NCBI RefSeq assembly: GCF_014837165.1
Contig: NZ_JACSPM010000001.1
Span: 1,198,304 to 1,262,303 of the forward strand
Length of the DNA stretch: 64,000 nucleotides
Direction of reading: 5' to 3'
Source of the DNA: Microbacterium gallinarum
GTDB taxonomy: Bacteria; Actinomycetota; Actinomycetes; Actinomycetales; Microbacteriaceae
The number at the start of each line of letters is the position of its first letter. Positions within the stretch are counted from its first letter, which is position 1. Below the pieces are notes generated by a model. It saw only the letters and a list, made by a program, of their open reading frames with translations, searched no databases and was not told the origin of the DNA. The translations under genes and the position numbers were made by a program. Shown one piece after another: positions 1 to 64,000 of this stretch.

Positions 1-267
1 GCCGGGCTCTTTGTAGACGAGCACCCCGTCGCGGACCACCATCAGGGTCGGGATCGACGTGATGCGGTGGGCGGCGGCCAGTTCGCGCTGCGCCTCGGTG
101 TCGACCTTCGCGAAGGCGATGTCGGGGTGTCGTTCGGATGCGGCGTCGTAGACCGGCGCGAACGCGCGGCAGGGGCCGCACCACTCCGCCCAGAAGTCGA
201 CGAGCACGATGCCGTTGCCTCGGGTTGCGGCGCCGAAGGTCTCGGCCGTCAGGTCGGTCGTCGTCAT
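1..267 (-). CDS. trxA: Thioredoxin (C-terminal end cut by the window edge)
   Basis: Cytoplasmic dithiol-disulfide oxidoreductase. The 89 visible codons start at ATG 265-267 and read through the classical active site WCGPC at about residues 28-32, preceded by VLVDFWAEW. The cis-proline motif SIPTLMVV follows near residue 75. Only the last 20 or so residues lie outside the window. It is 7 nt downstream of a small zinc-ribbon gene on the same strand, so the two probably share a transcript that starts at the divergent regulatory region near position 500. The divergent neighbour is a CstR-like persulfide sensor, so a role in reducing persulfidated proteins is plausible but inferred. The family assignment itself is secure. 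Confidence 0.94.
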   Translation of the reverse strand, partial: MTTTDLTAETFGAATRGNGIVLVDFWAEWCGPCRAFAPVYDAASERHPDIAFAKVDTEAQRELAAAHRITSIPTLMVVRDGVLVYKEPG

Positions 268-274
268 GGCCCGG

Positions 275-460
275 TCACCGCCCGAAGAGGCGCGCGAAGA
301 ATCCGCGGCGCTCGGACTGGGCGGCCTGAATCTCCTGGCGGGTGTGGCTGCCGTTGCACCACTCCGACGCCGGCACACTCTTGCGCACCGTGGCGACGTG
401 CTGACCGCAGCCGGCCCACGTCGTCTTCCCGCACGTGCGACACGTCGTCGCTCGACACAT
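275..460 (-). CDS. 61-residue zinc-ribbon-like protein
   Basis: Small protein of unknown function. I place the start at ATG 458-460 because a strong GGGAGAG ribosome binding site lies just upstream; the longer open frame would run through the divergent operator. The sequence shows paired metal-ligand motifs: C7-x2-C10, C18-x2-H21 and C35-x3-H39, plus C2, followed by a basic tail ending RRGFFARLFGR. This pattern fits a small zinc-binding fold. It sits directly upstream of the thioredoxin gene and divergent from a persulfide-sensing type repressor, so membership of a thiol or sulfur stress unit is likely. No enzymatic role can be read from it. Confidence 0.72.
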   Translation of the reverse strand: MCRATTCRTCGKTTWAGCGQHVATVRKSVPASEWCNGSHTRQEIQAAQSERRGFFARLFGR

Positions 461-476
461 GATCTCTCCCGTCCGA

Positions 477-845
<369 letters not shown>

Positions 846-891
846 TCGGCGGCGTCCGTCTGGGCGCCGTGCCGCCTTCAGACCGTCGTCG

Positions 892-1377
892 CTACTCCAG
901 CGTCGGCACGAGGGTGAAGACGATCTCCTCGACCTCGCGTCCGAGTCCGGGGGCGAAGTCCACATTGCGCGACACCTCGGTGAAGCCGAGCCGTGTGAGC
1001 ACGGTGATCGACCCGACGTTGTGGGCCGCGGCGCGTGCGAAGAGCGGACGAGCCGGCTCACGCGACACCAGTTGACGCATCGCCGCGGTCGCGACGCCTC
1101 GGCCGCGGGCGTGCGGAGCGATCCAGAAGCTGACCTCGCGGTCGCCGTCGATCGTGAAGGCGGCGGCGGTGCCGGCGAAGCCGCCGTTCTCGGTCACGAC
1201 CTGCAGCAGGACGTCGGGGTTCGAGCGCTGGCGGCCGATCCACGCGTCGAACGCCGAGCGATCGTCGGGGTCGGAGGCGGTGAAGGCCGCCATGGCGATC
1301 CCCTCGGGATCGCGCATCATCTCGAACACGGCATCGAGGTCGTCATCGTCGAGGTCCCGCAGCTCGATGTGGCTCAC
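892..1377 (-). CDS. GNAT family N-acetyltransferase
   Basis: Acetyl-CoA-dependent acyltransferase of 161 residues, the normal size of a single GNAT domain. The acetyl-CoA pyrophosphate loop is visible as APHARGRGVATAAMRQL (about residues 87-103), followed by the family's NVGSITVLTRLGF motif in the C-terminal strand-helix. It resembles the RimJ/RimL-like branch that acetylates protein N-termini or small amines, but the substrate cannot be read. The start is GTG 1375-1377; a -10 box TACGGT (1384-1389) lies exactly 6 nt upstream, so the message is probably leaderless. It follows a GntR regulator gene by 27 nt on the same strand. Confidence 0.87.
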   Translation of the reverse strand: MSHIELRDLDDDDLDAVFEMMRDPEGIAMAAFTASDPDDRSAFDAWIGRQRSNPDVLLQVVTENGGFAGTAAAFTIDGDREVSFWIAPHARGRGVATAAMRQLVSREPARPLFARAAAHNVGSITVLTRLGFTEVSRNVDFAPGLGREVEEIVFTLVPTLE

Positions 1378-1404
1378 ACGACCACCGTAGCGAGCGCCGC
1401 CGAC

Positions 1405-2043
1405 TCAGGAGAGGCCGTGCAGTTCGCGGAGGACGGCCTCAGCGCGATCGCCCTCGCGCCGGGCGAGGGCATCCCGGAACTCCTCGTACGACGCAGACCG
1501 GCCGAGAGGACACTCGATGGTCGGCCGCCATGACGCGATGTTCCGCCGGATGGCCAGCTCGGCCTCGCGCATGAACCGCAGGATCGCGACGTTGCCGGTG
1601 GCGCGTGTGAGTGCGGCGAAGAACACATGGCTCGTGCGCAGGAGCGCGGCATGGTCGTCGGCTCGGGATGCCTCGATCACGGCGTCGAGCTCGGCGACGA
1701 GGCCATCGAGCACCTCGTCGGACGCGTGCACGATCGCCATGCGCGCGGCATTGCACATGAGATAGGCCACGAACTCGAGGGTGTCCGCCTGCGCCTTGCT
1801 GTTCGGGGTGGAGACCCGCGTGTAGCGATGCGGCGACACCTCGACGAGCCCGACACGCTCGAGGCGCTGCAGCGCCTCCCGCACCGGGGTGCGCGACACC
1901 CCCAGCCACTCGGCCAGATCGTGGTCGCGCAGGCGCTCGCCGGGCGCGAGGCTGCCGTCGAGGATCGCCTCGCCCAGGCGTGCGTAGACCTCGTCACCGA
2001 GAACGGTGCCGCGGGGGACGAGAGGGGCGAGGGGCACGGACAT
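1405..2043 (-). CDS. GntR family regulator, FadR/FCD subfamily
   Basis: DNA-binding metabolite-responsive regulator. From ATG 2041-2043 it has 212 residues: an N-terminal winged helix-turn-helix ([20 protein letters not shown], then [20 protein letters not shown]) and a C-terminal all-helical FCD effector domain (about 90-205). The frame is open much further upstream but that extension is arginine-rich shadow sequence; the chosen start gives the usual family length. A TACACT hexamer lies 10 nt upstream of the ATG. It lies 27 nt upstream of the GNAT gene. No catabolic operon adjoins, so its ligand is unknown. Confidence 0.88.
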
Positions 2044-2176
2044 GCTGGCGACCAGTGTACGACGCCCGGATTCACGTGCATGGATTCTCGCTGAACCGCG
2101 CGCGGAGGCCCGTTCACCTGCGCTGGAACGCCCCTCGAGACCTTGCCCCGACTGCCGTTTCGACCTCGCCGTCCGG

Positions 2177-2194
2177 CCGATATATCGGTACGAT
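2177..2194 (+). promoter_or_regulatory. Probable cold-shock gene promoter with overlapping palindrome
   Basis: In the 376-bp gap between the GntR start (2043) and the cold shock gene (2420), a 12-bp palindrome CCGATATATCGG (2177-2188) abuts a TACGAT -10 box (2189-2194). If this is the promoter, the mRNA has a leader of about 220 nt, in keeping with the long leaders of cspA-type genes. The palindrome could be an operator. Nothing else coding is evident in the gap. Confidence 0.42.
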
Positions 2195-2419
2195 GTGGGT
2201 GTCACGCTTCTGCGTGGCCTATCCGGGGGGATCCGTCGACGCCCGGGCTTCGAGCTCCGCTCAGCCCGGGCGTCCGATGGGGCCCGCGGGCCTCCGTGCA
2301 CGCGCTCTGCAACATTTCTGTCACGCCCGCGAAAACCCCTAGCGCGCACGCCCCCATACACCATTACGTTGGAGGGGACTCGTCGCACCAGCGCGGGCAC
2401 CATCAAGGAACGGCAAGTA

Positions 2420-2626
2420 ATGAGCACGCAGGGCACCGTCAAGTGGTTCAACTCGGAGAAGGGCTTCGGCTTCATCGCTCCCGATGAGGGTGGCGCAGAC
2501 GTCTTCGCGCACTACACCGCCATCGCGGCGAGCGGATACCGCTCCCTCGAGGAGAACCAGCGGGTCGAGTTCGAGATCGCCCAGGGCCCCAAGGGCCTGC
2601 AGGCGGAGAACATCCGCCCCATCTGA
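2420..2626 (+). CDS. cspA: Cold shock protein (single CSD domain)
   Basis: RNA chaperone of 68 residues, a single five-stranded OB-fold cold shock domain. Both RNP motifs are present: KGFGFIAPD (RNP1) and DVFAHYTAI (RNP2). It begins [18 protein letters not shown], typical of actinobacterial CspA proteins. The ATG at 2420 is chosen by homology; an AAGGAACGG ribosome binding site lies at 2405-2413. A strong intrinsic terminator follows at 2720-2750, about 94 nt past the stop. The long untranslated leader suggests post-transcriptional, temperature-dependent control as in other members. Members of this family are often constitutive, so cold induction should not be assumed. Confidence 0.95.
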
Positions 2627-2719
2627 TCCTCCCGGACCCTCGGGTCCGGCATCAACGGAGCTGCGCCGCGGCACTCCCCAGCCGTCCCAGACGGAGAGTG
2701 GATGCCGCGGCCCAGTCAC

Positions 2720-2750
2720 GCGCCCGGCCATCGCCGGGCGCTTTCCTTTT
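2720..2750 (+). terminator. Intrinsic terminator after the cold shock gene
   Basis: Perfect 9-bp stem GCGCCCGGC (2720-2728) and GCCGGGCGC (2733-2741), four-base loop, followed by TTTCCTTTT (2742-2750). It is the clearest rho-independent terminator in the window. The T-rich tract is only on the right, so it serves the rightward transcript. Confidence 0.87.
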
Positions 2751-2758
2751 GGGCTGTG

Positions 2759-4834
2759 TCACTCGCGGTCGCCGCGCACCAGCTCCATCCCCGCACCCGC
2801 GAACTGACGCAGCGTCGCGTCGGGGAGGAACGCCCGCGTGAGCCCCGCGCCGATGCGGGTGAGATCGGCCTCGTCGCGGAAGAGCAGGTACATCGTCTCG
2901 TAGCGCGGATGGAACTTGCTCTTGAAGCGATGCAGCGACTGGAAGCCGTAGACGGGCTCGAGCGAGTCGGCCAGCCAGTCCGACAGGGAGGCGATGGCGC
3001 CGGCATCCGGTGGGTAATCGTGTGCCAGCGGCGCACCCGACAACGACATGATCTCGGCGCCCTCCTCCGAGAACTGGCGGGCCGATGAGCCGATCAGGAA
3101 CTCCATCACCGGCCCGAAGCCGCCGTCGCGCCGACGCATGAGGTCGAGCGTCCACCCGCGCACCGCCCCGTCGCCGCCGTAGACGGGCAGCCAGGAGAGG
3201 AAGCCGTCGACATCGCCCTGCGGCGAGATGGCCAGCGCGAGCCGCACCTCCGGGTCTTCGGCCTGGTCGAGCGTGCCGAGCGTGAACCCCATCTCGGGCA
3301 GACCCTTGTCGCCCACCCACATCTCCGAGATCGCGCGCAGCTGCTGGCGGATGCCCCACGGCTCGTCGGCGAGCCGCGTCATGCGGAACGTCATCTCCTC
3401 GCGGCCGGCCCGGTTGAGCGAGGTGCGCACGGCACTCCACTGCTTGCCGGTGAACTCGAGGTCGGGAAGGTCGACGATCGTGTCGTCGGCGACCACGATG
3501 CTGCGCCATCCTGACGGCACGGCTGCGCGCGTCGCCTCGCCCGCACTGAAGAAGCACGGCACGAGGCCCGCGTGCTCGGCAGCGCGGATGAACTCGACGA
3601 CGGATGCGGTTCGGGATGCCTCCGCCCCGAGCGGATCGGCCAGCACGATCGCCACTCCGGCCCGGCGCTGGTAGGCGACGATGCCGCCGGACTCGGTGCG
3701 GGCGTAGCTGTTGCCGTCCCACGTGGTCATCCACGACAGGGTGCCGCCCCCGTGCGCCCGGAGCGCATCCTTGACGTCGTCGACCGTCGGCGCGGGCTGC
3801 GCGCCGAGGGTGCTCTTGCGGCGCGCGCGGACCGCGCGCCGCACCCAGACGAGGTACACGAGCAGCAGGAGCCACATCGCCGACTGAGCGAGCGCGACGT
3901 TGAAGTCCCCGATCTGGTCGTCGAGGCGCTCCGGCCCCAGGACGGCCGCGAGCACGACGATGAGCGCACCGGTCAGCACGTTGACGGCGGCGAGCACGAT
4001 CGTCCAGATCCACGCCCAGCGCCGCCCACGGCGCAGGCCGTTGGCGAGGATCGCGATGACGACCACGTCGAGGGCGATGTCGAGGAACGAGCCGCCCGCG
4101 GCGCGGGTGTGGCCGAACGGGCCGTCGGTCGGCACGAGCAGGGTGAGCACCTCGACCGCCAGGATCACCAGCACCGCCACGAACGCGATGAGCCGCTGCT
4201 CGCGGACCGTGGTGCGCTGGATCCGCAGCGATCGGTCGACGAACAGCACCAGGAGCACGGCGAACGCGTGCTCGAGGTCGGCCAGCGAGCCCCAGAAGAA
4301 CAGCGTCACGAACGAGAAGCCGAGCACGATGAGCCACGCCCGAACCCGCCACGGCGAGACCAGCAGGCCGGCGGCCGCCGCGATCCCCGCGAGCGTGCCG
4401 CCCGAGGGACCGACGTCGAGCACCGTCGCCTCCATCTGCGCCCACGGCCACGGCAAGGCCGACGCGACCCACAGGAACAGTGCGCTGGCGAAGATCGCGA
4501 AGAGCTGGCCGATGCCGAAGTAGCCGAGTGCGGCGAGCGAGCCGCGGCGATGCTCGAGGTACGCGAGGCCGGCGAAGCTGGGGATCACGAAGGCGTAGAC
4601 GATCGGGTGGTCGACGAAGAACGTGCCGGTGACGGGCGTCCACCATCGTCCTTCGACCAGCGCCGGCAGACCGTAGGCGACGGTGTCGAACAGCGGATGG
4701 TCTGCGAACGGGCGCCACAGCCCGCCCCACACGATCCCCACCAGCAGCACGATGGCGATGAGCGACAGCGTGACGGGGATCCGTGCGAGCACGGCGAGGA
4801 CAGGACGGCTCGATCGCGACTCGGCGTCGGTCAT
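2759..4834 (-). CDS. Rhomboid-like membrane domain fused to MprF-type (DUF2156) domain
   Basis: Large integral membrane protein of 691 residues. Residues about 15-335 form some ten hydrophobic segments; this part resembles rhomboid-type membrane domains, including a GPSGG motif with S144 (rhomboid proteases use GxSG) and a histidine at 189 in ADLEHAF. Residues about 350-690 are a DUF2156 / lysyl-phosphatidylglycerol synthase-type GNAT-like domain, as in MprF, which transfers amino acids from tRNA to phosphatidylglycerol. Likely role: membrane lipid aminoacylation and flipping, altering surface charge. Whether the rhomboid-like half has protease activity is unknown. ATG at 4832-4834 has TATCGT (4841-4846) 6 nt upstream, so it is probably leaderless. 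Confidence 0.8.
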   Translation of the reverse strand: MTDAESRSSRPVLAVLARIPVTLSLIAIVLLVGIVWGGLWRPFADHPLFDTVAYGLPALVEGRWWTPVTGTFFVDHPIVYAFVIPSFAGLAYLEHRRGSLAALGYFGIGQLFAIFASALFLWVASALPWPWAQMEATVLDVGPSGGTLAGIAAAAGLLVSPWRVRAWLIVLGFSFVTLFFWGSLADLEHAFAVLLVLFVDRSLRIQRTTVREQRLIAFVAVLVILAVEVLTLLVPTDGPFGHTRAAGGSFLDIALDVVVIAILANGLRRGRRWAWIWTIVLAAVNVLTGALIVVLAAVLGPERLDDQIGDFNVALAQSAMWLLLLVYLVWVRRAVRARRKSTLGAQPAPTVDDVKDALRAHGGGTLSWMTTWDGNSYARTESGGIVAYQRRAGVAIVLADPLGAEASRTASVVEFIRAAEHAGLVPCFFSAGEATRAAVPSGWRSIVVADDTIVDLPDLEFTGKQWSAVRTSLNRAGREEMTFRMTRLADEPWGIRQQLRAISEMWVGDKGLPEMGFTLGTLDQAEDPEVRLALAISPQGDVDGFLSWLPVYGGDGAVRGWTLDLMRRRDGGFGPVMEFLIGSSARQFSEEGAEIMSLSGAPLAHDYPPDAGAIASLSDWLADSLEPVYGFQSLHRFKSKFHPRYETMYLLFRDEADLTRIGAGLTRAFLPDATLRQFAGAGMELVRGDRE

Positions 4835-4861
4835 GCCCTCACGATAGCGAGGGGGGCCGGA

Positions 4862-6127
4862 TCAGCGCCCGCCGAGCCGGGAGTACTCGGCGAGGGCCTT
4901 CGCATCCTCAGCATGGCGCAGAGCGCGGCGCGCGGCGTCGAGCGCGGCGACCGGGTCGTCGACCTGCCGCGCGCGGGCGAGCTCGTCCTGGGCCGAGAGC
5001 AGGCGTGCGCGGGCGTCTGCGCCGCCGCGCGAGTGCGAGACGGATGCCTCGGCCTGCGCGATGGCGCTGCGTGCGGCGGCGAGCGTCCCCGGCAGCGCCG
5101 TGCGCGCTCCGCGGATGCGCTGCTGCGCGGTGCGTGCGTCGCCGAGAGCGAGGTCGAGCCGGCCGCGCAGGCGTGCGATGCGGTCGACGGAGCGCGAGGG
5201 ATGGCGCGCGGCATCCGCTTCCACCTTCGTCAGTTCCGACTCGATCGCCCGCAGCTCCGCGCCGAGCCGCTCGGCGTCGGCGGGATCCAGGTGCTCGCGC
5301 GTCACGCCGGCCTGGCGCAGCGCAGTCCGTGCGGCGTCGATCTCTCCGGGCACGGCCTGCGCTGCCTGCAGCACGAGCCGGTGCGTCTCCTCGAGGATGC
5401 GGGCGTCCGCCTCGGCCCTCCGCAGCGCGCGCTCGGCCGACGCGAGCTCGGTGAGGACGCTCTGCGACGGATCGGCGACCCGCGCCTGCGCCGCGTCGAG
5501 CAGGCCCGACGCCTCGTCGGCAGCGGCGGTGGCGTCGTGGGCGGCGCGCGAAGCATCCCTCCACTCCTCCTCGGCGAAGCGAGCCGAGAGCTCGCCGACC
5601 AGCGCGGCGGGGTCGCCCATCGACGCGCGCAGCTGGGCGAGGCGCTCGCGCGCCGACGCGACCTGGCTCGCGGCGGACACGTTCGCGCGCACCCACTCAG
5701 CATGCTCGGCTCGGGCGGTCGCGATCACCGCGAGGGCGTCGGCAGACCGGCGGTCGATGCGCGCGGCGAGGCGGCGGATCTCGGCGGGAGCGGCGTCGGA
5801 CGCCGACAGTGCGCGGTACTCGTCGAAGGACTCGTCGCGCACGTGCTGGGCGGTCATGCGCGCCCGCCGCAGCGAGACCGGCGCCCCGCCCCCGTAGAGC
5901 GCGCCCGACAGGCCGACCTCCAGGTCGAGCTCGGCGACCGCGTCGTCGAGCCGGACCAGTGTCGCGCCGGCGCGCGTGCGCTCCTGCTCGGCCGCCGCCC
6001 GGGCGCGCGGAGAACGACGGGCACGGCGGATGCCCCAGGCGAGGACGGCGACGAGGATCGCCGTCACGCCGAACACGACCAGCGCGGGCACCAGCCACGC
6101 GAGGATCGCCCCGACGCTCTCAGCCAT
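4862..6127 (-). CDS. Membrane-anchored coiled-coil protein of unknown function
   Basis: 421 residues from ATG 6125-6127. One N-terminal transmembrane segment (about residues 5-30, ending IRRARRS) is followed by roughly 380 residues of alanine-, arginine- and glutamate-rich heptads, predicted coiled coil. The part after the membrane segment (TLVRLDDAVAELDLEVG) recalls the region that follows the TPM domain in some actinobacterial TPM proteins, but no TPM domain is present; this is from memory and tentative. The start overlaps the end of the HAD gene by 8 nt, implying translational coupling. No catalytic motif is seen. Confidence 0.72.
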   Translation of the reverse strand: MAESVGAILAWLVPALVVFGVTAILVAVLAWGIRRARRSPRARAAAEQERTRAGATLVRLDDAVAELDLEVGLSGALYGGGAPVSLRRARMTAQHVRDESFDEYRALSASDAAPAEIRRLAARIDRRSADALAVIATARAEHAEWVRANVSAASQVASARERLAQLRASMGDPAALVGELSARFAEEEWRDASRAAHDATAAADEASGLLDAAQARVADPSQSVLTELASAERALRRAEADARILEETHRLVLQAAQAVPGEIDAARTALRQAGVTREHLDPADAERLGAELRAIESELTKVEADAARHPSRSVDRIARLRGRLDLALGDARTAQQRIRGARTALPGTLAAARSAIAQAEASVSHSRGGADARARLLSAQDELARARQVDDPVAALDAARRALRHAEDAKALAEYSRLGGR

Positions 6128-6803
6128 CGGAGTCCTCGAAGAGGAGAAGCGTGCGCAGCTGGGACACGTCGTCGACCGCGGCCTGTGCACCGTCGGCCTC
6201 GTGCGGCCAGCTGAAGCCCCAGCGCACGAAGATCACCGGCACGTCGTTGGCCGCACCGCCCTCGACGTCGTGATGCCGGTCGCCGACGAGCACGGGGCGG
6301 CTCGTGTCGACCCCGGCTGCCGCGAGGCGGCGCAGGGCCTCCGCCACGATGTCGGACTTCGCGCTGAGCGTCTTCTCGTCGGGCGTCGCGCCGACGATCG
6401 CGGTGAGCGAGGTGGAGAGGTCGAAGTGGTCCATCAGGGCGACGACCTGCACCTCGGGCTTGGAGCTGGCTGTCGCCTCCGGGATGCCGGCTGCCGCGAC
6501 ATCCCGGATCAGCACATCGATGCCGTCGAAGAGCTTGGCGCCCGTCGTGTAGCCGTCGGCCTTGCCGAGCACGCGGTAGAACGCGACCGCCTCGCTCGAC
6601 TCGGCGGGCGTCATGCCGACGTTGACCTGGAACGACTCGTACATCGGCGGGCCGATCCAGTGCACCAGCTCGGCGCGGGTCGGCGGACGCTTGCCGAAGT
6701 GCTCGAGAGTGACCGTCAGCCGGCGCAGGATGCCGTCGGACGCGTCGACGATCGTGCCGTCGACGTCCCACAGCACACAGGTCCAGGGCGATCGGCTCGG
6801 CAT
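6120..6803 (-). CDS. HAD superfamily hydrolase, phosphoglycolate phosphatase-like
   Basis: Phosphatase of 227 residues. HAD motif I is LWDVDGTIVD (nucleophile and acid/base Asp pair), motif II is in the ATASSK segment, motif III is the lysine in DEKTLSAKSD, and motif IV is VLVGDRHHDVEGG. It is of the subclass with a helical cap between motifs I and II, as in Gph or 5'-nucleotidase-like enzymes. I choose ATG 6801-6803 over the GTG nine bases upstream because a -10 box TAGGGT (6811-6816) sits 7 nt before it, the leaderless layout seen repeatedly here. Substrate unknown. Confidence 0.88.
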   Translation of the reverse strand: MPSRSPWTCVLWDVDGTIVDASDGILRRLTVTLEHFGKRPPTRAELVHWIGPPMYESFQVNVGMTPAESSEAVAFYRVLGKADGYTTGAKLFDGIDVLIRDVAAAGIPEATASSKPEVQVVALMDHFDLSTSLTAIVGATPDEKTLSAKSDIVAEALRRLAAAGVDTSRPVLVGDRHHDVEGGAANDVPVIFVRWGFSWPHEADGAQAAVDDVSQLRTLLLFEDSDG

Positions 6804-6887
6804 GCCTTCCACCCTATGGGGCGCCGCGCACCCCCTCGTCTATCGCGAGACTGCACCGGCGCTCCGAGACAAGCGGGAGGCGAGGGG

Positions 6888-7583
6888 TCAGAACAGGCGG
6901 GGGGCGCCGGACTCGATGCCCTTCATGCCCTCGTAGTCGAGGGTGACGCAGCGGATGCCGCGGTCGTTGGCGAGCACCTTCGCCTGAGGCTTGATCTCCT
7001 GCGCGGCGAACACGCCGGTTACGGGGGCGAGGTGCGGGTCGCGGCCGAGGAGCTCGAGGTAGCGCGTGAGCTGCTCGACGCCGTCGATGTCGCCGCGGCG
7101 CTTCACCTCGACCGCGATCGTGCCGCCGGCGGGGTCTCGCAGCAGCAGGTCGACCGGGCCGATCGCCGTCGGGAATTCGCGGCGCACGAGCGTGAGGTTC
7201 TCGCCGAGCACGTCGACCTGCTCGGCTAGCAGGCGCTGCAGGTCGGCCTCGACGCCGTCCTTCTGCAGACCGGGGTCGATGCCGAGCTCGTGCGATGTGT
7301 CGTGCAGCACCTCGTAGATGCGCACGAGCAGAGCGTCGCCGGTCTTGGCGTGCGTCACGCGCCAGTACTCGCGCACCCCCGCGGCGGCGGACTCGGCATC
7401 CGGCTCCTCCACCTCCAGGCGGCACGGCGGGCTCATCCAGTTCAGCGGCTTGTACGAGCCGCCGTCGGAGTGAACGAGCAGGCTCCCGTCGCCCTTGTGG
7501 ACGAGCAGACGCGTCGCGAGCGGGAGATGCGCGGTGAGCCGACCGGTGTAGTCGACGGAGCAGCGGGCGATGACGAGACGCAC
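6888..7583 (-). CDS. nucS: Endonuclease NucS (EndoMS), mismatch-specific
   Basis: Mismatch-specific DNA endonuclease of 231 residues, the usual full length. In actinobacteria it replaces MutS/MutL in non-canonical mismatch repair, cutting both strands at G/T, G/G and T/T mispairs and working with the beta clamp. The N-terminal dimerisation domain ([16 protein letters not shown]) and C-terminal RecB-like nuclease core are visible; catalytic residues lie in VDLLLRD and AVEVKRRG, followed by QLTRYLELL. The C-terminal GAPRLF matches the clamp-interacting tail position. GTG 7581-7583 is preceded by TAGGCT (7590-7595) at 6 nt, so a leaderless message is likely. Confidence 0.95.
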
Positions 7584-7617
7584 CCGAAGAGCCTAGCCCG
7601 CGCCCGGACTACTGCGA

Positions 7618-8847
7618 TCAGTGGTGCGGATGACCCGCACCGACCTTGGAGCCGGCGATGGGCCTGGCGGCGCCCGACGCGAGACCCGACAGCGCGATGA
7701 GGCCGACGATGATCCACAGCGTGGGCAGGATGCCGATCTGGTTGCTGATCCAGCCGAGCGCGGGCGGGCCGCACAGGAAGGCCAGGTATCCGATGGTGGC
7801 GGCTGCCGAGACGGATGCCGCGGCCTTGGCCGGGTCGTCGGCGGCCGCCGACATGCCCAGCGGGAAGCCGAGCGACGCCCCGGCGCCCCACAGCGCGATG
7901 CCGACGAACGCGATCGGGAGGTTCGGCGCGAGGATGAACAGGATGAGTCCGAGGCCGGCGGCCACGGCGAGGACGCGGAGCGTCCATACGCGACCGATGC
8001 GGTCGACGATGGGGCCGCCGAGGACGCGGAAGACGGTCATCGACACCGAGAAGACGGTGAGGGCGATCGCGCCGACGGCCTCGGTCTCGCCGTGGCCGTC
8101 GACCATCGCGATGGTCAGCCAGTCGTTGGCGCTGCCCTCTGCGAACGCCATGCCGAGCATGATCGCGCCGATGGCGTAGGTGCGCGGATCGCGCCAGACG
8201 GCCAGCTGCTCTGCGAGTCGCTCGCGGCGGGTCGCGGGCGTCGCCGGATCGTCGTGCATGGTCTCGCGGATCGGCACCGCCCGCAGGGCGACCAGCCCGG
8301 CGATCAGCACGAGGATGCCGATGACCCAGAGATGCCAGGCGACGCCGACGTTCCAGACGGCCATCAGCACGCCGATGCCGGCTCCTGCGACCGTGCCGAG
8401 GCTGAAGAAGGCGTGGAAGAGCGGCATCAGCGTCTTCTCGAAGGCCTGCTCGACCGCGGCCGCCTCGACGTTCATCATGACGTCGGTCGCACTCATTCCC
8501 ACACCCATGAGGGCGAGCCCGATCGCGGTGACGGCGTAGGACTCGAGGAACTCCACACCGAGGCCCACCACCGCGACGCCGAGGGAGAACGTCACGATCG
8601 TCAGGAACATGCCACGGCGGGCACCGAGCCGCACGACGAGCACGTTCGCGATCGACAGGCCGACGATCGCCGCAGCACCGGAGATGAACAGCAGGATGCC
8701 GATCTCGGCGTCATCGATGCCGAGGTCCCTCTTCACAGCCGGCAGCCGTGACGCCCAGGACGCGAAGCCGAGCCCCGTCACGAAGAAGATCGTGAAGACC
8801 GCGGTGCGCCAGTTGACCAACTGCGAGCGCGAGAGAACCTTGTCCAC
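7618..8847 (-). CDS. MFS transporter
   Basis: Major facilitator superfamily permease, 409 residues with about 12 hydrophobic helices. The motif between helices 2 and 3 reads VVRLGARRGM, and the corresponding loop in the second half is VDRIGRVWTL. It resembles the YbjJ-like branch of sugar or drug exporters, but the substrate is unknown. The start is GTG 8845-8847, supported by a -10 box TACCGT (8854-8859) exactly 6 nt upstream; longer in-frame starts would read through the operator. It is divergent from a LacI-family regulator with a 16-bp perfect palindrome between them, so it is the likely target of that regulator. Confidence 0.85.
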   Translation of the reverse strand: MDKVLSRSQLVNWRTAVFTIFFVTGLGFASWASRLPAVKRDLGIDDAEIGILLFISGAAAIVGLSIANVLVVRLGARRGMFLTIVTFSLGVAVVGLGVEFLESYAVTAIGLALMGVGMSATDVMMNVEAAAVEQAFEKTLMPLFHAFFSLGTVAGAGIGVLMAVWNVGVAWHLWVIGILVLIAGLVALRAVPIRETMHDDPATPATRRERLAEQLAVWRDPRTYAIGAIMLGMAFAEGSANDWLTIAMVDGHGETEAVGAIALTVFSVSMTVFRVLGGPIVDRIGRVWTLRVLAVAAGLGLILFILAPNLPIAFVGIALWGAGASLGFPLGMSAAADDPAKAAASVSAAATIGYLAFLCGPPALGWISNQIGILPTLWIIVGLIALSGLASGAARPIAGSKVGAGHPHH

Positions 8848-8877
8848 CCGACAACGGTAGCGGCCGATCCGAAGCTT

Positions 8878-8918
8878 GTCGAATCGATTCGACGCGCGTC
8901 CTGACGGCGGGGTACCAT
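8878..8918. promoter_or_regulatory. LacI-type operator and promoter between MFS and lacI genes
   Basis: GTCGAATCGATTCGAC (8878-8893) is a perfect 16-bp palindrome with the central CG typical of LacI-family operators. It lies 19 bp upstream of the MFS -10 box (8854-8859, leftward) and 19 bp upstream of a rightward -10 TACCAT (8913-8918), so it overlaps the -35 positions of both promoters. Binding by the adjacent LacI protein would repress both genes. Confidence 0.75.
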
Positions 8919-8927
8919 CGAACCGAC

Positions 8928-9971
8928 ATGAGCACGCGCCGAGCCACCATCTCCGACGTCGCACGCGAGGCGGGCGTCTCGCCGTCGACCGCGTCCGTCG
9001 TCTTCAGCGGCAAGACCAAGGTCTCCGACGCCACGCGCCGCCGGGTGCTCGACGCCGCGTCGGCGCTTGGCTACACCGGACCCGATCCGCGGGCCGCCTC
9101 GCTGCGCCGCGGCCGGTCCGGGATCGTCGGCGTCGTGTTCGAGGAGCACCTCGGCACCGCCTTCCTCGACCCGGTCAAGACGCTCATGATGGACGGCCTC
9201 TCCGACGGAGTCGCCCCGCTCGGCGCCGGCCTCCTGCTGCTGCGCGACACCGAGCCGGACGGCGGCACGTCCCTGACCACCGCGCCGCTCGACGCCGCCG
9301 TCCTCGTGGGCTGCAGCGGCCACCTGCGCCGCTCGCTCGACGCCGTCAAGGCACGCGGCATCCCGGTCGTCGTCATCGAGGGGGATGCCGGCGACGACGT
9401 GCCCCGCATCGGCCTCGACAACCGCGAAGCCCAGCGTCAGGCCGCGAGCCACCTGCGCGCGCTGGGGCACACGCGGGTCGCGATCGTCGCACTGCCGGCA
9501 CGCGCGGGCTGGGAGGGCGGCTGGATCCTCGACGGCACCGCGATCACGGTCGACGTCACGCGCGAGCGTCTCGCCGGGGCCCTGGACGTGTTCCCGGATG
9601 CCGCGGCCTACGCCGCCGCCGGCAGCTTCATCGACGAGGGACTCGCGGCCGGCCGGCTGATCTTCGCCGACCCCGCCGAGCGCCCCACCGCCGTCATCGC
9701 GCAGAGCGATCTGCTCGCAGCGGGGGTGATCCGCGCCGCCGAGGAGGCGGGACTCCGTGTTCCCCAGGACGTCAGCGTGACCGGCTTCGACGGCATCGTG
9801 GTCGACGGGCTCGCGCCGTACGAGCTCACGACTCTCGTGCAGCCCGCGGCCGACAAGGGACGCGCGGCGGGACGCGCCGTGACGGCGATGCTCGACGGCG
9901 ACGGTGCGGCGTCGATCAGCTTCACGTGCGACTTCCGTGAGGGCAACACGACGGGTCCCGCGCCGGCCTGA
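8928..9971 (+). CDS. LacI family transcriptional regulator
   Basis: 347-residue repressor. The N-terminal helix-turn-helix and hinge helix are clear (ISDVAREAGVSPSTASVVF, then RRRVLDAASALGYTGPDPRA). A periplasmic-binding-protein-like effector domain follows (about 62-335), including the family's VTGFDGIVVDGLAPYELTT segment. It probably controls the divergent MFS transporter and itself through the palindrome at 8878-8893. ATG 8928 lies 9 nt past a TACCAT -10 box, so the leader is at most a few bases. The inducer is not predictable. A palindromic repeat follows the stop. Confidence 0.92.
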   Translation: MSTRRATISDVAREAGVSPSTASVVFSGKTKVSDATRRRVLDAASALGYTGPDPRAASLRRGRSGIVGVVFEEHLGTAFLDPVKTLMMDGLSDGVAPLGAGLLLLRDTEPDGGTSLTTAPLDAAVLVGCSGHLRRSLDAVKARGIPVVVIEGDAGDDVPRIGLDNREAQRQAASHLRALGHTRVAIVALPARAGWEGGWILDGTAITVDVTRERLAGALDVFPDAAAYAAAGSFIDEGLAAGRLIFADPAERPTAVIAQSDLLAAGVIRAAEEAGLRVPQDVSVTGFDGIVVDGLAPYELTTLVQPAADKGRAAGRAVTAMLDGDGAASISFTCDFREGNTTGPAPA

Positions 9972-9999
9972 CCCCGCCGCCGCTGCTGCTGCCGTCGGG

Positions 10000-10070
10000 C
10001 GCGAGACATCACGTCTGCGACGAGACGGCGTGCGGATGCGGACGTTTCGTCGCGAATGCGCCGTCTCGCG
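10000..10070. repeat. Extragenic palindrome, family A, copy 1
   Basis: A 71-bp imperfect inverted repeat fills the gap between the lacI stop and the next gene. Outer arms are CGCGAGAC (10000-10007) and GTCTCGCG (10063-10070). Inner arms are GCGACGAGACG (10017-10027) and CGTTTCGTCGC (10043-10053), differing by one G-T pairing. The same layout recurs twice at 59867-60099, so this is a dispersed element rather than a one-off terminator. It lies between two converging genes. Confidence 0.75.
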
Positions 10071-10102
10071 GGTGAGCTCAGGGCGGGCGAGGACCGGGCG
10101 GG

Positions 10103-11650
10103 TCAGGACCGCTGCGGGCCGAGCGTCAGCGTGCGCTCGCCGAAGTCGGCGATCGTGTAGCGGCCGCAGTCGATCAGCTCGGCGCCGTCGAGGGAGGCGC
10201 CGTCGGGCAGGGCGAACGGCACCGACTGGTCGTCGATCACGAGGAACGACACGACGCCGTCCCTGAAGTCGTCGCGGTTGACGAGCCACGCGTAGCCGCG
10301 CAGCTCGTGGTCCACCTGCACGAGGCGCCGAGGGTCGTCGAGGTGCGCCTTGGCGAGCCGGACCGTCCAGAACTGACCGGCTCCGGTGCGGGACGCGGCA
10401 TCCGTCCACTCCACGACGCAGTCGAGATCGGCATCGGGCGCGTTCGCGGCGGACGCGATGCGAGGGATGCCGACGGCCGACGCGACCAGCAGCGCGAGGG
10501 CTGTCGCCCCGGTGAGCACCGGGAGGCCGAGGGGGCGGGCGGTCCGGTGCGGCAGCAGCGCGGGCAGCACCGCGAGGCCGAGCACGGGCGCGAACCCGAT
10601 GGGCTGCAGGTAGCGCGCGGCGTGCGTCCCGAGGACGACGGCACCGACGACGACGAGGACCGGCATCACCCAGCCGCACGCCGCGATGAGGGCCGCGCCG
10701 ACATCGCCCCTCCGGACCAGCAGCACGGACGCCGACACGCACCACACCCAGAGCGCGAACCCGAGCGTCACCCCGAGCACCCCGACGACGGTGCTCGCGC
10801 GCTCGCCGAGGAGGAACGCGTAGTACCCGGCCGACTCGAGCCAGCGCGACGGATCGGCGTAGCCGACGCCGGTGTTCGCGATCATGCCGGCGAGCGGCAG
10901 CCGCAGCACGAGACCCGCGACCGAGCCGCCCACGAGCGCGGCGACCAGCCACACCGCGGTGCGGCGCCGCGACGAGCCACCGCGCCACGCGACGACGGCC
11001 AGCACGGCCACCACAGGAACGACCGCCCACGCCGCGAACAGCGGATTGGTGAGGACGGATGCCGCGCCCACGGCCGACAGGGCCCAGACGTGCAGGCGGC
11101 GTCCGGGCCGATCGATGGTGCGTCGCACGAGTCCGACCGCGAGCACCGAGGCGATCACGGTCGCGCTGTAGTACGTCGTCGTCAGCAGGAGCGACGCCGG
11201 CTCGAGCGCATCCCGGCTCGGCGACGACTCGGTGATCGCGAGCAGTCCGAACCCCGACAGCGCGAGCAGGGCCCCCGCGATCGGCGCGCGCGCCGCGTCG
11301 GCGGCGCCGGCCGCGAGCCGCAGCGCTCCGTACAGCGCGAGCAGCGTGACGATCGCGGCGGTGGCGAGCGTGCCGGCGACGCCCAGCCCGAGCAGCGAGA
11401 GCAGCACGACGAGGGCGCTCTCGGGCAGGAAGAGCACGGTCGACATCGCCCAGTCCTGCGGCTGACCGACCGCGATCGACCGGGCCACGAGCGTCGTGAC
11501 GAGTGAGTCGCCGTCGCGGAAGAGCAGAACCGACCTCGGCCCCGCGGCGACCGCAGCGGTGACCGCGATCGCGATCGCGAGTGCGGCGAGGGCGCCCAGC
11601 ACCTCGCGCGGCCAGCGCGGTGCGCGCGTCACGGCGGGGTCGACGGCCAC
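10103..11650 (-). CDS. Polytopic membrane protein, glycosyltransferase-like topology
   Basis: Conserved hypothetical membrane protein. From GTG 11648-11650 it has 515 residues with about 11 hydrophobic helices and a C-terminal soluble tail of roughly 120 residues (from about 395) containing DLDCVVEWTDAA and LIDCGRYTIADFGERTL. The overall topology, many helices plus a small extracytoplasmic tail, resembles GT-C type membrane glycosyltransferases, but no catalytic motif is certain. The start is uncertain because the frame is open a further 126 nt upstream. It is divergent from the mrp operon. No function is assigned. Confidence 0.65.
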   Translation of the reverse strand: MAVDPAVTRAPRWPREVLGALAALAIAIAVTAAVAAGPRSVLLFRDGDSLVTTLVARSIAVGQPQDWAMSTVLFLPESALVVLLSLLGLGVAGTLATAAIVTLLALYGALRLAAGAADAARAPIAGALLALSGFGLLAITESSPSRDALEPASLLLTTTYYSATVIASVLAVGLVRRTIDRPGRRLHVWALSAVGAASVLTNPLFAAWAVVPVVAVLAVVAWRGGSSRRRTAVWLVAALVGGSVAGLVLRLPLAGMIANTGVGYADPSRWLESAGYYAFLLGERASTVVGVLGVTLGFALWVWCVSASVLLVRRGDVGAALIAACGWVMPVLVVVGAVVLGTHAARYLQPIGFAPVLGLAVLPALLPHRTARPLGLPVLTGATALALLVASAVGIPRIASAANAPDADLDCVVEWTDAASRTGAGQFWTVRLAKAHLDDPRRLVQVDHELRGYAWLVNRDDFRDGVVSFLVIDDQSVPFALPDGASLDGAELIDCGRYTIADFGERTLTLGPQRS

Positions 11651-11696
11651 AGGTCCACTCTCGCACGCCGGGGCGCGGCATCCGCTCGGCTCTCCT

Positions 11697-11749
11697 GTGC
11701 GTTCGGACGACCTTGCGCTCGCCGCTTCGGATGCCCCGCGCGAACGCAC
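11697..11749. repeat. Inverted repeat upstream of the mrp operon
   Basis: Perfect 9-bp arms GTGCGTTCG (11697-11705) and CGAACGCAC (11741-11749) are separated by 35 bp. It lies between the divergent membrane protein and mrpA, immediately before the mrp -10 box. Its layout resembles the other extragenic palindromes in the window, though the arm sequence differs. Confidence 0.5.
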
Positions 11750-11766
11750 CTGCCGTTTCGCCCCGG

Positions 11767-11772
11767 TAGACT
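11767..11772 (+). promoter_or_regulatory. Probable -10 box of the mrp operon
   Basis: TAGACT at 11767-11772 fits the TANNNT -10 form seen elsewhere here. It would give a leader of about 60 nt ending in an AGGAGG ribosome binding site (11827-11832) before mrpA. No convincing -35 hexamer is seen, so regulation by an activator or an extracytoplasmic sigma factor cannot be excluded. Confidence 0.45.
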
Positions 11773-11838
11773 TCACGAGACATCTGATCGCCCGAGCTGC
11801 GCGCGGGAGCCCCCGGCCGACGACATGAGGAGGCCCCC

Positions 11839-14760
11839 ATGCTCCTCATCCTCGGTGCGTTCGCGCTCACGCCCCTCGTGCTCCCGTGGCTGGTCGGCCG
11901 CATCGGCGCCCGCGCCTTCTACGTCGCCGCCGTGCTGCCGCTCGTCGGCCTCGGACACGCCGTGGTCGCGACGCCCGCCGTGCTGGCAGGCGACCCGCCC
12001 TTCGAGTCCTACGACTGGATCTCGCCTCTCGGCATCGAGCTCTCGATGCGGATGGACACCCTCGCGTGGCTCATGACGCTCATCGTCACGGGCGTCGGCG
12101 CGCTCGTGATGATCTACTGCCGCTGGTACTTCCGCGGCAAGAGCGACAACCTCGGCCAGTTCTCCGCCGTGCTGCTCGCCTTCGCCGGCGCCATGTACGG
12201 CCTGGTGCTGACCGACGATCTCGTCGTGCTCGTCATGTTCTGGGAGATCACGAGCATCCTGTCGTACCTGCTCATCGGCTACTACAACCGACGGGCCGCG
12301 AGTCGCCGGGCCGCTCTGCAGGCCCTGCTCGTGACGACGCTCGGCGGCCTCGTCATGCTGGTCGGCGTCGTGCTGCTCGTCGTCGACGCGGGCACCTCGA
12401 GCATCTCGACGATCCTCGCCGAGGCCCCCACCGGCCCGGTCGTCGATGCGGCCCTCGTGCTGCTGCTCGTCGGCGCGCTGAGCAAGTCGGCGATCTTCCC
12501 GTTCCACTTCTGGCTGCCCGGTGCCATGGCCGCGCCGACCCCGGTCAGCGCGTACCTGCACGCCGCTGCCATGGTGAAGGCCGGCATCTACCTGATCGCG
12601 CTCCTCGCGCCGGTGTTCGCGGTGGCGCCGACATGGCGCCCGATCGTGATCTCGCTCGGCGTCTTCACGATGCTGATGGCGGGCTTCCAGGCGCTCCGCG
12701 AGACCGACCTCAAGCGCATCCTCGCGTTCGGGACGGTCAGCCAGCTCGGGCTCCTGGCCGTCGTGCTGGGTTTCGGCACGCGCGACACCGCGCTCGCCGG
12801 ACTCGCGCTTCTGCTCAGCCACGCCCTGTTCAAGTCGGCGCTGTTCCTCGTCGTCGGCGTGATCGACCGCCAGCTCTCGACGCGTGACATCGCGGAGCTG
12901 AGCGGCGTCGGCCGGCAGGCGCCCGTCATGGCGACGTTCTCGTTCATCGCGGTCGCCTCGATGATCGGCATCATCCCGACGATCGGCTTCGTCGCGAAGG
13001 AGGGCGCGCTCACCGCCCTGCTCGACGAGGCGCTCGCCGGCTCGCCCTGGGGCATCGTCGCCTTCGCCGGAGTCGTGCTGGGATCGGTGCTCACGGCGGC
13101 GTACGGCTTCCGCTTCCTGTGGGGCGCGTTCTGGACGAAGAAGGATGCTTCGCGCCAGGCGGTGCCCACGACCGAGTGGCCCGACCCGCCGATCGGTTTC
13201 CTCGGAGCCCCCGTCGTGCTGGCCGCCCTCACGGTCGTGGCCGGCTTCCTCGCGCCGCAGCTCGACGTCGCGTTCGCGGGCTACGCCGACCGGGCGCCCG
13301 CCGGTGCGGCGGAGCATCCCGCCCATCTCGCGCTCTGGCACGGCTTCGAGCCGGCGCTGTGGGTCTCGCTCGGCACGATCGCGGTCGGCGCCGTCGTGTT
13401 CTGGCTGACGGCCCGTGCCGGATGGTCGAAGCGGATGCTGCCGTTCACGGCGGCCGATGTCTACAACAGCGTCCTCCGCGGCATCGCCCGGCTCTCGGTG
13501 ATCACGACGAGCTTCACCCAGCGGGGTTCGCTGCCCGTCTACGTCGGGACGATCTTCGTGGTGTTCGTCGCAGCCGAGGGCACCGCGCTGTTCGCGAGCC
13601 CGGCCTGGCGGGCGGAGCTCGACCTGTTCCAGACGCCGACGCAGCTCGTCGTCGCCCCGATCATGATCGTGGCCGGGCTGGTCGCGGTACGGGCGCGCAA
13701 GCGCTACACCGGCGTCGTGCTGGTCTCGGCGACGGGTCTGGGCATGGTGATGCTCTTCGCGACGAGCGGCGCCCCCGACCTCGCACTCACGCAGATCCTC
13801 GTCGAGACGGTGACGCTGGTCGCCTTCGCGCTGGTGCTGCGGCGGATCCCCGCACGCCTCGGCGAGCACAACGCCTCGGTGTGGCCGGTGGCGCGTGCCG
13901 TGCTCGGCGCCGCCGTCGGCGCGACGATGGCGGCGGTCGCCCTGGTGGCGACCTCGGCGCGCAGCACGAAGCCGATCTCGGAGCGCTTCCCCGAGCTCGC
14001 GTACGAGCTCGGCCACGGCAAGAACGTCGTGAACGTCGCACTCGTCGACCTGCGCGGCTGGGACACCATGGGCGAGCTGTCGGTGCTCATCCTCGCCGCC
14101 ACCGGTGTGGCATCCCTCGTCTTCGTCACCCACCGTGCCGACACCTGGTCGCGCGTCATCGCGCCGCTCCCCGCGGCCGCCGCGCGCACCCGCCGGCCGC
14201 TCGTCGAGACAGCCGAGGGTGTCAAGCCGCGCGGTTCGGGCGGCGGTCGCATGGCGTGGCTCGTGGGCGGTCAGCGCGTGCGTCCCGAGAACCGCTCGAT
14301 CATGCTCGAGGTGATCGTGCGCATCCTCTTCCACACGATCATCGTCGTCTCGCTGTACCTGCTGTTCGCCGGCCACAACCTGCCCGGCGGCGGCTTCGCG
14401 GGCGGCCTCGTCGCGGGCATGGCGCTGGTCATGCGCTACGTCGCCGGCGGCCGCTACGAGCTCGGCGCTGCGGCGCCCACCGACGCCGGGCGCCTGCTCG
14501 GCATCGGCATGTCGATCGCCGTCGCCTGCGCGGTCGTGCCGCTGTTCGTCGGCGCCTCCCCCCTCACGAGCTTCTTCTTCGAAGCGGACCTCCCGGTCCT
14601 CGGGCACGTGGAGTTCGTCACCTCGACGCTCTTCGACATCGGCGTGTACCTCGTGGTCATCGGCCTCGTGCTCGACGTGCTGCGCAGCCTCGGCGCCGAG
14701 GTGGATCGCCAGGCGCTCGAAGCCGGCGAGGGCCACCGTCCGGAGGTGACCGTCTCATGA
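11839..14760 (+). CDS. mrpA: Na+/H+ antiporter subunit A, MrpA with fused MrpB domain
   Basis: Largest subunit of the multisubunit Mrp cation/proton antiporter, 973 residues. The N-terminal two thirds is the proton-translocating NuoL/NuoN-like core: FWEITSILSYLLIGYY, the lysine in ALSKSAIFPFHFWLPGAM and the ETDLKRILAFGTVSQLG helix are all present. A DUF4040-like MbhD region (about 600-690, LTQILVETVTLVAFALVLRR) follows. The C-terminal 140 residues are a full MrpB/MnhB domain (ILFHTIIVVSLYLLFAGHN, then LPGGGFAGGL). No separate mrpB gene is present, so the fusion supplies it. It overlaps mrpC by four bases (ATGA). AGGAGG at 11827 is its ribosome binding site. Confidence 0.96.
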   Translation: MLLILGAFALTPLVLPWLVGRIGARAFYVAAVLPLVGLGHAVVATPAVLAGDPPFESYDWISPLGIELSMRMDTLAWLMTLIVTGVGALVMIYCRWYFRGKSDNLGQFSAVLLAFAGAMYGLVLTDDLVVLVMFWEITSILSYLLIGYYNRRAASRRAALQALLVTTLGGLVMLVGVVLLVVDAGTSSISTILAEAPTGPVVDAALVLLLVGALSKSAIFPFHFWLPGAMAAPTPVSAYLHAAAMVKAGIYLIALLAPVFAVAPTWRPIVISLGVFTMLMAGFQALRETDLKRILAFGTVSQLGLLAVVLGFGTRDTALAGLALLLSHALFKSALFLVVGVIDRQLSTRDIAELSGVGRQAPVMATFSFIAVASMIGIIPTIGFVAKEGALTALLDEALAGSPWGIVAFAGVVLGSVLTAAYGFRFLWGAFWTKKDASRQAVPTTEWPDPPIGFLGAPVVLAALTVVAGFLAPQLDVAFAGYADRAPAGAAEHPAHLALWHGFEPALWVSLGTIAVGAVVFWLTARAGWSKRMLPFTAADVYNSVLRGIARLSVITTSFTQRGSLPVYVGTIFVVFVAAEGTALFASPAWRAELDLFQTPTQLVVAPIMIVAGLVAVRARKRYTGVVLVSATGLGMVMLFATSGAPDLALTQILVETVTLVAFALVLRRIPARLGEHNASVWPVARAVLGAAVGATMAAVALVATSARSTKPISERFPELAYELGHGKNVVNVALVDLRGWDTMGELSVLILAATGVASLVFVTHRADTWSRVIAPLPAAAARTRRPLVETAEGVKPRGSGGGRMAWLVGGQRVRPENRSIMLEVIVRILFHTIIVVSLYLLFAGHNLPGGGFAGGLVAGMALVMRYVAGGRYELGAAAPTDAGRLLGIGMSIAVACAVVPLFVGASPLTSFFFEADLPVLGHVEFVTSTLFDIGVYLVVIGLVLDVLRSLGAEVDRQALEAGEGHRPEVTVS

Positions 14761-15302
14761 CCGTCTCCGGAGTCCTCATCGTCGTCATGGCGGTGCTCTT
14801 CGCGTGCGGCGTGTACGCGATGCTCGAGCGCAGCCTGACCCGCGTGCTCATCGGCTTCCTGCTGCTAGGCAACGCCGCCAACCTCCTGCTGCTGATCGTG
14901 ATGGGCGAGCCCGGAGTCGCCCCGTTCTTCGGCGCCGCGGCCGATCCCGAGGACATGTCCGACCCGCTCCCGCAGGCGCTGACGCTCACCGCCATCGTCA
15001 TCACGTTCGCCGTGTCGGCTTTCCTCCTCGCCCTGATCTACCGCTCCTGGCAGCTCGGCCAGGCCGACACCGTCGAGGACGACGAAGCCGACCGCGCCGT
15101 GCGCGAGCGCACCGCCGACGTCGACGAGACGATGGACGAGGAGATCGAGATCGAGGACGAGGACGACGACGCGACGACCGACTTCGTGGGGCTCGACACC
15201 TCGCCGATCACGGTGCTCGGCCCGCGCGACTTCGCCGGCCTGCGCGACGACGCGCCCGTCGACCGCCGTCGCACCGAGCGAGAGGACGGTGACGACGCAT
15301 GA
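14757..15302 (+). CDS. mrpC: Na+/H+ antiporter subunit C, MrpC (NuoK-like) with acidic tail
   Basis: NuoK-like small membrane subunit, 181 residues. Three helices occupy about residues 1-100 (LIGFLLLGNAANLLLLI and LTLTAIVITFAVSAFLLAL are diagnostic). Residues about 101-181 form a hydrophilic tail, strongly acidic in its middle (EEIEIEDEDDD), which standard MrpC proteins of about 115 residues lack. The start overlaps mrpA and the stop overlaps mrpD, showing translational coupling. The tail is presumably cytoplasmic and could bind cations or modulate assembly, which is speculation. Confidence 0.94.
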   Translation: MTVSGVLIVVMAVLFACGVYAMLERSLTRVLIGFLLLGNAANLLLLIVMGEPGVAPFFGAAADPEDMSDPLPQALTLTAIVITFAVSAFLLALIYRSWQLGQADTVEDDEADRAVRERTADVDETMDEEIEIEDEDDDATTDFVGLDTSPITVLGPRDFAGLRDDAPVDRRRTEREDGDDA

Positions 15303-16900
15303 TCGGCTTCGCCCCCGCCCTCGTGCCGCTGCTCGTGACGCTGCCCCTGCTGGGCGCGGCCATCGCGCTCATCGCGGGCCGCCACCGCCACACCCAGGTG
15401 GCCGTCTCGGTGACGACCTTCTCGCTCACGACCGTCATCTCGGCGATCCTGCTCTACGTCGTCGACTCGACCGGCGACGCGATCGCCGTGTCGGTGGGCG
15501 GGTGGCCGATCCCGTTCGGCATCGTGCTCTATGTCGATCGGCTCGCAGCCCTGCTCGTGCTCGTCTCGAGCATCGTCCTGCTCGCCGTCCTCCTCTTCTC
15601 GGTCGGCCAGGGCGCGGCCGACGGCGACGATGAGACGCCCGTCTCGATCTTCCACCCGTCGTACCTCATCCTCGCGGCGGGCATCTTCAACGCCTTCATC
15701 GCCGGCGACCTCTTCAATCTCTACGTCGGCTTCGAGATCCTGCTCGTCGCCTCCTACGTGCTGATCACGCTGGGATCGACCGAGTCGCGCATCCGCACCG
15801 GCGTGGTCTACATCGTCGTGTCGCTCGTGTCGTCGATCCTGTTCCTCGCGTCGATCGCGATGATCTACGGCGCCCTCGGCACCGTGAACATGGTGCAGAT
15901 CTCGGAGCGAATGGGGGAGCTGCCGCAGGAGACCCAGCTCGTCCTGCACCTCATGCTGCTGCTCGCCTTCAGCATCAAGGCCGCCGTCTTCCCGCTGTCG
16001 TTCTGGCTGCCCGACTCGTACCCGACCGCGCCCGCACCCGTCACGGCGGTGTTCGCCGGCCTGCTGACCAAGGTCGGCGTGTACGCGATCATCCGCACCG
16101 AGACCGAGCTCTTCCTCGACAACGACGTCAACCAGCTGCTGCTGTGGGTGGCCCTGGCGACGATGATCGTCGGCGTGCTCGGTGCCGTGGCACAGGCGGA
16201 GCTCAAGCGCATCCTGTCGTTCACGCTGGTGAGCCACATCGGCTACATGATCTTCGGGCTCGCGATCGCGACGCCCGCGGCGATCGGCGCGACGATCTAC
16301 TACATGGTCCACCACATCGTGGTGCAGACGACGCTGTTCCTCGCCGTCGGACTCGTCGAGCGCCGGGCCGGAAGCACCTCGATCCTCCGCGTGAAGGGCT
16401 TGATGAAGGCTGCGCCGGTGATCGCGGTGCTCTACTTCATCCCCGCGGTGAACCTCGGCGGTCTGCCGCCCTTCTCGGGGTTCATCGGCAAGTTCGCGCT
16501 CTTCGACGCCGCCGCCGAGGTGGGAACGCCGATCATGATCGTGCTCATCGTGGGCGGCATCGTCACCTCGCTCCTCACGCTCTATGCGCTGATGCGCGCA
16601 TGGAACCTCTCGTTCTGGCGCGAGGAGGACGACTCGGCCGAGACCGAGGCGCGCATCTCGTACCTGGGCGCATCGCCGAGCGGAGTGAACACCGAGCGCC
16701 GGGTCATCCCGAGGATCATGACGGCCTCGACGGCGGGGATGGTGGCCGTGACCGTCGCGCTGACGATCTTCGCGGGACCGCTCTACGACGTGTGCACCCG
16801 CATCGGCGCGGCCCTGCTCGAACCGGTCACGCTCGTGCAGCTCGAAGAGCAGCGCGAGGTCAGCACCGGCGTCGACGACGGGGAGGTGGTGCTGCCGTGA
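15299..16900 (+). CDS. mrpD: Na+/H+ antiporter subunit D, MrpD
   Basis: NuoN/NuoM-like proton-translocating subunit, 533 residues with about 14 helices. Characteristic motifs are LYVGFEILLVASYVLITLG (conserved glutamate of helix 5), the lysine in SIKAAVFPLSFWLPDSYP, and AELKRILSFTLVSHIGYM with a second conserved lysine. LPPFSGFIGKFALF marks the helix 12 region. Together with MrpA it forms the two antiporter-like channels of the complex. ATGA overlaps on both sides couple it to mrpC and mrpE. Confidence 0.96.
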   Translation: MIGFAPALVPLLVTLPLLGAAIALIAGRHRHTQVAVSVTTFSLTTVISAILLYVVDSTGDAIAVSVGGWPIPFGIVLYVDRLAALLVLVSSIVLLAVLLFSVGQGAADGDDETPVSIFHPSYLILAAGIFNAFIAGDLFNLYVGFEILLVASYVLITLGSTESRIRTGVVYIVVSLVSSILFLASIAMIYGALGTVNMVQISERMGELPQETQLVLHLMLLLAFSIKAAVFPLSFWLPDSYPTAPAPVTAVFAGLLTKVGVYAIIRTETELFLDNDVNQLLLWVALATMIVGVLGAVAQAELKRILSFTLVSHIGYMIFGLAIATPAAIGATIYYMVHHIVVQTTLFLAVGLVERRAGSTSILRVKGLMKAAPVIAVLYFIPAVNLGGLPPFSGFIGKFALFDAAAEVGTPIMIVLIVGGIVTSLLTLYALMRAWNLSFWREEDDSAETEARISYLGASPSGVNTERRVIPRIMTASTAGMVAVTVALTIFAGPLYDVCTRIGAALLEPVTLVQLEEQREVSTGVDDGEVVLP

Positions 16901-17496
16901 GCCAACCGGTCGACACCGTCCCACCCGGCGGCAAGCGGATGCTGCTGACGCAGCTCTGGCGTCAGCTGCCGTTCTTCCTCTGGCTCATCGCGCTGTGGAT
17001 GCTGCTCTGGGGGCAGTTCACCTGGGTGGCGTTCCTCACCGGGCTGATCGTCGCGATCTTCGTGACGCGCATCTTCCGCCTGCCGCCGGTCGAGCTCTCG
17101 GGCCGCGTGAACGTGTGGTTCGGCGCGATCTTCGTGCTCGCGTTCCTCGCCGCCCTGGTGCGCGGATCGCTGACCGTCGCCGCTCAGGTGCTCGACTTCC
17201 GGCGGCAGCCGGGGACGGCCATCATCGCGGTGCCGATGGTCACCGACGACGACCTGATCATGACGCACACGGGGGTCACCGCCTCGCTCATCCCCGGCTC
17301 GCTCATCGTCGAGACCGACCGCGACCGCCGCATCCTGTACCTTCACGTGATCGGCGTCCGGAGTGCACGGGACGTCGAGCGGCAGCGGGAGAGCGTGCAC
17401 ATGTGGGAGCGCCGCATCGTCATGGCGGTCGGCTCGCGCGCGCAGGTGGCGGCAGTGCGAGCGGATGCCGCGTCCCGCACCGGAGGTGCTTCGTGA
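16897..17496 (+). CDS. mrpE: Na+/H+ antiporter subunit E, MrpE
   Basis: MnhE-type membrane subunit of 199 residues with GTG start (16897) overlapping the mrpD stop. Hydrophobic helices occupy about residues 25-60 and 75-95, followed by a cytosolic domain with the family features VPMVTDDDLIMTHTGVTASL, IPGSLIVETD and ILYLHVIG. MrpE is needed for a stable complex. The larger overlapping open frame upstream in the same frame is not coding. GTGA couples it to mrpF. Confidence 0.94.
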   Translation: MSQPVDTVPPGGKRMLLTQLWRQLPFFLWLIALWMLLWGQFTWVAFLTGLIVAIFVTRIFRLPPVELSGRVNVWFGAIFVLAFLAALVRGSLTVAAQVLDFRRQPGTAIIAVPMVTDDDLIMTHTGVTASLIPGSLIVETDRDRRILYLHVIGVRSARDVERQRESVHMWERRIVMAVGSRAQVAAVRADAASRTGGAS

Positions 17497-17762
17497 ACGT
17501 TCTGCTGCTGGCCATCTACGTCGTGTTCGGCGTCGCCGCGCTGCTCACGGTGTGGCGCATCATCATCGGACCATCGATCCTCGACCGGGCCGTGGCATCC
17601 GATGTGCTCCTGACCGAGGTGATGTGCGTGCTCGGCGCGGAGATGGCGATCAACCACCACACCCGCACGCTGCCGGTGCTGCTGATCATCGCCGCCGTCG
17701 GAGTGTTCGGGTCGATCTCGATCGCCCGGTTCGTCGCCCGAAGGGACAACGCACAGCGATGA
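17493..17762 (+). CDS. mrpF: Na+/H+ antiporter subunit F, MrpF
   Basis: 89-residue membrane subunit with three helices. The family motif IGPSILDRAVASDVL and the conserved aspartates are present. MrpF is implicated in cation, including cholate, handling in Bacillus. GTG start at 17493 overlaps the mrpE stop; the stop overlaps the mrpG ATG by four bases. Confidence 0.93.
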   Translation: MNVLLLAIYVVFGVAALLTVWRIIIGPSILDRAVASDVLLTEVMCVLGAEMAINHHTRTLPVLLIIAAVGVFGSISIARFVARRDNAQR

Positions 17763-18121
17763 CCATCGATGCCTGGCTGGACCTCTCCGCGCTGATCCTG
17801 ATCCTCGCGGGGGCGATCCTGTGCCTCACCGCCGCAATCGGTCTGCTGCGGTTCCGCGACGTGCTCACGCGCCTGCACGCGGCGACCAAGCCCCAGGTGC
17901 TCGGCCTCATCCTCATCTGCATCGCGATCGCGCTGTCGCTGCGGTCGTGGCCGGTCGTCGCGTTCCTGCTGCCGATCGTGCTCATCCAGCTCGCGACCGC
18001 ACCGCTGTCGGCGCACATGGTCGGCCGTCAGGCCTACCGCAACGGCACCATCGACGAGCCGAATCTGATCGTCGACGAGCTGGCCGACTCGCGTCGCACC
18101 CCGCCCGCGGCCGGCGGCTGA
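17759..18121 (+). CDS. mrpG: Na+/H+ antiporter subunit G, MrpG
   Basis: Last gene of the mrpACDEFG operon, 120 residues, three helices. The diagnostic GLLRFRDVLTRLHAATKPQV motif is complete at about residues 27-47. The C-terminal tail after the third helix is hydrophilic (NLIVDELADSRRTPPA). The operon is followed directly by a short GC-rich tandem repeat and a converging gene. Confidence 0.94.
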   Translation: MTIDAWLDLSALILILAGAILCLTAAIGLLRFRDVLTRLHAATKPQVLGLILICIAIALSLRSWPVVAFLLPIVLIQLATAPLSAHMVGRQAYRNGTIDEPNLIVDELADSRRTPPAAGG

Positions 18122-18134
18122 GCTCCACGCGCGG

Positions 18135-18198
18135 GCGCCGCGCGCCGGGCGCCGCGCGCCGGGCGCCGCGCGCCGGGCGCCGCGCGCCGGGCGCCGGG
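18135..18198. repeat. 14-bp GC-rich tandem repeat, about 4.6 copies
   Basis: The unit GCGCCGCGCGCCGG repeats four times without error (18135-18190), then a partial GCGCCGGG. It fills the space between the convergent mrpG stop and the acylase stop. Each unit is rich in self-complementary GCGCGC/CGCGCC sequence, so transcripts from either side could fold. It may act as a bidirectional terminator and is a likely site of copy-number change by slippage. Confidence 0.85.
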
Positions 18199-20820
18199 TC
18201 AGCCGGCGGGGGTGAGGGTCAGGGTGTTCGTCGTCGCCTTCGCGATGGCGTCGCGCGAGAACGCCCACGGCGTGAGCCGCGCCTCCTGCCAGGCCGCGGT
18301 CTGATCGATGTAGTTCGGGTGGAAGGCGTGCCCGCTCGTGCCGGTCAGCTGGTTCCAGCTCGAGTCGTCGAAGTCGGCCAGGTCGATGATCATGCGCATC
18401 GACGGCACCGTGACGGTGGCGAAGCCCTCGTCGTCCATGACCCACCCCGTCGCGTTGACGACCGATGAGCCGCCGCCGACCGGGAACGGTCCGCGATTGA
18501 AGAGCCACTCGATCGGCGCGATGCCCGACGACCCGAAGGTGTCGCTGCGCAGGGGGAGCGCGTGCAGCGACCCCCAGTTCCACTTCGACGGGTTCTCGCC
18601 CTGCAGCTCGACGATCCGCTCGTACGCATCGACGGCTGAGCGCTTCAGCATCTCCTGCTGACTCGAGACGCCCAGCGCCTCGTTCGTCCACCACTCTGAC
18701 GCGGGCTCGCGCAGCAGCCCGTCCACCACGAGGAACAGGCGGGCCTGGTCCGACAGCGGGACAGGATTCTCGCGTCCCTCGACGAAGAGGTTGCGGGCGA
18801 GCTCGCTCCACAGCACGTTCGCATAGGCCGCGGCCGCGGAGGAGGCGTCGTTCTGGGCGTCCCACGTGCGCAGCAGGTCGAGCGCGGCATCCGTCCCCTC
18901 TTCTCCGGTCTGCAGCTCGCTGTAGGCGCCCGACAGGCGCATGCCGAGGAAGAAGCCGTTGTCGGCCTGGATCTCGCGCATGTCCTCGGCCGTCAGAGGG
19001 CCGTTCGCCGAGGCGCGCTGCAGCAGGTCGACGATGCGCGCCGCGCGCCAGCCGTAGTCCCAGTCGCGCGTGAGGAAGTGCGGGTACTCGTCGCCGACCA
19101 CGGCGTTGTTGGCCGTGACGATGTAGCCCTCGTCGGGGTTGAAGGACACGGGCAGCTCCTCGAAGGGGATGAAGCCCTGCCAGTCGTACGCCGAATCCCA
19201 GCCCGGCTGCGGCATCGAGCCGTCGCCGGCGCCGCGGATCGGCAGCGAGCCCGGCGTCTGGTAGCCGATGTTGCCGTCGATGTCGGCGTAGACGAGGTTC
19301 TGCGCCGGCACGGCGAAGAGTGCCGCAGCGCTGCGGAACTCGTTGAAGTCCCGTGCGCGGTTGAGAGCGAAGATGGCCGACGGGGTGGTGGACGGCGTGA
19401 GGGCCGTCCACTGCAGGCTCACCGCGTACTCGCCCTCGGGAGCGCCGGACGGCGGCGCGACCGTGCCGCCGGTGCCCGTGTACGGGTCGTCGGCGACGGA
19501 CGTGTAGGCGTCGGTGAGACCCGAGATGATCGGGCCGTGCACCGTCGAGCGGATCTCGAGCTCGACGTCGTCGCCACCGGCGACCTCGAGGGTCTCGGTG
19601 CGCACGTCGAGCGGCACGAGGGCGCCGTCGCGCCAGTAGCTGTCCCCCTCGACCTTCTCCAGGTACAGGTCGGTGACGTCGGTGGTGAGGTTGGTGAATC
19701 CCCACGCGATGCGGCCGTTGTGACCGATGATCACGCCGGGCACGCCCGAGAAGCCGAACCCGGCGACGTTGTACGCGCAGTCCTCCGAGACGACCTTGCA
19801 CCTCAGGCCGACCTGGTGCCACACGCTCGGGAGCGAGGCGCCGAGGTGCGGGTCGTTGGCGAGGAGCGGCTTGCCGCTCTCGGTCAGGTCACCCGAGACG
19901 ACCCACGAGTTTGAGCCGATGCCCTCGCCGACGCCGCCGACCAGCGTGCTCACGGCCTCGATGACACCGTCGACCTCCGACCACTCGATCGACGCGGTGG
20001 CAGTCTTCGCCTCGGCGTCGGGCACGATGTCGGCCAGGGTGCCGACGGCGGGAACCGACGAGATCGACGGCACGATCACCGGGTTGCGGTCGAAGGGATA
20101 CGCGGGGTACAGCTCCTGCATCTGCTCCTGGCTGGACCCGGGTGCCATGACGGCGCGCTCCGTCTCCTCCTCGAGGTTGGAGCGGAGGTCCCAGGCCATC
20201 GCCTTGAGCCAGGCGACCGAGTCGGCCGGCGTCCACGGCTCGATCTCGTACGCGTCATTCTGCAGTCCGAGCACGGCGTACTCGAACGAGGTGTCGGCGC
20301 CCTGATGGTCGGCGAGGTAGGCGTTCACGCCGTCGGCGTAGGCGTCGTAGTACGAGCGGGTGGTCTCGTCGAGCGCCTCGACCTCCTGCTCCGCGATCGC
20401 CCGCCAGCCGAGCGTGCGCAGGAACCGGTCGGTCGGCAGCTGGGACTCGCCGAACAGCTCCGACAGGCGGCCGCTGGTCACGTGGCGGCGGAAGTCCATC
20501 TCCCAGAAGCGGTCCTGCGCGTGGACGTACCCCTGTGCGAAGAAGAGGTCGTCGGCCGTGGTCGCCGTGATCGTCGGGACGCCGAGCACGTCTCGCTGGA
20601 CGGTGACCTCTTCGCCGAGTCCGGCGACGGCGACCTGGCCGTCGAGCTGCGGGAACGAGCGCTGGATCGTGTAGACCACGAACCCGGTCGCGATCAGCGC
20701 GAGCACGACGATGCCGGCGACGATGCTGTAGACCGTGATGCCGATCGTGCGGCCGACGGAGCGGCGGCGCGGCACCTCGGTCGTCTCGGCGTCGACGTGC
20801 TCAGGGGAGGACTTCAGCAT
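18199..20820 (-). CDS. Penicillin acylase family protein (Ntn hydrolase)
   Basis: Membrane-anchored N-terminal nucleophile amidohydrolase precursor of 873 residues. One transmembrane helix at about 25-50 acts as anchor or uncleaved signal. The alpha chain begins VQRDVLGVPTITA, with the GYVHAQDRFWEMDFRRH motif. Autocleavage would occur before Ser303 in GEGIGSNSWVVSG, leaving Ser as the beta-chain nucleophile; the beta-chain motifs ANDPHLG and GVIIGHNGRIAWGFTN follow. Family members hydrolyse penicillins, acyl-homoserine lactones or other amides; the substrate here is not predictable. I use ATG 20818-20820; a GTG start 42 nt upstream is possible. Confidence 0.9.
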   Translation of the reverse strand: MLKSSPEHVDAETTEVPRRRSVGRTIGITVYSIVAGIVVLALIATGFVVYTIQRSFPQLDGQVAVAGLGEEVTVQRDVLGVPTITATTADDLFFAQGYVHAQDRFWEMDFRRHVTSGRLSELFGESQLPTDRFLRTLGWRAIAEQEVEALDETTRSYYDAYADGVNAYLADHQGADTSFEYAVLGLQNDAYEIEPWTPADSVAWLKAMAWDLRSNLEEETERAVMAPGSSQEQMQELYPAYPFDRNPVIVPSISSVPAVGTLADIVPDAEAKTATASIEWSEVDGVIEAVSTLVGGVGEGIGSNSWVVSGDLTESGKPLLANDPHLGASLPSVWHQVGLRCKVVSEDCAYNVAGFGFSGVPGVIIGHNGRIAWGFTNLTTDVTDLYLEKVEGDSYWRDGALVPLDVRTETLEVAGGDDVELEIRSTVHGPIISGLTDAYTSVADDPYTGTGGTVAPPSGAPEGEYAVSLQWTALTPSTTPSAIFALNRARDFNEFRSAAALFAVPAQNLVYADIDGNIGYQTPGSLPIRGAGDGSMPQPGWDSAYDWQGFIPFEELPVSFNPDEGYIVTANNAVVGDEYPHFLTRDWDYGWRAARIVDLLQRASANGPLTAEDMREIQADNGFFLGMRLSGAYSELQTGEEGTDAALDLLRTWDAQNDASSAAAAYANVLWSELARNLFVEGRENPVPLSDQARLFLVVDGLLREPASEWWTNEALGVSSQQEMLKRSAVDAYERIVELQGENPSKWNWGSLHALPLRSDTFGSSGIAPIEWLFNRGPFPVGGGSSVVNATGWVMDDEGFATVTVPSMRMIIDLADFDDSSWNQLTGTSGHAFHPNYIDQTAAWQEARLTPWAFSRDAIAKATTNTLTLTPAG

Positions 20821-20866
20821 TGAAGAGCTTTCGGATCGGGCGCGGCTAGGACGCGATGTCACGCAC

Positions 20867-20919
20867 CGCGAACCCCAGTGTCGCGCATTCGGGTTCGCGC
20901 GGCACCGCCCTGCATCGTA
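20867..20919 (-). promoter_or_regulatory. Acylase promoter and leader hairpin
   Basis: On the leftward strand, TACGAT (20914-20919) is a plausible -10 box. About 15 nt downstream the leader contains 9-bp arms CGCGAACCC/GGGTTCGCG (20867-20875 and 20891-20899 on the + strand). The hairpin could equally help end argG transcription. The gap of 182 bp between argG and the acylase start holds no gene. Confidence 0.4.
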
Positions 20920-21002
20920 TCCCGGGCCCGATCAGGCGGCGAATCCTCTGGGGAGAACGTGGCTTCCCCGTCACCCGAGGGCGCGTGCGAAGTCGTCGCG
21001 GG

Positions 21003-24573
<3,571 letters not shown>

Positions 24574-24651
24574 GGCGCCACCTTAGCGGTGGGCGGGCGG
24601 CGCGGCCCCGATAGGATGGGGTGTAACCGTCCGATAACGGGGGAGTAGCCC

Positions 24652-25938
24652 ATGCCAGGCATCGTGATCGTCGGAGTCCAGTGGGGAGACGAGGGCAAGG
24701 GCAAGGCCACCGATCTTCTGGGCGAGCGGACCGACTGGGTCGTCAAGTTCAACGGCGGCAACAATGCGGGCCACACGGTCGTCATCGGCGACGAGAAGTA
24801 CGCTCTGCACCTGCTTCCCAGCGGCATCCTGTCGCCCGGCGTGAACGCGGTCATCGGCAACGGCGTGGTGATCGATCTCGAGGTGCTGTTCGCCGAGCTC
24901 GAGGCCCTGCACGCGCGCGGCGTCGACACCTCGCGCCTGCGGGTGAGCGCCAACGCCCACATCATCACGCAGTACCACCGCACGCTCGACAAGGTCACCG
25001 AGCGGTTCCTCGGCAAGCGCCAGATCGGCACGACCGGGCGCGGCATCGGTCCGGCGTACGCCGACAAGATCAACCGCGTCGGCATCCGCGTGCAGGATCT
25101 CTTCGACGAGAACATCCTGCGCCAGAAGGTCGACGGCGCTCTCGATCAGAAGAACCATCTGCTGGTGAAGATCTTCAACCGACGTGCGATCACCGCCGAC
25201 GAGGTCGTCGAAGACCTCCTCTCGTACGCCGACCGCCTGCGCCCGATGGTCGCCGACACCGGCCTGCTCCTCAACGAGGCGCTCGACGCGGGCGACGTCG
25301 TCGTGTTCGAGGGCGGCCAGGCCACGATGCTCGACGTCGACCACGGCACGTACCCGTTCGTCACGTCCTCGTCGGCGACCGCCGGCGGCGCCGCGACCGG
25401 CTCGGGCGTCGGCCCGAACCGCCTCGACCGGATCGTCGGCATCGTCAAGGCCTACACGACCCGCGTGGGTGCCGGTCCGTTCCCCACGGAGCTCTTCGAC
25501 GACAACGGCGACTTCCTGCGCTCGCGCGGGTTCGAGTTCGGCACGACCACCGGTCGCCCGCGCCGCGTCGGCTGGTACGACGCGCCCATCACCCGCTACG
25601 CGACGCGCATCAACGGCATCACCGACCTCGTGCTCACGAAGCTCGACATCCTCACCGGGCTCGACCAGATCCCGGTGTGCGTCGCGTACGAGGTCGAGGG
25701 CGAGCGGTTCGACGAAGTGCCGGTCAACCAATCGGACTTCCACCACGCCAAGCCGATCCTCGAGTACTTCCCCGGCTGGAAGCAGGACATCTCGAGCGCG
25801 CGCTCGTTCGAGGACCTTCCGCGCGAGGCGCAGGAGTACGTCCTCGCCCTCGAGGCGATGAGCGGCACGCGCATCTCGGTGATCGGCGTCGGCGCAGCCC
25901 GTGACGCGGTCATCGTGCGCCACGACCTCATCGACTGA
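24652..25938 (+). CDS. purA: Adenylosuccinate synthetase
   Basis: GTP-dependent conversion of IMP and aspartate to adenylosuccinate, first committed step to AMP. 428 residues, full length. The N-terminal [15 protein letters not shown] motif carries the catalytic Asp and phosphate-binding Lys; [10 protein letters not shown] and the [17 protein letters not shown] site are intact, and the C-terminal base-recognition motif reads [14 protein letters not shown] -10 candidate TAGGAT lies at 24612-24617, giving a short leader with a GGGGGAG ribosome binding site. A large extragenic palindrome follows the stop. Confidence 0.97.
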
Positions 25939-25980
25939 CCCGGCCTGCCGGACGACCTTCCGCGCACCTGTCGCTTTGCT

Positions 25981-26055
25981 CGGAACAGGAGTTCTGGCGG
26001 AGACAGGACCCTGGACGGCGAGAACGTCCTGTTCTCGCCGGAACACCTGTTCTCG
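25981..26055. repeat. Long imperfect palindrome between purA and a lactonase gene
   Basis: Two arms of about 29 bp (25981-26009 and 26026-26055) pair with few mismatches around a 16-nt loop; the left arm begins CGGAACAGGAGTTCTGGCGG and the right arm ends CGGAACACCTGTTCTCG. Pairing this long exceeds a normal terminator, and no T-tract follows. It ends 17 bp before the next ATG, so it could be a purA terminator, a control element for the lactonase, or a dispersed palindromic element. Confidence 0.7.
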
Positions 26056-26072
26056 GACCGTAGGAGTGCTGC

Positions 26073-27266
26073 ATGAGATTCTGGCTGGGCGGGTACACGG
26101 CCGACATGGACGGCGTGGCGAGCGGGGTCGGGATGCTGCACGCCGGCGCCCCCGACGACGGCTCGGCCGGCGGACCCCTGAGCTTCGCGGGTGAGGTCGC
26201 GCGCTCGGACTCCCCCTCGTGGGTCGCCGCGCATCCCACGCTCGACGTGGTCTACGCGGCGCTCGAGGCACGAGGCGCCGTGCAGGCCTTCCGGCGCACG
26301 GGCGAGGCATCCTTCGTCCCCCTCGGCGAGGCCGTCCCCGCGGGTGACGCGACCTGTCACGTCGCGGTGGCGCCGGACGGCGGGTCGCTGATCGCATCGT
26401 GCTGGGGCGACGGTCGCGTGGTGCGCATGTCGCTGGATGCCGCGGGCCGGCCCTCGTCGCCCGTGATCGCTGCAGCTGCCGTCGATCCGCATGCTCCCGG
26501 GGGCGGCGCCGTGGGCGCCGGCACGGCCGACCTCGACCTCGCTGCTGCCGCGCGCGCCCTGCGGGAGGCGGCGGGGCCGGAGTACGCGCACCTCCTCCCC
26601 GACCGCGACGCCGACGCCGTCGCCGTCGCCGACCCCGACGGAGACGCGGCGGGGGCGGCATCCGATCGCCCCTCCCGCGCCCACCAGGCCACGTTCCTGC
26701 CGGGCGGGCTCATCGTGACGACCGATCTGGGGCACGACCTCGTGCGGTTCTGGCGTGCCGGCCCGACCGGGTTGCGACCTGGGCAGCAGGTCGCCCTGCC
26801 GAAGGGCAGCGGACCCCGCCACGTCGTGTTCCACCCGAGCGGCCACCTGTACGTGGTGACCGAGTTCTCCTGCGAGGTGTTCGCCCTCGCCGCGTCGGTC
26901 GACGGCACGTGGCGGGTCGTGGGCGGAACCGCGCTCGGCGCCGGCGGCGTGCTGCCGGGCGACTCGGCGGCCGAGCTCGCGACGTCGCGTGACGGCGAGT
27001 TCCTCTATGCGGGCGTACGGGGCAGCAACACCCTCGCGACCGTGCGGGTGCGCGGCGCGGGCGAGACGCTCAGTCCCGTCGCGCTTGTGGACGCGGGGGT
27101 GGACTGGCCGCGCCACCACGTCGTCGTGCGCGACACCCTGCTGGTCGCCGGGCAGCGCTCCGACGAGGTGGCGTCGCTCACGCTCGACCTGCGTACAGGC
27201 GTGCCGGGGCGGGTGCGCCACCGCACGCCGGCGCCGTCGCCGACGTGCCTGCTGCCGGCGTCCTGA
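26073..27266 (+). CDS. YbhE/Pgl-type seven-bladed lactonase family protein
   Basis: 397-residue beta-propeller resembling the 6-phosphogluconolactonase of the oxidative pentose phosphate pathway (YbhE type). Recognisable repeats include PSWVAAHPTLDVVYAALEAR, CHVAVAPDGGSLIASCWGDG, KGSGPRHVVFHPSGHLYVVT and PRHHVVVRD, each ending a blade. An Ala/Pro/Gly insert (about 130-195) interrupts the middle blades. The pentose phosphate assignment is tentative because many proteins of this fold are unrelated lactonases. TAGGAG six bases before the ATG could serve as a weak -10 or as a ribosome binding site. Confidence 0.8.
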   Translation: MRFWLGGYTADMDGVASGVGMLHAGAPDDGSAGGPLSFAGEVARSDSPSWVAAHPTLDVVYAALEARGAVQAFRRTGEASFVPLGEAVPAGDATCHVAVAPDGGSLIASCWGDGRVVRMSLDAAGRPSSPVIAAAAVDPHAPGGGAVGAGTADLDLAAAARALREAAGPEYAHLLPDRDADAVAVADPDGDAAGAASDRPSRAHQATFLPGGLIVTTDLGHDLVRFWRAGPTGLRPGQQVALPKGSGPRHVVFHPSGHLYVVTEFSCEVFALAASVDGTWRVVGGTALGAGGVLPGDSAAELATSRDGEFLYAGVRGSNTLATVRVRGAGETLSPVALVDAGVDWPRHHVVVRDTLLVAGQRSDEVASLTLDLRTGVPGRVRHRTPAPSPTCLLPAS

Positions 27267-27287
27267 CGCTCCGAGCCGCCTCGGCGA

Positions 27288-28499
27288 CTAGCGCTTGGCG
27301 TCCTGCCGCGGGATGAACACCTGCTTGATGATCAGCAGGATCGACGCGGTGACCGGGATCGCGACGAGCGCCCCCAGCAGGCCGAGCAGCGTGCCGCCGA
27401 CCATGGCGCCGATGACGACCAGCGCACCCGGCACCGAGATCGCCTTGTTCATGACGCGGGGCGTCAGCACGTAGGCCTCGAGCTGCATGTAGATCAGGTA
27501 GACGATCGCGAAGATCAGCGCGGGCAGCCAGCCGGTGAACAGCGCGATGATCGTGGCGGTGATCCAGTAGAGCACCGAACCGATGAGCGGGATCAGTGTG
27601 ATGAGGAACGCGAGCACGCCCATGAGCGCGGGGAACGGCAGGCCGAGGAACAGGTGGAGGAAGAAGGCCACCAGCGAGTTGCAGAACGCCAGGACGACCA
27701 TGCCCATCAGATAGGCGCCGATCGAGTCGGTGATCTGGTTCGTCATCGCCGTCGCCTTCGGACGGTTCCGGGCGGGCGCGAACTTCATGAACGCGACCTT
27801 CATGGCGGGCAGCCCGGCCAGGAAGTACAGGCTCAGCACGAGCACGATGATGAGACCGGAGATCGTCGTGCCGACGCTGAGGGCGAAGTTGAGCACGCCG
27901 CCGCCGATCGCCGCGAGGTTCGCCGGGTTCGCGAGGAACGTCTCGACCTGCTGCAGCATCGTGCCGACCTGCGTGCCGAAGGTGTCGCTCAGCCAGTCAT
28001 AGAAATCCGAGTTCTGGAACGCGTCTATGGTCGCGGGCAGATCGCCGAAGAAGGCCGTGATCTGCTTCACGAGCGCCGGCACGACGAGCAGCAGCACTCC
28101 CGCGAAGATGACGGCGAAGACGGTGTAGACGATGATGATCGCCCACGCGCGGCCGACCTTGTGCCTCTCGAACCAGCGCACGACGGGGTCGAGGCCCAGC
28201 GCGACGAAGAGCGCGAAGACGACGTAGATGATGATCGTCGAGAGGTTCCAGAAAGCCAGGCCGAGAAGGATGGCGACCAGCCCGCCCAGCGTCAGCAGCA
28301 GGCCGAGGCTGAACGGGTGATTGAGGTTCGCCCAGAAGGTCTTCGACTCCGGCGCCTCGCCCGAGAACTCCGCGACGCCGTCGGGCACCGCATCGCCCTG
28401 TGCGTGCGCCGCGTTCGTGCCCGACGCCGGATCGACGGCGAGAGGAGCGATGGTCTCGGCGTCGCTCGCGCCCAGCGAGGAGGAGGCGTCGTCGGTCAT
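27288..28499 (-). CDS. AI-2E family transporter
   Basis: 403-residue integral membrane protein of the AI-2 exporter superfamily (TqsA/YdbI/YhhQ-like), eight hydrophobic helices. Typical features are FALFVALGLDPVVRWFERH, VLVLSLYFLAGLP, GLPFPALMGVLAFLITLIPLIGS and VIGAMVGGTLLGLLGALVAIP. Family members export AI-2, ions or other small solutes; no evidence here fixes the substrate. The N-terminal 65 residues are hydrophilic. ATG 28497-28499 follows TAGAGT (28507-28512) by 7 nt, predicted leaderless. Confidence 0.9.
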   Translation of the reverse strand: MTDDASSSLGASDAETIAPLAVDPASGTNAAHAQGDAVPDGVAEFSGEAPESKTFWANLNHPFSLGLLLTLGGLVAILLGLAFWNLSTIIIYVVFALFVALGLDPVVRWFERHKVGRAWAIIIVYTVFAVIFAGVLLLVVPALVKQITAFFGDLPATIDAFQNSDFYDWLSDTFGTQVGTMLQQVETFLANPANLAAIGGGVLNFALSVGTTISGLIIVLVLSLYFLAGLPAMKVAFMKFAPARNRPKATAMTNQITDSIGAYLMGMVVLAFCNSLVAFFLHLFLGLPFPALMGVLAFLITLIPLIGSVLYWITATIIALFTGWLPALIFAIVYLIYMQLEAYVLTPRVMNKAISVPGALVVIGAMVGGTLLGLLGALVAIPVTASILLIIKQVFIPRQDAKR

Positions 28500-28623
28500 G
28501 CGTCACACTCTAGGGGCGGGGGTCGGATGCGACGACGGGCCGCTCCGCAAATCACCCCGTGCGGGCGACACACGCCGGAATCAGGCCGAACCGCTCGGGT
28601 ATCGTCGTTGCGGAGGAGGACCC

Positions 28624-28917
28624 ATGACCGAGGACCCGACGACCACGCTGCACCGGCTGCGCAGCAGCATCGACAACATCGACGCCTCGCTCGTCTACCT
28701 TCTCGCCGAGCGCTTCAAGGCGACGAAGCAGGTGGGTCACCTGAAGGCCGAGCACGGGATGCCGGCGTCCGACCCCGCCCGCGAGGAGCAGCAGGTCGCG
28801 CGCCTCCGGCGCCTGGCCGAAGAGGCCGACCTCGACCCCGCCTTCGCCGAGAAGTGGTTCAACTTCGTCGTCGCCGAGGTCATCCGCCACCACACCGAGG
28901 CGGCCGACAGCCGCTGA
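28624..28917 (+). CDS. Chorismate mutase, AroQ class
   Basis: 97-residue all-helical AroQ-type chorismate mutase converting chorismate to prephenate for Phe and Tyr synthesis. The core pattern is visible: LRSSIDNIDASLVYLLAERF (helix 1), the KATKQVGHLKAEHGMP loop and PAREEQQVARLRRLAEEADL, with conserved Arg, Lys, Asp and Glu residues. It is a free-standing small enzyme, not fused to prephenate dehydratase or DAHP synthase. GGAGGAGGA (28613-28621) precedes the ATG. A -10 TATCGT lies at 28600-28605, so the leader is about 12 nt. Confidence 0.93.
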   Translation: MTEDPTTTLHRLRSSIDNIDASLVYLLAERFKATKQVGHLKAEHGMPASDPAREEQQVARLRRLAEEADLDPAFAEKWFNFVVAEVIRHHTEAADSR

Positions 28918-28927
28918 CCCGCGAGGG

Positions 28928-29623
28928 CTACGGGACCGCGCGGCGCAGGGTGAGGTACGAGATCCCAGCGAGGACGGCGCCCACGAGCAGACCCCACAGC
29001 GCGAGCCCGAGCGCACCCTGGCCGGCGATCCAGCCGAACACCTGCGCCCATGCGTTCGTCTGTCCGACGAGGAACATCCACAGCACCAGCAGCGCGCCGA
29101 TGGCGAGGAGAACCGTCGTCAGCACGACCGACCCGAAGCGCTTGAAGATCGTCGCTGCCCAGAAGCCCACGACGAAGAACAGCATCGAGATGGTGAAGAA
29201 GAACACCCCGGCGCCGAGAGCGCCCGCCTCCCAGATCCACGGCAGGTAGAAGAAGTAGCCGTTCATGCCCCAGCCACCGGTCGCCTGCTCGATGAGCCCT
29301 CCGACCACGAACAGCAGCGCCAGGATGGCGCCCGTGAGCACGGCGGTGAGGAGGGTGCCCAGGTAGAACTCGCGGCGCGTCACGCTCATCGCCTGCGAGA
29401 AGGGGAAAGTGAGCGTGAGGGCCTGGACCCCCACGACCCCGAAGTACCACAGCGGAGCCTGGGCGCCGCCGCCGTACATGGGTCCGTCGGCGCCGGCGTT
29501 CTGGATCACCCAATAGATTGCGAGCGTGAGCAGCAGCGCTCCCCCGAGCACCATGAGCGGCACCCAGATGTAGGTCTGCCGGTTGATCAGCTGCATGCGG
29601 ACGACGTTCAGAGTGCGGCTCAT
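28928..29623 (-). CDS. ABC transporter permease subunit
   Basis: 231-residue membrane protein with six helices, translated from ATG 29621-29623 overlapping the upstream ATPase by four bases. It belongs with the ABC-2-like permeases of GntR(YtrA)-linked exporters rather than importers: no binding-protein-interaction EAA loop is seen. Helical segments include WVPLMVLGGALLLTLAIYWV and GVFFFTISMLFFVVGFWAAT. Probable partner of the ATPase encoded next to it. Substrate unknown; related YtrA-type systems respond to cell-envelope stress or acetoin, which is only analogy. Confidence 0.84.
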   Translation of the reverse strand: MSRTLNVVRMQLINRQTYIWVPLMVLGGALLLTLAIYWVIQNAGADGPMYGGGAQAPLWYFGVVGVQALTLTFPFSQAMSVTRREFYLGTLLTAVLTGAILALLFVVGGLIEQATGGWGMNGYFFYLPWIWEAGALGAGVFFFTISMLFFVVGFWAATIFKRFGSVVLTTVLLAIGALLVLWMFLVGQTNAWAQVFGWIAGQGALGLALWGLLVGAVLAGISYLTLRRAVP

Positions 29624-30543
29624 CGGATTGCTCCCTCATCGACAGTGGCGGATGACGCGGCCGAGGTCTCGGCTGCGTGCTGAGTGGTGCGCACGATCAG
29701 CTGCTGCAGCGACACCGGCGCGACGTCGAGACCCGCGGCGGCGATGCGCTCACGGTCCTCCGGGGTGAGTGCTCCGAGCACGGTGACCGACGCCACGTGT
29801 CCGAGACTCTCGCGGTGGATCACCTCGCGAGCGCCGACGAACGCGTCCACGGCCGCGGCGTCGCCGACGATGTTCGCGGCACGATCTCTGACGGCGTCGG
29901 TCGACTCATCCATGATGATGCGACCGCGGTCGATCACGAGAACACGCTCGATGAGGTTGGACACCTCGTCGATCAGGTGACTCGAGAGGATGACGGTGCG
30001 AGGATGCTCGGCGTAGTCCTCGAGGAGCCGGTCGTAGAAGATCTGCCGCGCGACGGCGTCGAGGCCGAGGTACGGCTCATCGAAGAAGGTGATCTCTGCG
30101 CGCGAGGCCAGACCGATGATGACTCCCACGGCAGAGAGCTGGCCGCGGGACAGCTTCTTGATGCGCCGCTTGACCGGCAGCTGGAAGTCGCTGATGAGCT
30201 GCTCGGCGAGATCCTGGTCCCAGTTCGGGAAGAACAGCCGCGCCGTCTCGAACGCATGCCGCGGCATCGCGTCGTCGGGGTACTTCTGGCTCTCGCGCAC
30301 GAAGCACATGCGCGAGAGCACCTTGGCGTTCTCGTACGGATGAACGCCGAACACGCGGACATCGCCGCGGGTGGGGAAGTTCTGCGCCGTGAGGATCGAC
30401 ATCACGGTCGTCTTGCCTGCGCCGTTGCGCCCCAGCAGCCCGTATATGGTGTCCTTCTCGATGGTGAAGCTCACATCGTCGACCGCGAGCGTGTCGCGGT
30501 AGCGCTTGGTGAGGCCGTTCACCTCGATCACGTGTGTCATCAT
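29620..30543 (-). CDS. ABC transporter ATP-binding protein
   Basis: 307-residue ATPase. Walker A is GLLGRNGAGKTTVMSIL (near 35-50), the signature is the degenerate KLSRGQLSAVG instead of LSGGQ, and Walker B is ITFFDEPYLGLDAVARQ, with the switch His in ILSSHLIDEV. Residues about 215-307 form an extra C-terminal domain, partly predicted helical. It overlaps the GntR gene upstream and the permease downstream by four bases each, so the three form one operon. The full transporter would be a homodimer of ATPase and permease. Confidence 0.93.
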   Translation of the reverse strand: MMTHVIEVNGLTKRYRDTLAVDDVSFTIEKDTIYGLLGRNGAGKTTVMSILTAQNFPTRGDVRVFGVHPYENAKVLSRMCFVRESQKYPDDAMPRHAFETARLFFPNWDQDLAEQLISDFQLPVKRRIKKLSRGQLSAVGVIIGLASRAEITFFDEPYLGLDAVARQIFYDRLLEDYAEHPRTVILSSHLIDEVSNLIERVLVIDRGRIIMDESTDAVRDRAANIVGDAAAVDAFVGAREVIHRESLGHVASVTVLGALTPEDRERIAAAGLDVAPVSLQQLIVRTTQHAAETSAASSATVDEGAIR

Positions 30544-30926
30544 GCATCTCCTTCGGGGGTGGTCGCGGGAACCGCTGCGCGGTCGCGGATCAGGTCGGTG
30601 AGGTCTTCGGCTCCGAGCCCGAGCTTGCGCGCCTCGGCGAGCAGCGGATCGACGTAGCGGTCGGCGAAGGCGGCGCGCCGCTCCGTGAGGAGCCGCTCGC
30701 GAGCGCCGGGGGCGACGAACATGCCGATCCCACGACGCTTGTAGATCACTCCTTTGTCGACGAGCATGGCGACGCCTTTCGCTGCCGTGGCGGGGTTGAT
30801 GCGGTAGAAGCCGGCGAGCTCGTTCGTCGACGGGGCGCGTCCCTCTTCAGGGAGGGAGCCGTCGACGATGGAGTCCTCCACGCGCTCGGCGATCTGGAGG
30901 AACAGAGCACGGCCTTCTTCGATCAC
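30540..30926 (-). CDS. GntR family regulator, YtrA subfamily
   Basis: 128-residue repressor with a winged helix-turn-helix (ALFLQIAERVEDSIVDGSL, then STNELAGFYRINPATAAKGVAMLV) and only a short C-terminal dimerisation region, the mark of the YtrA subfamily. These usually repress the ABC operon they head. The GTG start (30924-30926) has GCGAGG upstream. The near-perfect operator at 30944-30967 covers the -10 region of its own promoter. The stop overlaps the ATPase start. Confidence 0.92.
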   Translation of the reverse strand: MIEEGRALFLQIAERVEDSIVDGSLPEEGRAPSTNELAGFYRINPATAAKGVAMLVDKGVIYKRRGIGMFVAPGARERLLTERRAAFADRYVDPLLAEARKLGLGAEDLTDLIRDRAAVPATTPEGDA

Positions 30927-30943
30927 GCGAGCCTCGCTTTGTC

Positions 30944-30988
30944 GGTTAGTTACTCGACTAAGTAACCATAGAAGTTCGGCCGCGTCAA
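30944..30988 (-). promoter_or_regulatory. YtrA-type promoter with operator over the -10 box
   Basis: Read leftward, TTGACG (30983-30988) and TTACTT (30960-30965) are spaced by 17 bp. A 24-bp near-palindrome (30944-30967), half-site GGTTAnTTAnTC and its mirror, covers the -10 box. The symmetry is perfect except at four positions. This is the expected place for autorepression by the GntR protein. Confidence 0.78.
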
Positions 30989-31300
30989 GACGTCAGCATC
31001 GAGCTCGGAATGTGACGGGACGCGCGCCCCGTGGTATCACGCGCACGGGTAGCGACCCGATCCGGCGATGTCGAATTTGCCATCCATTCCCACGCATGAA
31101 ACGTTCGATGAGGTCCGTCATGGACCACCCCGACCAGTCCGCGGTCGCGGCGCAGCGCTGGGGCGCGGCGCCGGGAGCGTACGGTCGCGGCCTGTGCGCG
31201 GATCCGAAATCCGCTGCCGAGCCGGCCCCCGCCGGCTCCCGTGGTCGCCACCCGGGCGTAACCGATGCAGATCCCTGCACGGGTTCTGCCGAGGTGCACA
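30989..31300 (+). promoter_or_regulatory. Untranslated region before the betaine ABC operon, with two hairpins
   Basis: No gene is evident in this gap of about 310 bp. A candidate -10 TACGGT (31180-31185) is followed by two adjacent perfect stem-loops: GCGGAT/ATCCGC (31198-31203, 31209-31214) and GAGCCGGC/GCCGGCTC (31219-31226, 31231-31238). They lie in the presumed leader of proV. Osmotic control through the leader is possible but unproven; no known riboswitch class is recognised. Confidence 0.4.
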
Positions 31301-32602
31301 GTGACAGTTCCGCCTGCCATCGAGGCGAAGAACCTGTTCAAGGTCTTCGGCCGCAATCCCCAGGCCATCGTCAATCGTCTCCGCGCAGGCGAGACCCGCG
31401 AGGCGGTGGCGTCCGCCGGCACCGCCGCGGTGATCGATGCCTCCTTCACGGTTCAACCCGGCGAGATCTTCGTCATCATGGGCCTCAGCGGATCCGGCAA
31501 GTCGACCGTGATCCGCACGCTCAACGGGCTGCTTCCGCCCACGGCCGGCGAGGTGCGGGTACAGGGCCAGAGCGTCACCTCGGCGTCACCGGCCGAGCTA
31601 CGACGGATCCGCCGCGCATCCGTCTCGATGGTGTTCCAGCACTTCGCGCTGCTGCCGCACCTGTCCGTGCTCGACAACGCCGCCTACGCGCTCGAGATCC
31701 AGGGTGTGGGCAAGAGCGAGCGGCGCGCGCGGGCACGCGAGATCCTCGACAAAGTCGGCCTCGGCGACCGCGTCGAGGCGACGCCCGACGAGCTGTCGGG
31801 CGGCATGCGCCAGCGGGTGGGCCTCGCACGTGCGCTGACGGCGGGCACCGACATCCTCCTGATGGACGAGGCGTTCTCGGCTCTCGACCCCCTCATCCGT
31901 CGTGAGATGCAGGAGCAGCTGGTCGAGCTGCAGAGCGAGCTCGGCCGCACCATCGTGTTCATCACCCACGACCTCAACGAGGCGATGTTCCTCGGCGACC
32001 GCATCGCTGTCATGCGCGACGGCCGCATCGTACAGACCGGCACGCCGGAGGAGATCCTCACCGATCCCGCCAACGACTACGTCGCCCAGTTCGTGCAGGA
32101 CGTCGACCGAGCCCGCGTGCTCACGGCAGGCTCGGTCATGGCGCCGCCTGCGGCCGCCACCCCGCTCAGCGCGGGTGTGCGCGGAGCCCTGCGTGTCATG
32201 CGCGACCTGCAGGTCGGATCCGTCGCCGTCCTCGAGGGCCGTCGCTACCTCGGATCGGTGAGCGACCGCGCCGTCGTCCGCGCCGTCAAGGCCGGCAGCA
32301 CCGACCTGCGGTCCCTCATCTCGACCGCGCAGCCCGTCGTGTCGCCGAACGACCCGCTCACCGAGGTGGTCGAGCGCGCCGTCGAGAGCCCGATCCCCAT
32401 CGCCGTGGTCGACGACCAGCGTCGCCTCCTCGGCACGATCCCGCGCGTGACCCTGCTCGCGGCGCTGGGCAACGTCGATCCCCAGACGACCGAGATCCCG
32501 ATCATCGGGGCACCGTCATCGGTGCCGCAGGCAGAGCTCATGAGTTCGCTCGTGGCGGTGGGCGAGCCCGCGGGGCGCCCCGCGACGGGAAGGGGTGCGT
32601 GA
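31301..32602 (+). CDS. proV: Glycine betaine/proline-type ABC transporter ATPase with CBS domains
   Basis: 433-residue ATPase of the ProV/OpuAA type. Walker A is IMGLSGSGKSTVIRTLNGLL, the signature is LSGGMRQRVGLARAL and Walker B is ILLMDEAFSALDPLIRREMQ. The N-terminal lead-in (KNLFKVFGRNPQAIVNRLRAGETR) is diagnostic of this subfamily. The C-terminal ~125 residues hold a CBS pair that senses ionic strength in OpuA. GTG 31301 is chosen from homology with a GAGGTGC ribosome binding site. The stop overlaps the start of the permease gene. Confidence 0.94.
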   Translation: MTVPPAIEAKNLFKVFGRNPQAIVNRLRAGETREAVASAGTAAVIDASFTVQPGEIFVIMGLSGSGKSTVIRTLNGLLPPTAGEVRVQGQSVTSASPAELRRIRRASVSMVFQHFALLPHLSVLDNAAYALEIQGVGKSERRARAREILDKVGLGDRVEATPDELSGGMRQRVGLARALTAGTDILLMDEAFSALDPLIRREMQEQLVELQSELGRTIVFITHDLNEAMFLGDRIAVMRDGRIVQTGTPEEILTDPANDYVAQFVQDVDRARVLTAGSVMAPPAAATPLSAGVRGALRVMRDLQVGSVAVLEGRRYLGSVSDRAVVRAVKAGSTDLRSLISTAQPVVSPNDPLTEVVERAVESPIPIAVVDDQRRLLGTIPRVTLLAALGNVDPQTTEIPIIGAPSSVPQAELMSSLVAVGEPAGRPATGRGA

Positions 32603-33507
32603 TGGAGGGTCTGCGACTTCCGCTGGGCGACGCCGTCGAGGCGTTCGTCGACTTCCTCGGCGACACCCTCGGGTGGCTCTTCGATGCGATCGCCCTCGCG
32701 CTCGGCGTCGTGTACGACGGTCTCGACTGGGCGCTGCGCACGCCGCCGTTCTGGGCCGTGATCCTCGTCCTCGCCGCCGTCGCGCTGTGGGTCAAGGGCG
32801 TCAAGCTGGCGGTCGGCACCGCGCTCGGGCTCGTCCTGATCGTGGCCGTGGATCAGTGGGATGCGGCGATGGACACGCTCGCCCTGGTGCTCGTGGCATC
32901 GGCGATCGCGATCGCGATCGGCATCCCGGTCGGCATCTGGGCGGCGCGCAACGACCGCGTGTCGCGCATCGTGCGTCCTGCACTCGACTTCCTCCAGACG
33001 ATGCCGGCGTTCGTCTATCTGATCCCGGCGATCATCTTCTTCGGCGTGGGCGCGGTGCCCGGGATGATCGCGACGATCCTGTTCGCGCTCGCGCCCGGGG
33101 TGCGCCTGACCGAGCTCGGCATCCGCGGCGTCGACCAGGAGGTGGTCGAGGCGGGTCACGCCTTCGGTGCGACACCCGGTCGCATCCTCCGCCAGATCCA
33201 GCTGCCACTCGCGCTTCCGAGCATCATGGCGGGTGTCAACCAGGTGATCATGCTCAGCCTGTCGATGGTCGTCATCGCCGGCATGGTCGGCGCCGGCGGG
33301 CTCGGCGGTGAGATCGTCCGCGCGATCGGACGCATCGATGTGGGGCTCGGGTTCGAGGCAGGCATCGCCGTCGTGGTCATCGCCATGATCCTCGACCGCA
33401 CGACATCGGCGCTCGCGGTGCAGAGCCGGCGCACGGGCCGAGGCCGGCGTGCGTCCGCGCGCGCCGCGTCCGCCCCGGTGGAGACGGCGGCCACTGCAGC
33501 GGCGTGA
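32602..33507 (+). CDS. proW: Glycine betaine-type ABC transporter permease
   Basis: 301-residue ProW/OpuAB-type permease with about seven helices. The TMD core IAIAIGIPVGIWAARNDRVS and the EAA-like loop LGIRGVDQEVVEAGHAFGATPGRILRQIQLPLALPS contact the ATPase. A short amphipathic N-terminus (LGDAVEAFVDFLGDTLGW) precedes. ATG 32602 is preferred over the GTG at 32599 because GGAAGGGG then has normal spacing. The Ala/Arg-rich tail has no clear role. Followed by hairpins before proX. Confidence 0.94.
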   Translation: MEGLRLPLGDAVEAFVDFLGDTLGWLFDAIALALGVVYDGLDWALRTPPFWAVILVLAAVALWVKGVKLAVGTALGLVLIVAVDQWDAAMDTLALVLVASAIAIAIGIPVGIWAARNDRVSRIVRPALDFLQTMPAFVYLIPAIIFFGVGAVPGMIATILFALAPGVRLTELGIRGVDQEVVEAGHAFGATPGRILRQIQLPLALPSIMAGVNQVIMLSLSMVVIAGMVGAGGLGGEIVRAIGRIDVGLGFEAGIAVVVIAMILDRTTSALAVQSRRTGRGRRASARAASAPVETAATAAA

Positions 33508-33511
33508 GGCG

Positions 33512-33594
33512 AGCGGATGCCTCGGGCCGAGGCATCCGCTCATCACAGACCAGGCGGGAGCATCGCCCGCCGGAGGTGCGCGACCTTCGCGCGC
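33512..33594 (+). terminator. Three hairpins between proW and proX
   Basis: A perfect 12-bp stem AGCGGATGCCTC/GAGGCATCCGCT (33512-33523, 33529-33540) directly follows the proW stop. Two weaker stems follow: GGCGGG/CCCGCC near 33553-33571 and GGTGCGCG/CGCGCGCC (33575-33594). No T-tract is present. Because proX continues in the same direction, these probably set the relative amount of binding protein, or stabilise one part of the mRNA, rather than end the operon. Confidence 0.5.
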
Positions 33595-33645
33595 CTGACC
33601 AAGACCGATCCGTGCGACAGCAGCGCGGATGGAGAGGAAGTCACG

Positions 33646-34542
33646 ATGATGACCAAGAGAAAGCACGTGCTCGCGGGAGTCGCGCTCGTCGGCGCGGCCG
33701 CCATCGCACTCACCGGCTGCGCAGGAGGCGCCGGGGAGGCCGGCGACGGTCCGGCCGACCGCCCGATCGAGATCGCTGTGTTCAACGGCTGGGACGAGGG
33801 CATCGCCGCGTCGCACCTGTGGGAGAGCGTCCTCGAGGCGCAGGGGTACGACGTCAACCTGACCTACGCCGACGTCGCTCCGATCTATGCCGGTCTGGCC
33901 AAGGGCGACTTCGACCTCGTGCTCGACACGTGGCTGCCCACCACGCACGCCGACTACCTCGAGCAGTACGGCGACGACATCGTCGACCTCGGGGCATGGA
34001 ACGACGAGGCCTCGCTGACGATCGCCGTGAACGAGGACGCCCCGATCGACTCGCTCGAGGAGCTCGCCGCCAACGCCGACGAGTTCGGCGGCCAGATCGT
34101 CGGGATCGAGCCGGGCTCCGGCCTGATGCGCATCACGGGCGACGAGGTCGTGCCCGGCTACGGCCTGGAGGACATGACGCTCGTGGAGTCGTCCACGCCC
34201 GCGATGCTCTCCGAGCTGAAGTCGGCGACGGACGGCGGGGAGAACATCGTGGTCACCCTGTGGCGGCCGCACTGGGCGTACAACGCCTTCCCGCTGAAGG
34301 ACCTCGAAGACCCGCAGGGTCTGCTCGGCGACGCGGAGAGCATCCACTCGGTGTCGTCGGCGACGTTCGCCGACGAGTTCCCCGAGGTGAACGACTGGAT
34401 CGCGGACTTCCAGATGCCCAGCGAGCTGCTGTACTCGCTCGAGGACGTGCTGTTCAACGGCGACTCGAGCGGCGACTACGCGCCCCTGGTCGAGACGTGG
34501 ATCGCGGACAACCAGGAGTGGGTGGACGGTCTCACGTCCTGA
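33646..34542 (+). CDS. proX: Glycine betaine-type ABC transporter substrate-binding lipoprotein
   Basis: 298-residue OpuAC/ProX-like binding protein. A lipoprotein signal ends in the lipobox ALTGC near residue 25. The domain reads IEIAVFNGWDEGIAASHLW, then ADVAPIYAGLAKGDFDLVLDTWLPTTH; the tryptophans in this motif and in VTLWRPHWAYNAF form the aromatic box used by the family to cage trimethylammonium groups. The substrate is therefore most likely glycine betaine, choline or a similar osmolyte. GGAGAGGAAG precedes the ATG. Completes the importer encoded by the two genes upstream. Confidence 0.93.
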   Translation: MMTKRKHVLAGVALVGAAAIALTGCAGGAGEAGDGPADRPIEIAVFNGWDEGIAASHLWESVLEAQGYDVNLTYADVAPIYAGLAKGDFDLVLDTWLPTTHADYLEQYGDDIVDLGAWNDEASLTIAVNEDAPIDSLEELAANADEFGGQIVGIEPGSGLMRITGDEVVPGYGLEDMTLVESSTPAMLSELKSATDGGENIVVTLWRPHWAYNAFPLKDLEDPQGLLGDAESIHSVSSATFADEFPEVNDWIADFQMPSELLYSLEDVLFNGDSSGDYAPLVETWIADNQEWVDGLTS

Positions 34543-34599
34543 CACCCGGAAATACGGCGGGCGGGCGCGGCGGAGCGGGGCTCTGTCGCGCCCGTCCTG

Positions 34600-35541
34600 T
34601 CAGGGGTGGGTCTTCGGGTGGATCACGCGGCCCGGCGGCGCGGGATCGCCGGCCGACCGGGCCGGGATGGGCCACGGCGCCGGCTGCGGGGCCGCGTCGG
34701 CCTGGGGGCCGGGCGTGCTCGGTGTCGGCGTTGTGGCCGCCGGAGGCGGGGTCGTCGAGGGACGCGCGGGCGCGGCATCCGTCCCCTTCTCAGCCTGCGC
34801 GGGCGAAGGAAGCTCGAGCGAGACCTTCGACTCGAGCACCTCGATCGCACCGTCGGAGAGCGAGATGAGGCCGTCGAGCTCCTGCCGCACGCGACGGTAG
34901 GCGAGCTGCCTCTCGGCGGGTGTCGCGGCCTGGTCGATGGCGACGGTCAGCAGCTGTTTGGCGGTGTCGAGGCGTTTGCGCTCGACCTCGGTGAAGCTGG
35001 AGTCCTTGAGGCGGCGCGCGTCGCGCTCGGCGACGTCGAACGCCACCTCGAAATCGGCGACGGCGTTGCGGTACTCGGCCAGCTGCTCCTTCGTCAGCCG
35101 CGCCTTGGACGACGCCGGCCGCAGCCCGTCGGCGATGCGCTTCGCGCGCAGGAACGCCGCCGTGAGCGGCTGGCGTCCGTCGCTCATCGCCGGGAACGCG
35201 ATGATCTTCGCGACGTCGAGCTCGTACTCGAGCCAGCGGTGGGTGACCGAGTCGTGGGTCGCGAAGAGGCGCTCCAGCTGCGTGGCCTGCGTCTCGCGCG
35301 ACGTCTGCGGGCCGCCGACCGTGGTCGCAGTCGGTGCGGTGACGGGCGGGAGGGATGCCGCGGCCACCGCCTGGCCGCGTGCAGCCGCCTTCAGCTCGGC
35401 CTTGGCGTGCAGCACCTCGAGCCGGCGCTTGTGCCGCCGGCGCGCGCCTCGTTCCCAGGCGCCGCCGACGGCGCTCATCACACCGAAGAGCGGGAAGATG
35501 AGCCACCAGTACTGGCCCAGGAAGTCGAAGAACGGCTCCAC
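34600..35541 (-). CDS. Membrane-anchored coiled-coil protein, paralogue A
   Basis: 313 residues of unknown function. An N-terminal membrane segment (EPFFDFLGQYWWLIFPLFGV) is followed by a basic patch (RRRHKRRLEVLHAKAELK), a helical domain (about 75-225) and a Pro/Ala-rich tail. The helical domain aligns with the neighbour at 35621-36421 (RWLEYELDVAK here, RWLSYETDVDK there). I choose GTG 35539-35541 because TACCAT (35548-35553) stands 6 nt upstream, and the neighbour has the same arrangement. No enzymatic motif is seen. Confidence 0.72.
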   Translation of the reverse strand: MEPFFDFLGQYWWLIFPLFGVMSAVGGAWERGARRRHKRRLEVLHAKAELKAAARGQAVAAASLPPVTAPTATTVGGPQTSRETQATQLERLFATHDSVTHRWLEYELDVAKIIAFPAMSDGRQPLTAAFLRAKRIADGLRPASSKARLTKEQLAEYRNAVADFEVAFDVAERDARRLKDSSFTEVERKRLDTAKQLLTVAIDQAATPAERQLAYRRVRQELDGLISLSDGAIEVLESKVSLELPSPAQAEKGTDAAPARPSTTPPPAATTPTPSTPGPQADAAPQPAPWPIPARSAGDPAPPGRVIHPKTHP

Positions 35542-35620
35542 CCTGTCATGGTAACGGGCGTGGCCGACCCGGTCGCGCGCTCTGGGCAGGCGCACAGCCT
35601 GGCCGGCGGGCAGGTCGTGG

Positions 35621-36421
35621 TCAGCGCGGCGCGGAGTCCGGCGGCTTCGGCGTGAACCGGCGCGGCAGCACCACGGCCGACCGCAGCCCTTCGATGACGG
35701 GGATGGCGGCGTCGATCATGTCGGCGACCGAGCCGAGCACGCCGGCCACGCCGCCCTGCGGAGCGGGGCTCGTGCCGGGCACTCCAGCCTGCCGCTCGGC
35801 CTCGGTGAGGGCGGCGTCCATCGCGGCGACGGCATCGCGGTACCGCACGTACTCCTCCGGGGCGATGCGGCGTCCGGCCGTCGGCCGCAGCCACTGGGCC
35901 TCGCGCTGCGCGTGGAGGAAGGCGACGGTGGCGGGATGCCGCGAGTCGGTCAGCTGCGGATAGGCCAGCGCCTTGTCGACGTCGGTCTCGTACGAGAGCC
36001 ACCGGGCGTTCACGGCGTCCTGGGCCGTGTGGAGCCGCTCGATCGGCAGCGGCTCGGCAGTCGAGGCTGCCCGGTACTGGGTGTACGAGGCCTTCACGCG
36101 GGCGCGGCTCGCGCGCAGCGCGTACGCGGCCGACTTCTCGGCGTTGCGGGCCGCCTGGAGCGCGCGCTTGGCTTCGAGGGGCACCATCCCGGTGGTGCGC
36201 GAGCGGGCGGCGAGCACGTCGGCCTGCGCGACGCGCACCTGAGCCCGCGCCGCCACGAGAGCGCGGTAGGCCTGCGATTCCTCGTGGCGGGCGGCATCGA
36301 GTTCGAGTCGTCGCGCTCGGCGGCGACCCGTCGTCAGGCCCATGTAGGAAGCGGCTCCGACGCCTGCGGCGGCCGGAGCGGCCCACCACCAGCCCTGCAA
36401 GAGCAGGATGAGAGGCTCCAC
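35621..36421 (-). CDS. Membrane-anchored coiled-coil protein, paralogue B
   Basis: 266 residues of unknown function, clearly homologous to the next gene. Membrane segment at about residues 1-28 (ILLLQGWWWAAPAAAGVGAA), then basic residues and long helices (about 35-115), then the shared domain around RWLSYETDVDKALAYP and a Pro-rich end. It starts at GTG 36419-36421 with TACCAT (36428-36433) 6 nt upstream, the same promoter-start block as the paralogue. The pair probably arose by tandem duplication and may form a hetero-oligomer; that is inference. Confidence 0.72.
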   Translation of the reverse strand: MEPLILLLQGWWWAAPAAAGVGAASYMGLTTGRRRARRLELDAARHEESQAYRALVAARAQVRVAQADVLAARSRTTGMVPLEAKRALQAARNAEKSAAYALRASRARVKASYTQYRAASTAEPLPIERLHTAQDAVNARWLSYETDVDKALAYPQLTDSRHPATVAFLHAQREAQWLRPTAGRRIAPEEYVRYRDAVAAMDAALTEAERQAGVPGTSPAPQGGVAGVLGSVADMIDAAIPVIEGLRSAVVLPRRFTPKPPDSAPR

Positions 36422-36473
36422 TCTGCCATGGTAGCCGTGGCGTGGCGCGCCGGACCGGGGTCGCGGGGAACGC

Positions 36474-36611
36474 TCAGCCGAACAGCAGCGCGAAGACCGT
36501 GGCGCCGCCGCCGACGAGGATGAGGGCGACGATCGTCACCCACGCGATGACCTTGACCCGCTTCTGACGGGTGTCGTTGAAACCGCTGTACTCTTCGTCG
36601 TCCGCCGCCAT
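36474..36611 (-). CDS. 45-residue single-pass membrane peptide
   Basis: Short protein: an acidic N-terminus (MAADDEEYSGFNDTRQKR) then one hydrophobic helix (VIAWVTIVALILVGGG) to the C-terminus. ATG 36609-36611 is preceded by TAAGAT (36619-36624) at 7 nt, a leaderless layout. The first three bases of that -10 box are the stop codon TAA of purL, so promoter and purL end overlap. Similar tiny membrane proteins near pur genes occur in actinobacteria, to my recollection, but no function is known. Confidence 0.7.
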   Translation of the reverse strand: MAADDEEYSGFNDTRQKRVKVIAWVTIVALILVGGGATVFALLFG

Positions 36612-36621
36612 GGGTTCGATC

Positions 36622-38970
36622 TTAGGCGGTGCGCTCGGTGATGATCGGGCCGAACGCGTCGGGCAGCGTCGAGGTCGACGCGTCGCGCAGCTCATCGAGG
36701 GGCACCGTGAACAGGCCCTGGACTTCGAGCGAGGGCATGTCGCCGTCTGCCGCGACGTCGGTCACGCCGATGCGCAGCACCGGGTAGCCCCGGCCCTCGC
36801 ACAGTCCGCGGAACTTCACGTCGTCCTCACGCGGGACCGACACGATGACGCGACCCGTCGACTCCGAGAACAGCGCGGTCGCAGCATCCACTCCATCACG
36901 ATCCTGGATCTCGTTCAGCCACACGCGCGCACCGACGCCGAAGCGCATGACCGCCTCGGCGAGAGCCTGCGCGAGTCCGCCCGACGACAGGTCGTGCGCG
37001 CTCGAGACGAGCGACTGCTGCGATGCGGCGTGGATGAGCTCGGCGAGCTTCTTCTCCTGTGCGAGGTCGACCGCCGGCGGGCGTCCGCCGAGGTGGCCGT
37101 GGATCGTGCCGGCCCACTGCGAGCCCGAGAGCTCGGTGGCCGTCACGCCGAGGAGGTAGATGTTCTCGCCCGCGTCCTGCCAGCCCGACGGGATGCGGCG
37201 GGCGACGTCGTCGATGATGCCGAGCACGCCCACCACGGGCGTCGGGAAGATCGGCTGGTCACCAGTCTGGTTGTAGAACGAGACGTTGCCGCCGGTGACG
37301 GGCACGCCCAGCTCGAGGCAGGCGTCGGACAGCCCGTCGACGGTCTGCGAGAACTGCCACATCACCTCGGGGTTCTCGGGCGAGCCGAAGTTGAGGCAGT
37401 CGGTGACGGCGGTGGGAACGGCCCCGGTGACGGCGACGTTGCGGTACGCCTCGGCGAGGGCGAGCTTCGCGCCCTGGTACGGGTCGAGCTGGCAGTAGCG
37501 GCCGTTGCAGTCGGTGGCGATCGCGAAGCCGAGGCCCGAGTGCTCGTCGACGCGGATCATGCCCGCGTCGTCGGGGAACGACAGTGCCGTGTTGCCCATG
37601 ACGTAGTAGTCGTACTGGTTCGTGATCCACGAGGTGTCGGCGAGGTTGGGGCTCGCGACGAGCTGGACGAACTGGCGGCGCAGCGTGTCGGGGTCGACGT
37701 CTCGGGTGAGGGCCGAGGCGGAGTCGTCGCGCAGCGCGTCGATCCACGTCGGGTAGGCGACGGGGCGCTCGTACACCGGGCCGTCGACCGCGACGGTCGA
37801 GGGGTCGACGTTCACGATCTCCTCGCCGTGCCAGAAGATCTGCAGCCGGCCGTCGCCGGTCACCTCGCCGAGCACGCTGGTCTCGACATCCCACTTGTCC
37901 ACGACCGCGAGGAACGCGTCGAGCTTCTCCGGAGCCACGATCGCCATCATGCGCTCCTGGCTCTCGCTCATGAGGATCTCCTCGGGCGTGAGCGTGGGGT
38001 CGCGCAGCAGGACGTTCTCGAGGTCGACGCGCATGCCCGAGCCGCCGTTCGCGGCGAGCTCCGACGTCGCGCACGAGATGCCGGCGGCGCCGAGGTCCTG
38101 GATGGCCTCGACGAGCTCGTCGCGGTAGAGCTCGAGGCAGCACTCGATGAGCACCTTCTCGGCGAACGGGTCGCCGACCTGCACGGCGGGGCGCTTGGTC
38201 GGGCCGCCGTCGGCGAAGGTGTCGGAGGCGAGGATGGATGCTCCGCCGATGCCGTCGCCGCCGGTGCGGGCGCCGAACAGCACGACCTTGTTGCCGGCGC
38301 CGGTGGCGTTGGCGAGCTTGAGGTCTTCATGGCGCAGCACGCCGACCGCGAGGGCGTTGACCAGCGGGTTGCCCTGGTAGACGGCGTCGAACACGGTCTC
38401 GCCGCCGATGTTCGGCAGGCCCAGGCAGTTGCCGTAGAACGAGATTCCGCTCGTGACGCCGTGGACGACGCGCGCCGTGTCGGGGTGGTCGATGGCGCCG
38501 AAGCGCAGCTGGTCCATGACGGCGACCGGACGCGCCCCCATCGAGATGATGTCGCGGACGATGCCGCCGACACCGGTCGCGGCGCCCTGGAACGGCTCGA
38601 TGTAGCTGGGGTGGTTGTGCGACTCGACCTTGAACGTGACGGCCCAGCCCTCGCCGATGTCGACGACGCCGGCGTTCTGGCCCATGCCGACCATCAGGCG
38701 GGTCTTCATCTCGTCGGAGACCTTCTCGCCGAACTTGCGGAGGTAGATCTTCGACGACTTGTACGAGCAGTGCTCCGACCACATGACGGAGTACATCGCC
38801 AGCTCGCCCGACGTGGGGCGACGGCCGAGGATCTCGCGGATCCTCTCGTACTCGTCGGGCTTGAGTCCGAGCGCCGCGTAGGGCTGCTCCTTCTCCGGCG
38901 TGGCGGCGGCGTTTTCGACGGTGTCGGCAACCGGGCGTGCGGTTGCGGACGTCGGAGAGGGGGTGGTCAC
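36622..38970 (-). CDS. purL: Phosphoribosylformylglycinamidine synthase subunit PurL
   Basis: 782-residue FGAM synthase large subunit (small, PurS-dependent type), which amidates FGAR using ammonia from PurQ and [19 protein letters not shown] with the conserved His, [21 protein letters not shown], and GNLASELAxGG-type elements such as [11 protein letters not shown] are present. PurS and PurQ are encoded about 22 kb away at 60118-61070. GTG 38968-38970 starts it with a GGAG site; the leader resembles that of purS. The N-terminal 30 residues are a poorly conserved extension. Confidence 0.96.
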
Positions 38971-38976
38971 GCGGCT

Positions 38977-39015
38977 GAGCTCCAGGAATCGGGGATGCCG
39001 GACCGGTCCAGTCTA
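38977..39015 (-). promoter_or_regulatory. purL leader with TAGACT promoter box and CTGGAGCTC motif
   Basis: Leftward, TAGACT (39010-39015) is the likely -10 box and GATTCCTGGAGCTC (38977-38990) spans the ribosome binding site. The purS leader at 61075-61112 has the same two elements in the same order. The gap to the next divergent gene (39181) contains no other gene. Confidence 0.55.
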
Positions 39016-39180
39016 GTTCGGCCGCGGCATCCGCTCCCTCCCACTCCCCGGGCAGGGGGTTTCGCCCGAAACATAAGGCGTCTCCCTCGGTCTCGGCGAG
39101 GATCCCCTGGCTCGACCCCACCGCGACGGCCTCGATGCCGCCCCGCCCGGAACGCTGAGCAGGCGGCTAGTGTGACGCCC

Positions 39181-40038
39181 ATGCGGATCATCGCGGCGGG
39201 CATGGCGGCTCTCGCGCTCGTGCTGACCGGTTGTGCAGCCCAGGGCGTCGGTCAGGGAGCGCCGATGGGGGCCGGCTCGCCGACCGCGTCTCCTTCCGCG
39301 GCCCCTCTCGACCTGATCGGCCTGTGGCGAGTCACCGGCGCCGAAGGCGAAGACGCCGACACGTGGCTGCGGATCGACGCCATGGACATGCAGCTGTGGC
39401 GCGACTGCGGCATGGTCTTCTGGCACTGGGCTGCCTTCCCGGGTGCGCTGACGACGTCGATCTCGGGCGCGAGCGGTGAGTGCGCCAACGGCGGGGTGAT
39501 GCCCGACGCGCCATGGCTTGCAGCGACGGTCGGCTTCGAGCCGTCGGCGGACGGCTGGCTGTTCCGCGATGCCGAAGGCGGTCTCACGGCTGCGCTGACC
39601 ATCGACGGGGCGCCGACGCCGATTCCCACCGCGGATGAGCTGTACACGCGACCTCCGCTTGTGGACGCGACCACGCGAGCCCACTTCCGGCCACCCGCAG
39701 GATTGCCCGGCTCGCTCACGCCGGTGACCCGCGAGGAACTGGCCGGGCGATGGATCCCGGTCGAGTATGAGACAACAGACGAGCGGACCCCCTTCGTCGA
39801 GTTCGACACCCCGAACGGATACCGAGCTTCGGACGGGTGCAACGGGGCGGAAGGCGGCTGGCTGCTCGGCGACGAAGGCCGGTTCGCGGCGACGGTCGCC
39901 AACATGACCGCGATCGGCTGCGAGGGCGCCAACGTGCCGGATTGGGTTTCCGGCGCCCGGCTCGCCGGCTTCGACGGCAGCGAACTCGTCCTGCTGGACG
40001 CGCAGGCCGGAGAACTCGGGCGACTCTCGCGGGATTGA
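39181..40038 (+). CDS. META-type (HslJ-like) lipoprotein
   Basis: 285-residue secreted lipoprotein. The signal peptide MRIIAAGMAALALVLTGCAA has a lipobox LTGC. Two copies of a META/HslJ-like fold are suggested: residues about 45-150 (LIGLWRVTGAEGE to LTAALTIDG) and about 180-280 (LAGRWIPVEYET, SDGCNGAEGGW, TAIGCEG). META domains bind hydrophobic ligands or stabilise proteins. ATG 39181 follows TAGTGT (39168-39173) by 7 nt. Function unknown. Large open frames in other registers over this region are shadows. Confidence 0.82.
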   Translation: MRIIAAGMAALALVLTGCAAQGVGQGAPMGAGSPTASPSAAPLDLIGLWRVTGAEGEDADTWLRIDAMDMQLWRDCGMVFWHWAAFPGALTTSISGASGECANGGVMPDAPWLAATVGFEPSADGWLFRDAEGGLTAALTIDGAPTPIPTADELYTRPPLVDATTRAHFRPPAGLPGSLTPVTREELAGRWIPVEYETTDERTPFVEFDTPNGYRASDGCNGAEGGWLLGDEGRFAATVANMTAIGCEGANVPDWVSGARLAGFDGSELVLLDAQAGELGRLSRD

Positions 40039-40061
40039 CCGACGACCGGACCCGAAAAGGG

Positions 40062-40107
40062 TTGACGGATGCCGCGACCCGGCGTAACGTACAACCAAAT
40101 GGTTGTA
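40062..40107 (+). promoter_or_regulatory. arsR promoter with operator spanning the start codon
   Basis: TTGACG (40062-40067) and TAACGT (40085-40090) are spaced by exactly 17 bp. Transcription would start near 40097-40099, at the ATG. TACAACCAAATGGTTGTA (40090-40107) is a perfect 18-bp palindrome covering the last -10 base, the start site and the first codons. The ArsR protein could therefore block its own transcription start. Confidence 0.82.
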
Positions 40108-40500
40108 GATTCAGGACTCAGCGATGAACAGATCGACCGCGTGTTCCACGCGCTCGCCGCAGCGACGCGGCGCGACATCCTTCGGCGAGCGATCCAGGAC
40201 GAGCACTCGGTCTCGGCGCTCGCCGGCGAGTACGACATGTCGTTCGCGGCGGTGCAGAAGCACGTCGCGGTGCTCGAGGCGGCTGGTCTCATCATCAAGC
40301 GCGCCGAAGGGCGCGAGCGTCTCGTCCGGGCGGACCCGGTCATGATCGCCCGCGCCCGCGCACTCCTCGCACGTTACGAGGAGCTCTGGCGCTCGCGCAT
40401 CGACCGGCTCGATGCGCTCCTCGCCGAGCCCGCACAGGGGAATACCGACCGTCCCGGCCGGCCCGGCACCGACACCACCGATCCCACGCAAGGAGCATGA
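40099..40500 (+). CDS. ArsR/SmtB family regulator
   Basis: 133-residue winged helix repressor. ALAAATRRDILRRAIQDEHS and the recognition helix FAAVQKHVAVLEAAGLIIKRAEG are typical of the AHSA1-linked ArsR group that lacks metal-binding cysteines. The ATG at 40099 is inside the operator palindrome and 8 nt after the -10 box, so the message is predicted leaderless; an in-frame start at 40069 would lie upstream of the promoter. It is followed at once by the AHSA1 gene, its probable partner. The inducer is unknown. Confidence 0.9.
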   Translation: MVVDSGLSDEQIDRVFHALAAATRRDILRRAIQDEHSVSALAGEYDMSFAAVQKHVAVLEAAGLIIKRAEGRERLVRADPVMIARARALLARYEELWRSRIDRLDALLAEPAQGNTDRPGRPGTDTTDPTQGA

Positions 40501-40501
40501 G

Positions 40502-41482
40502 ATGCCCGTCACCGATGTCACCACCGATCCCGAAGCGCTCACCATGACGCTCACGGCCGACTTCGACGCGCCCGCCGAGCGGCTGTGGGCCGCCTTCACC
40601 GAGCCGCAGCAGCTCGAGCGCTTCTGGGGCCCCCCGGGCTGGCCGGCGCGCTTCCCCACGTTCGAGTTCTCGGTCGGCGGGCGCGCGGTCTACTACATGA
40701 CCAGCCCGCAGGGCGAGAAGTCGTACGGCTCATGGGAGTTCCTCGAGATCGATGCGCCGCGCGGCTTCACCGTGCTCGACAACTTCGCCAACGAAGACGG
40801 CGCGCCGCTCGAAGGCATGCCGGTCATGCGGGTCGTCTTCACCTTCGAGCCGACCGCGACCGGCTCCCGCATGGTCAACGTCTCGCACTTCGCGTCGGCC
40901 GACGCGCTGCAGCAGGTCGTCGACTTCGGCGCCGTGGAAGGCTCGACGATGGCCATCAACCAGCTCGACCGGGTGCTCGAAGGGCTGCGCGCCTACGCGG
41001 CGGGCAAGGGCACGCAGACCGAGATCCTCGACGACACTCACGTGCGCATCACGCGCCTGATCGAGGGACCCATCGACCTGGTGTGGCGCGCCCACCAGGA
41101 GCCGGAGCTGCTCGAGAAGTGGATGCTCGGTCCCGACGGCTGGCGGATGACGGTGTGCGAAGTCGATCCGGCCGTCGGCGGGAAGTACCGCTACCAGTGG
41201 GCGCCCATCGAGGGCACCGAGGGCGAGCCCTTCGGCTTCGACGGCGAGACGGTGCTCTCGGAGGCGCCGCGCCGCGCGGTCACCACCGAGCACATGACGG
41301 GCACCGACTACCCGTCGACGCTCAACGACCTCAACCTCGACGAGGAGGACGGCGCGACTCTCATCACGCTGCTCATCGAGTACCCCGACAAGGAGACGCG
41401 CGACATCGTCCTCGGCACCGGGATGACCGAGGGCATGGAGGCCAGCTACGCCCGCCTCGAAGGAGTCCTGGCGGCGGTCTGA
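40502..41482 (+). CDS. SRPBCC protein with two AHSA1 (START-like) domains
   Basis: 326 residues, two tandem activator-of-Hsp90-ATPase-like (AHSA1) domains of about 150 residues: first from LTADFDAPAERLWAAFTEP, second from ITRLIEGPIDLVWRAHQEPE. Both contain the helix-grip entry W(R/G)P-type segments (RFWGPPGWPARF, KWMLGPDGWRMTV). Such proteins bind hydrophobic ligands; pairing with an ArsR regulator is very common in actinobacteria and implies a small-molecule response. Ribosome site AAGGAG (40489-40494) precedes the ATG; the arsR stop is one base upstream. Confidence 0.9.
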   Translation: MPVTDVTTDPEALTMTLTADFDAPAERLWAAFTEPQQLERFWGPPGWPARFPTFEFSVGGRAVYYMTSPQGEKSYGSWEFLEIDAPRGFTVLDNFANEDGAPLEGMPVMRVVFTFEPTATGSRMVNVSHFASADALQQVVDFGAVEGSTMAINQLDRVLEGLRAYAAGKGTQTEILDDTHVRITRLIEGPIDLVWRAHQEPELLEKWMLGPDGWRMTVCEVDPAVGGKYRYQWAPIEGTEGEPFGFDGETVLSEAPRRAVTTEHMTGTDYPSTLNDLNLDEEDGATLITLLIEYPDKETRDIVLGTGMTEGMEASYARLEGVLAAV

Positions 41483-41500
41483 CCCGCGCTCACGACGAAC

Positions 41501-41540
41501 AGAACGGGGGACGGCTGCCGCGGCATCCGTCCCCCGTTCT
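41501..41540. terminator. Strong hairpin between converging genes
   Basis: AGAACGGGGGACGG (41501-41514) pairs perfectly with CCGTCCCCCGTTCT (41527-41540), and the loop contains a further TGCCG/CGGCA pairing. It separates the AHSA1 gene from the converging desaturase and contains the GGCATCC word, typical of several terminators here. Confidence 0.72.
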
Positions 41541-41555
41541 CCGGTGAGCGGGGCG

Positions 41556-42626
41556 TCAGGCCGGTCGGAAGCGGTTCACCATCGGGCAGTCGAACGGGTC
41601 GCGGGCGGCGAGACCGACGCGGTTGAGATACGCGATGACGATGGCGTACGACTCGATGAGGCTGGTCTCGGTGTAGGGCACACCGCGCGTGCGGCACTGC
41701 TCGATCACGATCTCGCGCGCCTTGGAGAGGTACGGCCGGGCCATGCTCGGGAAGAGATGGTGCTCGACCTGGTAGTTCAGACCGCCCATGAGCGCCGTGG
41801 CCCACCAGCCGCCGCGAATGTTGCGCGACGTGCGCACCTGCTTCGAGAAGAAGTCGAGCTTGGCGTCGGGGGCGATGATCGGCATGCCCTTGTGGTTCGG
41901 CGCGAACGAGGCGCCCATGTAGACGCCGAAGACGGCCAGCTGCACGCCGAGGAACGCGAACGCCATGCCGATGGGCAGGAACAGGAAGATGGGAGTGAGG
42001 TACAGCGAGAAGCGCAGCGCGATGAGGCCGAGCTCGATCCAGCGGCCCTTGACCTCGCCGCGCGAGAACAGGTGCTTGAGGCCCAGTGCGTGAAGGTTCG
42101 CGCCTTCGAGCGTGAGGAGGGGGAAGAACAGCCACCCCTGCTTGCGGGTGATCAAGGCACCCAGACGCCCCACCTTCGCGGCATCCTCCTCGAGGAACCT
42201 GATGGTGTCGACCTCGATGTCGGGGTCCTTGCCCACGCGGTTCGGGTTGGCGTGATGGCGATTGTGCTTGTTGTTCCACCACGACAGGCTGATGCCGACC
42301 ACGCCGGCTGCGAGGAAGCGGCCGAGCCGGTCGTTCGCCGGGCCCGACGCGAGGATCTGCCGGTGCGCGGCCTCGTGCGCCAGGAACGCCACCTGCGTGA
42401 AGATGATGCCGAGGGCCCCGGCGATCAGGAGCTGGTACCAGGTGTCGCCCAGCAGGATGAAGCCGGTGATGGCCCCGCCGAATGCCAGCACGAGCGCGGT
42501 GCCCACGATGGCGTAGAACCATTCGGCTCGGCGCAGCAGTCCGGTTTCACGCACGACCTGCGACACCTCGGTGTAGGCACGGGCCACGGGCGGGAACGTC
42601 TCGGCCCCGGCGTACGTCTGGCGCAC
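41556..42626 (-). CDS. Membrane fatty acid desaturase (acyl-lipid type)
   Basis: Di-iron membrane desaturase of 356 residues. Three histidine boxes are intact: HEAAH (about 95-100), HNRHH (about 123) and QVEHHLFP (about 305). Helices flank them as usual. It introduces a double bond into acyl chains, adjusting membrane fluidity; the regiochemistry cannot be told. The only in-frame start is GTG 42624-42626, downstream of an upstream TAA, with no strong ribosome binding site. Electron donor genes are not adjacent. Confidence 0.9.
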   Translation of the reverse strand: MRQTYAGAETFPPVARAYTEVSQVVRETGLLRRAEWFYAIVGTALVLAFGGAITGFILLGDTWYQLLIAGALGIIFTQVAFLAHEAAHRQILASGPANDRLGRFLAAGVVGISLSWWNNKHNRHHANPNRVGKDPDIEVDTIRFLEEDAAKVGRLGALITRKQGWLFFPLLTLEGANLHALGLKHLFSRGEVKGRWIELGLIALRFSLYLTPIFLFLPIGMAFAFLGVQLAVFGVYMGASFAPNHKGMPIIAPDAKLDFFSKQVRTSRNIRGGWWATALMGGLNYQVEHHLFPSMARPYLSKAREIVIEQCRTRGVPYTETSLIESYAIVIAYLNRVGLAARDPFDCPMVNRFRPA

Positions 42627-42885
42627 AGCGCCGAGACGACCTTCGGGGGCGACGGGAGTGAGGATGGCGATGATTGCACCTGCTCTGGGTCGGATGCCGA
42701 CCTCTTGGTCGACGCGGAGCCACAGGCGGATGCCGATCGCTTAGGCCCACCCTACGCACGTGCATATGGCCCGACCGGTATAGGAGGGGACTCCCAGGCC
42801 ATTGGGGGCGGGTCCTCATCGGGCGCTCATCGGACCGAGGCCGCGCGCTGCCGGAACTGTGCCGGGCGCCGCCTACGATGGGCTC
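42627..42885. promoter_or_regulatory. Divergent intergenic region, desaturase to TerC gene
   Basis: No gene is seen in these 259 bp. At the right end TACGAT (42874-42879) stands 6 nt before the GTG of the rightward gene, a leaderless promoter. For the leftward desaturase, TAGGGT near 42745-42750 is a candidate -10 box, giving a leader of over 100 nt. No clear operator is seen. Confidence 0.45.
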
Positions 42886-43776
42886 GTGGACTTCTCCCTC
42901 GAATTCACCCCTGACCTGATCGCCGTCTTCCTCACGCTCTTCGTGCTCGAGGTGGTCCTGGGTGTCGACAACGTCATCTTCATCTCGATCCTCGCGTCCA
43001 AGCTGCCGAAGGAGCAGCAGGCGAAGGCCCGCAACCTCGGCCTGACGCTCGCGATGGTCATGCGGGTGGTCCTCGTGCTCTTCGCGGGCTGGATCATCAC
43101 GCTCAAGGAGGACGTCTTCTTCATCGGCGAGATGGGCTTCTCGTGGAAGGATCTCATCCTCATCGCGGGTGGCCTGTTCCTGGTCTACAAGGCCGTCACC
43201 GAGATCCATCACAAGCTCGAGGGCGCCGAGGAGGAGCACGGCGGGGTGGGCCGCAAGACCATCACGTTCGGATCTGTGCTCATCCAGATCCTGCTCCTCG
43301 ACCTCGTCTTCTCGCTCGACTCCGTCATCACCGCGGTCGGCATGACGGAGAGTCTGGTGGTGATCATCACGGTCGTGGTGCTGTCGTTCGGCATCATGCT
43401 GTTCGCCTCCCGCTTCATCTTCGCGTTCGTGAACAAGCACCCCACCGTGAAGATGCTGGCGCTGTCGTTCCTCCTCCTCATCGGCGTGTTCCTCGTCGCC
43501 GAAGGTTTCGAGATCAAGATCGACAAGGCATTCATCTACGGCCCGATGGCGTTCGCGATCTTCGTCGAGGGGCTCAACCTGGCCTACTCCGCCCGCAAGG
43601 CGAAGCGCGAGCAGAAGCGTCAGCATGCAGTGCAGCTGCGCCCGCAGTACCCCGACGTCGACGAGTCCGTCGCGGTGTCCTCGGCGCTGGGCGCCTCGGG
43701 CGGCTCGGTGGGCCTCTCGCGCAAGCCCGTTGCCGGAGAGATGATCGCCGAGGACGAGCGCGCCGGCCTGGGCTGA
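42886..43776 (+). CDS. TerC family membrane protein
   Basis: 296 residues, TerC/Alx-type integral membrane protein with about seven helices. Paired acidic motifs are conserved: FVLEVVLGVDNVIFISILA in the first half and LDLVFSLDSVITAVGMTE in the second, which coordinate a metal ion in Mn2+ exporters of this family (Alx, MneA/TerC). Manganese export or exoenzyme metalation is thus likely. The C-terminal 55 residues are hydrophilic. The GTG 42886 is chosen over an upstream ATG because of the TACGAT box 6 nt before it. Confidence 0.88.
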   Translation: MDFSLEFTPDLIAVFLTLFVLEVVLGVDNVIFISILASKLPKEQQAKARNLGLTLAMVMRVVLVLFAGWIITLKEDVFFIGEMGFSWKDLILIAGGLFLVYKAVTEIHHKLEGAEEEHGGVGRKTITFGSVLIQILLLDLVFSLDSVITAVGMTESLVVIITVVVLSFGIMLFASRFIFAFVNKHPTVKMLALSFLLLIGVFLVAEGFEIKIDKAFIYGPMAFAIFVEGLNLAYSARKAKREQKRQHAVQLRPQYPDVDESVAVSSALGASGGSVGLSRKPVAGEMIAEDERAGLG

Positions 43777-43805
43777 TCCGACCCCCCGTCGAGCGGACGG
43801 ATCAG
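43773..43805. terminator. Weak hairpin between converging terC and kdpE genes
   Basis: CTGATCCG (43773-43780) and CGGATCAG (43798-43805) form an 8-bp stem spanning both stop codons. No T-tract. It could help end transcription on both sides. Confidence 0.4.
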
Positions 43806-44482
43806 GCGGGATCGATCACGAGCCGGTAGCCCATGCCCGACTCGGTCAGGAGGTGCGCCGGCCGGGACGGATCCGCTTCGAGCTTCTTGCGCAGCTGCGA
43901 CAGGTACAGCCGGAGGTAGCCGGTGTCCGTCACCTGCTCGGTGCCCCAGATCTCCTTCAGGAGCGCCTGCCGCGTCACCAGCGCGCCCGGGTGCCGCACC
44001 AGGACCTCGAGGATCTGCCACTCGGTCGGTGTGAGGTGCACGAGCACGCCGTCACGCGTGACGGAGCGTGCCGACAGGTCGACCCGCACATCGCCGAACG
44101 ACACGACGGGCTGGTCGTCGGATGCCGGAGCCCGGCGCGACAGGGCGCGCAGGCGTGCGAGCAGCTCATCGATCTGGAACGGCTTCGTCACGAAGTCGTC
44201 GGCTCCGGCATCCAGGGCGTCCACCTTGTCGGCCGAGCCGGTGCGTCCCGACACCACGATGATCGGGGCGGTGGTCCAGCCCCGCAGCGCCTCGATGACC
44301 TGCATGCCGTCGAGGCGCGGCATCCCGAGGTCGACCATCACGATGTCGGGCCGCTCCTTCGCGGCGAGGGCGATGGCTGCGGCGCCGTCGGGGGCGGCGA
44401 TGACGTCGTAGCCGTGCGCCGACAGCGTGATGCGCAGCGCGCGGACGAGCTGCGGGTCGTCGTCGGCGACGAGCACCTTCAC
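43802..44482 (-). CDS. kdpE: OmpR-family response regulator, KdpE
   Basis: 226 residues. The receiver domain has the acidic pair (ADDDPQ), phosphoacceptor D51 in MVDLGMPRLDGM, and switch Lys in DDFVTKPF. A winged-helix DNA-binding domain follows (LTPTEWQILEVLVRHPGALVT, then GTEQVTDTGYLRLYLSQLRK), a close match to KdpE, which controls the K+-uptake operon kdpFABC. No kdpFABC is present in this window. Its start overlaps the kinase gene stop (ATGA). Confidence 0.93.
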   Translation of the reverse strand: MKVLVADDDPQLVRALRITLSAHGYDVIAAPDGAAAIALAAKERPDIVMVDLGMPRLDGMQVIEALRGWTTAPIIVVSGRTGSADKVDALDAGADDFVTKPFQIDELLARLRALSRRAPASDDQPVVSFGDVRVDLSARSVTRDGVLVHLTPTEWQILEVLVRHPGALVTRQALLKEIWGTEQVTDTGYLRLYLSQLRKKLEADPSRPAHLLTESGMGYRLVIDPA

Positions 44483-46338
44483 GACGCGCTCCCCGCGACA
44501 GGCAGCGCGATCACCATCGTCAGCCCTCCTCCGGGCGTGTCCTCGGGCGTGAGCGTACCGCCCATGCCGTCGGTGAAGCCCTTCGACAGTGCCAGGCCGA
44601 GTCCGAGGCCCGCGGTGTTGTCGGTGTCCCCGAGACGCTGGAACGGCGCGAACATCTCGTTGCGCCGCTCCGGTGCGACGCCTGCGCCGTGGTCGGCGAT
44701 GCGCACCTCTGCCATCTTCCCGTTCACCCTCGTGCCGATCTCGACGCGCGTGCCCTCGGGCGCGTGACGCTCGGCGTTGGCCAGAACGTTCACGAGCACG
44801 CGCTGCAGCAGCACCGGGTCGGCCGCGATCGCCGGCAGCTCGCCGTCGAGGGCGAGGCCGACGGCGTCGGGTCCGAGGTCGAGCTCCTCGAGCGCGGCGA
44901 GAATCGCCTCGGCGGCGTCGACCGGTCGCAGCGACACCGCGAGCACGCCCGCCTGCACGCGGCCGACATCGAGCAGGTCGGTCACGAGCGTCGACAGCGT
45001 CGCGAGACTCTCGTCCGCGGTGGTGAGGAGCTCCGATCGGTCGGCGTCGGACAGAGTGGGCCCCGCGGCACGCAGGCCGCCGACGCCGGCGATGGCGGCG
45101 GCGAGCGGTCGTCGCACGTCATGGCTGACCGCCGACAGCAGCGCGCTGCGCACCTGGTCGGCGACCGCCAGCGATTCCGCCGCGCGCGCCGCCTGCGTGA
45201 GCTCGGCGCGTTCCAGCGCGGCACCGAGCTGGGCGACGACGACGTCGAGCAGCCGGCGCTCCGAGGCATCCGGAGCGCGACCGTGGAGCTCGAGCACGGC
45301 TCGGGGCTCGCCGTTGCGCCTGCCAACGGGCACCGACTCGAATCGGCCGTCGCGCACGGGCTCGCCGTCGGTGGCGAGCAGTGTGCCGTCGCTGTCGACG
45401 AGCCGTACCCCGGCGAGGCCGAACGCCTCGCGCGTGCGGCCGACGAGGGCGGGCACGGCGCTCTCGCCGCGCAGCACGTTGCCTGCCACGGTCGCCAGCA
45501 GTTCGGCTTCGGCCGTCGCGCGCTGCGCGATGCGAGCGCGTCGGGCCGCCTGGTCGACGATGTAGCTCACGAGCAGCGCGATCAGCACGTAGAGCAGGAG
45601 CGCCCACAGGTGAAGCGGGTCGGAGACGGCGACGGTGAACAGCGGCGCGACGAAGAGGAAGTCGAGCGTGAGCCCTGACAGCACGGCGGCGAACAGTGCC
45701 GGCCAGATGCCGCCGACGAGCGCGACGATCACGACGAGCAGCTGGAACGCCAGCACGTCCGACGTGATCGACTCGGGCGTGCGCGCGCTGTAGAGCAGCC
45801 AGGTGAGCAGCGGGCCGAACACCAGCGCGACGGCGAAGCCCAGCACGACGCGCTCGCGGCTCAGGGCTCCGCCGGTCACGCGCGGGAGGCTGAACCGATC
45901 GCCCGCGCGCGCGTGCGCGACGAGCTGCACGTCGAGGTCCCCCTGCTCCCGCACGACGGTCGCGGCGACACCCGGTCCGGAGAGCGCGGCGGCGAGCCGG
46001 CCGCGTCGACTGACGCCGAGCACCAGCTGGGTCGCGTGGTGCGAGCGCGCGAACTCGACCACCGCGCGGGCGATGTCGCCGCCGATGACCTGGTGGTAGG
46101 TGCCGCCGAGCGACTCCACCAGCGGCCGCTGCGCCGCGAGCTCCGTGGGCTCGGCCGGCCGGCCGGCGCTCTCGGTCGCGACATGGAGGGCATGCAGCTC
46201 AGCGTCTCCGGCGCGCTCGGCCATGCGCGCGGCGCGACGGATCAGCGTCTCGCCCTCGGGTCCGCCGCTCAGCGCGACGACGATGCGCTCGCGCGCGCCC
46301 GTGCGGTCATCGATCTCGCCCACGTCTCGATCCAACAC
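44479..46338 (-). CDS. KdpD-like sensor kinase without the N-terminal KdpD domain
   Basis: 619 residues, about 200-250 shorter than typical KdpD. The order is universal stress protein-like domain (about 17-145, ERIVVALSGGPEGETLI), four-helix DUF4118 membrane domain (about 165-275), a GAF-like linker, HisKA with H406 in SAVSHDVRRPLAAA, and HATPase (VNVLANAERHAPEG, ADHGAGVAPERR, GLGLGLALSKGF). The KdpD (PF02702) sensor/Walker domain and the rest of the N-terminus are absent; the short gap up to 46450 cannot encode them. Such truncated forms pair with KdpE in some actinobacteria. GTG 46336-46338 is the only good start. Confidence 0.88.
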   Translation of the reverse strand: MLDRDVGEIDDRTGARERIVVALSGGPEGETLIRRAARMAERAGDAELHALHVATESAGRPAEPTELAAQRPLVESLGGTYHQVIGGDIARAVVEFARSHHATQLVLGVSRRGRLAAALSGPGVAATVVREQGDLDVQLVAHARAGDRFSLPRVTGGALSRERVVLGFAVALVFGPLLTWLLYSARTPESITSDVLAFQLLVVIVALVGGIWPALFAAVLSGLTLDFLFVAPLFTVAVSDPLHLWALLLYVLIALLVSYIVDQAARRARIAQRATAEAELLATVAGNVLRGESAVPALVGRTREAFGLAGVRLVDSDGTLLATDGEPVRDGRFESVPVGRRNGEPRAVLELHGRAPDASERRLLDVVVAQLGAALERAELTQAARAAESLAVADQVRSALLSAVSHDVRRPLAAAIAGVGGLRAAGPTLSDADRSELLTTADESLATLSTLVTDLLDVGRVQAGVLAVSLRPVDAAEAILAALEELDLGPDAVGLALDGELPAIAADPVLLQRVLVNVLANAERHAPEGTRVEIGTRVNGKMAEVRIADHGAGVAPERRNEMFAPFQRLGDTDNTAGLGLGLALSKGFTDGMGGTLTPEDTPGGGLTMVIALPVAGSAS

Positions 46339-46449
46339 CCGTGTGCGCCCGCATCCCGCCGGTCCTCACGGTTTCCATGCGGAAGGGCGTGTCGATCGCT
46401 GCTGTGGACAACGTACGCGGGCGCGCGTCGGCAGCCCTAGCGTGGAGCC

Positions 46450-46679
46450 ATGATGCAGGGACTCACCGGCTGGCACTTCGTGATCATCTTCTACCTTCTC
46501 GTGCTGGCGGTGATCGCTCTCGCGCTGTACGTCGTCGTGCGGCTCGCGGTGCTCCATGCGCTCAAGGCGCACACAAGGTGGCAGGCGGGCGCGGCCGGCG
46601 CCGCAGGCGCTGCGAACACCAGCAACCCCGTCGGACCTCCCGCACCCGGCACCAGCGGGCACGACCCGCTGCCCGAGGT

Positions 46680-46683
<4 letters not shown>
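46450..46683 (+). CDS. 77-residue single-pass membrane protein
   Basis: Hypothetical protein. A hydrophobic N-terminal helix (HFVIIFYLLVLAVIALALYV) is followed by a short basic stretch and an Ala/Gly/Pro-rich C-terminus. ATG 46450 is preceded by TAGCGT (46438-46443) at 6 nt. Its TAG stop overlaps a CTAG (46680-46683) that on the other strand is the stop codon of sufU. The sequence gives no hint of function. Confidence 0.65.
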
Positions 46684-48409
<1,726 letters not shown>

Positions 48410-48494
48410 CTACGCGGGTCGGCGCCGCCGCGGGTGGGGTCGAGGTTCACCCCGGCGGGGTCTGCACGCCGGCGGACTCGGCGTGCTCGACGGA

Positions 48495-50585
48495 CTACGC
48501 AGGCGGCCCCGCCGGGCGGGTCGCGCGGCGCGCGTGCGGGTGCACCGCGGGGTGCGGCGTAGGCCGGCCGGCCCGCTCATCGCCGGGCAGCGGCCGCGAC
48601 CGGCGCCCGTAGATGAGCTCCGACGAGTCGAGCAGCCACGGCACGAGCGTGATCGAGACGCCGTGCACGAGCATGAGCGCCTGGGCGATACGCCGCGACC
48701 GCCGATTGTGCAGCAGCGACTCCCACCAGTGGCCCACGATGTACTGCGGCAGGTAGACGGTGACCACCGACGAGCCGAACTTCTCGCGGTACTGCTTGAT
48801 GAAACGGGCGACGGGGGTGGCGTACGAGCGGTACGGCGACTCGATGATCACGAGTTCCACGGGAACGCGACGCTCGACCCACTCGCGCTGGAGCTCGGCG
48901 GCGTCCTCCTCGCTGACGGCGACATGCACCGCGATGGTCCTGTCGTGATCGGCGGCGAGAGCGTAGTCGACGGCCTTGAGCACGGGCTTCTGCAACCGGT
49001 TCACGAGGATGATCGCGAGGTCGCCGTCGGCGCCGAACCGGGTCGTGTCGTCCACCCGGATCTCCTGCTCGACGTCTCGGTAGTAGCGGTTCACCCCGAT
49101 CATCAGCACCGAGAGCACCGGGATCGCGATGAAGACGAGGCATGCACCGTGGGTGAACTTCGTGATCGTCACGATCAGCAGGACCGAGATCGTCATCGCC
49201 GCTCCGAGTGCGTTGATCGCGAGTCCGCTATAGGCCGAGTGGCGTTCACGGCGAGCGGATGCCGCGGCCGCAGCATCCGTCGACGATCCGGTCAGCTCGC
49301 GCAGCGCCCGCCTCCAGTGGCGCACCATGCCGATCTGGCCGATCGAGAACGACACGAACACGCCGATGATGTAGAGCTGGATCAGCGTCGTGAGATTCGC
49401 ACGGTAGATGATCAGCACCGCTATCGCGGCGATGCCCAGGAGGATCATGCCGTTCGAGTACACGAGGCGGTCGCCGCGGGTGTTGAGCGCCTTCGGCGCG
49501 AAGCCGTCGCGGGCGAGCACGGCGCCGAGCAGCGGGAAGCCGTTGAACGCGGTGTTGGCCGCCAGCAGCAGCACGCACGCCGTCGCGGCCTGGATCACGT
49601 AGAAGGGGATCGAGCCCATCCCGAAGGTGGCGGCCGCGACCTGCGCCATGAGGCTGGGCTGCGGCTGGGTCGCGCAGTCGAAGCCGATCAGATGACAGGC
49701 GTTCTCGGCATAGTGCACGCCCGAGACCAGGGCGAGGGCGGTGAGCCCGGAGAACAGCAGGATCGCGATGCCGCCCATGAGGGTCAGCGTCATCTGCGCG
49801 TTGCGGATCTTCGGCTTGCGGAACGCGGGCACGCCGTTGGAGACGGCCTCGACCCCTGTGAGCGCGGAGCACCCGCTCGAGAACGCGCGCAGGACGAGGA
49901 GGATCACCGCAGCCTGCGTCAGCTGCTCGGCTTGGACGCCGTACTCCGCGCTCGACGCGACCGGCGGATCGCCCATCAGCGTGCGGGTCAGGCCGACGAC
50001 GATCATGACCGCCACGGACCCGATGAACACATACGTGGGGATCGCGAACGCGAAGGACGCTTCCCGCACGCCGCGCAGGTTCACGATGATGATCAGGATG
50101 ACGAATCCCACGGCGAGCTCGATGCGTCCCGGGTCGAGTTCGGGGATCGCGGAGATGATGTTGTCCACGCCGGAGGCCACGGACACCGCGACGGTGAGCA
50201 CGTAGTCGACCAGGAGCGCCGCCGCGACGACCACGCCGGGGACCTCGCCGAGGTTCTTGCGGGCGACCTCGTAGTCGCCGCCGCCCGACGGGTACGCCTT
50301 GATGAGCTGCCGGTAGCTCGCGACGACCACGATGAGGAGCACCACGACCGCGGCGGCGACCCACGGCGAGAACGCGAGGAACGCGGTGCCGCCGATCAGC
50401 AGGATCATCAGCAGCTCCTGCGGGGCGTAGGCCACCGAGCTCAATGCGTCCGAGGCGAAGATCGGGAGCGCGCGGCGCTTGGGCAGGAGCTGTTCGTCCA
50501 GGGTCTCGGACGTGAGCGGGTCGCCCAGGATCAGGCGCTTGGCGAGCCGCGGTTCGTCGCCCGGCTCTCGTGGTTCGCTTGTCAC
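48495..50585 (-). CDS. KimA-like potassium/proton symporter (APC superfamily)
   Basis: 696 residues. The 12-helix APC core shares long stretches with Bacillus KimA (YdaO): IFASDALSSVAYAPQELL, SYRQLIKAYPSGGGDYEVAR, LLVDYVLTVAVSVASGVD, FSSGCSALTGVEAVSNGVPAF and ANTAFNGFPLLGAVLARDG. KimA is a high-affinity K+ importer controlled by c-di-AMP. Residues about 500-660 form a universal-stress-like cytoplasmic domain. Arg/Pro-rich tail. Start GTG 50583-50585 has TAGTGT (50594-50599) 8 nt upstream. Recognition is from memory of the KimA sequence; other APC members remain possible. Confidence 0.82.
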   Translation of the reverse strand: MTSEPREPGDEPRLAKRLILGDPLTSETLDEQLLPKRRALPIFASDALSSVAYAPQELLMILLIGGTAFLAFSPWVAAAVVVLLIVVVASYRQLIKAYPSGGGDYEVARKNLGEVPGVVVAAALLVDYVLTVAVSVASGVDNIISAIPELDPGRIELAVGFVILIIIVNLRGVREASFAFAIPTYVFIGSVAVMIVVGLTRTLMGDPPVASSAEYGVQAEQLTQAAVILLVLRAFSSGCSALTGVEAVSNGVPAFRKPKIRNAQMTLTLMGGIAILLFSGLTALALVSGVHYAENACHLIGFDCATQPQPSLMAQVAAATFGMGSIPFYVIQAATACVLLLAANTAFNGFPLLGAVLARDGFAPKALNTRGDRLVYSNGMILLGIAAIAVLIIYRANLTTLIQLYIIGVFVSFSIGQIGMVRHWRRALRELTGSSTDAAAAASARRERHSAYSGLAINALGAAMTISVLLIVTITKFTHGACLVFIAIPVLSVLMIGVNRYYRDVEQEIRVDDTTRFGADGDLAIILVNRLQKPVLKAVDYALAADHDRTIAVHVAVSEEDAAELQREWVERRVPVELVIIESPYRSYATPVARFIKQYREKFGSSVVTVYLPQYIVGHWWESLLHNRRSRRIAQALMLVHGVSITLVPWLLDSSELIYGRRSRPLPGDERAGRPTPHPAVHPHARRATRPAGPPA

Positions 50586-50692
50586 GGCTGGCGACACTAC
50601 GCTCGCCGCATCGGGATGAGGGGCATCCTCACGGAATCCATGCGCACCCCGGGATCTGGGGCGGCCGCGCGCGCTCTGGGATGATCGGAGGC

Positions 50693-51787
50693 GTGGACGA
50701 TCGGGTGATGCTCGGTGCCTTCGCGATCGCTCTCGGCGTGGTCGCGGGCGTCGTGCTCTTCGTGCCGTTCGTGGCGATCAGCTACCGCCGCCGCGGAGGT
50801 CTGGGCCTCGGCCGCTTCGCGCTGTGGGCTTCGGCGCTGGTGTATCTCATGGCGATCTGGACGTACACGCTCCTGCCGCTCCCCGACCCCGGCGAGCTGG
50901 CCTGTGCCGGCGTGAACGTCGACCTCTTCGCCGTCGTCGGCGAGCTCGGCGACGCCGGACTGCGGCCGGGAACCCTCCTGTCCGATCCGGTCGCGCTGCA
51001 GCTGCTTCTCAACGTGCTGCTGTTCATCCCGCTGGGCTTCTTCCTGCGCGTGCTGGGCGGCCGGGGCATCCTGGTCGCGGCGCTCACCGGCCTCGGGCTC
51101 TCGGCCTTCATCGAGTTCACCCAGCTGACCGGGGTGTGGGGCCTGTACCCGTGCGCCTACCGCGTGTTCGACGTCGACGACGTGCTGACCAACACGCTCG
51201 GCGCCGTCGTCGGCTCGCTCCTCTCCCTCGCCGTGCCGCGCGCGCACCGCGGGATGGCCCGCGCGGCCGACGCCGACCGGCCGCGTGCCGTCACGCGCTC
51301 ACGCCGCCTGCTCGCGATGGCGTGCGACCTCGTGGGGTCATGGCTCGTCGCACTCGCGATCGGCGTGCTCTTCCAACTCGCCCTCTTCGCGCTCGGCGCG
51401 CAGGACGAGGTGCGCAGCGGCGGCGCGGCGGCGGTCGTGTCGTCCGTCGTCACGATCGTCGTCTGGCTCACCGTCGTGCTGGCGACGGGACGCACCGTCG
51501 GCGACCTGGCGGTGCAGCTGCGATTCCAGGGCGGCCCGCTGCCGGTCTGGCTCGCCCGCGTCCTCCGCTTCGCGGGCGGGATCGGCGGGTTCCTCGTCCT
51601 CTTCGCGCTGCCCGGAGCGTGGGACTTCGTGGGCTGGCTCTTCGCCCTCGGCTCGCTGATCCTCGTGTTCACCACGCCGGACGCGCGCGGGCTGCCGGGT
51701 CTCGCGTCGGGGCAGTACGTCGCCGACGCGCGCGAGCCGCTCGACCCCGACGAGCCGAGGCGTCTGCGTTCCGTCCGCTGGCGGTGA
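50693..51787 (+). CDS. VanZ-RDD fusion membrane protein
   Basis: 364 residues. N-terminal VanZ-like domain (about 15-185): WTYTLLPLPDPGELAC, LNVLLFIPLGFFLRVL and the acidic FIEFTQLTGVWG. C-terminal RDD-like domain (about 205-350): RLLAMACDLVGSWLVALAIG and ATGRTVGDLAVQLRFQGG. VanZ gives low-level teicoplanin resistance by an unknown mechanism; RDD proteins are membrane modules of varied function. Start is uncertain: GTG 50693 is used because GATGAT (50680-50685) lies 7 nt upstream, but ATG 50681 is possible. Confidence 0.75.
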   Translation: MDDRVMLGAFAIALGVVAGVVLFVPFVAISYRRRGGLGLGRFALWASALVYLMAIWTYTLLPLPDPGELACAGVNVDLFAVVGELGDAGLRPGTLLSDPVALQLLLNVLLFIPLGFFLRVLGGRGILVAALTGLGLSAFIEFTQLTGVWGLYPCAYRVFDVDDVLTNTLGAVVGSLLSLAVPRAHRGMARAADADRPRAVTRSRRLLAMACDLVGSWLVALAIGVLFQLALFALGAQDEVRSGGAAAVVSSVVTIVVWLTVVLATGRTVGDLAVQLRFQGGPLPVWLARVLRFAGGIGGFLVLFALPGAWDFVGWLFALGSLILVFTTPDARGLPGLASGQYVADAREPLDPDEPRRLRSVRWR

Positions 51788-51792
51788 CGGAG

Positions 51793-51819
51793 AGCGGATG
51801 CCGCGCCGCGGCATCCGCT
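51793..51819. terminator. Palindromic hairpin between converging genes
   Basis: AGCGGATGCCGCG (51793-51805) and CGCGGCATCCGCT (51807-51819) form a perfect palindrome centred on one base. It lies between the VanZ-RDD stop and the amidohydrolase stop and is made of the abundant GGATGCC word in both directions. No T-tract. Confidence 0.62.
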
Positions 51820-51821
51820 GA

Positions 51822-53051
51822 TCACTCAGCCGTGCGCGTCTCCAGGAACTCGCGCGCCGCGACGACCAGGTTCGCGACGCCGTTGTCGAGCGTCGGCTGC
51901 AGCACCGGTGCGAAGAACGGCGAGTGGTTGGTGGGGATGTCGCGCTCGACCGAGTCGGCGGCGACGGCGGCGGCATACGCGTCGGGGTCGATCCCACCCC
52001 AGAACCAGAAGACGAGAGGCGCTCCGGACTCACGGGCGAACCACGACACGTCCTCGCTGCCGGTGAACATGCCCGGGTCGATCACGGTGCCCTCGCCGAA
52101 CGCGGCGTCGAACGCGGTCCGCAGGCGCGCGGTGGCGTCGTCGTCGTTGATCGTCGGCGGGAGCGAGTGGTCGATCGTGATCACGGGCGGCTCCTCGGCT
52201 CCGGATGCCTGCGCCTCGGCGCGCACGACCCGCTCGACCTTCTCGAGGACGCGCGCGCGGGCGTCGTCGTCGGGGTAGCGCAGACTGAGTTCGAGCTTCG
52301 CCTCGGCCGGGATGATGTTGTTCTTGAGCCCGGCGTGGATGGAGCCGACCGTGACGACGGCGACGTCGCGCGGGTCGACCTCGCGCGAGACGATCGTCTG
52401 CAGCCGCATCACGGTGGCGGCGGCCATGACGACGGGGTCGATCGTGGAGTGCGGTCGTGAGCCGTGCCCACCGCGGCCGAGCAGCTTCACGACGAGTCCG
52501 TCGGAGGCGGCCATCTGGGTGCCGCTGCGCACGCCGATCGTGCCGGCGGGGAGCGGGGTGACGTGCTGGCCGAGCACGATGTCGGGCTTCGGGAAGCGGT
52601 CGAGCACGCCGTCGGCGATCATCGCCTGCGACCCGGCGCCGTACTCCTCGGCGGGCTGGAAGACGGCGACGATCGTGCCGCTCCACTCGTGCTTCGTCGC
52701 GACGAGCCGCTCGAGCGCGCCCAGCATGGCCGAGACGTGCATGTCGTGGCCGCACGCGTGCATGACCGGCACGTCGGTGCCCGACGGATCGGTGCCGCGC
52801 GCGGTGCTGGCGTACTCGAGGCCGGTCTGCTCGGGAACGGGCAGGGCGTCCATGTCGGCGCGCAGCCACACGACCGGGCCGTCGCCGTTGCGGATGACGC
52901 CCGCGACACCGGTCTTGCCGATGCCCTCCTCGAACTCGATGCCGAGGTCGGTGAGGTGCCGCGTGATGACCCCCGCCGTCCGCGTCTCCTGGAACGACAG
53001 TTCGGGATGCCGGTGCAGGTCGGTGTAGAGGGCCTCGAGGTCGATCGTCAT
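51822..53051 (-). CDS. M20 family amidohydrolase (hippurate hydrolase-like)
   Basis: 409-residue metal-dependent amidohydrolase of the M20D group, such as hippurate or IAA-amino acid hydrolase. RHPELSFQE, LRADMDALPV, HACGHDMHVSAMLG, FQPAEEYGAG and HVTPLPAGTIG supply the di-metal ligands; GGHGSRPH marks the dimerisation domain loop. Substrate is an N-acyl amino acid. ATG 53049-53051 has TAGGCT (53059-53064) 7 nt upstream, likely leaderless. Confidence 0.91.
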   Translation of the reverse strand: MTIDLEALYTDLHRHPELSFQETRTAGVITRHLTDLGIEFEEGIGKTGVAGVIRNGDGPVVWLRADMDALPVPEQTGLEYASTARGTDPSGTDVPVMHACGHDMHVSAMLGALERLVATKHEWSGTIVAVFQPAEEYGAGSQAMIADGVLDRFPKPDIVLGQHVTPLPAGTIGVRSGTQMAASDGLVVKLLGRGGHGSRPHSTIDPVVMAAATVMRLQTIVSREVDPRDVAVVTVGSIHAGLKNNIIPAEAKLELSLRYPDDDARARVLEKVERVVRAEAQASGAEEPPVITIDHSLPPTINDDDATARLRTAFDAAFGEGTVIDPGMFTGSEDVSWFARESGAPLVFWFWGGIDPDAYAAAVAADSVERDIPTNHSPFFAPVLQPTLDNGVANLVVAAREFLETRTAE

Positions 53052-53104
53052 GCGGTCGAGCCTATCCGGCGGTCGTCGACCGGACCCCCCGGGTGCCAGG
53101 GTGC

Positions 53105-53153
53105 CTCGCCTGTCACGATGTGCCGCTTCGGGTGGCGTTTCGTGACAGGTGAG
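53105..53153. repeat. Extragenic palindrome with CCTGTCACGA arms
   Basis: CTCGCCTGTCACGA (53105-53118) pairs with TCGTGACAGGTGAG (53140-53153), with one G-T pair. The loop carries a GCCGC/GTGGC inner stem. No T-tract follows. It is located in the gap between the amidohydrolase start and the lacI stop. The layout matches the family A elements though the arm sequence differs. Confidence 0.7.
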
Positions 53154-53155
53154 CG

Positions 53156-53221
53156 CGGGGTCGGATGAGCGCGGGGACGGGCGAGCGACGGGGTCGGATG
53201 AGCGCGGGGACGGGTGAGCGA
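53156..53221. repeat. 33-bp tandem duplication
   Basis: Two copies of a 33-bp unit (53156-53188, 53189-53221) beginning CGGGGTCGGATGAGCGCG differ at one base (C/T). The array abuts the lacI stop (53228) and the palindrome at 53105. Copy-number polymorphism is likely; no function is seen. Confidence 0.85.
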
Positions 53222-53227
53222 GGGGGA

Positions 53228-54247
53228 TCAGCCGGGCAGGCGGGCGGTCGAGCCGCGCACGATCAGCTCGTACGGCAGCTCGCCGGGCTGGTGCACGGGG
53301 GGCGCCGCGTTCGTCGCCTCCAGCTCGGCGAGGATCGCGTCGGCCGCGCGCTCGCCCTGCCCCTTCGGGAACTGGTCGACGGTGGTGAGGCGGAAGAACT
53401 CGCCGAGCTCGTGGCCGTCGATGCCGACGACGGACAGGTCCTCGGGCACGCGGTATCCGAGCTCGCGCGCGGCGAGCAGGGCGCCGATCGCCATCTCGTC
53501 CGAGGCGGCGAAGATGGCCGTCGGCCTCCCGCCCGGCTTGCCCAGCAGCTGCTTGGCGGCGCGGAATCCGCCCTCGATCGTGAAGTCGGCCGGCTCGAAG
53601 AGCGACGGCTTGACCTCGATGCCGGCATCCGCCAGGGCCAGCTCGAACCCCCGTCGGCGGTGCGTCGGGATGTGGAAGTCGATGTCGAACTCGGGGCTCG
53701 CGCCGATGTGGGCGATCTCGCGGTGACCGAGGGCGAGCAGGTGCTCCGTCGCCAGCCGCGCGACCGCGACGTCGTCGACCGTCAGGGTCGTCAGCCGCGG
53801 GTTCGGGCCGCCGATCGCGATGACGGGGAGGTCGAGGGCGAGCAGCTGCTGCGATTCCTCGTCGCCGATCTCGATCGAGATCGCGATGACGCCGTCGACG
53901 CGCTGGCGACGCAGGAACGTGTCGAAGACGTCCCGCCGCTCGGCGCGATCCGCGGTGAGGCTGTAGAGCGTGATGTCGTAGCCCCGGCGCATGAGCGCCG
54001 AAGCGATCCCGCTCAGCACCGTCGAGAAGAACCAGCGGTCGAGGAACGGCACCAGCACGCCGATGTTGCGCCTCCGCCCTGAGGCGAGGCTCGAGGCCGA
54101 CGCTGAGACGACGTAGCCGAGGCTCTTCGCAGCCGCCTCGACCCGGGCCTTGGTCGAGTCCGAGACGTGGCCGCGCCCGCTCAGCGCGCGCGAGACGGTC
54201 GCCGTCGAGACGCCGGCCTGCCGGGCCACCTCGTCGATGCTGACCAC
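53228..54247 (-). CDS. LacI family repressor of the adjacent glucosidase
   Basis: 339-residue repressor. The HTH and hinge (IDEVARQAGVSTATVSRAL, then KARVEAAAKSLGYVVS) and a ribose-binding-like effector domain are intact, including VPEDLSVVGIDGHELGEFF and DQFPKGQGERAA. A GGGGAGAGG site precedes the GTG (54245-54247). It is 70 bp downstream of the GH13 gene on the same strand, so the two are probably cotranscribed. The box TGCAAGCGCTTACA before the GH13 gene is a LacI-type site and the probable target. Confidence 0.9.
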   Translation of the reverse strand: MVSIDEVARQAGVSTATVSRALSGRGHVSDSTKARVEAAAKSLGYVVSASASSLASGRRRNIGVLVPFLDRWFFSTVLSGIASALMRRGYDITLYSLTADRAERRDVFDTFLRRQRVDGVIAISIEIGDEESQQLLALDLPVIAIGGPNPRLTTLTVDDVAVARLATEHLLALGHREIAHIGASPEFDIDFHIPTHRRRGFELALADAGIEVKPSLFEPADFTIEGGFRAAKQLLGKPGGRPTAIFAASDEMAIGALLAARELGYRVPEDLSVVGIDGHELGEFFRLTTVDQFPKGQGERAADAILAELEATNAAPPVHQPGELPYELIVRGSTARLPG

Positions 54248-54317
54248 GTCGTCACCTCTCCCCGCGGATCGGGACGGCGTCCCCCGCGCTCATCGTCCGG
54301 CGCGGTGCCGGACGCAC

Positions 54318-56000
54318 TCAGTCGTCGGCGAGCCACACCGTGGTGTCGGCCGGAAGCTCGTTCCCCAGGACCGGTCCGCTCGATGCGATCACGATACCGG
54401 TCGGCATGGGCACCGGCGTGGCACCGGTGTTGCCGACGACGGTCACGCTTCCGTTGCGGAAGGCCACGACGTCCGTTCCCAGGCCTTCGACCCACTCGAG
54501 TGTGCCCGCACCGAGGCCGCGTGCGCGGCGGGCGGCGATGAGCGAACGGTAGAGCGAGAGCGTCGAGTCGGCGTCGCCGACCTGGACGTCGCGGGCGAGC
54601 TCGGCCCACTCCGCAGGCTGCGGCAGCCAGGAGTCGCCGGTCGGGCTGAAGCCGTAGGCCGGGGCATCCGACGTCCACGGAATCGGCACGCGGCACCCGT
54701 CACGGCCATAGCGCTCGCCGTCGGTACGGAACCACGTCGGATCCTGGCGGGCCTCGCCCGGGATGTCGATGACCTCGGGCAGGCCGAGCTCCTCGCCCTG
54801 GTAGAGGTACGCCGAGCCGGGCAGGCCGAGCATGAGGGTGGTCGCGGCGCGGGCTCGGCGGAGGCCGACCTCGGGCACGGGCTTGCCGGGGGAGTCCGGG
54901 CCGATGCCGTGACCCTGCGGGTTCTCGGCGGTGAGCGCGAGACGCGAGGCGTGGCGCACGACGTCGTGGTTCGAGAGCACCCAGGTGCTGGGGGCGCCGA
55001 CCGCGGCGTAGGCCGCGATGGACTCGGCGATCACCGAGCGGAGAGCCGGTGCGGCCCACGCGGTCTCGAGGTAGGCGAAGTTGAACGCCTGGTGCATCTC
55101 GTCGGGACGCACCCACAGCGCGGTCTGCTCGGGGGTGGGCAGCCAGGCCTCCGCGCACAGCGCGCGGTCGCCGTCGTACTCGGCGAGCAGCGTGTGCCAG
55201 TCGCGGTAGACCTCGTGCACGCCGTCCTGGCCCCAGTACGGAACGTTCGCCTCTTCGCCGCCCATCGATCCGGCCGCGGGGTCGGGCGTGTAGTCGGGCA
55301 GGCCGTCGGCCTTGACCAGGCCGTGGGCGACGTCGACGCGGAAGCCGTCGACGCCGCGGTCGAGCCAGAAGCGCAGGATGCGGCGGAACTCCTCGCGCAC
55401 CTCTTCGTTCGACCAGTCGAAGTCGGGCTGCGACGAGTCGAAGAGGTGCAGGTACCACTGACCGGGGCTACCGTCCGCCTCGACGATGCGCGTCCACGCG
55501 GGGCCGCCGAAGACGGACTCCCAGTTGTTCGGGGGCAGCTCGCCCTCGACGCCCTTGCCGTCGCGGAACATGTAGCGCGCACGCTCGGCACTGCCCGGGG
55601 CGGCCGCCAGCGCCTGCTGGAACCACTCGTGCTGGTCGGAGGAGTGGTTGGGAACGAGATCGACGATCAGACGGATGCCGCGCGCATGCGCCCCTTCGAG
55701 CATGTCGTCGAAGTCGCCCAGCGTGCCGAACAGCGGGTCGACGTCGCAGTAGTCGGAGACGTCGTATCCGGCGTCCTTCTGCGGGGAGCGCTGGAAGGGG
55801 CTCAGCCAGATGGCGTCGACGCCGAGGTCGCGCAGGTCGTCGAGGCGCGAGGTGATGCCGGGGAGGTCGCCGATGCCGTCGCCCGAGCTGTCGGAGAACG
55901 AGCGCGGGTAGATCTGGTAGATGACGGCGGTGCGCCACCACTCGCTGCCGGTGGTGTCGATCGGCGCGTCAGCGCGCTCGGCGGTCTGCGAAGAAGTCAT
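54318..56000 (-). CDS. GH13 alpha-glucosidase / oligo-1,6-glucosidase type
   Basis: 560-residue glycoside hydrolase of subfamily GH13 with WWRTAVIYQIYPRSFSDSS at the start, the (beta/alpha)8 motifs VDLVPNHSSDQHEW, DGFRVDVAHGL (nucleophile D223), CAEAWLPTPEQ (acid/base E284) and STWVLSNHDVVRH. The family splits alpha-1,4 or alpha-1,6 glucosides such as maltose, isomaltose or trehalose-related sugars; the specificity is not readable. Cytoplasmic, no signal. ATG 55998-56000 has TATCCT (56007-56012) 6 nt upstream and a LacI box just beyond it. Confidence 0.93.
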   Translation of the reverse strand: MTSSQTAERADAPIDTTGSEWWRTAVIYQIYPRSFSDSSGDGIGDLPGITSRLDDLRDLGVDAIWLSPFQRSPQKDAGYDVSDYCDVDPLFGTLGDFDDMLEGAHARGIRLIVDLVPNHSSDQHEWFQQALAAAPGSAERARYMFRDGKGVEGELPPNNWESVFGGPAWTRIVEADGSPGQWYLHLFDSSQPDFDWSNEEVREEFRRILRFWLDRGVDGFRVDVAHGLVKADGLPDYTPDPAAGSMGGEEANVPYWGQDGVHEVYRDWHTLLAEYDGDRALCAEAWLPTPEQTALWVRPDEMHQAFNFAYLETAWAAPALRSVIAESIAAYAAVGAPSTWVLSNHDVVRHASRLALTAENPQGHGIGPDSPGKPVPEVGLRRARAATTLMLGLPGSAYLYQGEELGLPEVIDIPGEARQDPTWFRTDGERYGRDGCRVPIPWTSDAPAYGFSPTGDSWLPQPAEWAELARDVQVGDADSTLSLYRSLIAARRARGLGAGTLEWVEGLGTDVVAFRNGSVTVVGNTGATPVPMPTGIVIASSGPVLGNELPADTTVWLADD

Positions 56001-56006
56001 CCCGAC

Positions 56007-56027
56007 AGGATACTGCAAGCGCTTACA
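56007..56027 (-). promoter_or_regulatory. Glucosidase promoter and LacI box
   Basis: TATCCT (56007-56012, leftward -10) stands 6 nt from the ATG. TGCAAGCGCTTACA (56014-56027) begins one base beyond it, a LacI-type palindrome with central CG. Repressor bound there would overlap the -10/-35 spacer. The same gap (56001-56099) holds the divergent apt promoter. Confidence 0.8.
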
Positions 56028-56099
56028 TCCCCTGCGCGGACAGGCCGCATTCATAGCCGCGAGCCAGGTGGCCGGCATCCCGAGCGGTATCGTGAGGCG

Positions 56100-56615
56100 G
56101 TGAACGAAGCCCTGTCCCGTGCCGAGTCGCTCATCCGCACGATTCCCGACTATCCCGAAGCGGGGGTGCTCTTCCGTGACATCACGCCGTTGCTGGCGGA
56201 TGCTGCGGCCCTGCGCACGGTGATCCATGCGCTCGTCGAACCGTTCGCAGGAGAGTTCCACGTCGTCGCCGGAGTCGAGGCGCGCGGCTTCCTCCTCGCG
56301 GGCGCGGTGGCGATGGACGCGGGCGCCGGCCTGGTGCCGATCCGCAAGGCGGGCAAGCTGCCCCGGCCCGCGGCATCCGTCGACTACGCCCTCGAATACG
56401 GGACCGCGACGATCGAGGCGCACGACGACATCCGCGACGGCATGCGCGTGCTGCTCGTCGACGACGTGCTCGCCACCGGCGGCACCCTGGTCGCGGCGCA
56501 CGCGCTCGTCGAGCGCCTCGGCGGCACCGTGGTGGGCACGGCCGTGCTGATGGAGCTCGAGGCCCTCGGCGGCCGCACCCTCGTCGGCGACGTCCACGCC
56601 GTCTTCACCGCCTGA
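56100..56615 (+). CDS. apt: Adenine phosphoribosyltransferase
   Basis: 171-residue type I PRTase for purine salvage, adenine plus PRPP to AMP. IPDYPEAGVLFRDITPLL is the diagnostic N-terminal motif; the PRPP loop reads VLLVDDVLATGGTLVAA (about 117-133), and GVEARGFLLAGAVA precedes it. GTG 56100 has TATCGT (56088-56093) exactly 6 nt upstream, so it is predicted leaderless. It is divergent from the glucosidase and is close in sense to purA and the purSQL set, which it complements. Confidence 0.95.
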   Translation: MNEALSRAESLIRTIPDYPEAGVLFRDITPLLADAAALRTVIHALVEPFAGEFHVVAGVEARGFLLAGAVAMDAGAGLVPIRKAGKLPRPAASVDYALEYGTATIEAHDDIRDGMRVLLVDDVLATGGTLVAAHALVERLGGTVVGTAVLMELEALGGRTLVGDVHAVFTA

Positions 56616-56769
56616 CCTCCAGTCGTCAGCGCGGGTCAAGCGACGGTCGAAGCGCCGGGAGATCTTGCTCTCACGCCGCCGTGCAGGGGCGGCAGGATGC
56701 CGATTGCCCCGACCGTTTGCCCGCCGCGCGCAGGCGCTACGCTGTGGCCAGCTCGCCGAAGGAGTCGTC

Positions 56770-57237
56770 ATGCTCGGTCACCACCGCGTATCCGTGCTCA
56801 TGCTCACCCTGGCGGGGCTCGCCGCGCTGAACGGGTGCGCGCCTGCTCCGTCCAGTGCGGAGGGCGGGTTCGGGCTCCCTCGTCTGCCGGCCGCTGAGGC
56901 TGAAGGCATCGCGACGGACGCGGAATCGCTCGAGGGCGCCCTGCAGGTGGGGCCGAACGGATGCTTCCTCTTCGCCGTACCCGGTGACTCCGCGGCCCCA
57001 GCGCATGGCACGTGGATCGTGTGGCCCGAGGCCGCCGAGCAGGACGGTGCTGCGGTGGTGCTCGCGGACGGCACACGGCTCGGCGACGGCGACGCGCTCA
57101 CAGGCGCGGGCGAGGTGGTCGGACTTGAGGCGCTCCCTGATGGGATGAGCGACAGCTCGTACTTCGGATCGTTCGGGCGCTTCTGCGGTGCAGACGAGCG
57201 TCGTGTTCTCGTGCTGACGAGCATGACAACCGACTGA
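56770..57237 (+). CDS. Small lipoprotein of unknown function
   Basis: 155 residues. Signal peptide RVSVLMLTLAGLAALNGC ends in a lipobox (LNGC). The remaining 130 residues (PNGCFLFAVPGDSAAPAHGTWIVWPEAAE and GRFCGADERRVLVLT) show no family I recognise; two Cys (in PNGCFL and RFCGAD) could form a disulfide. GAAGGAG (56758-56764) precedes the ATG; TACGCT (56738-56743) is a likely -10 box. It lies just upstream of the IS481 element. Confidence 0.72.
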   Translation: MLGHHRVSVLMLTLAGLAALNGCAPAPSSAEGGFGLPRLPAAEAEGIATDAESLEGALQVGPNGCFLFAVPGDSAAPAHGTWIVWPEAAEQDGAAVVLADGTRLGDGDALTGAGEVVGLEALPDGMSDSSYFGSFGRFCGADERRVLVLTSMTTD

Positions 57238-57292
57238 CTGGCCGCCCGAAAGCGCTCGAATCACGCCCTCGCGGCGTGCCCGCGAGCGCGCG

Positions 57293-57296
57293 CTAG
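57293..57296. repeat. Left CTAG target-site copy of the IS
   Basis: CTAG immediately left of the element. The right copy lies at 58368-58371. Target CTAG with duplication is known for IS481 elements. Confidence 0.72.
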
Positions 57297-58367
57297 CTGT
57301 ACTGACCCGGATCGTTGTTGACGTAGGAGAGACCTCCGGGGTCGAGTTGGAGCTGTCTAGGTTCCCTCGAGTCCACGGAGGTCTCTCGTGTCCCACGCTA
57401 ATGCCCGGTTGACTCCTGCCGGCAGGTTGATCATGGTCCAGCGGATCCAATCTGGGCGCCCGGTCGCGCATGTGGCTGCGGAGATGGGTATCTCCCGCAC
57501 GGCGGCGTGGCGGTGGTGGCGCCGCTTCCGGGAGCAAGGACCGGCGGGTCTGATCGACCGGTCCAGCGTGGCCCGGTCGCATCCGGGTCGCACGACGGTG
57601 TGTGTGGAGACGCGGGTGTTGATCATGCGGCATCTCAGCCGCCGTGGGCCGGTGTTCATCGCGGGCAGGCTGGGCATGCACGCCTCAACCGTGGGGCGGG
57701 TGCTGCACCGCCACCGGGTGCCGCTGCTGCGCGAGCTGGATCCCGTCACGGGCAGGATCATCCGCGCGACTCGGGCCACCGCGGTGCGCTACGAGCATGA
57801 TCACCCCGGGTCGTTGATCCACGTCGACGTGAAGAAGCTCGGCAAGATCCCTGCCGGTGGTGGGTGGCGTGCGGATCCGACCCAGAGTGTCGCCGTTCAC
57901 CGGACCTCGCATCTGAAGGTCGGATACGACTACGTCCACACCGCGATCGATGACCACTCCCGGGTCGCTTACGCCGAGATCCACGACGACGAGAAGGGGG
58001 CCACCGCCGCCGGGTTCTTGGATCGAGCTGTCGCGTTCTACGCCGCCCTCGGCGTGAGGATCGAACGAGTCATCAGCGACAACGCGTTCGCCTACCGCCA
58101 CTCCACCGCGTTCCGCGACGTGCTCCACGCGCACGGCATCACCCAGAAGTTCATCCGCCCGCACTGCCCCTGGACCAACGGGAAAGTAGAACGCCTCAAC
58201 CGCACCCTCGCCGTCGAGTGGGCCTACGCACGCCCCTGGACCTCGAACAGCGAACGCGCCGCAGCCTTGCCCACCTGGCTCGACCACTACAACCTAGACA
58301 GACACCACCTCGGCATCGGAGGCCAAGCCCCCATCGACCGAATCAACAACGGTCGAGGTCAGTACAA
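57297..58367. mobile_element. Intact IS481-family insertion sequence, 1071 bp
   Basis: Terminal inverted repeats TGTACTGACC...CGTTGTTGA occur at the left (57298-57321) and inverted at the right (58343-58366), matching at all but a few bases. A single transposase gene fills the element. The element sits between two CTAG copies (57293-57296, 58368-58371), the target reported for IS481. The ends, IRs and reading frame are all intact, so it appears recently acquired and potentially active. The CTAG at its right end provides two stop codons. Confidence 0.9.
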
Positions 58368-58371
58368 CTAG
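57388..58371 (+). CDS. IS481-family transposase (DDE)
   Basis: 327 residues: an N-terminal HTH (GRLIMVQRIQSGRPVAHVAAE, ISRTAAWRWWRRF) and a second HTH_38-type segment, then the retroviral-integrase-like core. The acidic triad fits LIHVDVKKLGKI (first D), IERVISDNAFAY (second D) and WTNGKVERLNRTL (E). GTG 57388 has GGAGG at 57377-57381. The stop TAG (58369-58371) lies outside the element, in the target CTAG, so the frame has no stop of its own until it reaches flanking DNA. Confidence 0.94.
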   Translation: MSHANARLTPAGRLIMVQRIQSGRPVAHVAAEMGISRTAAWRWWRRFREQGPAGLIDRSSVARSHPGRTTVCVETRVLIMRHLSRRGPVFIAGRLGMHASTVGRVLHRHRVPLLRELDPVTGRIIRATRATAVRYEHDHPGSLIHVDVKKLGKIPAGGGWRADPTQSVAVHRTSHLKVGYDYVHTAIDDHSRVAYAEIHDDEKGATAAGFLDRAVAFYAALGVRIERVISDNAFAYRHSTAFRDVLHAHGITQKFIRPHCPWTNGKVERLNRTLAVEWAYARPWTSNSERAAALPTWLDHYNLDRHHLGIGGQAPIDRINNGRGQYN

Positions 58372-59285
58372 CCGCCGAGGACGACGTTGCGGGGCTCCTC
58401 GCCCGCCAGCATCCGATCGATCTGCGAACGGACGAGCCGGGCGATGCGCGGGCCCATCGCCGAGGACGCACCCCCGACGTGCGGCGTGACGAGCACGCCG
58501 GGAAGCGACCAGAGCGGATGCCCCGGCGGCAGCGGCTCCGGATCGACGACGTCGATCGCTGCACGAACCCGGCCGCGGCGCACGTGGTCGACGAGTGCAT
58601 CGGTGTCGACGAGCGACCCGCGCCCGACGTTCACCACGAGCGCGCCGTCGGGCAGAGCCGCGAGGAAGGCATCGTCCACGATGCCCCGCGTCGCGTCGCC
58701 GCCGGGCAGGGTGAGGATCACGATCTCGGCCGCGCCGAGGAGGCTCGGCAGCTCGTCGACGCCGTGCACCGGCATCCCGTCCTCTTCACGTGCTCTGCTC
58801 GCGACCGCCGTCAGCTGCACCTCGAACGGTGCCAGCCGCGCGGCGACTGCCTTGCCGACGCCGCCGTATCCGAGCAGCAGCACGCGCCGGTCGGCGAGGC
58901 TCTGCGTGAAGACCGGCTGCCAGCGTCCGGCGGCCGTGTCGACCGCGAACCGGTCGAGGTGACGCTGTGCTGCGATCGCGAGTCCCACCGCGAGCTCGGC
59001 CGTCGACGTCTCGTGCACGGTGGCCGCATTGGCGAATGTCAGTCCGCGCGGGAGCACCTCCTCGACGCCCTCGTAGCCGATCGACTGGCTCTGCACGAGA
59101 CGCGTCGGCACGCCTTCGAGGCGCGCGAGCACCGTCGCCATCTCCATGTAGGGCGGCACGACGATGTCGAAGCGCGGGCGAGGCGCCGGCCCATCCATGG
59201 GCCACACGACCAGGTCGACATCGGCGGGCAGCGCGCCCAAGTCTCCGGCCAGCTTCTCGGTCGGAACGCTCACGGTAAGAGTCAC
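58368..59285 (-). CDS. D-isomer specific 2-hydroxyacid dehydrogenase
   Basis: 305-residue NAD(P)-dependent oxidoreductase. The Rossmann motif LLGYGGVGKAVAARL is near residue 150, with the catalytic Arg and Glu in VVNVGRGSLVDTDALVDHV and VDPEPLPPGHPLWSLPGVLVTPHVGG, the latter holding the conserved His. It reduces 2-oxoacids or oxidises 2-hydroxyacids such as glyoxylate; substrate unknown. GTG 59283-59285 is preceded by TACCGT (59292-59297) at 6 nt. Its stop codon (TAG) is the same CTAG that borders the IS element on the right. Confidence 0.91.
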   Translation of the reverse strand: MTLTVSVPTEKLAGDLGALPADVDLVVWPMDGPAPRPRFDIVVPPYMEMATVLARLEGVPTRLVQSQSIGYEGVEEVLPRGLTFANAATVHETSTAELAVGLAIAAQRHLDRFAVDTAAGRWQPVFTQSLADRRVLLLGYGGVGKAVAARLAPFEVQLTAVASRAREEDGMPVHGVDELPSLLGAAEIVILTLPGGDATRGIVDDAFLAALPDGALVVNVGRGSLVDTDALVDHVRRGRVRAAIDVVDPEPLPPGHPLWSLPGVLVTPHVGGASSAMGPRIARLVRSQIDRMLAGEEPRNVVLGG

Positions 59286-59388
59286 GCCTCCACGGTATCG
59301 GCGTGCTGGGGCCACGGCGCGGGGGTGCGGCGCTACGCTCACGTGCAGCGGCGGCGATGCGGCCCGGCCGCGAACGGAGGAGGCGACG

Positions 59389-59826
59389 ATGGTTCCCGAG
59401 ATCAACTATTGGGCTGTGCTGGTGGCGACGCTGTCGACCATGATCGTCGGTTCGGTCTGGTACGCGCCGAAGGTGTTCGGCACGCGCTGGGCGAAGCTGG
59501 CGAACGTCGACATGAACCGCGACCAGACGGCGCTGCAGGCGTGGATGCCGATCATCGTGACGGTCTTCGTGAGCTTCGTGTCGGCCTGGGTGCTCGCCGG
59601 CGCGACCGCCATCTCGTGGCACTTCTACGGCAGCGGGTTCCTGCTGGCGGCGCTCGGCACCGCCGTGATCCTGTGGGCGGGCTTCACCGCGGCGCGCTTC
59701 ATCACGCACGACCAGTTCGAGGGCCGTCCGACCTCGCTCACGGTCATGAACATCGCCCACGAGCTCGTCACGTTCGTGGTCATGGGCATCATCATCGGCG
59801 TCTGGCCGCCGGCCGGCACCGTCTGA
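59389..59826 (+). CDS. DUF1761 membrane protein
   Basis: 145 residues with four helices, DUF1761 type: YWAVLVATLSTMIVGSVWYAPKVFG, MPIIVTVFVSFVSAWVLAG, LGTAVILWAGFTAARFITHDQF and AHELVTFVVMGIIIGVWPP. The function of the family is unknown. GGAGGAGG (59376-59383) fixes the ATG. Divergent from the dehydrogenase and followed by two repeat copies. Confidence 0.87.
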   Translation: MVPEINYWAVLVATLSTMIVGSVWYAPKVFGTRWAKLANVDMNRDQTALQAWMPIIVTVFVSFVSAWVLAGATAISWHFYGSGFLLAALGTAVILWAGFTAARFITHDQFEGRPTSLTVMNIAHELVTFVVMGIIIGVWPPAGTV

Positions 59827-59866
59827 GCGCTCGGCGGCGGGGCGCAGCACCGCGCCCTCGCCCATG

Positions 59867-59945
59867 CCCGCGAGACCTCTCATCGGCGACGAGACGACGT
59901 GCGCGGGATGACGTCTCGCCGTGTATTCGATGTTTCGGCGGAGAG
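59867..59945. repeat. Extragenic palindrome, family A, copy 2 (degenerate)
   Basis: The left arm CCCGCGAGAC (59867-59876) and the inner arms GGCGACGAGACGACGT (59885-59900) and ACGTCTCGCCG (59911-59921) match copies 1 and 3; the right outer arm is altered. The flank from 59842 is repeated 155 bp downstream before copy 3, so both belong to a tandem duplication. Confidence 0.65.
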
Positions 59946-60024
59946 GCGGGGGCGAGGAGCGGATGCCGTGGCCTCAGGCGCCGGAAACGCGCGCGAGCGC
60001 AGCACCGCGCCGCCCTCACCCACG

Positions 60025-60099
60025 CCCGCGAGACATCGCATCGGCGACGAGACGACGTGCGGCAGACGTCGTTTCGTCGTGCCTGCGCTGTCTCGCGGG
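60025..60099. repeat. Extragenic palindrome, family A, copy 3 (best preserved)
   Basis: Outer arms CCCGCGAGACA (60025-60035) and TGTCTCGCGGG (60089-60099) are perfect. Inner arms CGACGAGACGACGT (60045-60058) and ACGTCGTTTCGTCG (60066-60079) pair apart from one G-T. Loop GCGGCAG. It lies just left of the purQ stop, in the gap between converging genes. Confidence 0.82.
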
Positions 60100-60117
60100 A
60101 AAAGGACGAGCTGCGCG

Positions 60118-60825
60118 TCAGACGGCCGCGCCGACCACGGCGGCGATCGCCGAGGTGAAGAACGGCAGGCCGTCGACGCCGGAGCGCATGGCGGCCGCGG
60201 TGTCGGGGCCGAAGCCGGCCTCGACGGCGTGCTCGGGGTGCGGCATGAGGCCCACCACATTGCCGCGCGCGTTGGTGAGGCCGGCGATGTCGCGAAGGGA
60301 GCCGTTGGGGTTCACGCCGAGGTAGCGGAACGCGACGAGCCCTTCGCCCTCGAGGCGGTCGAGTTCGGACTCCGAGGCGATGTACCCGCCGTCGGCGTTC
60401 TTGAGCGGGATGACGATCTCCTGGCCCGTGGCGAAGTCGCTCGTCCAGGCGGTGTCGTTGTTCTCGACGCGAAGCTTCTGGTCGCGGCGGATGAACTGCT
60501 GGTGCGCGTTGCGGATCAGGCCGCCGGGCAGCAGGTGCGCCTCGACGAGCATCTGGAAGCCGTTGCAGATGCCGAGCACGGGCATGCCCTTGGCGGCGGC
60601 ATCCTTCACCTCCGCCATGATCGGCGCGAGCGCCGCGATCGCACCGGCGCGCAGATAGTCGCCGTAGCTGAATCCGCCGGGGAGCACGAGCGCGTCGACG
60701 CCCTCGAGGTCGTGCGAGCCGTGCCACAGGGCGACGGCCTCGCCGCCGGCGAGCTCGATCGCGCGGTGGGCGTCGCGGTCGTCGAGCGACCCGGGGAAGG
60801 TGATGACACCGATGCGGGCGGTCAC
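60118..60825 (-). CDS. purQ: Phosphoribosylformylglycinamidine synthase subunit PurQ
   Basis: 235-residue class I glutamine amidotransferase supplying ammonia to Pur[20 protein letters not shown], nucleophile Cys in [13 protein letters not shown] and the His-Glu pair in [11 protein letters not shown] are intact. GTG 60823-60825 overlaps the purS stop by four bases, so purS and purQ are translationally coupled. The partner PurL is encoded 21 kb away. The frame open upstream of 60825 is not coding. Confidence 0.96.
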
Positions 60826-61070
60826 TCGACCACCTCGACGCCGACCACATCCTCGATCACGGAGTTGGAGAGGATCTCGTCGGCGACCTGACGCGCAGTG
60901 GCGAGCACCTCGTCGGTGACCTCCCCCTCGACGGTGAGCTCGAACCGCTTGCCGATGCGCACCGAGGTGAACGCGTCCTGACCCAGACGCGCGAGAGCGC
61001 CGGAGACAGCCTTCCCCTGCGGGTCGAGCAGCTCGGCCTTGGGCATGACGTCGACGACGATGGTGGGCAT
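60822..61070 (-). CDS. purS: Phosphoribosylformylglycinamidine synthase subunit PurS
   Basis: 82-residue alpha/beta subunit that docks PurQ onto Pur[28 protein letters not shown] and [18 protein letters not shown] are typical. ATG 61068-61070 sits after a GGAG (about 61078-61081) within the CTGGAGCTC motif of its leader. First gene of the purSQ unit. The TAGACT -10 lies at 61107-61112. Confidence 0.96.
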
Positions 61071-61074
61071 ACGA

Positions 61075-61112
61075 GAGCTCCAGGAGTCGCGGGAAGGGTT
61101 GTCCCCAGTCTA
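61075..61112 (-). promoter_or_regulatory. purS leader, similar to the purL leader
   Basis: TAGACT (61107-61112) and GACTCCTGGAGCTC (61075-61088) appear in the same order and spacing as in the purL leader (38977-39015). The palindromic CTGGAGCTC includes the ribosome binding site. Confidence 0.55.
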
Positions 61113-61179
61113 CGGGCCGAGGCATCCGCTCGTCGCCCGGGGTCGTGCCATGTGTCGTGATGCAACCGTGACACGTTCG

Positions 61180-61250
61180 TGGGAGCGCTCCCTTGACATC
61201 CGTGGGAGCGATCCCATACGGTGATGCTCAGTCCGGTGGGAACGCTCCCA
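61180..61250 (+). promoter_or_regulatory. CebR-type promoter with three operator boxes
   Basis: TTGACA (61193-61198) and TACGGT (61217-61222) are spaced by 18 bp. Three 14-bp palindromes surround it: TGGGAGCGCTCCCT (61180-61193), TGGGAGCGATCCCA (61203-61216, filling the spacer) and TGGGAACGCTCCCA (61237-61250, after the start). TGGGAGCGCTCCCA is the CebR consensus in Streptomyces, released by cello-oligosaccharides. A leader of about 100 nt leads to the binding-protein gene. Confidence 0.9.
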
Positions 61251-61330
61251 TGGCACCGCGGTCCGGCACCCGTCCCGAACCGCTCACACCCTGCAACACA
61301 TTTCGACCCTGACAACACAAAGGAGTGACA

Positions 61331-62605
61331 GTGAACTCACGCGCCTTCCGTCGAAGCGCAGTGGCAGTCGCCGCCTTCTCGGCCTCGGCCATCGTCCTCG
61401 CCGGCTGCGCCGGCGGCGGCGGCGGCCAGCCGTCGGCAGATTCCGACGAGCCCATCACGCTCACCATCGCCACGTTCAACGACTTCGGCTACACCGATGA
61501 GCTCCTCCAGGAGTACATGGACGAGAACCCGAACGTGACGATCGTCCACAACCGCGCCGCCGAGTCCGGCGACGCGCGCGCGAACTACTTCCAGAAGCTG
61601 GGCAAGGAGGGTCTCGCCGACATCGAGGCAGTCGAGATCGACTGGTTCGCTGAGGCGATGCAGTACTCCGACCTGCTCGCCGAGGCTCCCGACAGCGTCA
61701 AGGGCCGCTGGCTCGACTGGAAGGAAGCCGCCGCCACCGACGGCGACGGACGTCTTGTCGGCTTCGGCACCGACATCGGCCCGCAGGGCATCTGCTACCG
61801 CGCCGACCTGTTCGAGGCCGCCGGGCTGCCCAGCGACCGCGAGGGCGTCGCCGAGCTGTTCGACGGCGACTGGGAGAACTTCCTCGACGTCGCCGACCAG
61901 TACAAGGAAGCCACCGGCAAGCCGATGATCGACTCGGCGAACTCGGTGCTCCAGGGCATCGTCAACCAGATCGAGTACACGTACACCGAGCCCGACGGCA
62001 CGGTCATCGCCACCGACAACCCCGAGATCCAGGCTGCCTACGAGCTCGTCACCGAGCGCGCGGTCCCGAACTCGGCCTACGCCGGCCAGTGGTCCGACGA
62101 CTGGTTCGCCTCGATGGCCAACGGCGAGTTCGCCACGATGCTCTGCCCGGGCTGGATGCTCGGCGTCATCTCGGGCAACGCTCCCGACGTCACCGGCTGG
62201 GACATCGCCGATGTCTTCCCGAACGGCGGCGGCAACTGGGGCGGCTCGTACCTGACCGTTCCCGCCAACGGCGCCAACGTCGACGCAGCGCTCGCGCTGG
62301 CCGACTGGCTCACCGCCCCCGAGCAGCAGGTCAAGGCGTTCACCAACGCGGGCACCTTCCCCAGCCAGCTCGAGGCGTACGAGGACCCGACCCTCACCGA
62401 CGCGACGAACGAGTACTTCAACGACGCTCCGACCGGTGAGATCCTCAGCACCCGCGCCGAGGCCGTCACGGTCGCTCCCTTCAAGGACGCGAGCTACTTC
62501 AAGTACCACGACGCGCTCCAGAACGCGGTCACGCGCGTCTTCGACGGTGTCGAGGACGAGCAGACCTCGTGGGACACCTGGGTCGCCGAGGTCGAGGCCT
62601 TCTGA
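61331..62605 (+). CDS. Sugar ABC transporter substrate-binding lipoprotein, CebE-like
   Basis: 424-residue extracellular solute-binding protein (family 1). Signal and lipobox VLAGC (about residue 25). Core motifs ITLTIATFNDFGYTDELLQEY, YFQKLGKEGLADIEAVEIDWF and GDWENFLDVADQYKEATGKP fit the oligosaccharide-binding type. The CebR-type operators before it suggest cellobiose or other beta-glucan oligosaccharides; the ligand is inferred. GTG 61331 has AAAGGAG (61319-61325). It is followed by two hairpins before the permease. Confidence 0.9.
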   Translation: MNSRAFRRSAVAVAAFSASAIVLAGCAGGGGGQPSADSDEPITLTIATFNDFGYTDELLQEYMDENPNVTIVHNRAAESGDARANYFQKLGKEGLADIEAVEIDWFAEAMQYSDLLAEAPDSVKGRWLDWKEAAATDGDGRLVGFGTDIGPQGICYRADLFEAAGLPSDREGVAELFDGDWENFLDVADQYKEATGKPMIDSANSVLQGIVNQIEYTYTEPDGTVIATDNPEIQAAYELVTERAVPNSAYAGQWSDDWFASMANGEFATMLCPGWMLGVISGNAPDVTGWDIADVFPNGGGNWGGSYLTVPANGANVDAALALADWLTAPEQQVKAFTNAGTFPSQLEAYEDPTLTDATNEYFNDAPTGEILSTRAEAVTVAPFKDASYFKYHDALQNAVTRVFDGVEDEQTSWDTWVAEVEAF

Positions 62606-62622
62606 TAGGCGTGGCCTAGCCA

Positions 62623-62700
62623 CCACGGCCGCTCGCCCGGCCGTGGTCTGACCGAAGGAGGAGTGTGCGCGGGTCTCACCCGGCCCGCGTGCACTCCTCC
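62623..62700 (+). terminator. Two hairpins between the binding-protein and permease genes
   Basis: CCACGGCC/GGCCGTGG (62623-62630, 62639-62646), then a 17-bp stem GGAGGAGTGTGCGCGGG/CCCGCGTGCACTCCTCC (62657-62673, 62684-62700) with one two-base mismatch. No T-tract. Such hairpins commonly raise the binding protein over its permeases by partial termination or by protecting the upstream mRNA. Confidence 0.75.
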
Positions 62701-62743
62701 TGCACCGCCCCGCCTCTCCCCGAACAATGAATCGGAGCCTCCG

Positions 62744-63766
62744 GTGACCTCGACCGCAACCCGCCCCACGGCATCCGGGCCGGCCGACCGGCCGACTCCG
62801 GTACGCCAGCCGCGCGTGATCTCCTTCTCCCACCGCCTCAGCCGCTGGGACCTCAAGCTCTCGCCGTACCTCTACATCTCGCCGTTCTTCATCGTCTTCG
62901 CGATCGTCGGCCTGTTCCCGATCGCCTACACCGCGGTGATCTCGTTCCAGAACTGGGACCTGGTGCGCAACTCCGGCGAGTTCGTCGGCTTCGACCAGTA
63001 CATCTGGATCCTGCAGAACCCGCAGTTCTGGACGGCGCTGCGCAACACCTTCAGCATCTTCCTGCTGTCCACGGTGCCGCAGCTCATCCTCGCGATCTTC
63101 ATCGCCGCGATGCTCGACCGCAACATCCGCGCCAAGACGTTCTGGCGCATGGGCGTGCTGCTGCCCTACGTGATGGCACCGGTCGCCGTCGCCCTGATCT
63201 TCAGCAACATGTTCGGCGACAACCACGGCCTCGTGAACAACATCCTCACCGACCTCGGACTCCAGCCGATCCCGTGGCACAAGGACCCGTTCTGGAGCCA
63301 CATCGCCATCGCCACCATGGTCAACTTCCGGTGGACCGGCTACAACGCGCTGATCCTCCTCGCCGCGATGCAGGCCATCCCGCGCGACTACTACGAAGCG
63401 GCGACCGTCGACGGTGCCGGCGCGTTCCGCCAGTTCATCTCGATCACGGTGCCCTCGCTGCGCCCGACGCTGATCTTCGTGATCATCACGTCGACGATCG
63501 GCGGTCTGCAGATCTTCGACGAGCCGCGCATGTACGACAACACCGGTGAAGGCGGGGCGGCGCAGCAGTGGCTGACGATCACCCTGTTCCTCTACAACAT
63601 CGGCTGGCGCGAGTGGAACTTCGGGCGGGCGGCGGCACTCGCATGGATCCTGTTCCTCATCATCCTCGTGATCGGCCTCATCAACCTCATGGTCACCCGA
63701 AGACTCGTCCGAGACGAGGGCGGCCGCGGCGTCGTGTCGCCGCGCAAGAAGGGAATCCGCCGATGA
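62744..63766 (+). CDS. Sugar ABC transporter permease, CebF-like
   Basis: 340-residue MalF-type permease with six main helices from about 50 on (YLYISPFFIVFAIVGLFPIAYTAV). The EAA motif reads IPRDYYEAATVDGAGAFRQFISITVPSL, the contact with the ATPase (MsiK-like, not encoded here). GTG 62744 with GGAG at 62734-62737 is chosen; the frame is open further but unlikely. Overlaps the next permease by ATGA. Confidence 0.92.
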   Translation: MTSTATRPTASGPADRPTPVRQPRVISFSHRLSRWDLKLSPYLYISPFFIVFAIVGLFPIAYTAVISFQNWDLVRNSGEFVGFDQYIWILQNPQFWTALRNTFSIFLLSTVPQLILAIFIAAMLDRNIRAKTFWRMGVLLPYVMAPVAVALIFSNMFGDNHGLVNNILTDLGLQPIPWHKDPFWSHIAIATMVNFRWTGYNALILLAAMQAIPRDYYEAATVDGAGAFRQFISITVPSLRPTLIFVIITSTIGGLQIFDEPRMYDNTGEGGAAQQWLTITLFLYNIGWREWNFGRAAALAWILFLIILVIGLINLMVTRRLVRDEGGRGVVSPRKKGIRR

Positions 63767-64000
63767 GCATCAGCACTCCTCCGCCGCTCGCGACCATCGA
63801 AGAGGGCATCCCGCAGGAGGCCGCGCGTCGTCGCAACAACCGCACGACCAAGATCCGCGGCTACCGCCCGGGGTTCTGGGTCTACGCCGGCCTCGGCATC
63901 GTGATCCTGTCGGCGGTGTTCCCCTACTACTGGTCGTTCCTCATCGGGTCGGGCGACTCGTCGACGATCAACGACCCGAACATGTCGTGGATCCCCGGCG
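63763..64000 (+). CDS. Sugar ABC transporter permease, CebG-like (truncated by window)
   Basis: The first 79 residues of a MalG-type permease: a hydrophilic start (MSISTPPPLATIEEG), then a first helix (FWVYAGLGIVILSAVFPYYWSFLIGSG) and the periplasmic loop DPNMSWIPG typical of the family. It overlaps the CebF-like gene by four bases, completing the importer. The rest lies beyond the window edge. Confidence 0.87.
   Translation, partial: MSISTPPPLATIEEGIPQEAARRRNNRTTKIRGYRPGFWVYAGLGIVILSAVFPYYWSFLIGSGDSSTINDPNMSWIPG

Follow-up and report, generated by a model that had tools for sequence, protein, structure and literature searches.

How can a mobile element occupy the stop codon of a gene and leave the encoded protein unchanged, and where does a transposase gene lacking a stop codon of its own come to its end? 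Both questions are raised, in compact form, by an IS481-family insertion in Microbacterium gallinarum. It lies in a window of 64,000 nucleotides (the whole stretch of DNA that was analysed, to which all positions refer), where an initial annotation had pointed to one CTAG as the source of the stop codons of two converging genes. The account favoured here, with a probability of about 0.9 for the whole, comprises insertion at CTAG, a stop shared by two genes, a target preference leading to gene ends, probable purging of other insertions, and a hairpin in the transposase leader; its insertion and shared-stop part is based on the sequence and on one relative, the genome G017, with a site close to the empty one.

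The element and the two converging genes

The following features are involved:

57292..57297, no strand: left target copy GCTAGC (read directly from the sequence)
57298..57321, plus strand: left terminal inverted repeat, starting TGTACTGACC (inverted-repeat pair I1)
57388..58371, plus strand: IS481-family transposase, 327 aa, its last codon partly and its stop wholly in target DNA (reading frame, profile matches)
58343..58366, minus strand: right terminal inverted repeat (pair I1)
58367..58372, no strand: right target copy ACTAGC, its first base unlike that of the left copy (read directly)
58369..58371, plus strand: transposase stop TAG, within the right target copy (sequence reading)
58368..58370, minus strand: dehydrogenase stop TAG, inside the same right-hand CTAG (sequence reading)
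58368..59285, minus strand: D-isomer-specific 2-hydroxyacid dehydrogenase, 305 aa from a GTG at 59285, a start of our choice (reading frame, profiles)
56665..57237, plus strand: convergent frame upstream of the element, judged by eye to resemble a lipoprotein, start provisional (frame list; alignment of the left flank with G017 at 90%)

Between the target copies, with their CTAG tetramers at 57293-57296 and 58368-58371, the element spans 1069 bp (57298-58366), holds one gene and is bounded by terminal repeats of the TGT...ACA type (TGTACTGACC...GGTCAGTACA), which an inverted-repeat search returned, flanks included, as a pair of 30 nt with 87% complementarity. The two hexamers agree in five of six bases (CTAGC in each, preceded by G on the left and by A on the right). 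CTAG had initially been taken as the inserted target, which holds for the site of insertion but not for the size of the duplicated unit, which is the six-base NCTAGN; the A in the right copy is probably a later change, as the base before the corresponding tetramer in G017 is G, like that of the left copy.

The transposase matches profile NF033577 with 298 bits (cut-off 224) as well as PF13011, PF00665 and PF13683 above cut-off, an integrase-core match being among these; the source genome (14 contigs) contains a single match to the integrase-core profile. Together with the size of about 1 kb, the TGT...ACA repeats and the NCTAGN duplication (five of six bases), this places the element in the IS481 family. 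Its reading frame is free of stops from 57388 to the element edge and ends at the TAG within the target; the last codon, AAC, consists of one element base and two target bases, and the C-terminal residue is thus partly target-encoded. The view of the initial annotation that the transposase has no internal stop and relies on host DNA therefore stands, as do all of its coordinates for the CTAG copies and for the TAGs of the transposase (58369-58371) and the dehydrogenase (58370-58368).

On the other side of the element, the upstream frame, which has no Pfam match in a profile search, ends in TGA 55 bp ahead of the left CTAG. What the locus looked like before insertion is indicated by G017, which encodes the closest dehydrogenase (96% identical) among 295 sampled genomes of the genus, drawn from a larger group, and in which no relative of the transposase was found at E<=0.001. 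The DNA of G017 aligns with both window flanks, which meet there at the insertion point, and its dehydrogenase has identical C-terminal residues and, in the corresponding place, a TAG as its stop. It had been claimed that target duplication preserved the host stop, and this relative without the element supports the claim. As a comparison with an empty site it is informative in part: the flanks meet and the TAG is in place, but the tetramer is CTAC, one base from CTAG, the gene ending GGG-TAG rather than GGC-TAG as in the window. With CTAC in G017, an exact empty GCTAGC site was not seen; since both window copies read CTAG, the target was CTAG at the time of insertion.

TAG is an unusual end for this gene. 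Among the best 30 dehydrogenase loci (the window included) from 219 genomes with a match, 26 end in TGA and four in TAG, with a CTAG end in two of the four, the window and locus L128. This prevalence of TGA would fit a stop created by the insertion, the dehydrogenase having formerly ended further on and been cut short, a reading made very improbable by the TAG of G017 at the aligned position (unless the element was precisely lost there) and by the many of the 30 loci that end right after an NVVLGG-like motif.

The favoured course of events, then, is that an IS481-family element inserted at a GCTAGC whose CTAG already carried the TAG of the dehydrogenase, and duplicated the hexamer, the right copy coming to end both converging genes. 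With its frame open to the element edge, the transposase takes its stop from this copy, and the dehydrogenase keeps its own. The palindromic nature of the target had been credited with making such an insertion safe; what saves the host stop is the duplication of the tetramer, and the contribution of the palindrome lies elsewhere. As CTAG is its own reverse complement, an element in either orientation and a gene on either strand meet a TAG, and the arrangement works both ways round.

Target-derived stops among relatives

Whether the transposase stop usually comes from the target was assessed in 161 elements with both ends placed, the window's included, which are 45-100% identical to the latter; most were taken from genomes of the genus and the rest from other actinobacteria. 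The genus search matched at least 149 of 295 genomes, of which part was taken, best matches first; at strict cut-offs, a family search matched 3 of 398 genomes (the source genome included) and a phylum search 1 of 396 (the source genome alone), so the sample rests mainly on the genus. Matches had to start by residue 60 and extend to residue 290, 11 loci were removed as duplicates of longer ones, and one insertion was kept from each set sharing the same flanks; from 175 loci, 161 had both ends and equal flanking tetramers, and 160 passed the context filter. L016, which ends in a target TAG at a gene stop, is wrongly absent from these numbers and would add one to the count of target-derived stops and one to that of insertions at gene stops. 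L208, being without ends, was excluded, and several others were left out: L034, which adjoins an N and whose frame continues for about 350 bases; L078, ending in GCTATC, with its frame continuing (contig edge); L079, with a TGA stop from CCTGAT; L047, with CTAG at the right end only; and four copies from Corynebacterium pacaense (L096, L098-L100), with broken matches though with CTAG on both sides.

The stop is supplied by the target in 138 of the 161 elements (136 TAG, 2 TAA); this is the usual condition, not a universal one. The targets concerned are CTAG in 135 cases, CTAA in two and TTAG in one, and in all 138 the last residue tracks the first target base (G with Ser, 46; C with Thr, 45; T with Ile, 30; A with Asn, 17). 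Reliance on the target explains both the differing last residues and the missing own stop in the transposases of these IS481 elements. Perfect six-base duplications flank 137 of the 161; the others differ in the first base only (10), the last only (8) or both (6). A donor base carried along was considered as the source of a differing first base; the numbers (10 first versus 8 last) give no clear bias. Three copies from M. lacticum, L049, L050 and L039, lie at the off-consensus targets CCTAAC, GCTAAG and GTTAGA, each perfectly duplicated over six bases and each still giving a stop.

In 22 of the 161 elements the stop is internal, a TGA within the right repeat whose first base lies 12 or 15 bases in from the element's right edge; in one further element (L097) the frame exits and stops 93 bases beyond. 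The 11 clusters with an internal stop form one group in a tree built from representatives of 52 clusters (support 100/98), requiring a single change, the direction of which depends on the root, placed here by midpoint only. This sister group comprises L020-L031, L108 and further loci. Members with a stop of their own had been named beforehand as a sign that the arrangement in the window is coincidental, the element merely abutting a CTAG; they do occur, but as a single group, and coincidence does not follow from them. Such an explanation can draw on the 22 elements with their own TGA, yet it is refuted for the element of the window by its open frame, without an in-frame stop before the target, and it leaves unexplained a stop at the same target position in 138 of 161 relatives with the preceding residue tracking the target base; it is given hardly any weight.

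Gene ends as insertion sites

For the 160 insertions, empty sites were rebuilt computationally, and genes were predicted by a simple program that relies on codon usage and had been trained on this DNA. When tried on an annotated Microbacterium plasmid stretch of 40 kb that overlapped slightly with the training data, it recovered 39 of 39 annotated stops and made one extra call. Sixty-six insertions lie at a called gene stop (65 at CTAG, 1 at TTAG), 82 are intergenic and 12 are inside genes, which supersedes a first, smaller count of 77 insertions (29, 38 and 10, respectively). Background CTAGs from 800 kb of arbitrary stretches of 19 genomes, mobile elements left unmasked, fall into 25 at stops, 91 intergenic and 40 inside genes (n = 156). 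The resulting odds ratios are 3.68 for stops versus the rest (p = 9.5e-7), 2.93 for stops versus intergenic sites (p = 9e-5) and 0.24 for sites inside genes (p = 1.5e-5). The direction holds when the CTAGs flanking the insertions serve as reference (46 of 347 at stops), and with one count per transposase cluster (51 clusters) stops account on average for a share of 0.51 (bootstrap 0.40-0.62). At stops, 36 insertions follow the host gene and 30 converge with it, without strong bias.

In a stricter test, with matching done locus by locus, 43 insertions lie at stops versus 27.8 expected when all sites are considered (p = 0.0001), and 38 versus 28.7 when sites inside genes are left out (p = 0.006; elements with target-derived and with internal stops taken together). 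Split by type of stop, the latter version yields 10 versus 4.6 for the internal-stop group (p = 0.00025) and a non-significant 28 versus 24.1 for the target-stop group (p = 0.14). In the single genome of M. lacticum DSM 20427, a close relative with roughly 80% identity to the window's element is present in about 40 copies (L035-L065, L071, L085, L104-L107). There, no clear excess at stops was seen (8 of 41 versus 3 of 11 background CTAGs, just 11 sites). Set against the CTAGs in their flanks, the copies of the close clade show none either (7 of 36 at stops versus 7 of 62, p = 0.37), and 7 of 36 copies examined lie within called genes; the share of 8 of 41 compares with 58 of 119 elsewhere (p = 0.0009). 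Enrichment at TAG stops, which the initial annotation had proposed to test, is thus found overall, but it is not seen in M. lacticum and falls short of significance in one stricter test.

Why gene ends should be favoured may be explained in the first place by the target itself. In the 800 kb, CTAG occurs 0.195 times per kb versus 2.76 expected from composition, and it is found at 27 of 712 called gene stops; it is thus rare, yet frequent at gene ends in the sampled genomes. When C closes one codon and TAG follows as the next, CTAG in that frame is possible solely at the end of a gene, and an element specific for a tetramer so distributed is steered there by sequence alone. As the counts show, target preference in this way sends many insertions to gene stops, and selection against damaging ones probably removes many others; the scarcity of insertions within genes is as purging predicts. 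That the transposase requires a stop does not account for the excess, as the internal-stop group, with 17 of 22 usable insertions at gene stops, is the most concentrated there. Retention of harmless insertions probably accounts for the excess that remains.

It could also be supposed that the insertion machinery itself favours CTAGs at the ends of transcription or translation beyond their availability, for which the excess over intergenic CTAGs could be cited, as could the internal-stop group with its 17 of 22. Such active targeting is considered unlikely: selective retention requires no new activity, and the lack of a clear excess among the M. lacticum copies, which we assume to be young, is what filtering would lead one to expect. 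If indeed young, these copies favour retention over targeting. The comparison offers a testable account of how, in genomes rich in GC, preference for a four-base target that is avoided inside genes could lead an element to safe sites.

The transposase leader and known systems

A second peculiarity concerns the region ahead of the transposase start, for which inverted-repeat pair I2, folding and cluster comparison predict a hairpin:

57327..57341, plus strand: predicted 5' arm of the leader hairpin, containing CCTCC
57373..57387, plus strand: predicted 3' arm, with the Shine-Dalgarno sequence GGAGG, just ahead of the GTG start

The predicted fold has a z-score of -2.67. A complementary five-base core is present upstream in 51 of 52 clusters, and at least nine contiguous pairs can form in 48 of the 51, numbers that are biased towards pairing, the 5' arm having been chosen as the best among matching places, and that come from related clusters; when the leaders of 50 clusters were shuffled and searched likewise, nine pairs or more arose in 4 of 2500 trials. 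Of the 306 cells that make up the outer six pairs, 287 are paired; when the arms were reshuffled 2000 times, the mean was 218 and the highest value 240. At several pairs A-T stands in place of G-C on both arms. Pairing of the Shine-Dalgarno sequence with the upstream arm, by which the leader would hide it, is thus predicted and accompanied by strong covariation.

A motif like GAGCTGTCTAG in the hairpin loop (57342-57372) recurs in the leaders of relatives, and GTCTAG occurs within the first 125 bases in 24 of the 52 cluster representatives. An Rfam search returned two sub-threshold microRNA matches and nothing else.

Structured transposase leaders that hide the ribosome binding site are described for IS200 (PMC3196728) and ISPpu9 (PMC8450116), and by analogy with them the likely role of the hairpin would be to block translation of transcripts that enter the element from the gene next to it. 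Such a role would suit an element frequently found directly behind a gene. With the Shine-Dalgarno sequence hidden in transcripts starting upstream, read-through from the neighbour should not raise transposase production. The model needs an internal promoter for the transposase; a promoter scan of the leader recognised none, with 0.0 expected, and could hardly have found one.

Taken further, the IS481 elements of GC-rich actinobacteria might be adapted to gene ends, with a target serving as a safe address, possibly active targeting, restoration of the stop and a covarying hairpin silencing read-through, the own-stop group having kept the address; this broader idea is doubtful, and is offered tentatively.

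The principle underlying the feature has precedents. ISLxc2 and ISLxx4 of Leifsonia xyli, reported in 2008, resemble the element of the window in belonging to the IS481 family and in having transposase stops in host NCTAGN; unlike here, preservation of a host-gene stop is not described in the portion of that report available (PMC2516522). In TnRErm46/ISRe46 of Rhodococcus equi (2019), also with an IS481-family transposase and NCTAGN duplication, the right-hand TAG ends the transposase and the target TAG keeps host stops, for example that of parB; the difference is that there the host stop described lies on the left copy and cargo is carried (PMC6794481), whereas in the window one right-hand CTAG ends two converging genes. 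A target-derived transposase stop and a preserved host stop are therefore already published in these two reports, and the feature in the window is a real, new instance of a published principle. The six-base target NCTAGN is given for IS481 and IS1002 of Bordetella in PMC3053399, after Stibitz 1998; that report also mentions a copy of IS481a at CCTAAC, the same target as that of the M. lacticum copy L049. IS1121 and IS1122 of Clavibacter (58-59% identical; names from plasmid annotation), the sole elements to bear names in 15 of the 99 plasmid records that matched, appear to resemble the internal-stop group (for example L023) by identity and by a match end at residue 307. As regards the leader, IS200 and ISPpu9 share with the window's element a structure hiding the ribosome binding site; they belong to other IS families, and the hairpin of the window is supported by comparison only. 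Limited literature searches, giving weak evidence of absence from partial texts, found neither a count of IS481 insertions at gene stops nor a Shine-Dalgarno hairpin for IS481. To these known systems, the present comparison adds a group with its own stop, counts of insertions at gene ends and a covarying leader, and, in the locus itself, a compact case of a mobile element able to occupy the stop codon of a gene with the protein unchanged.
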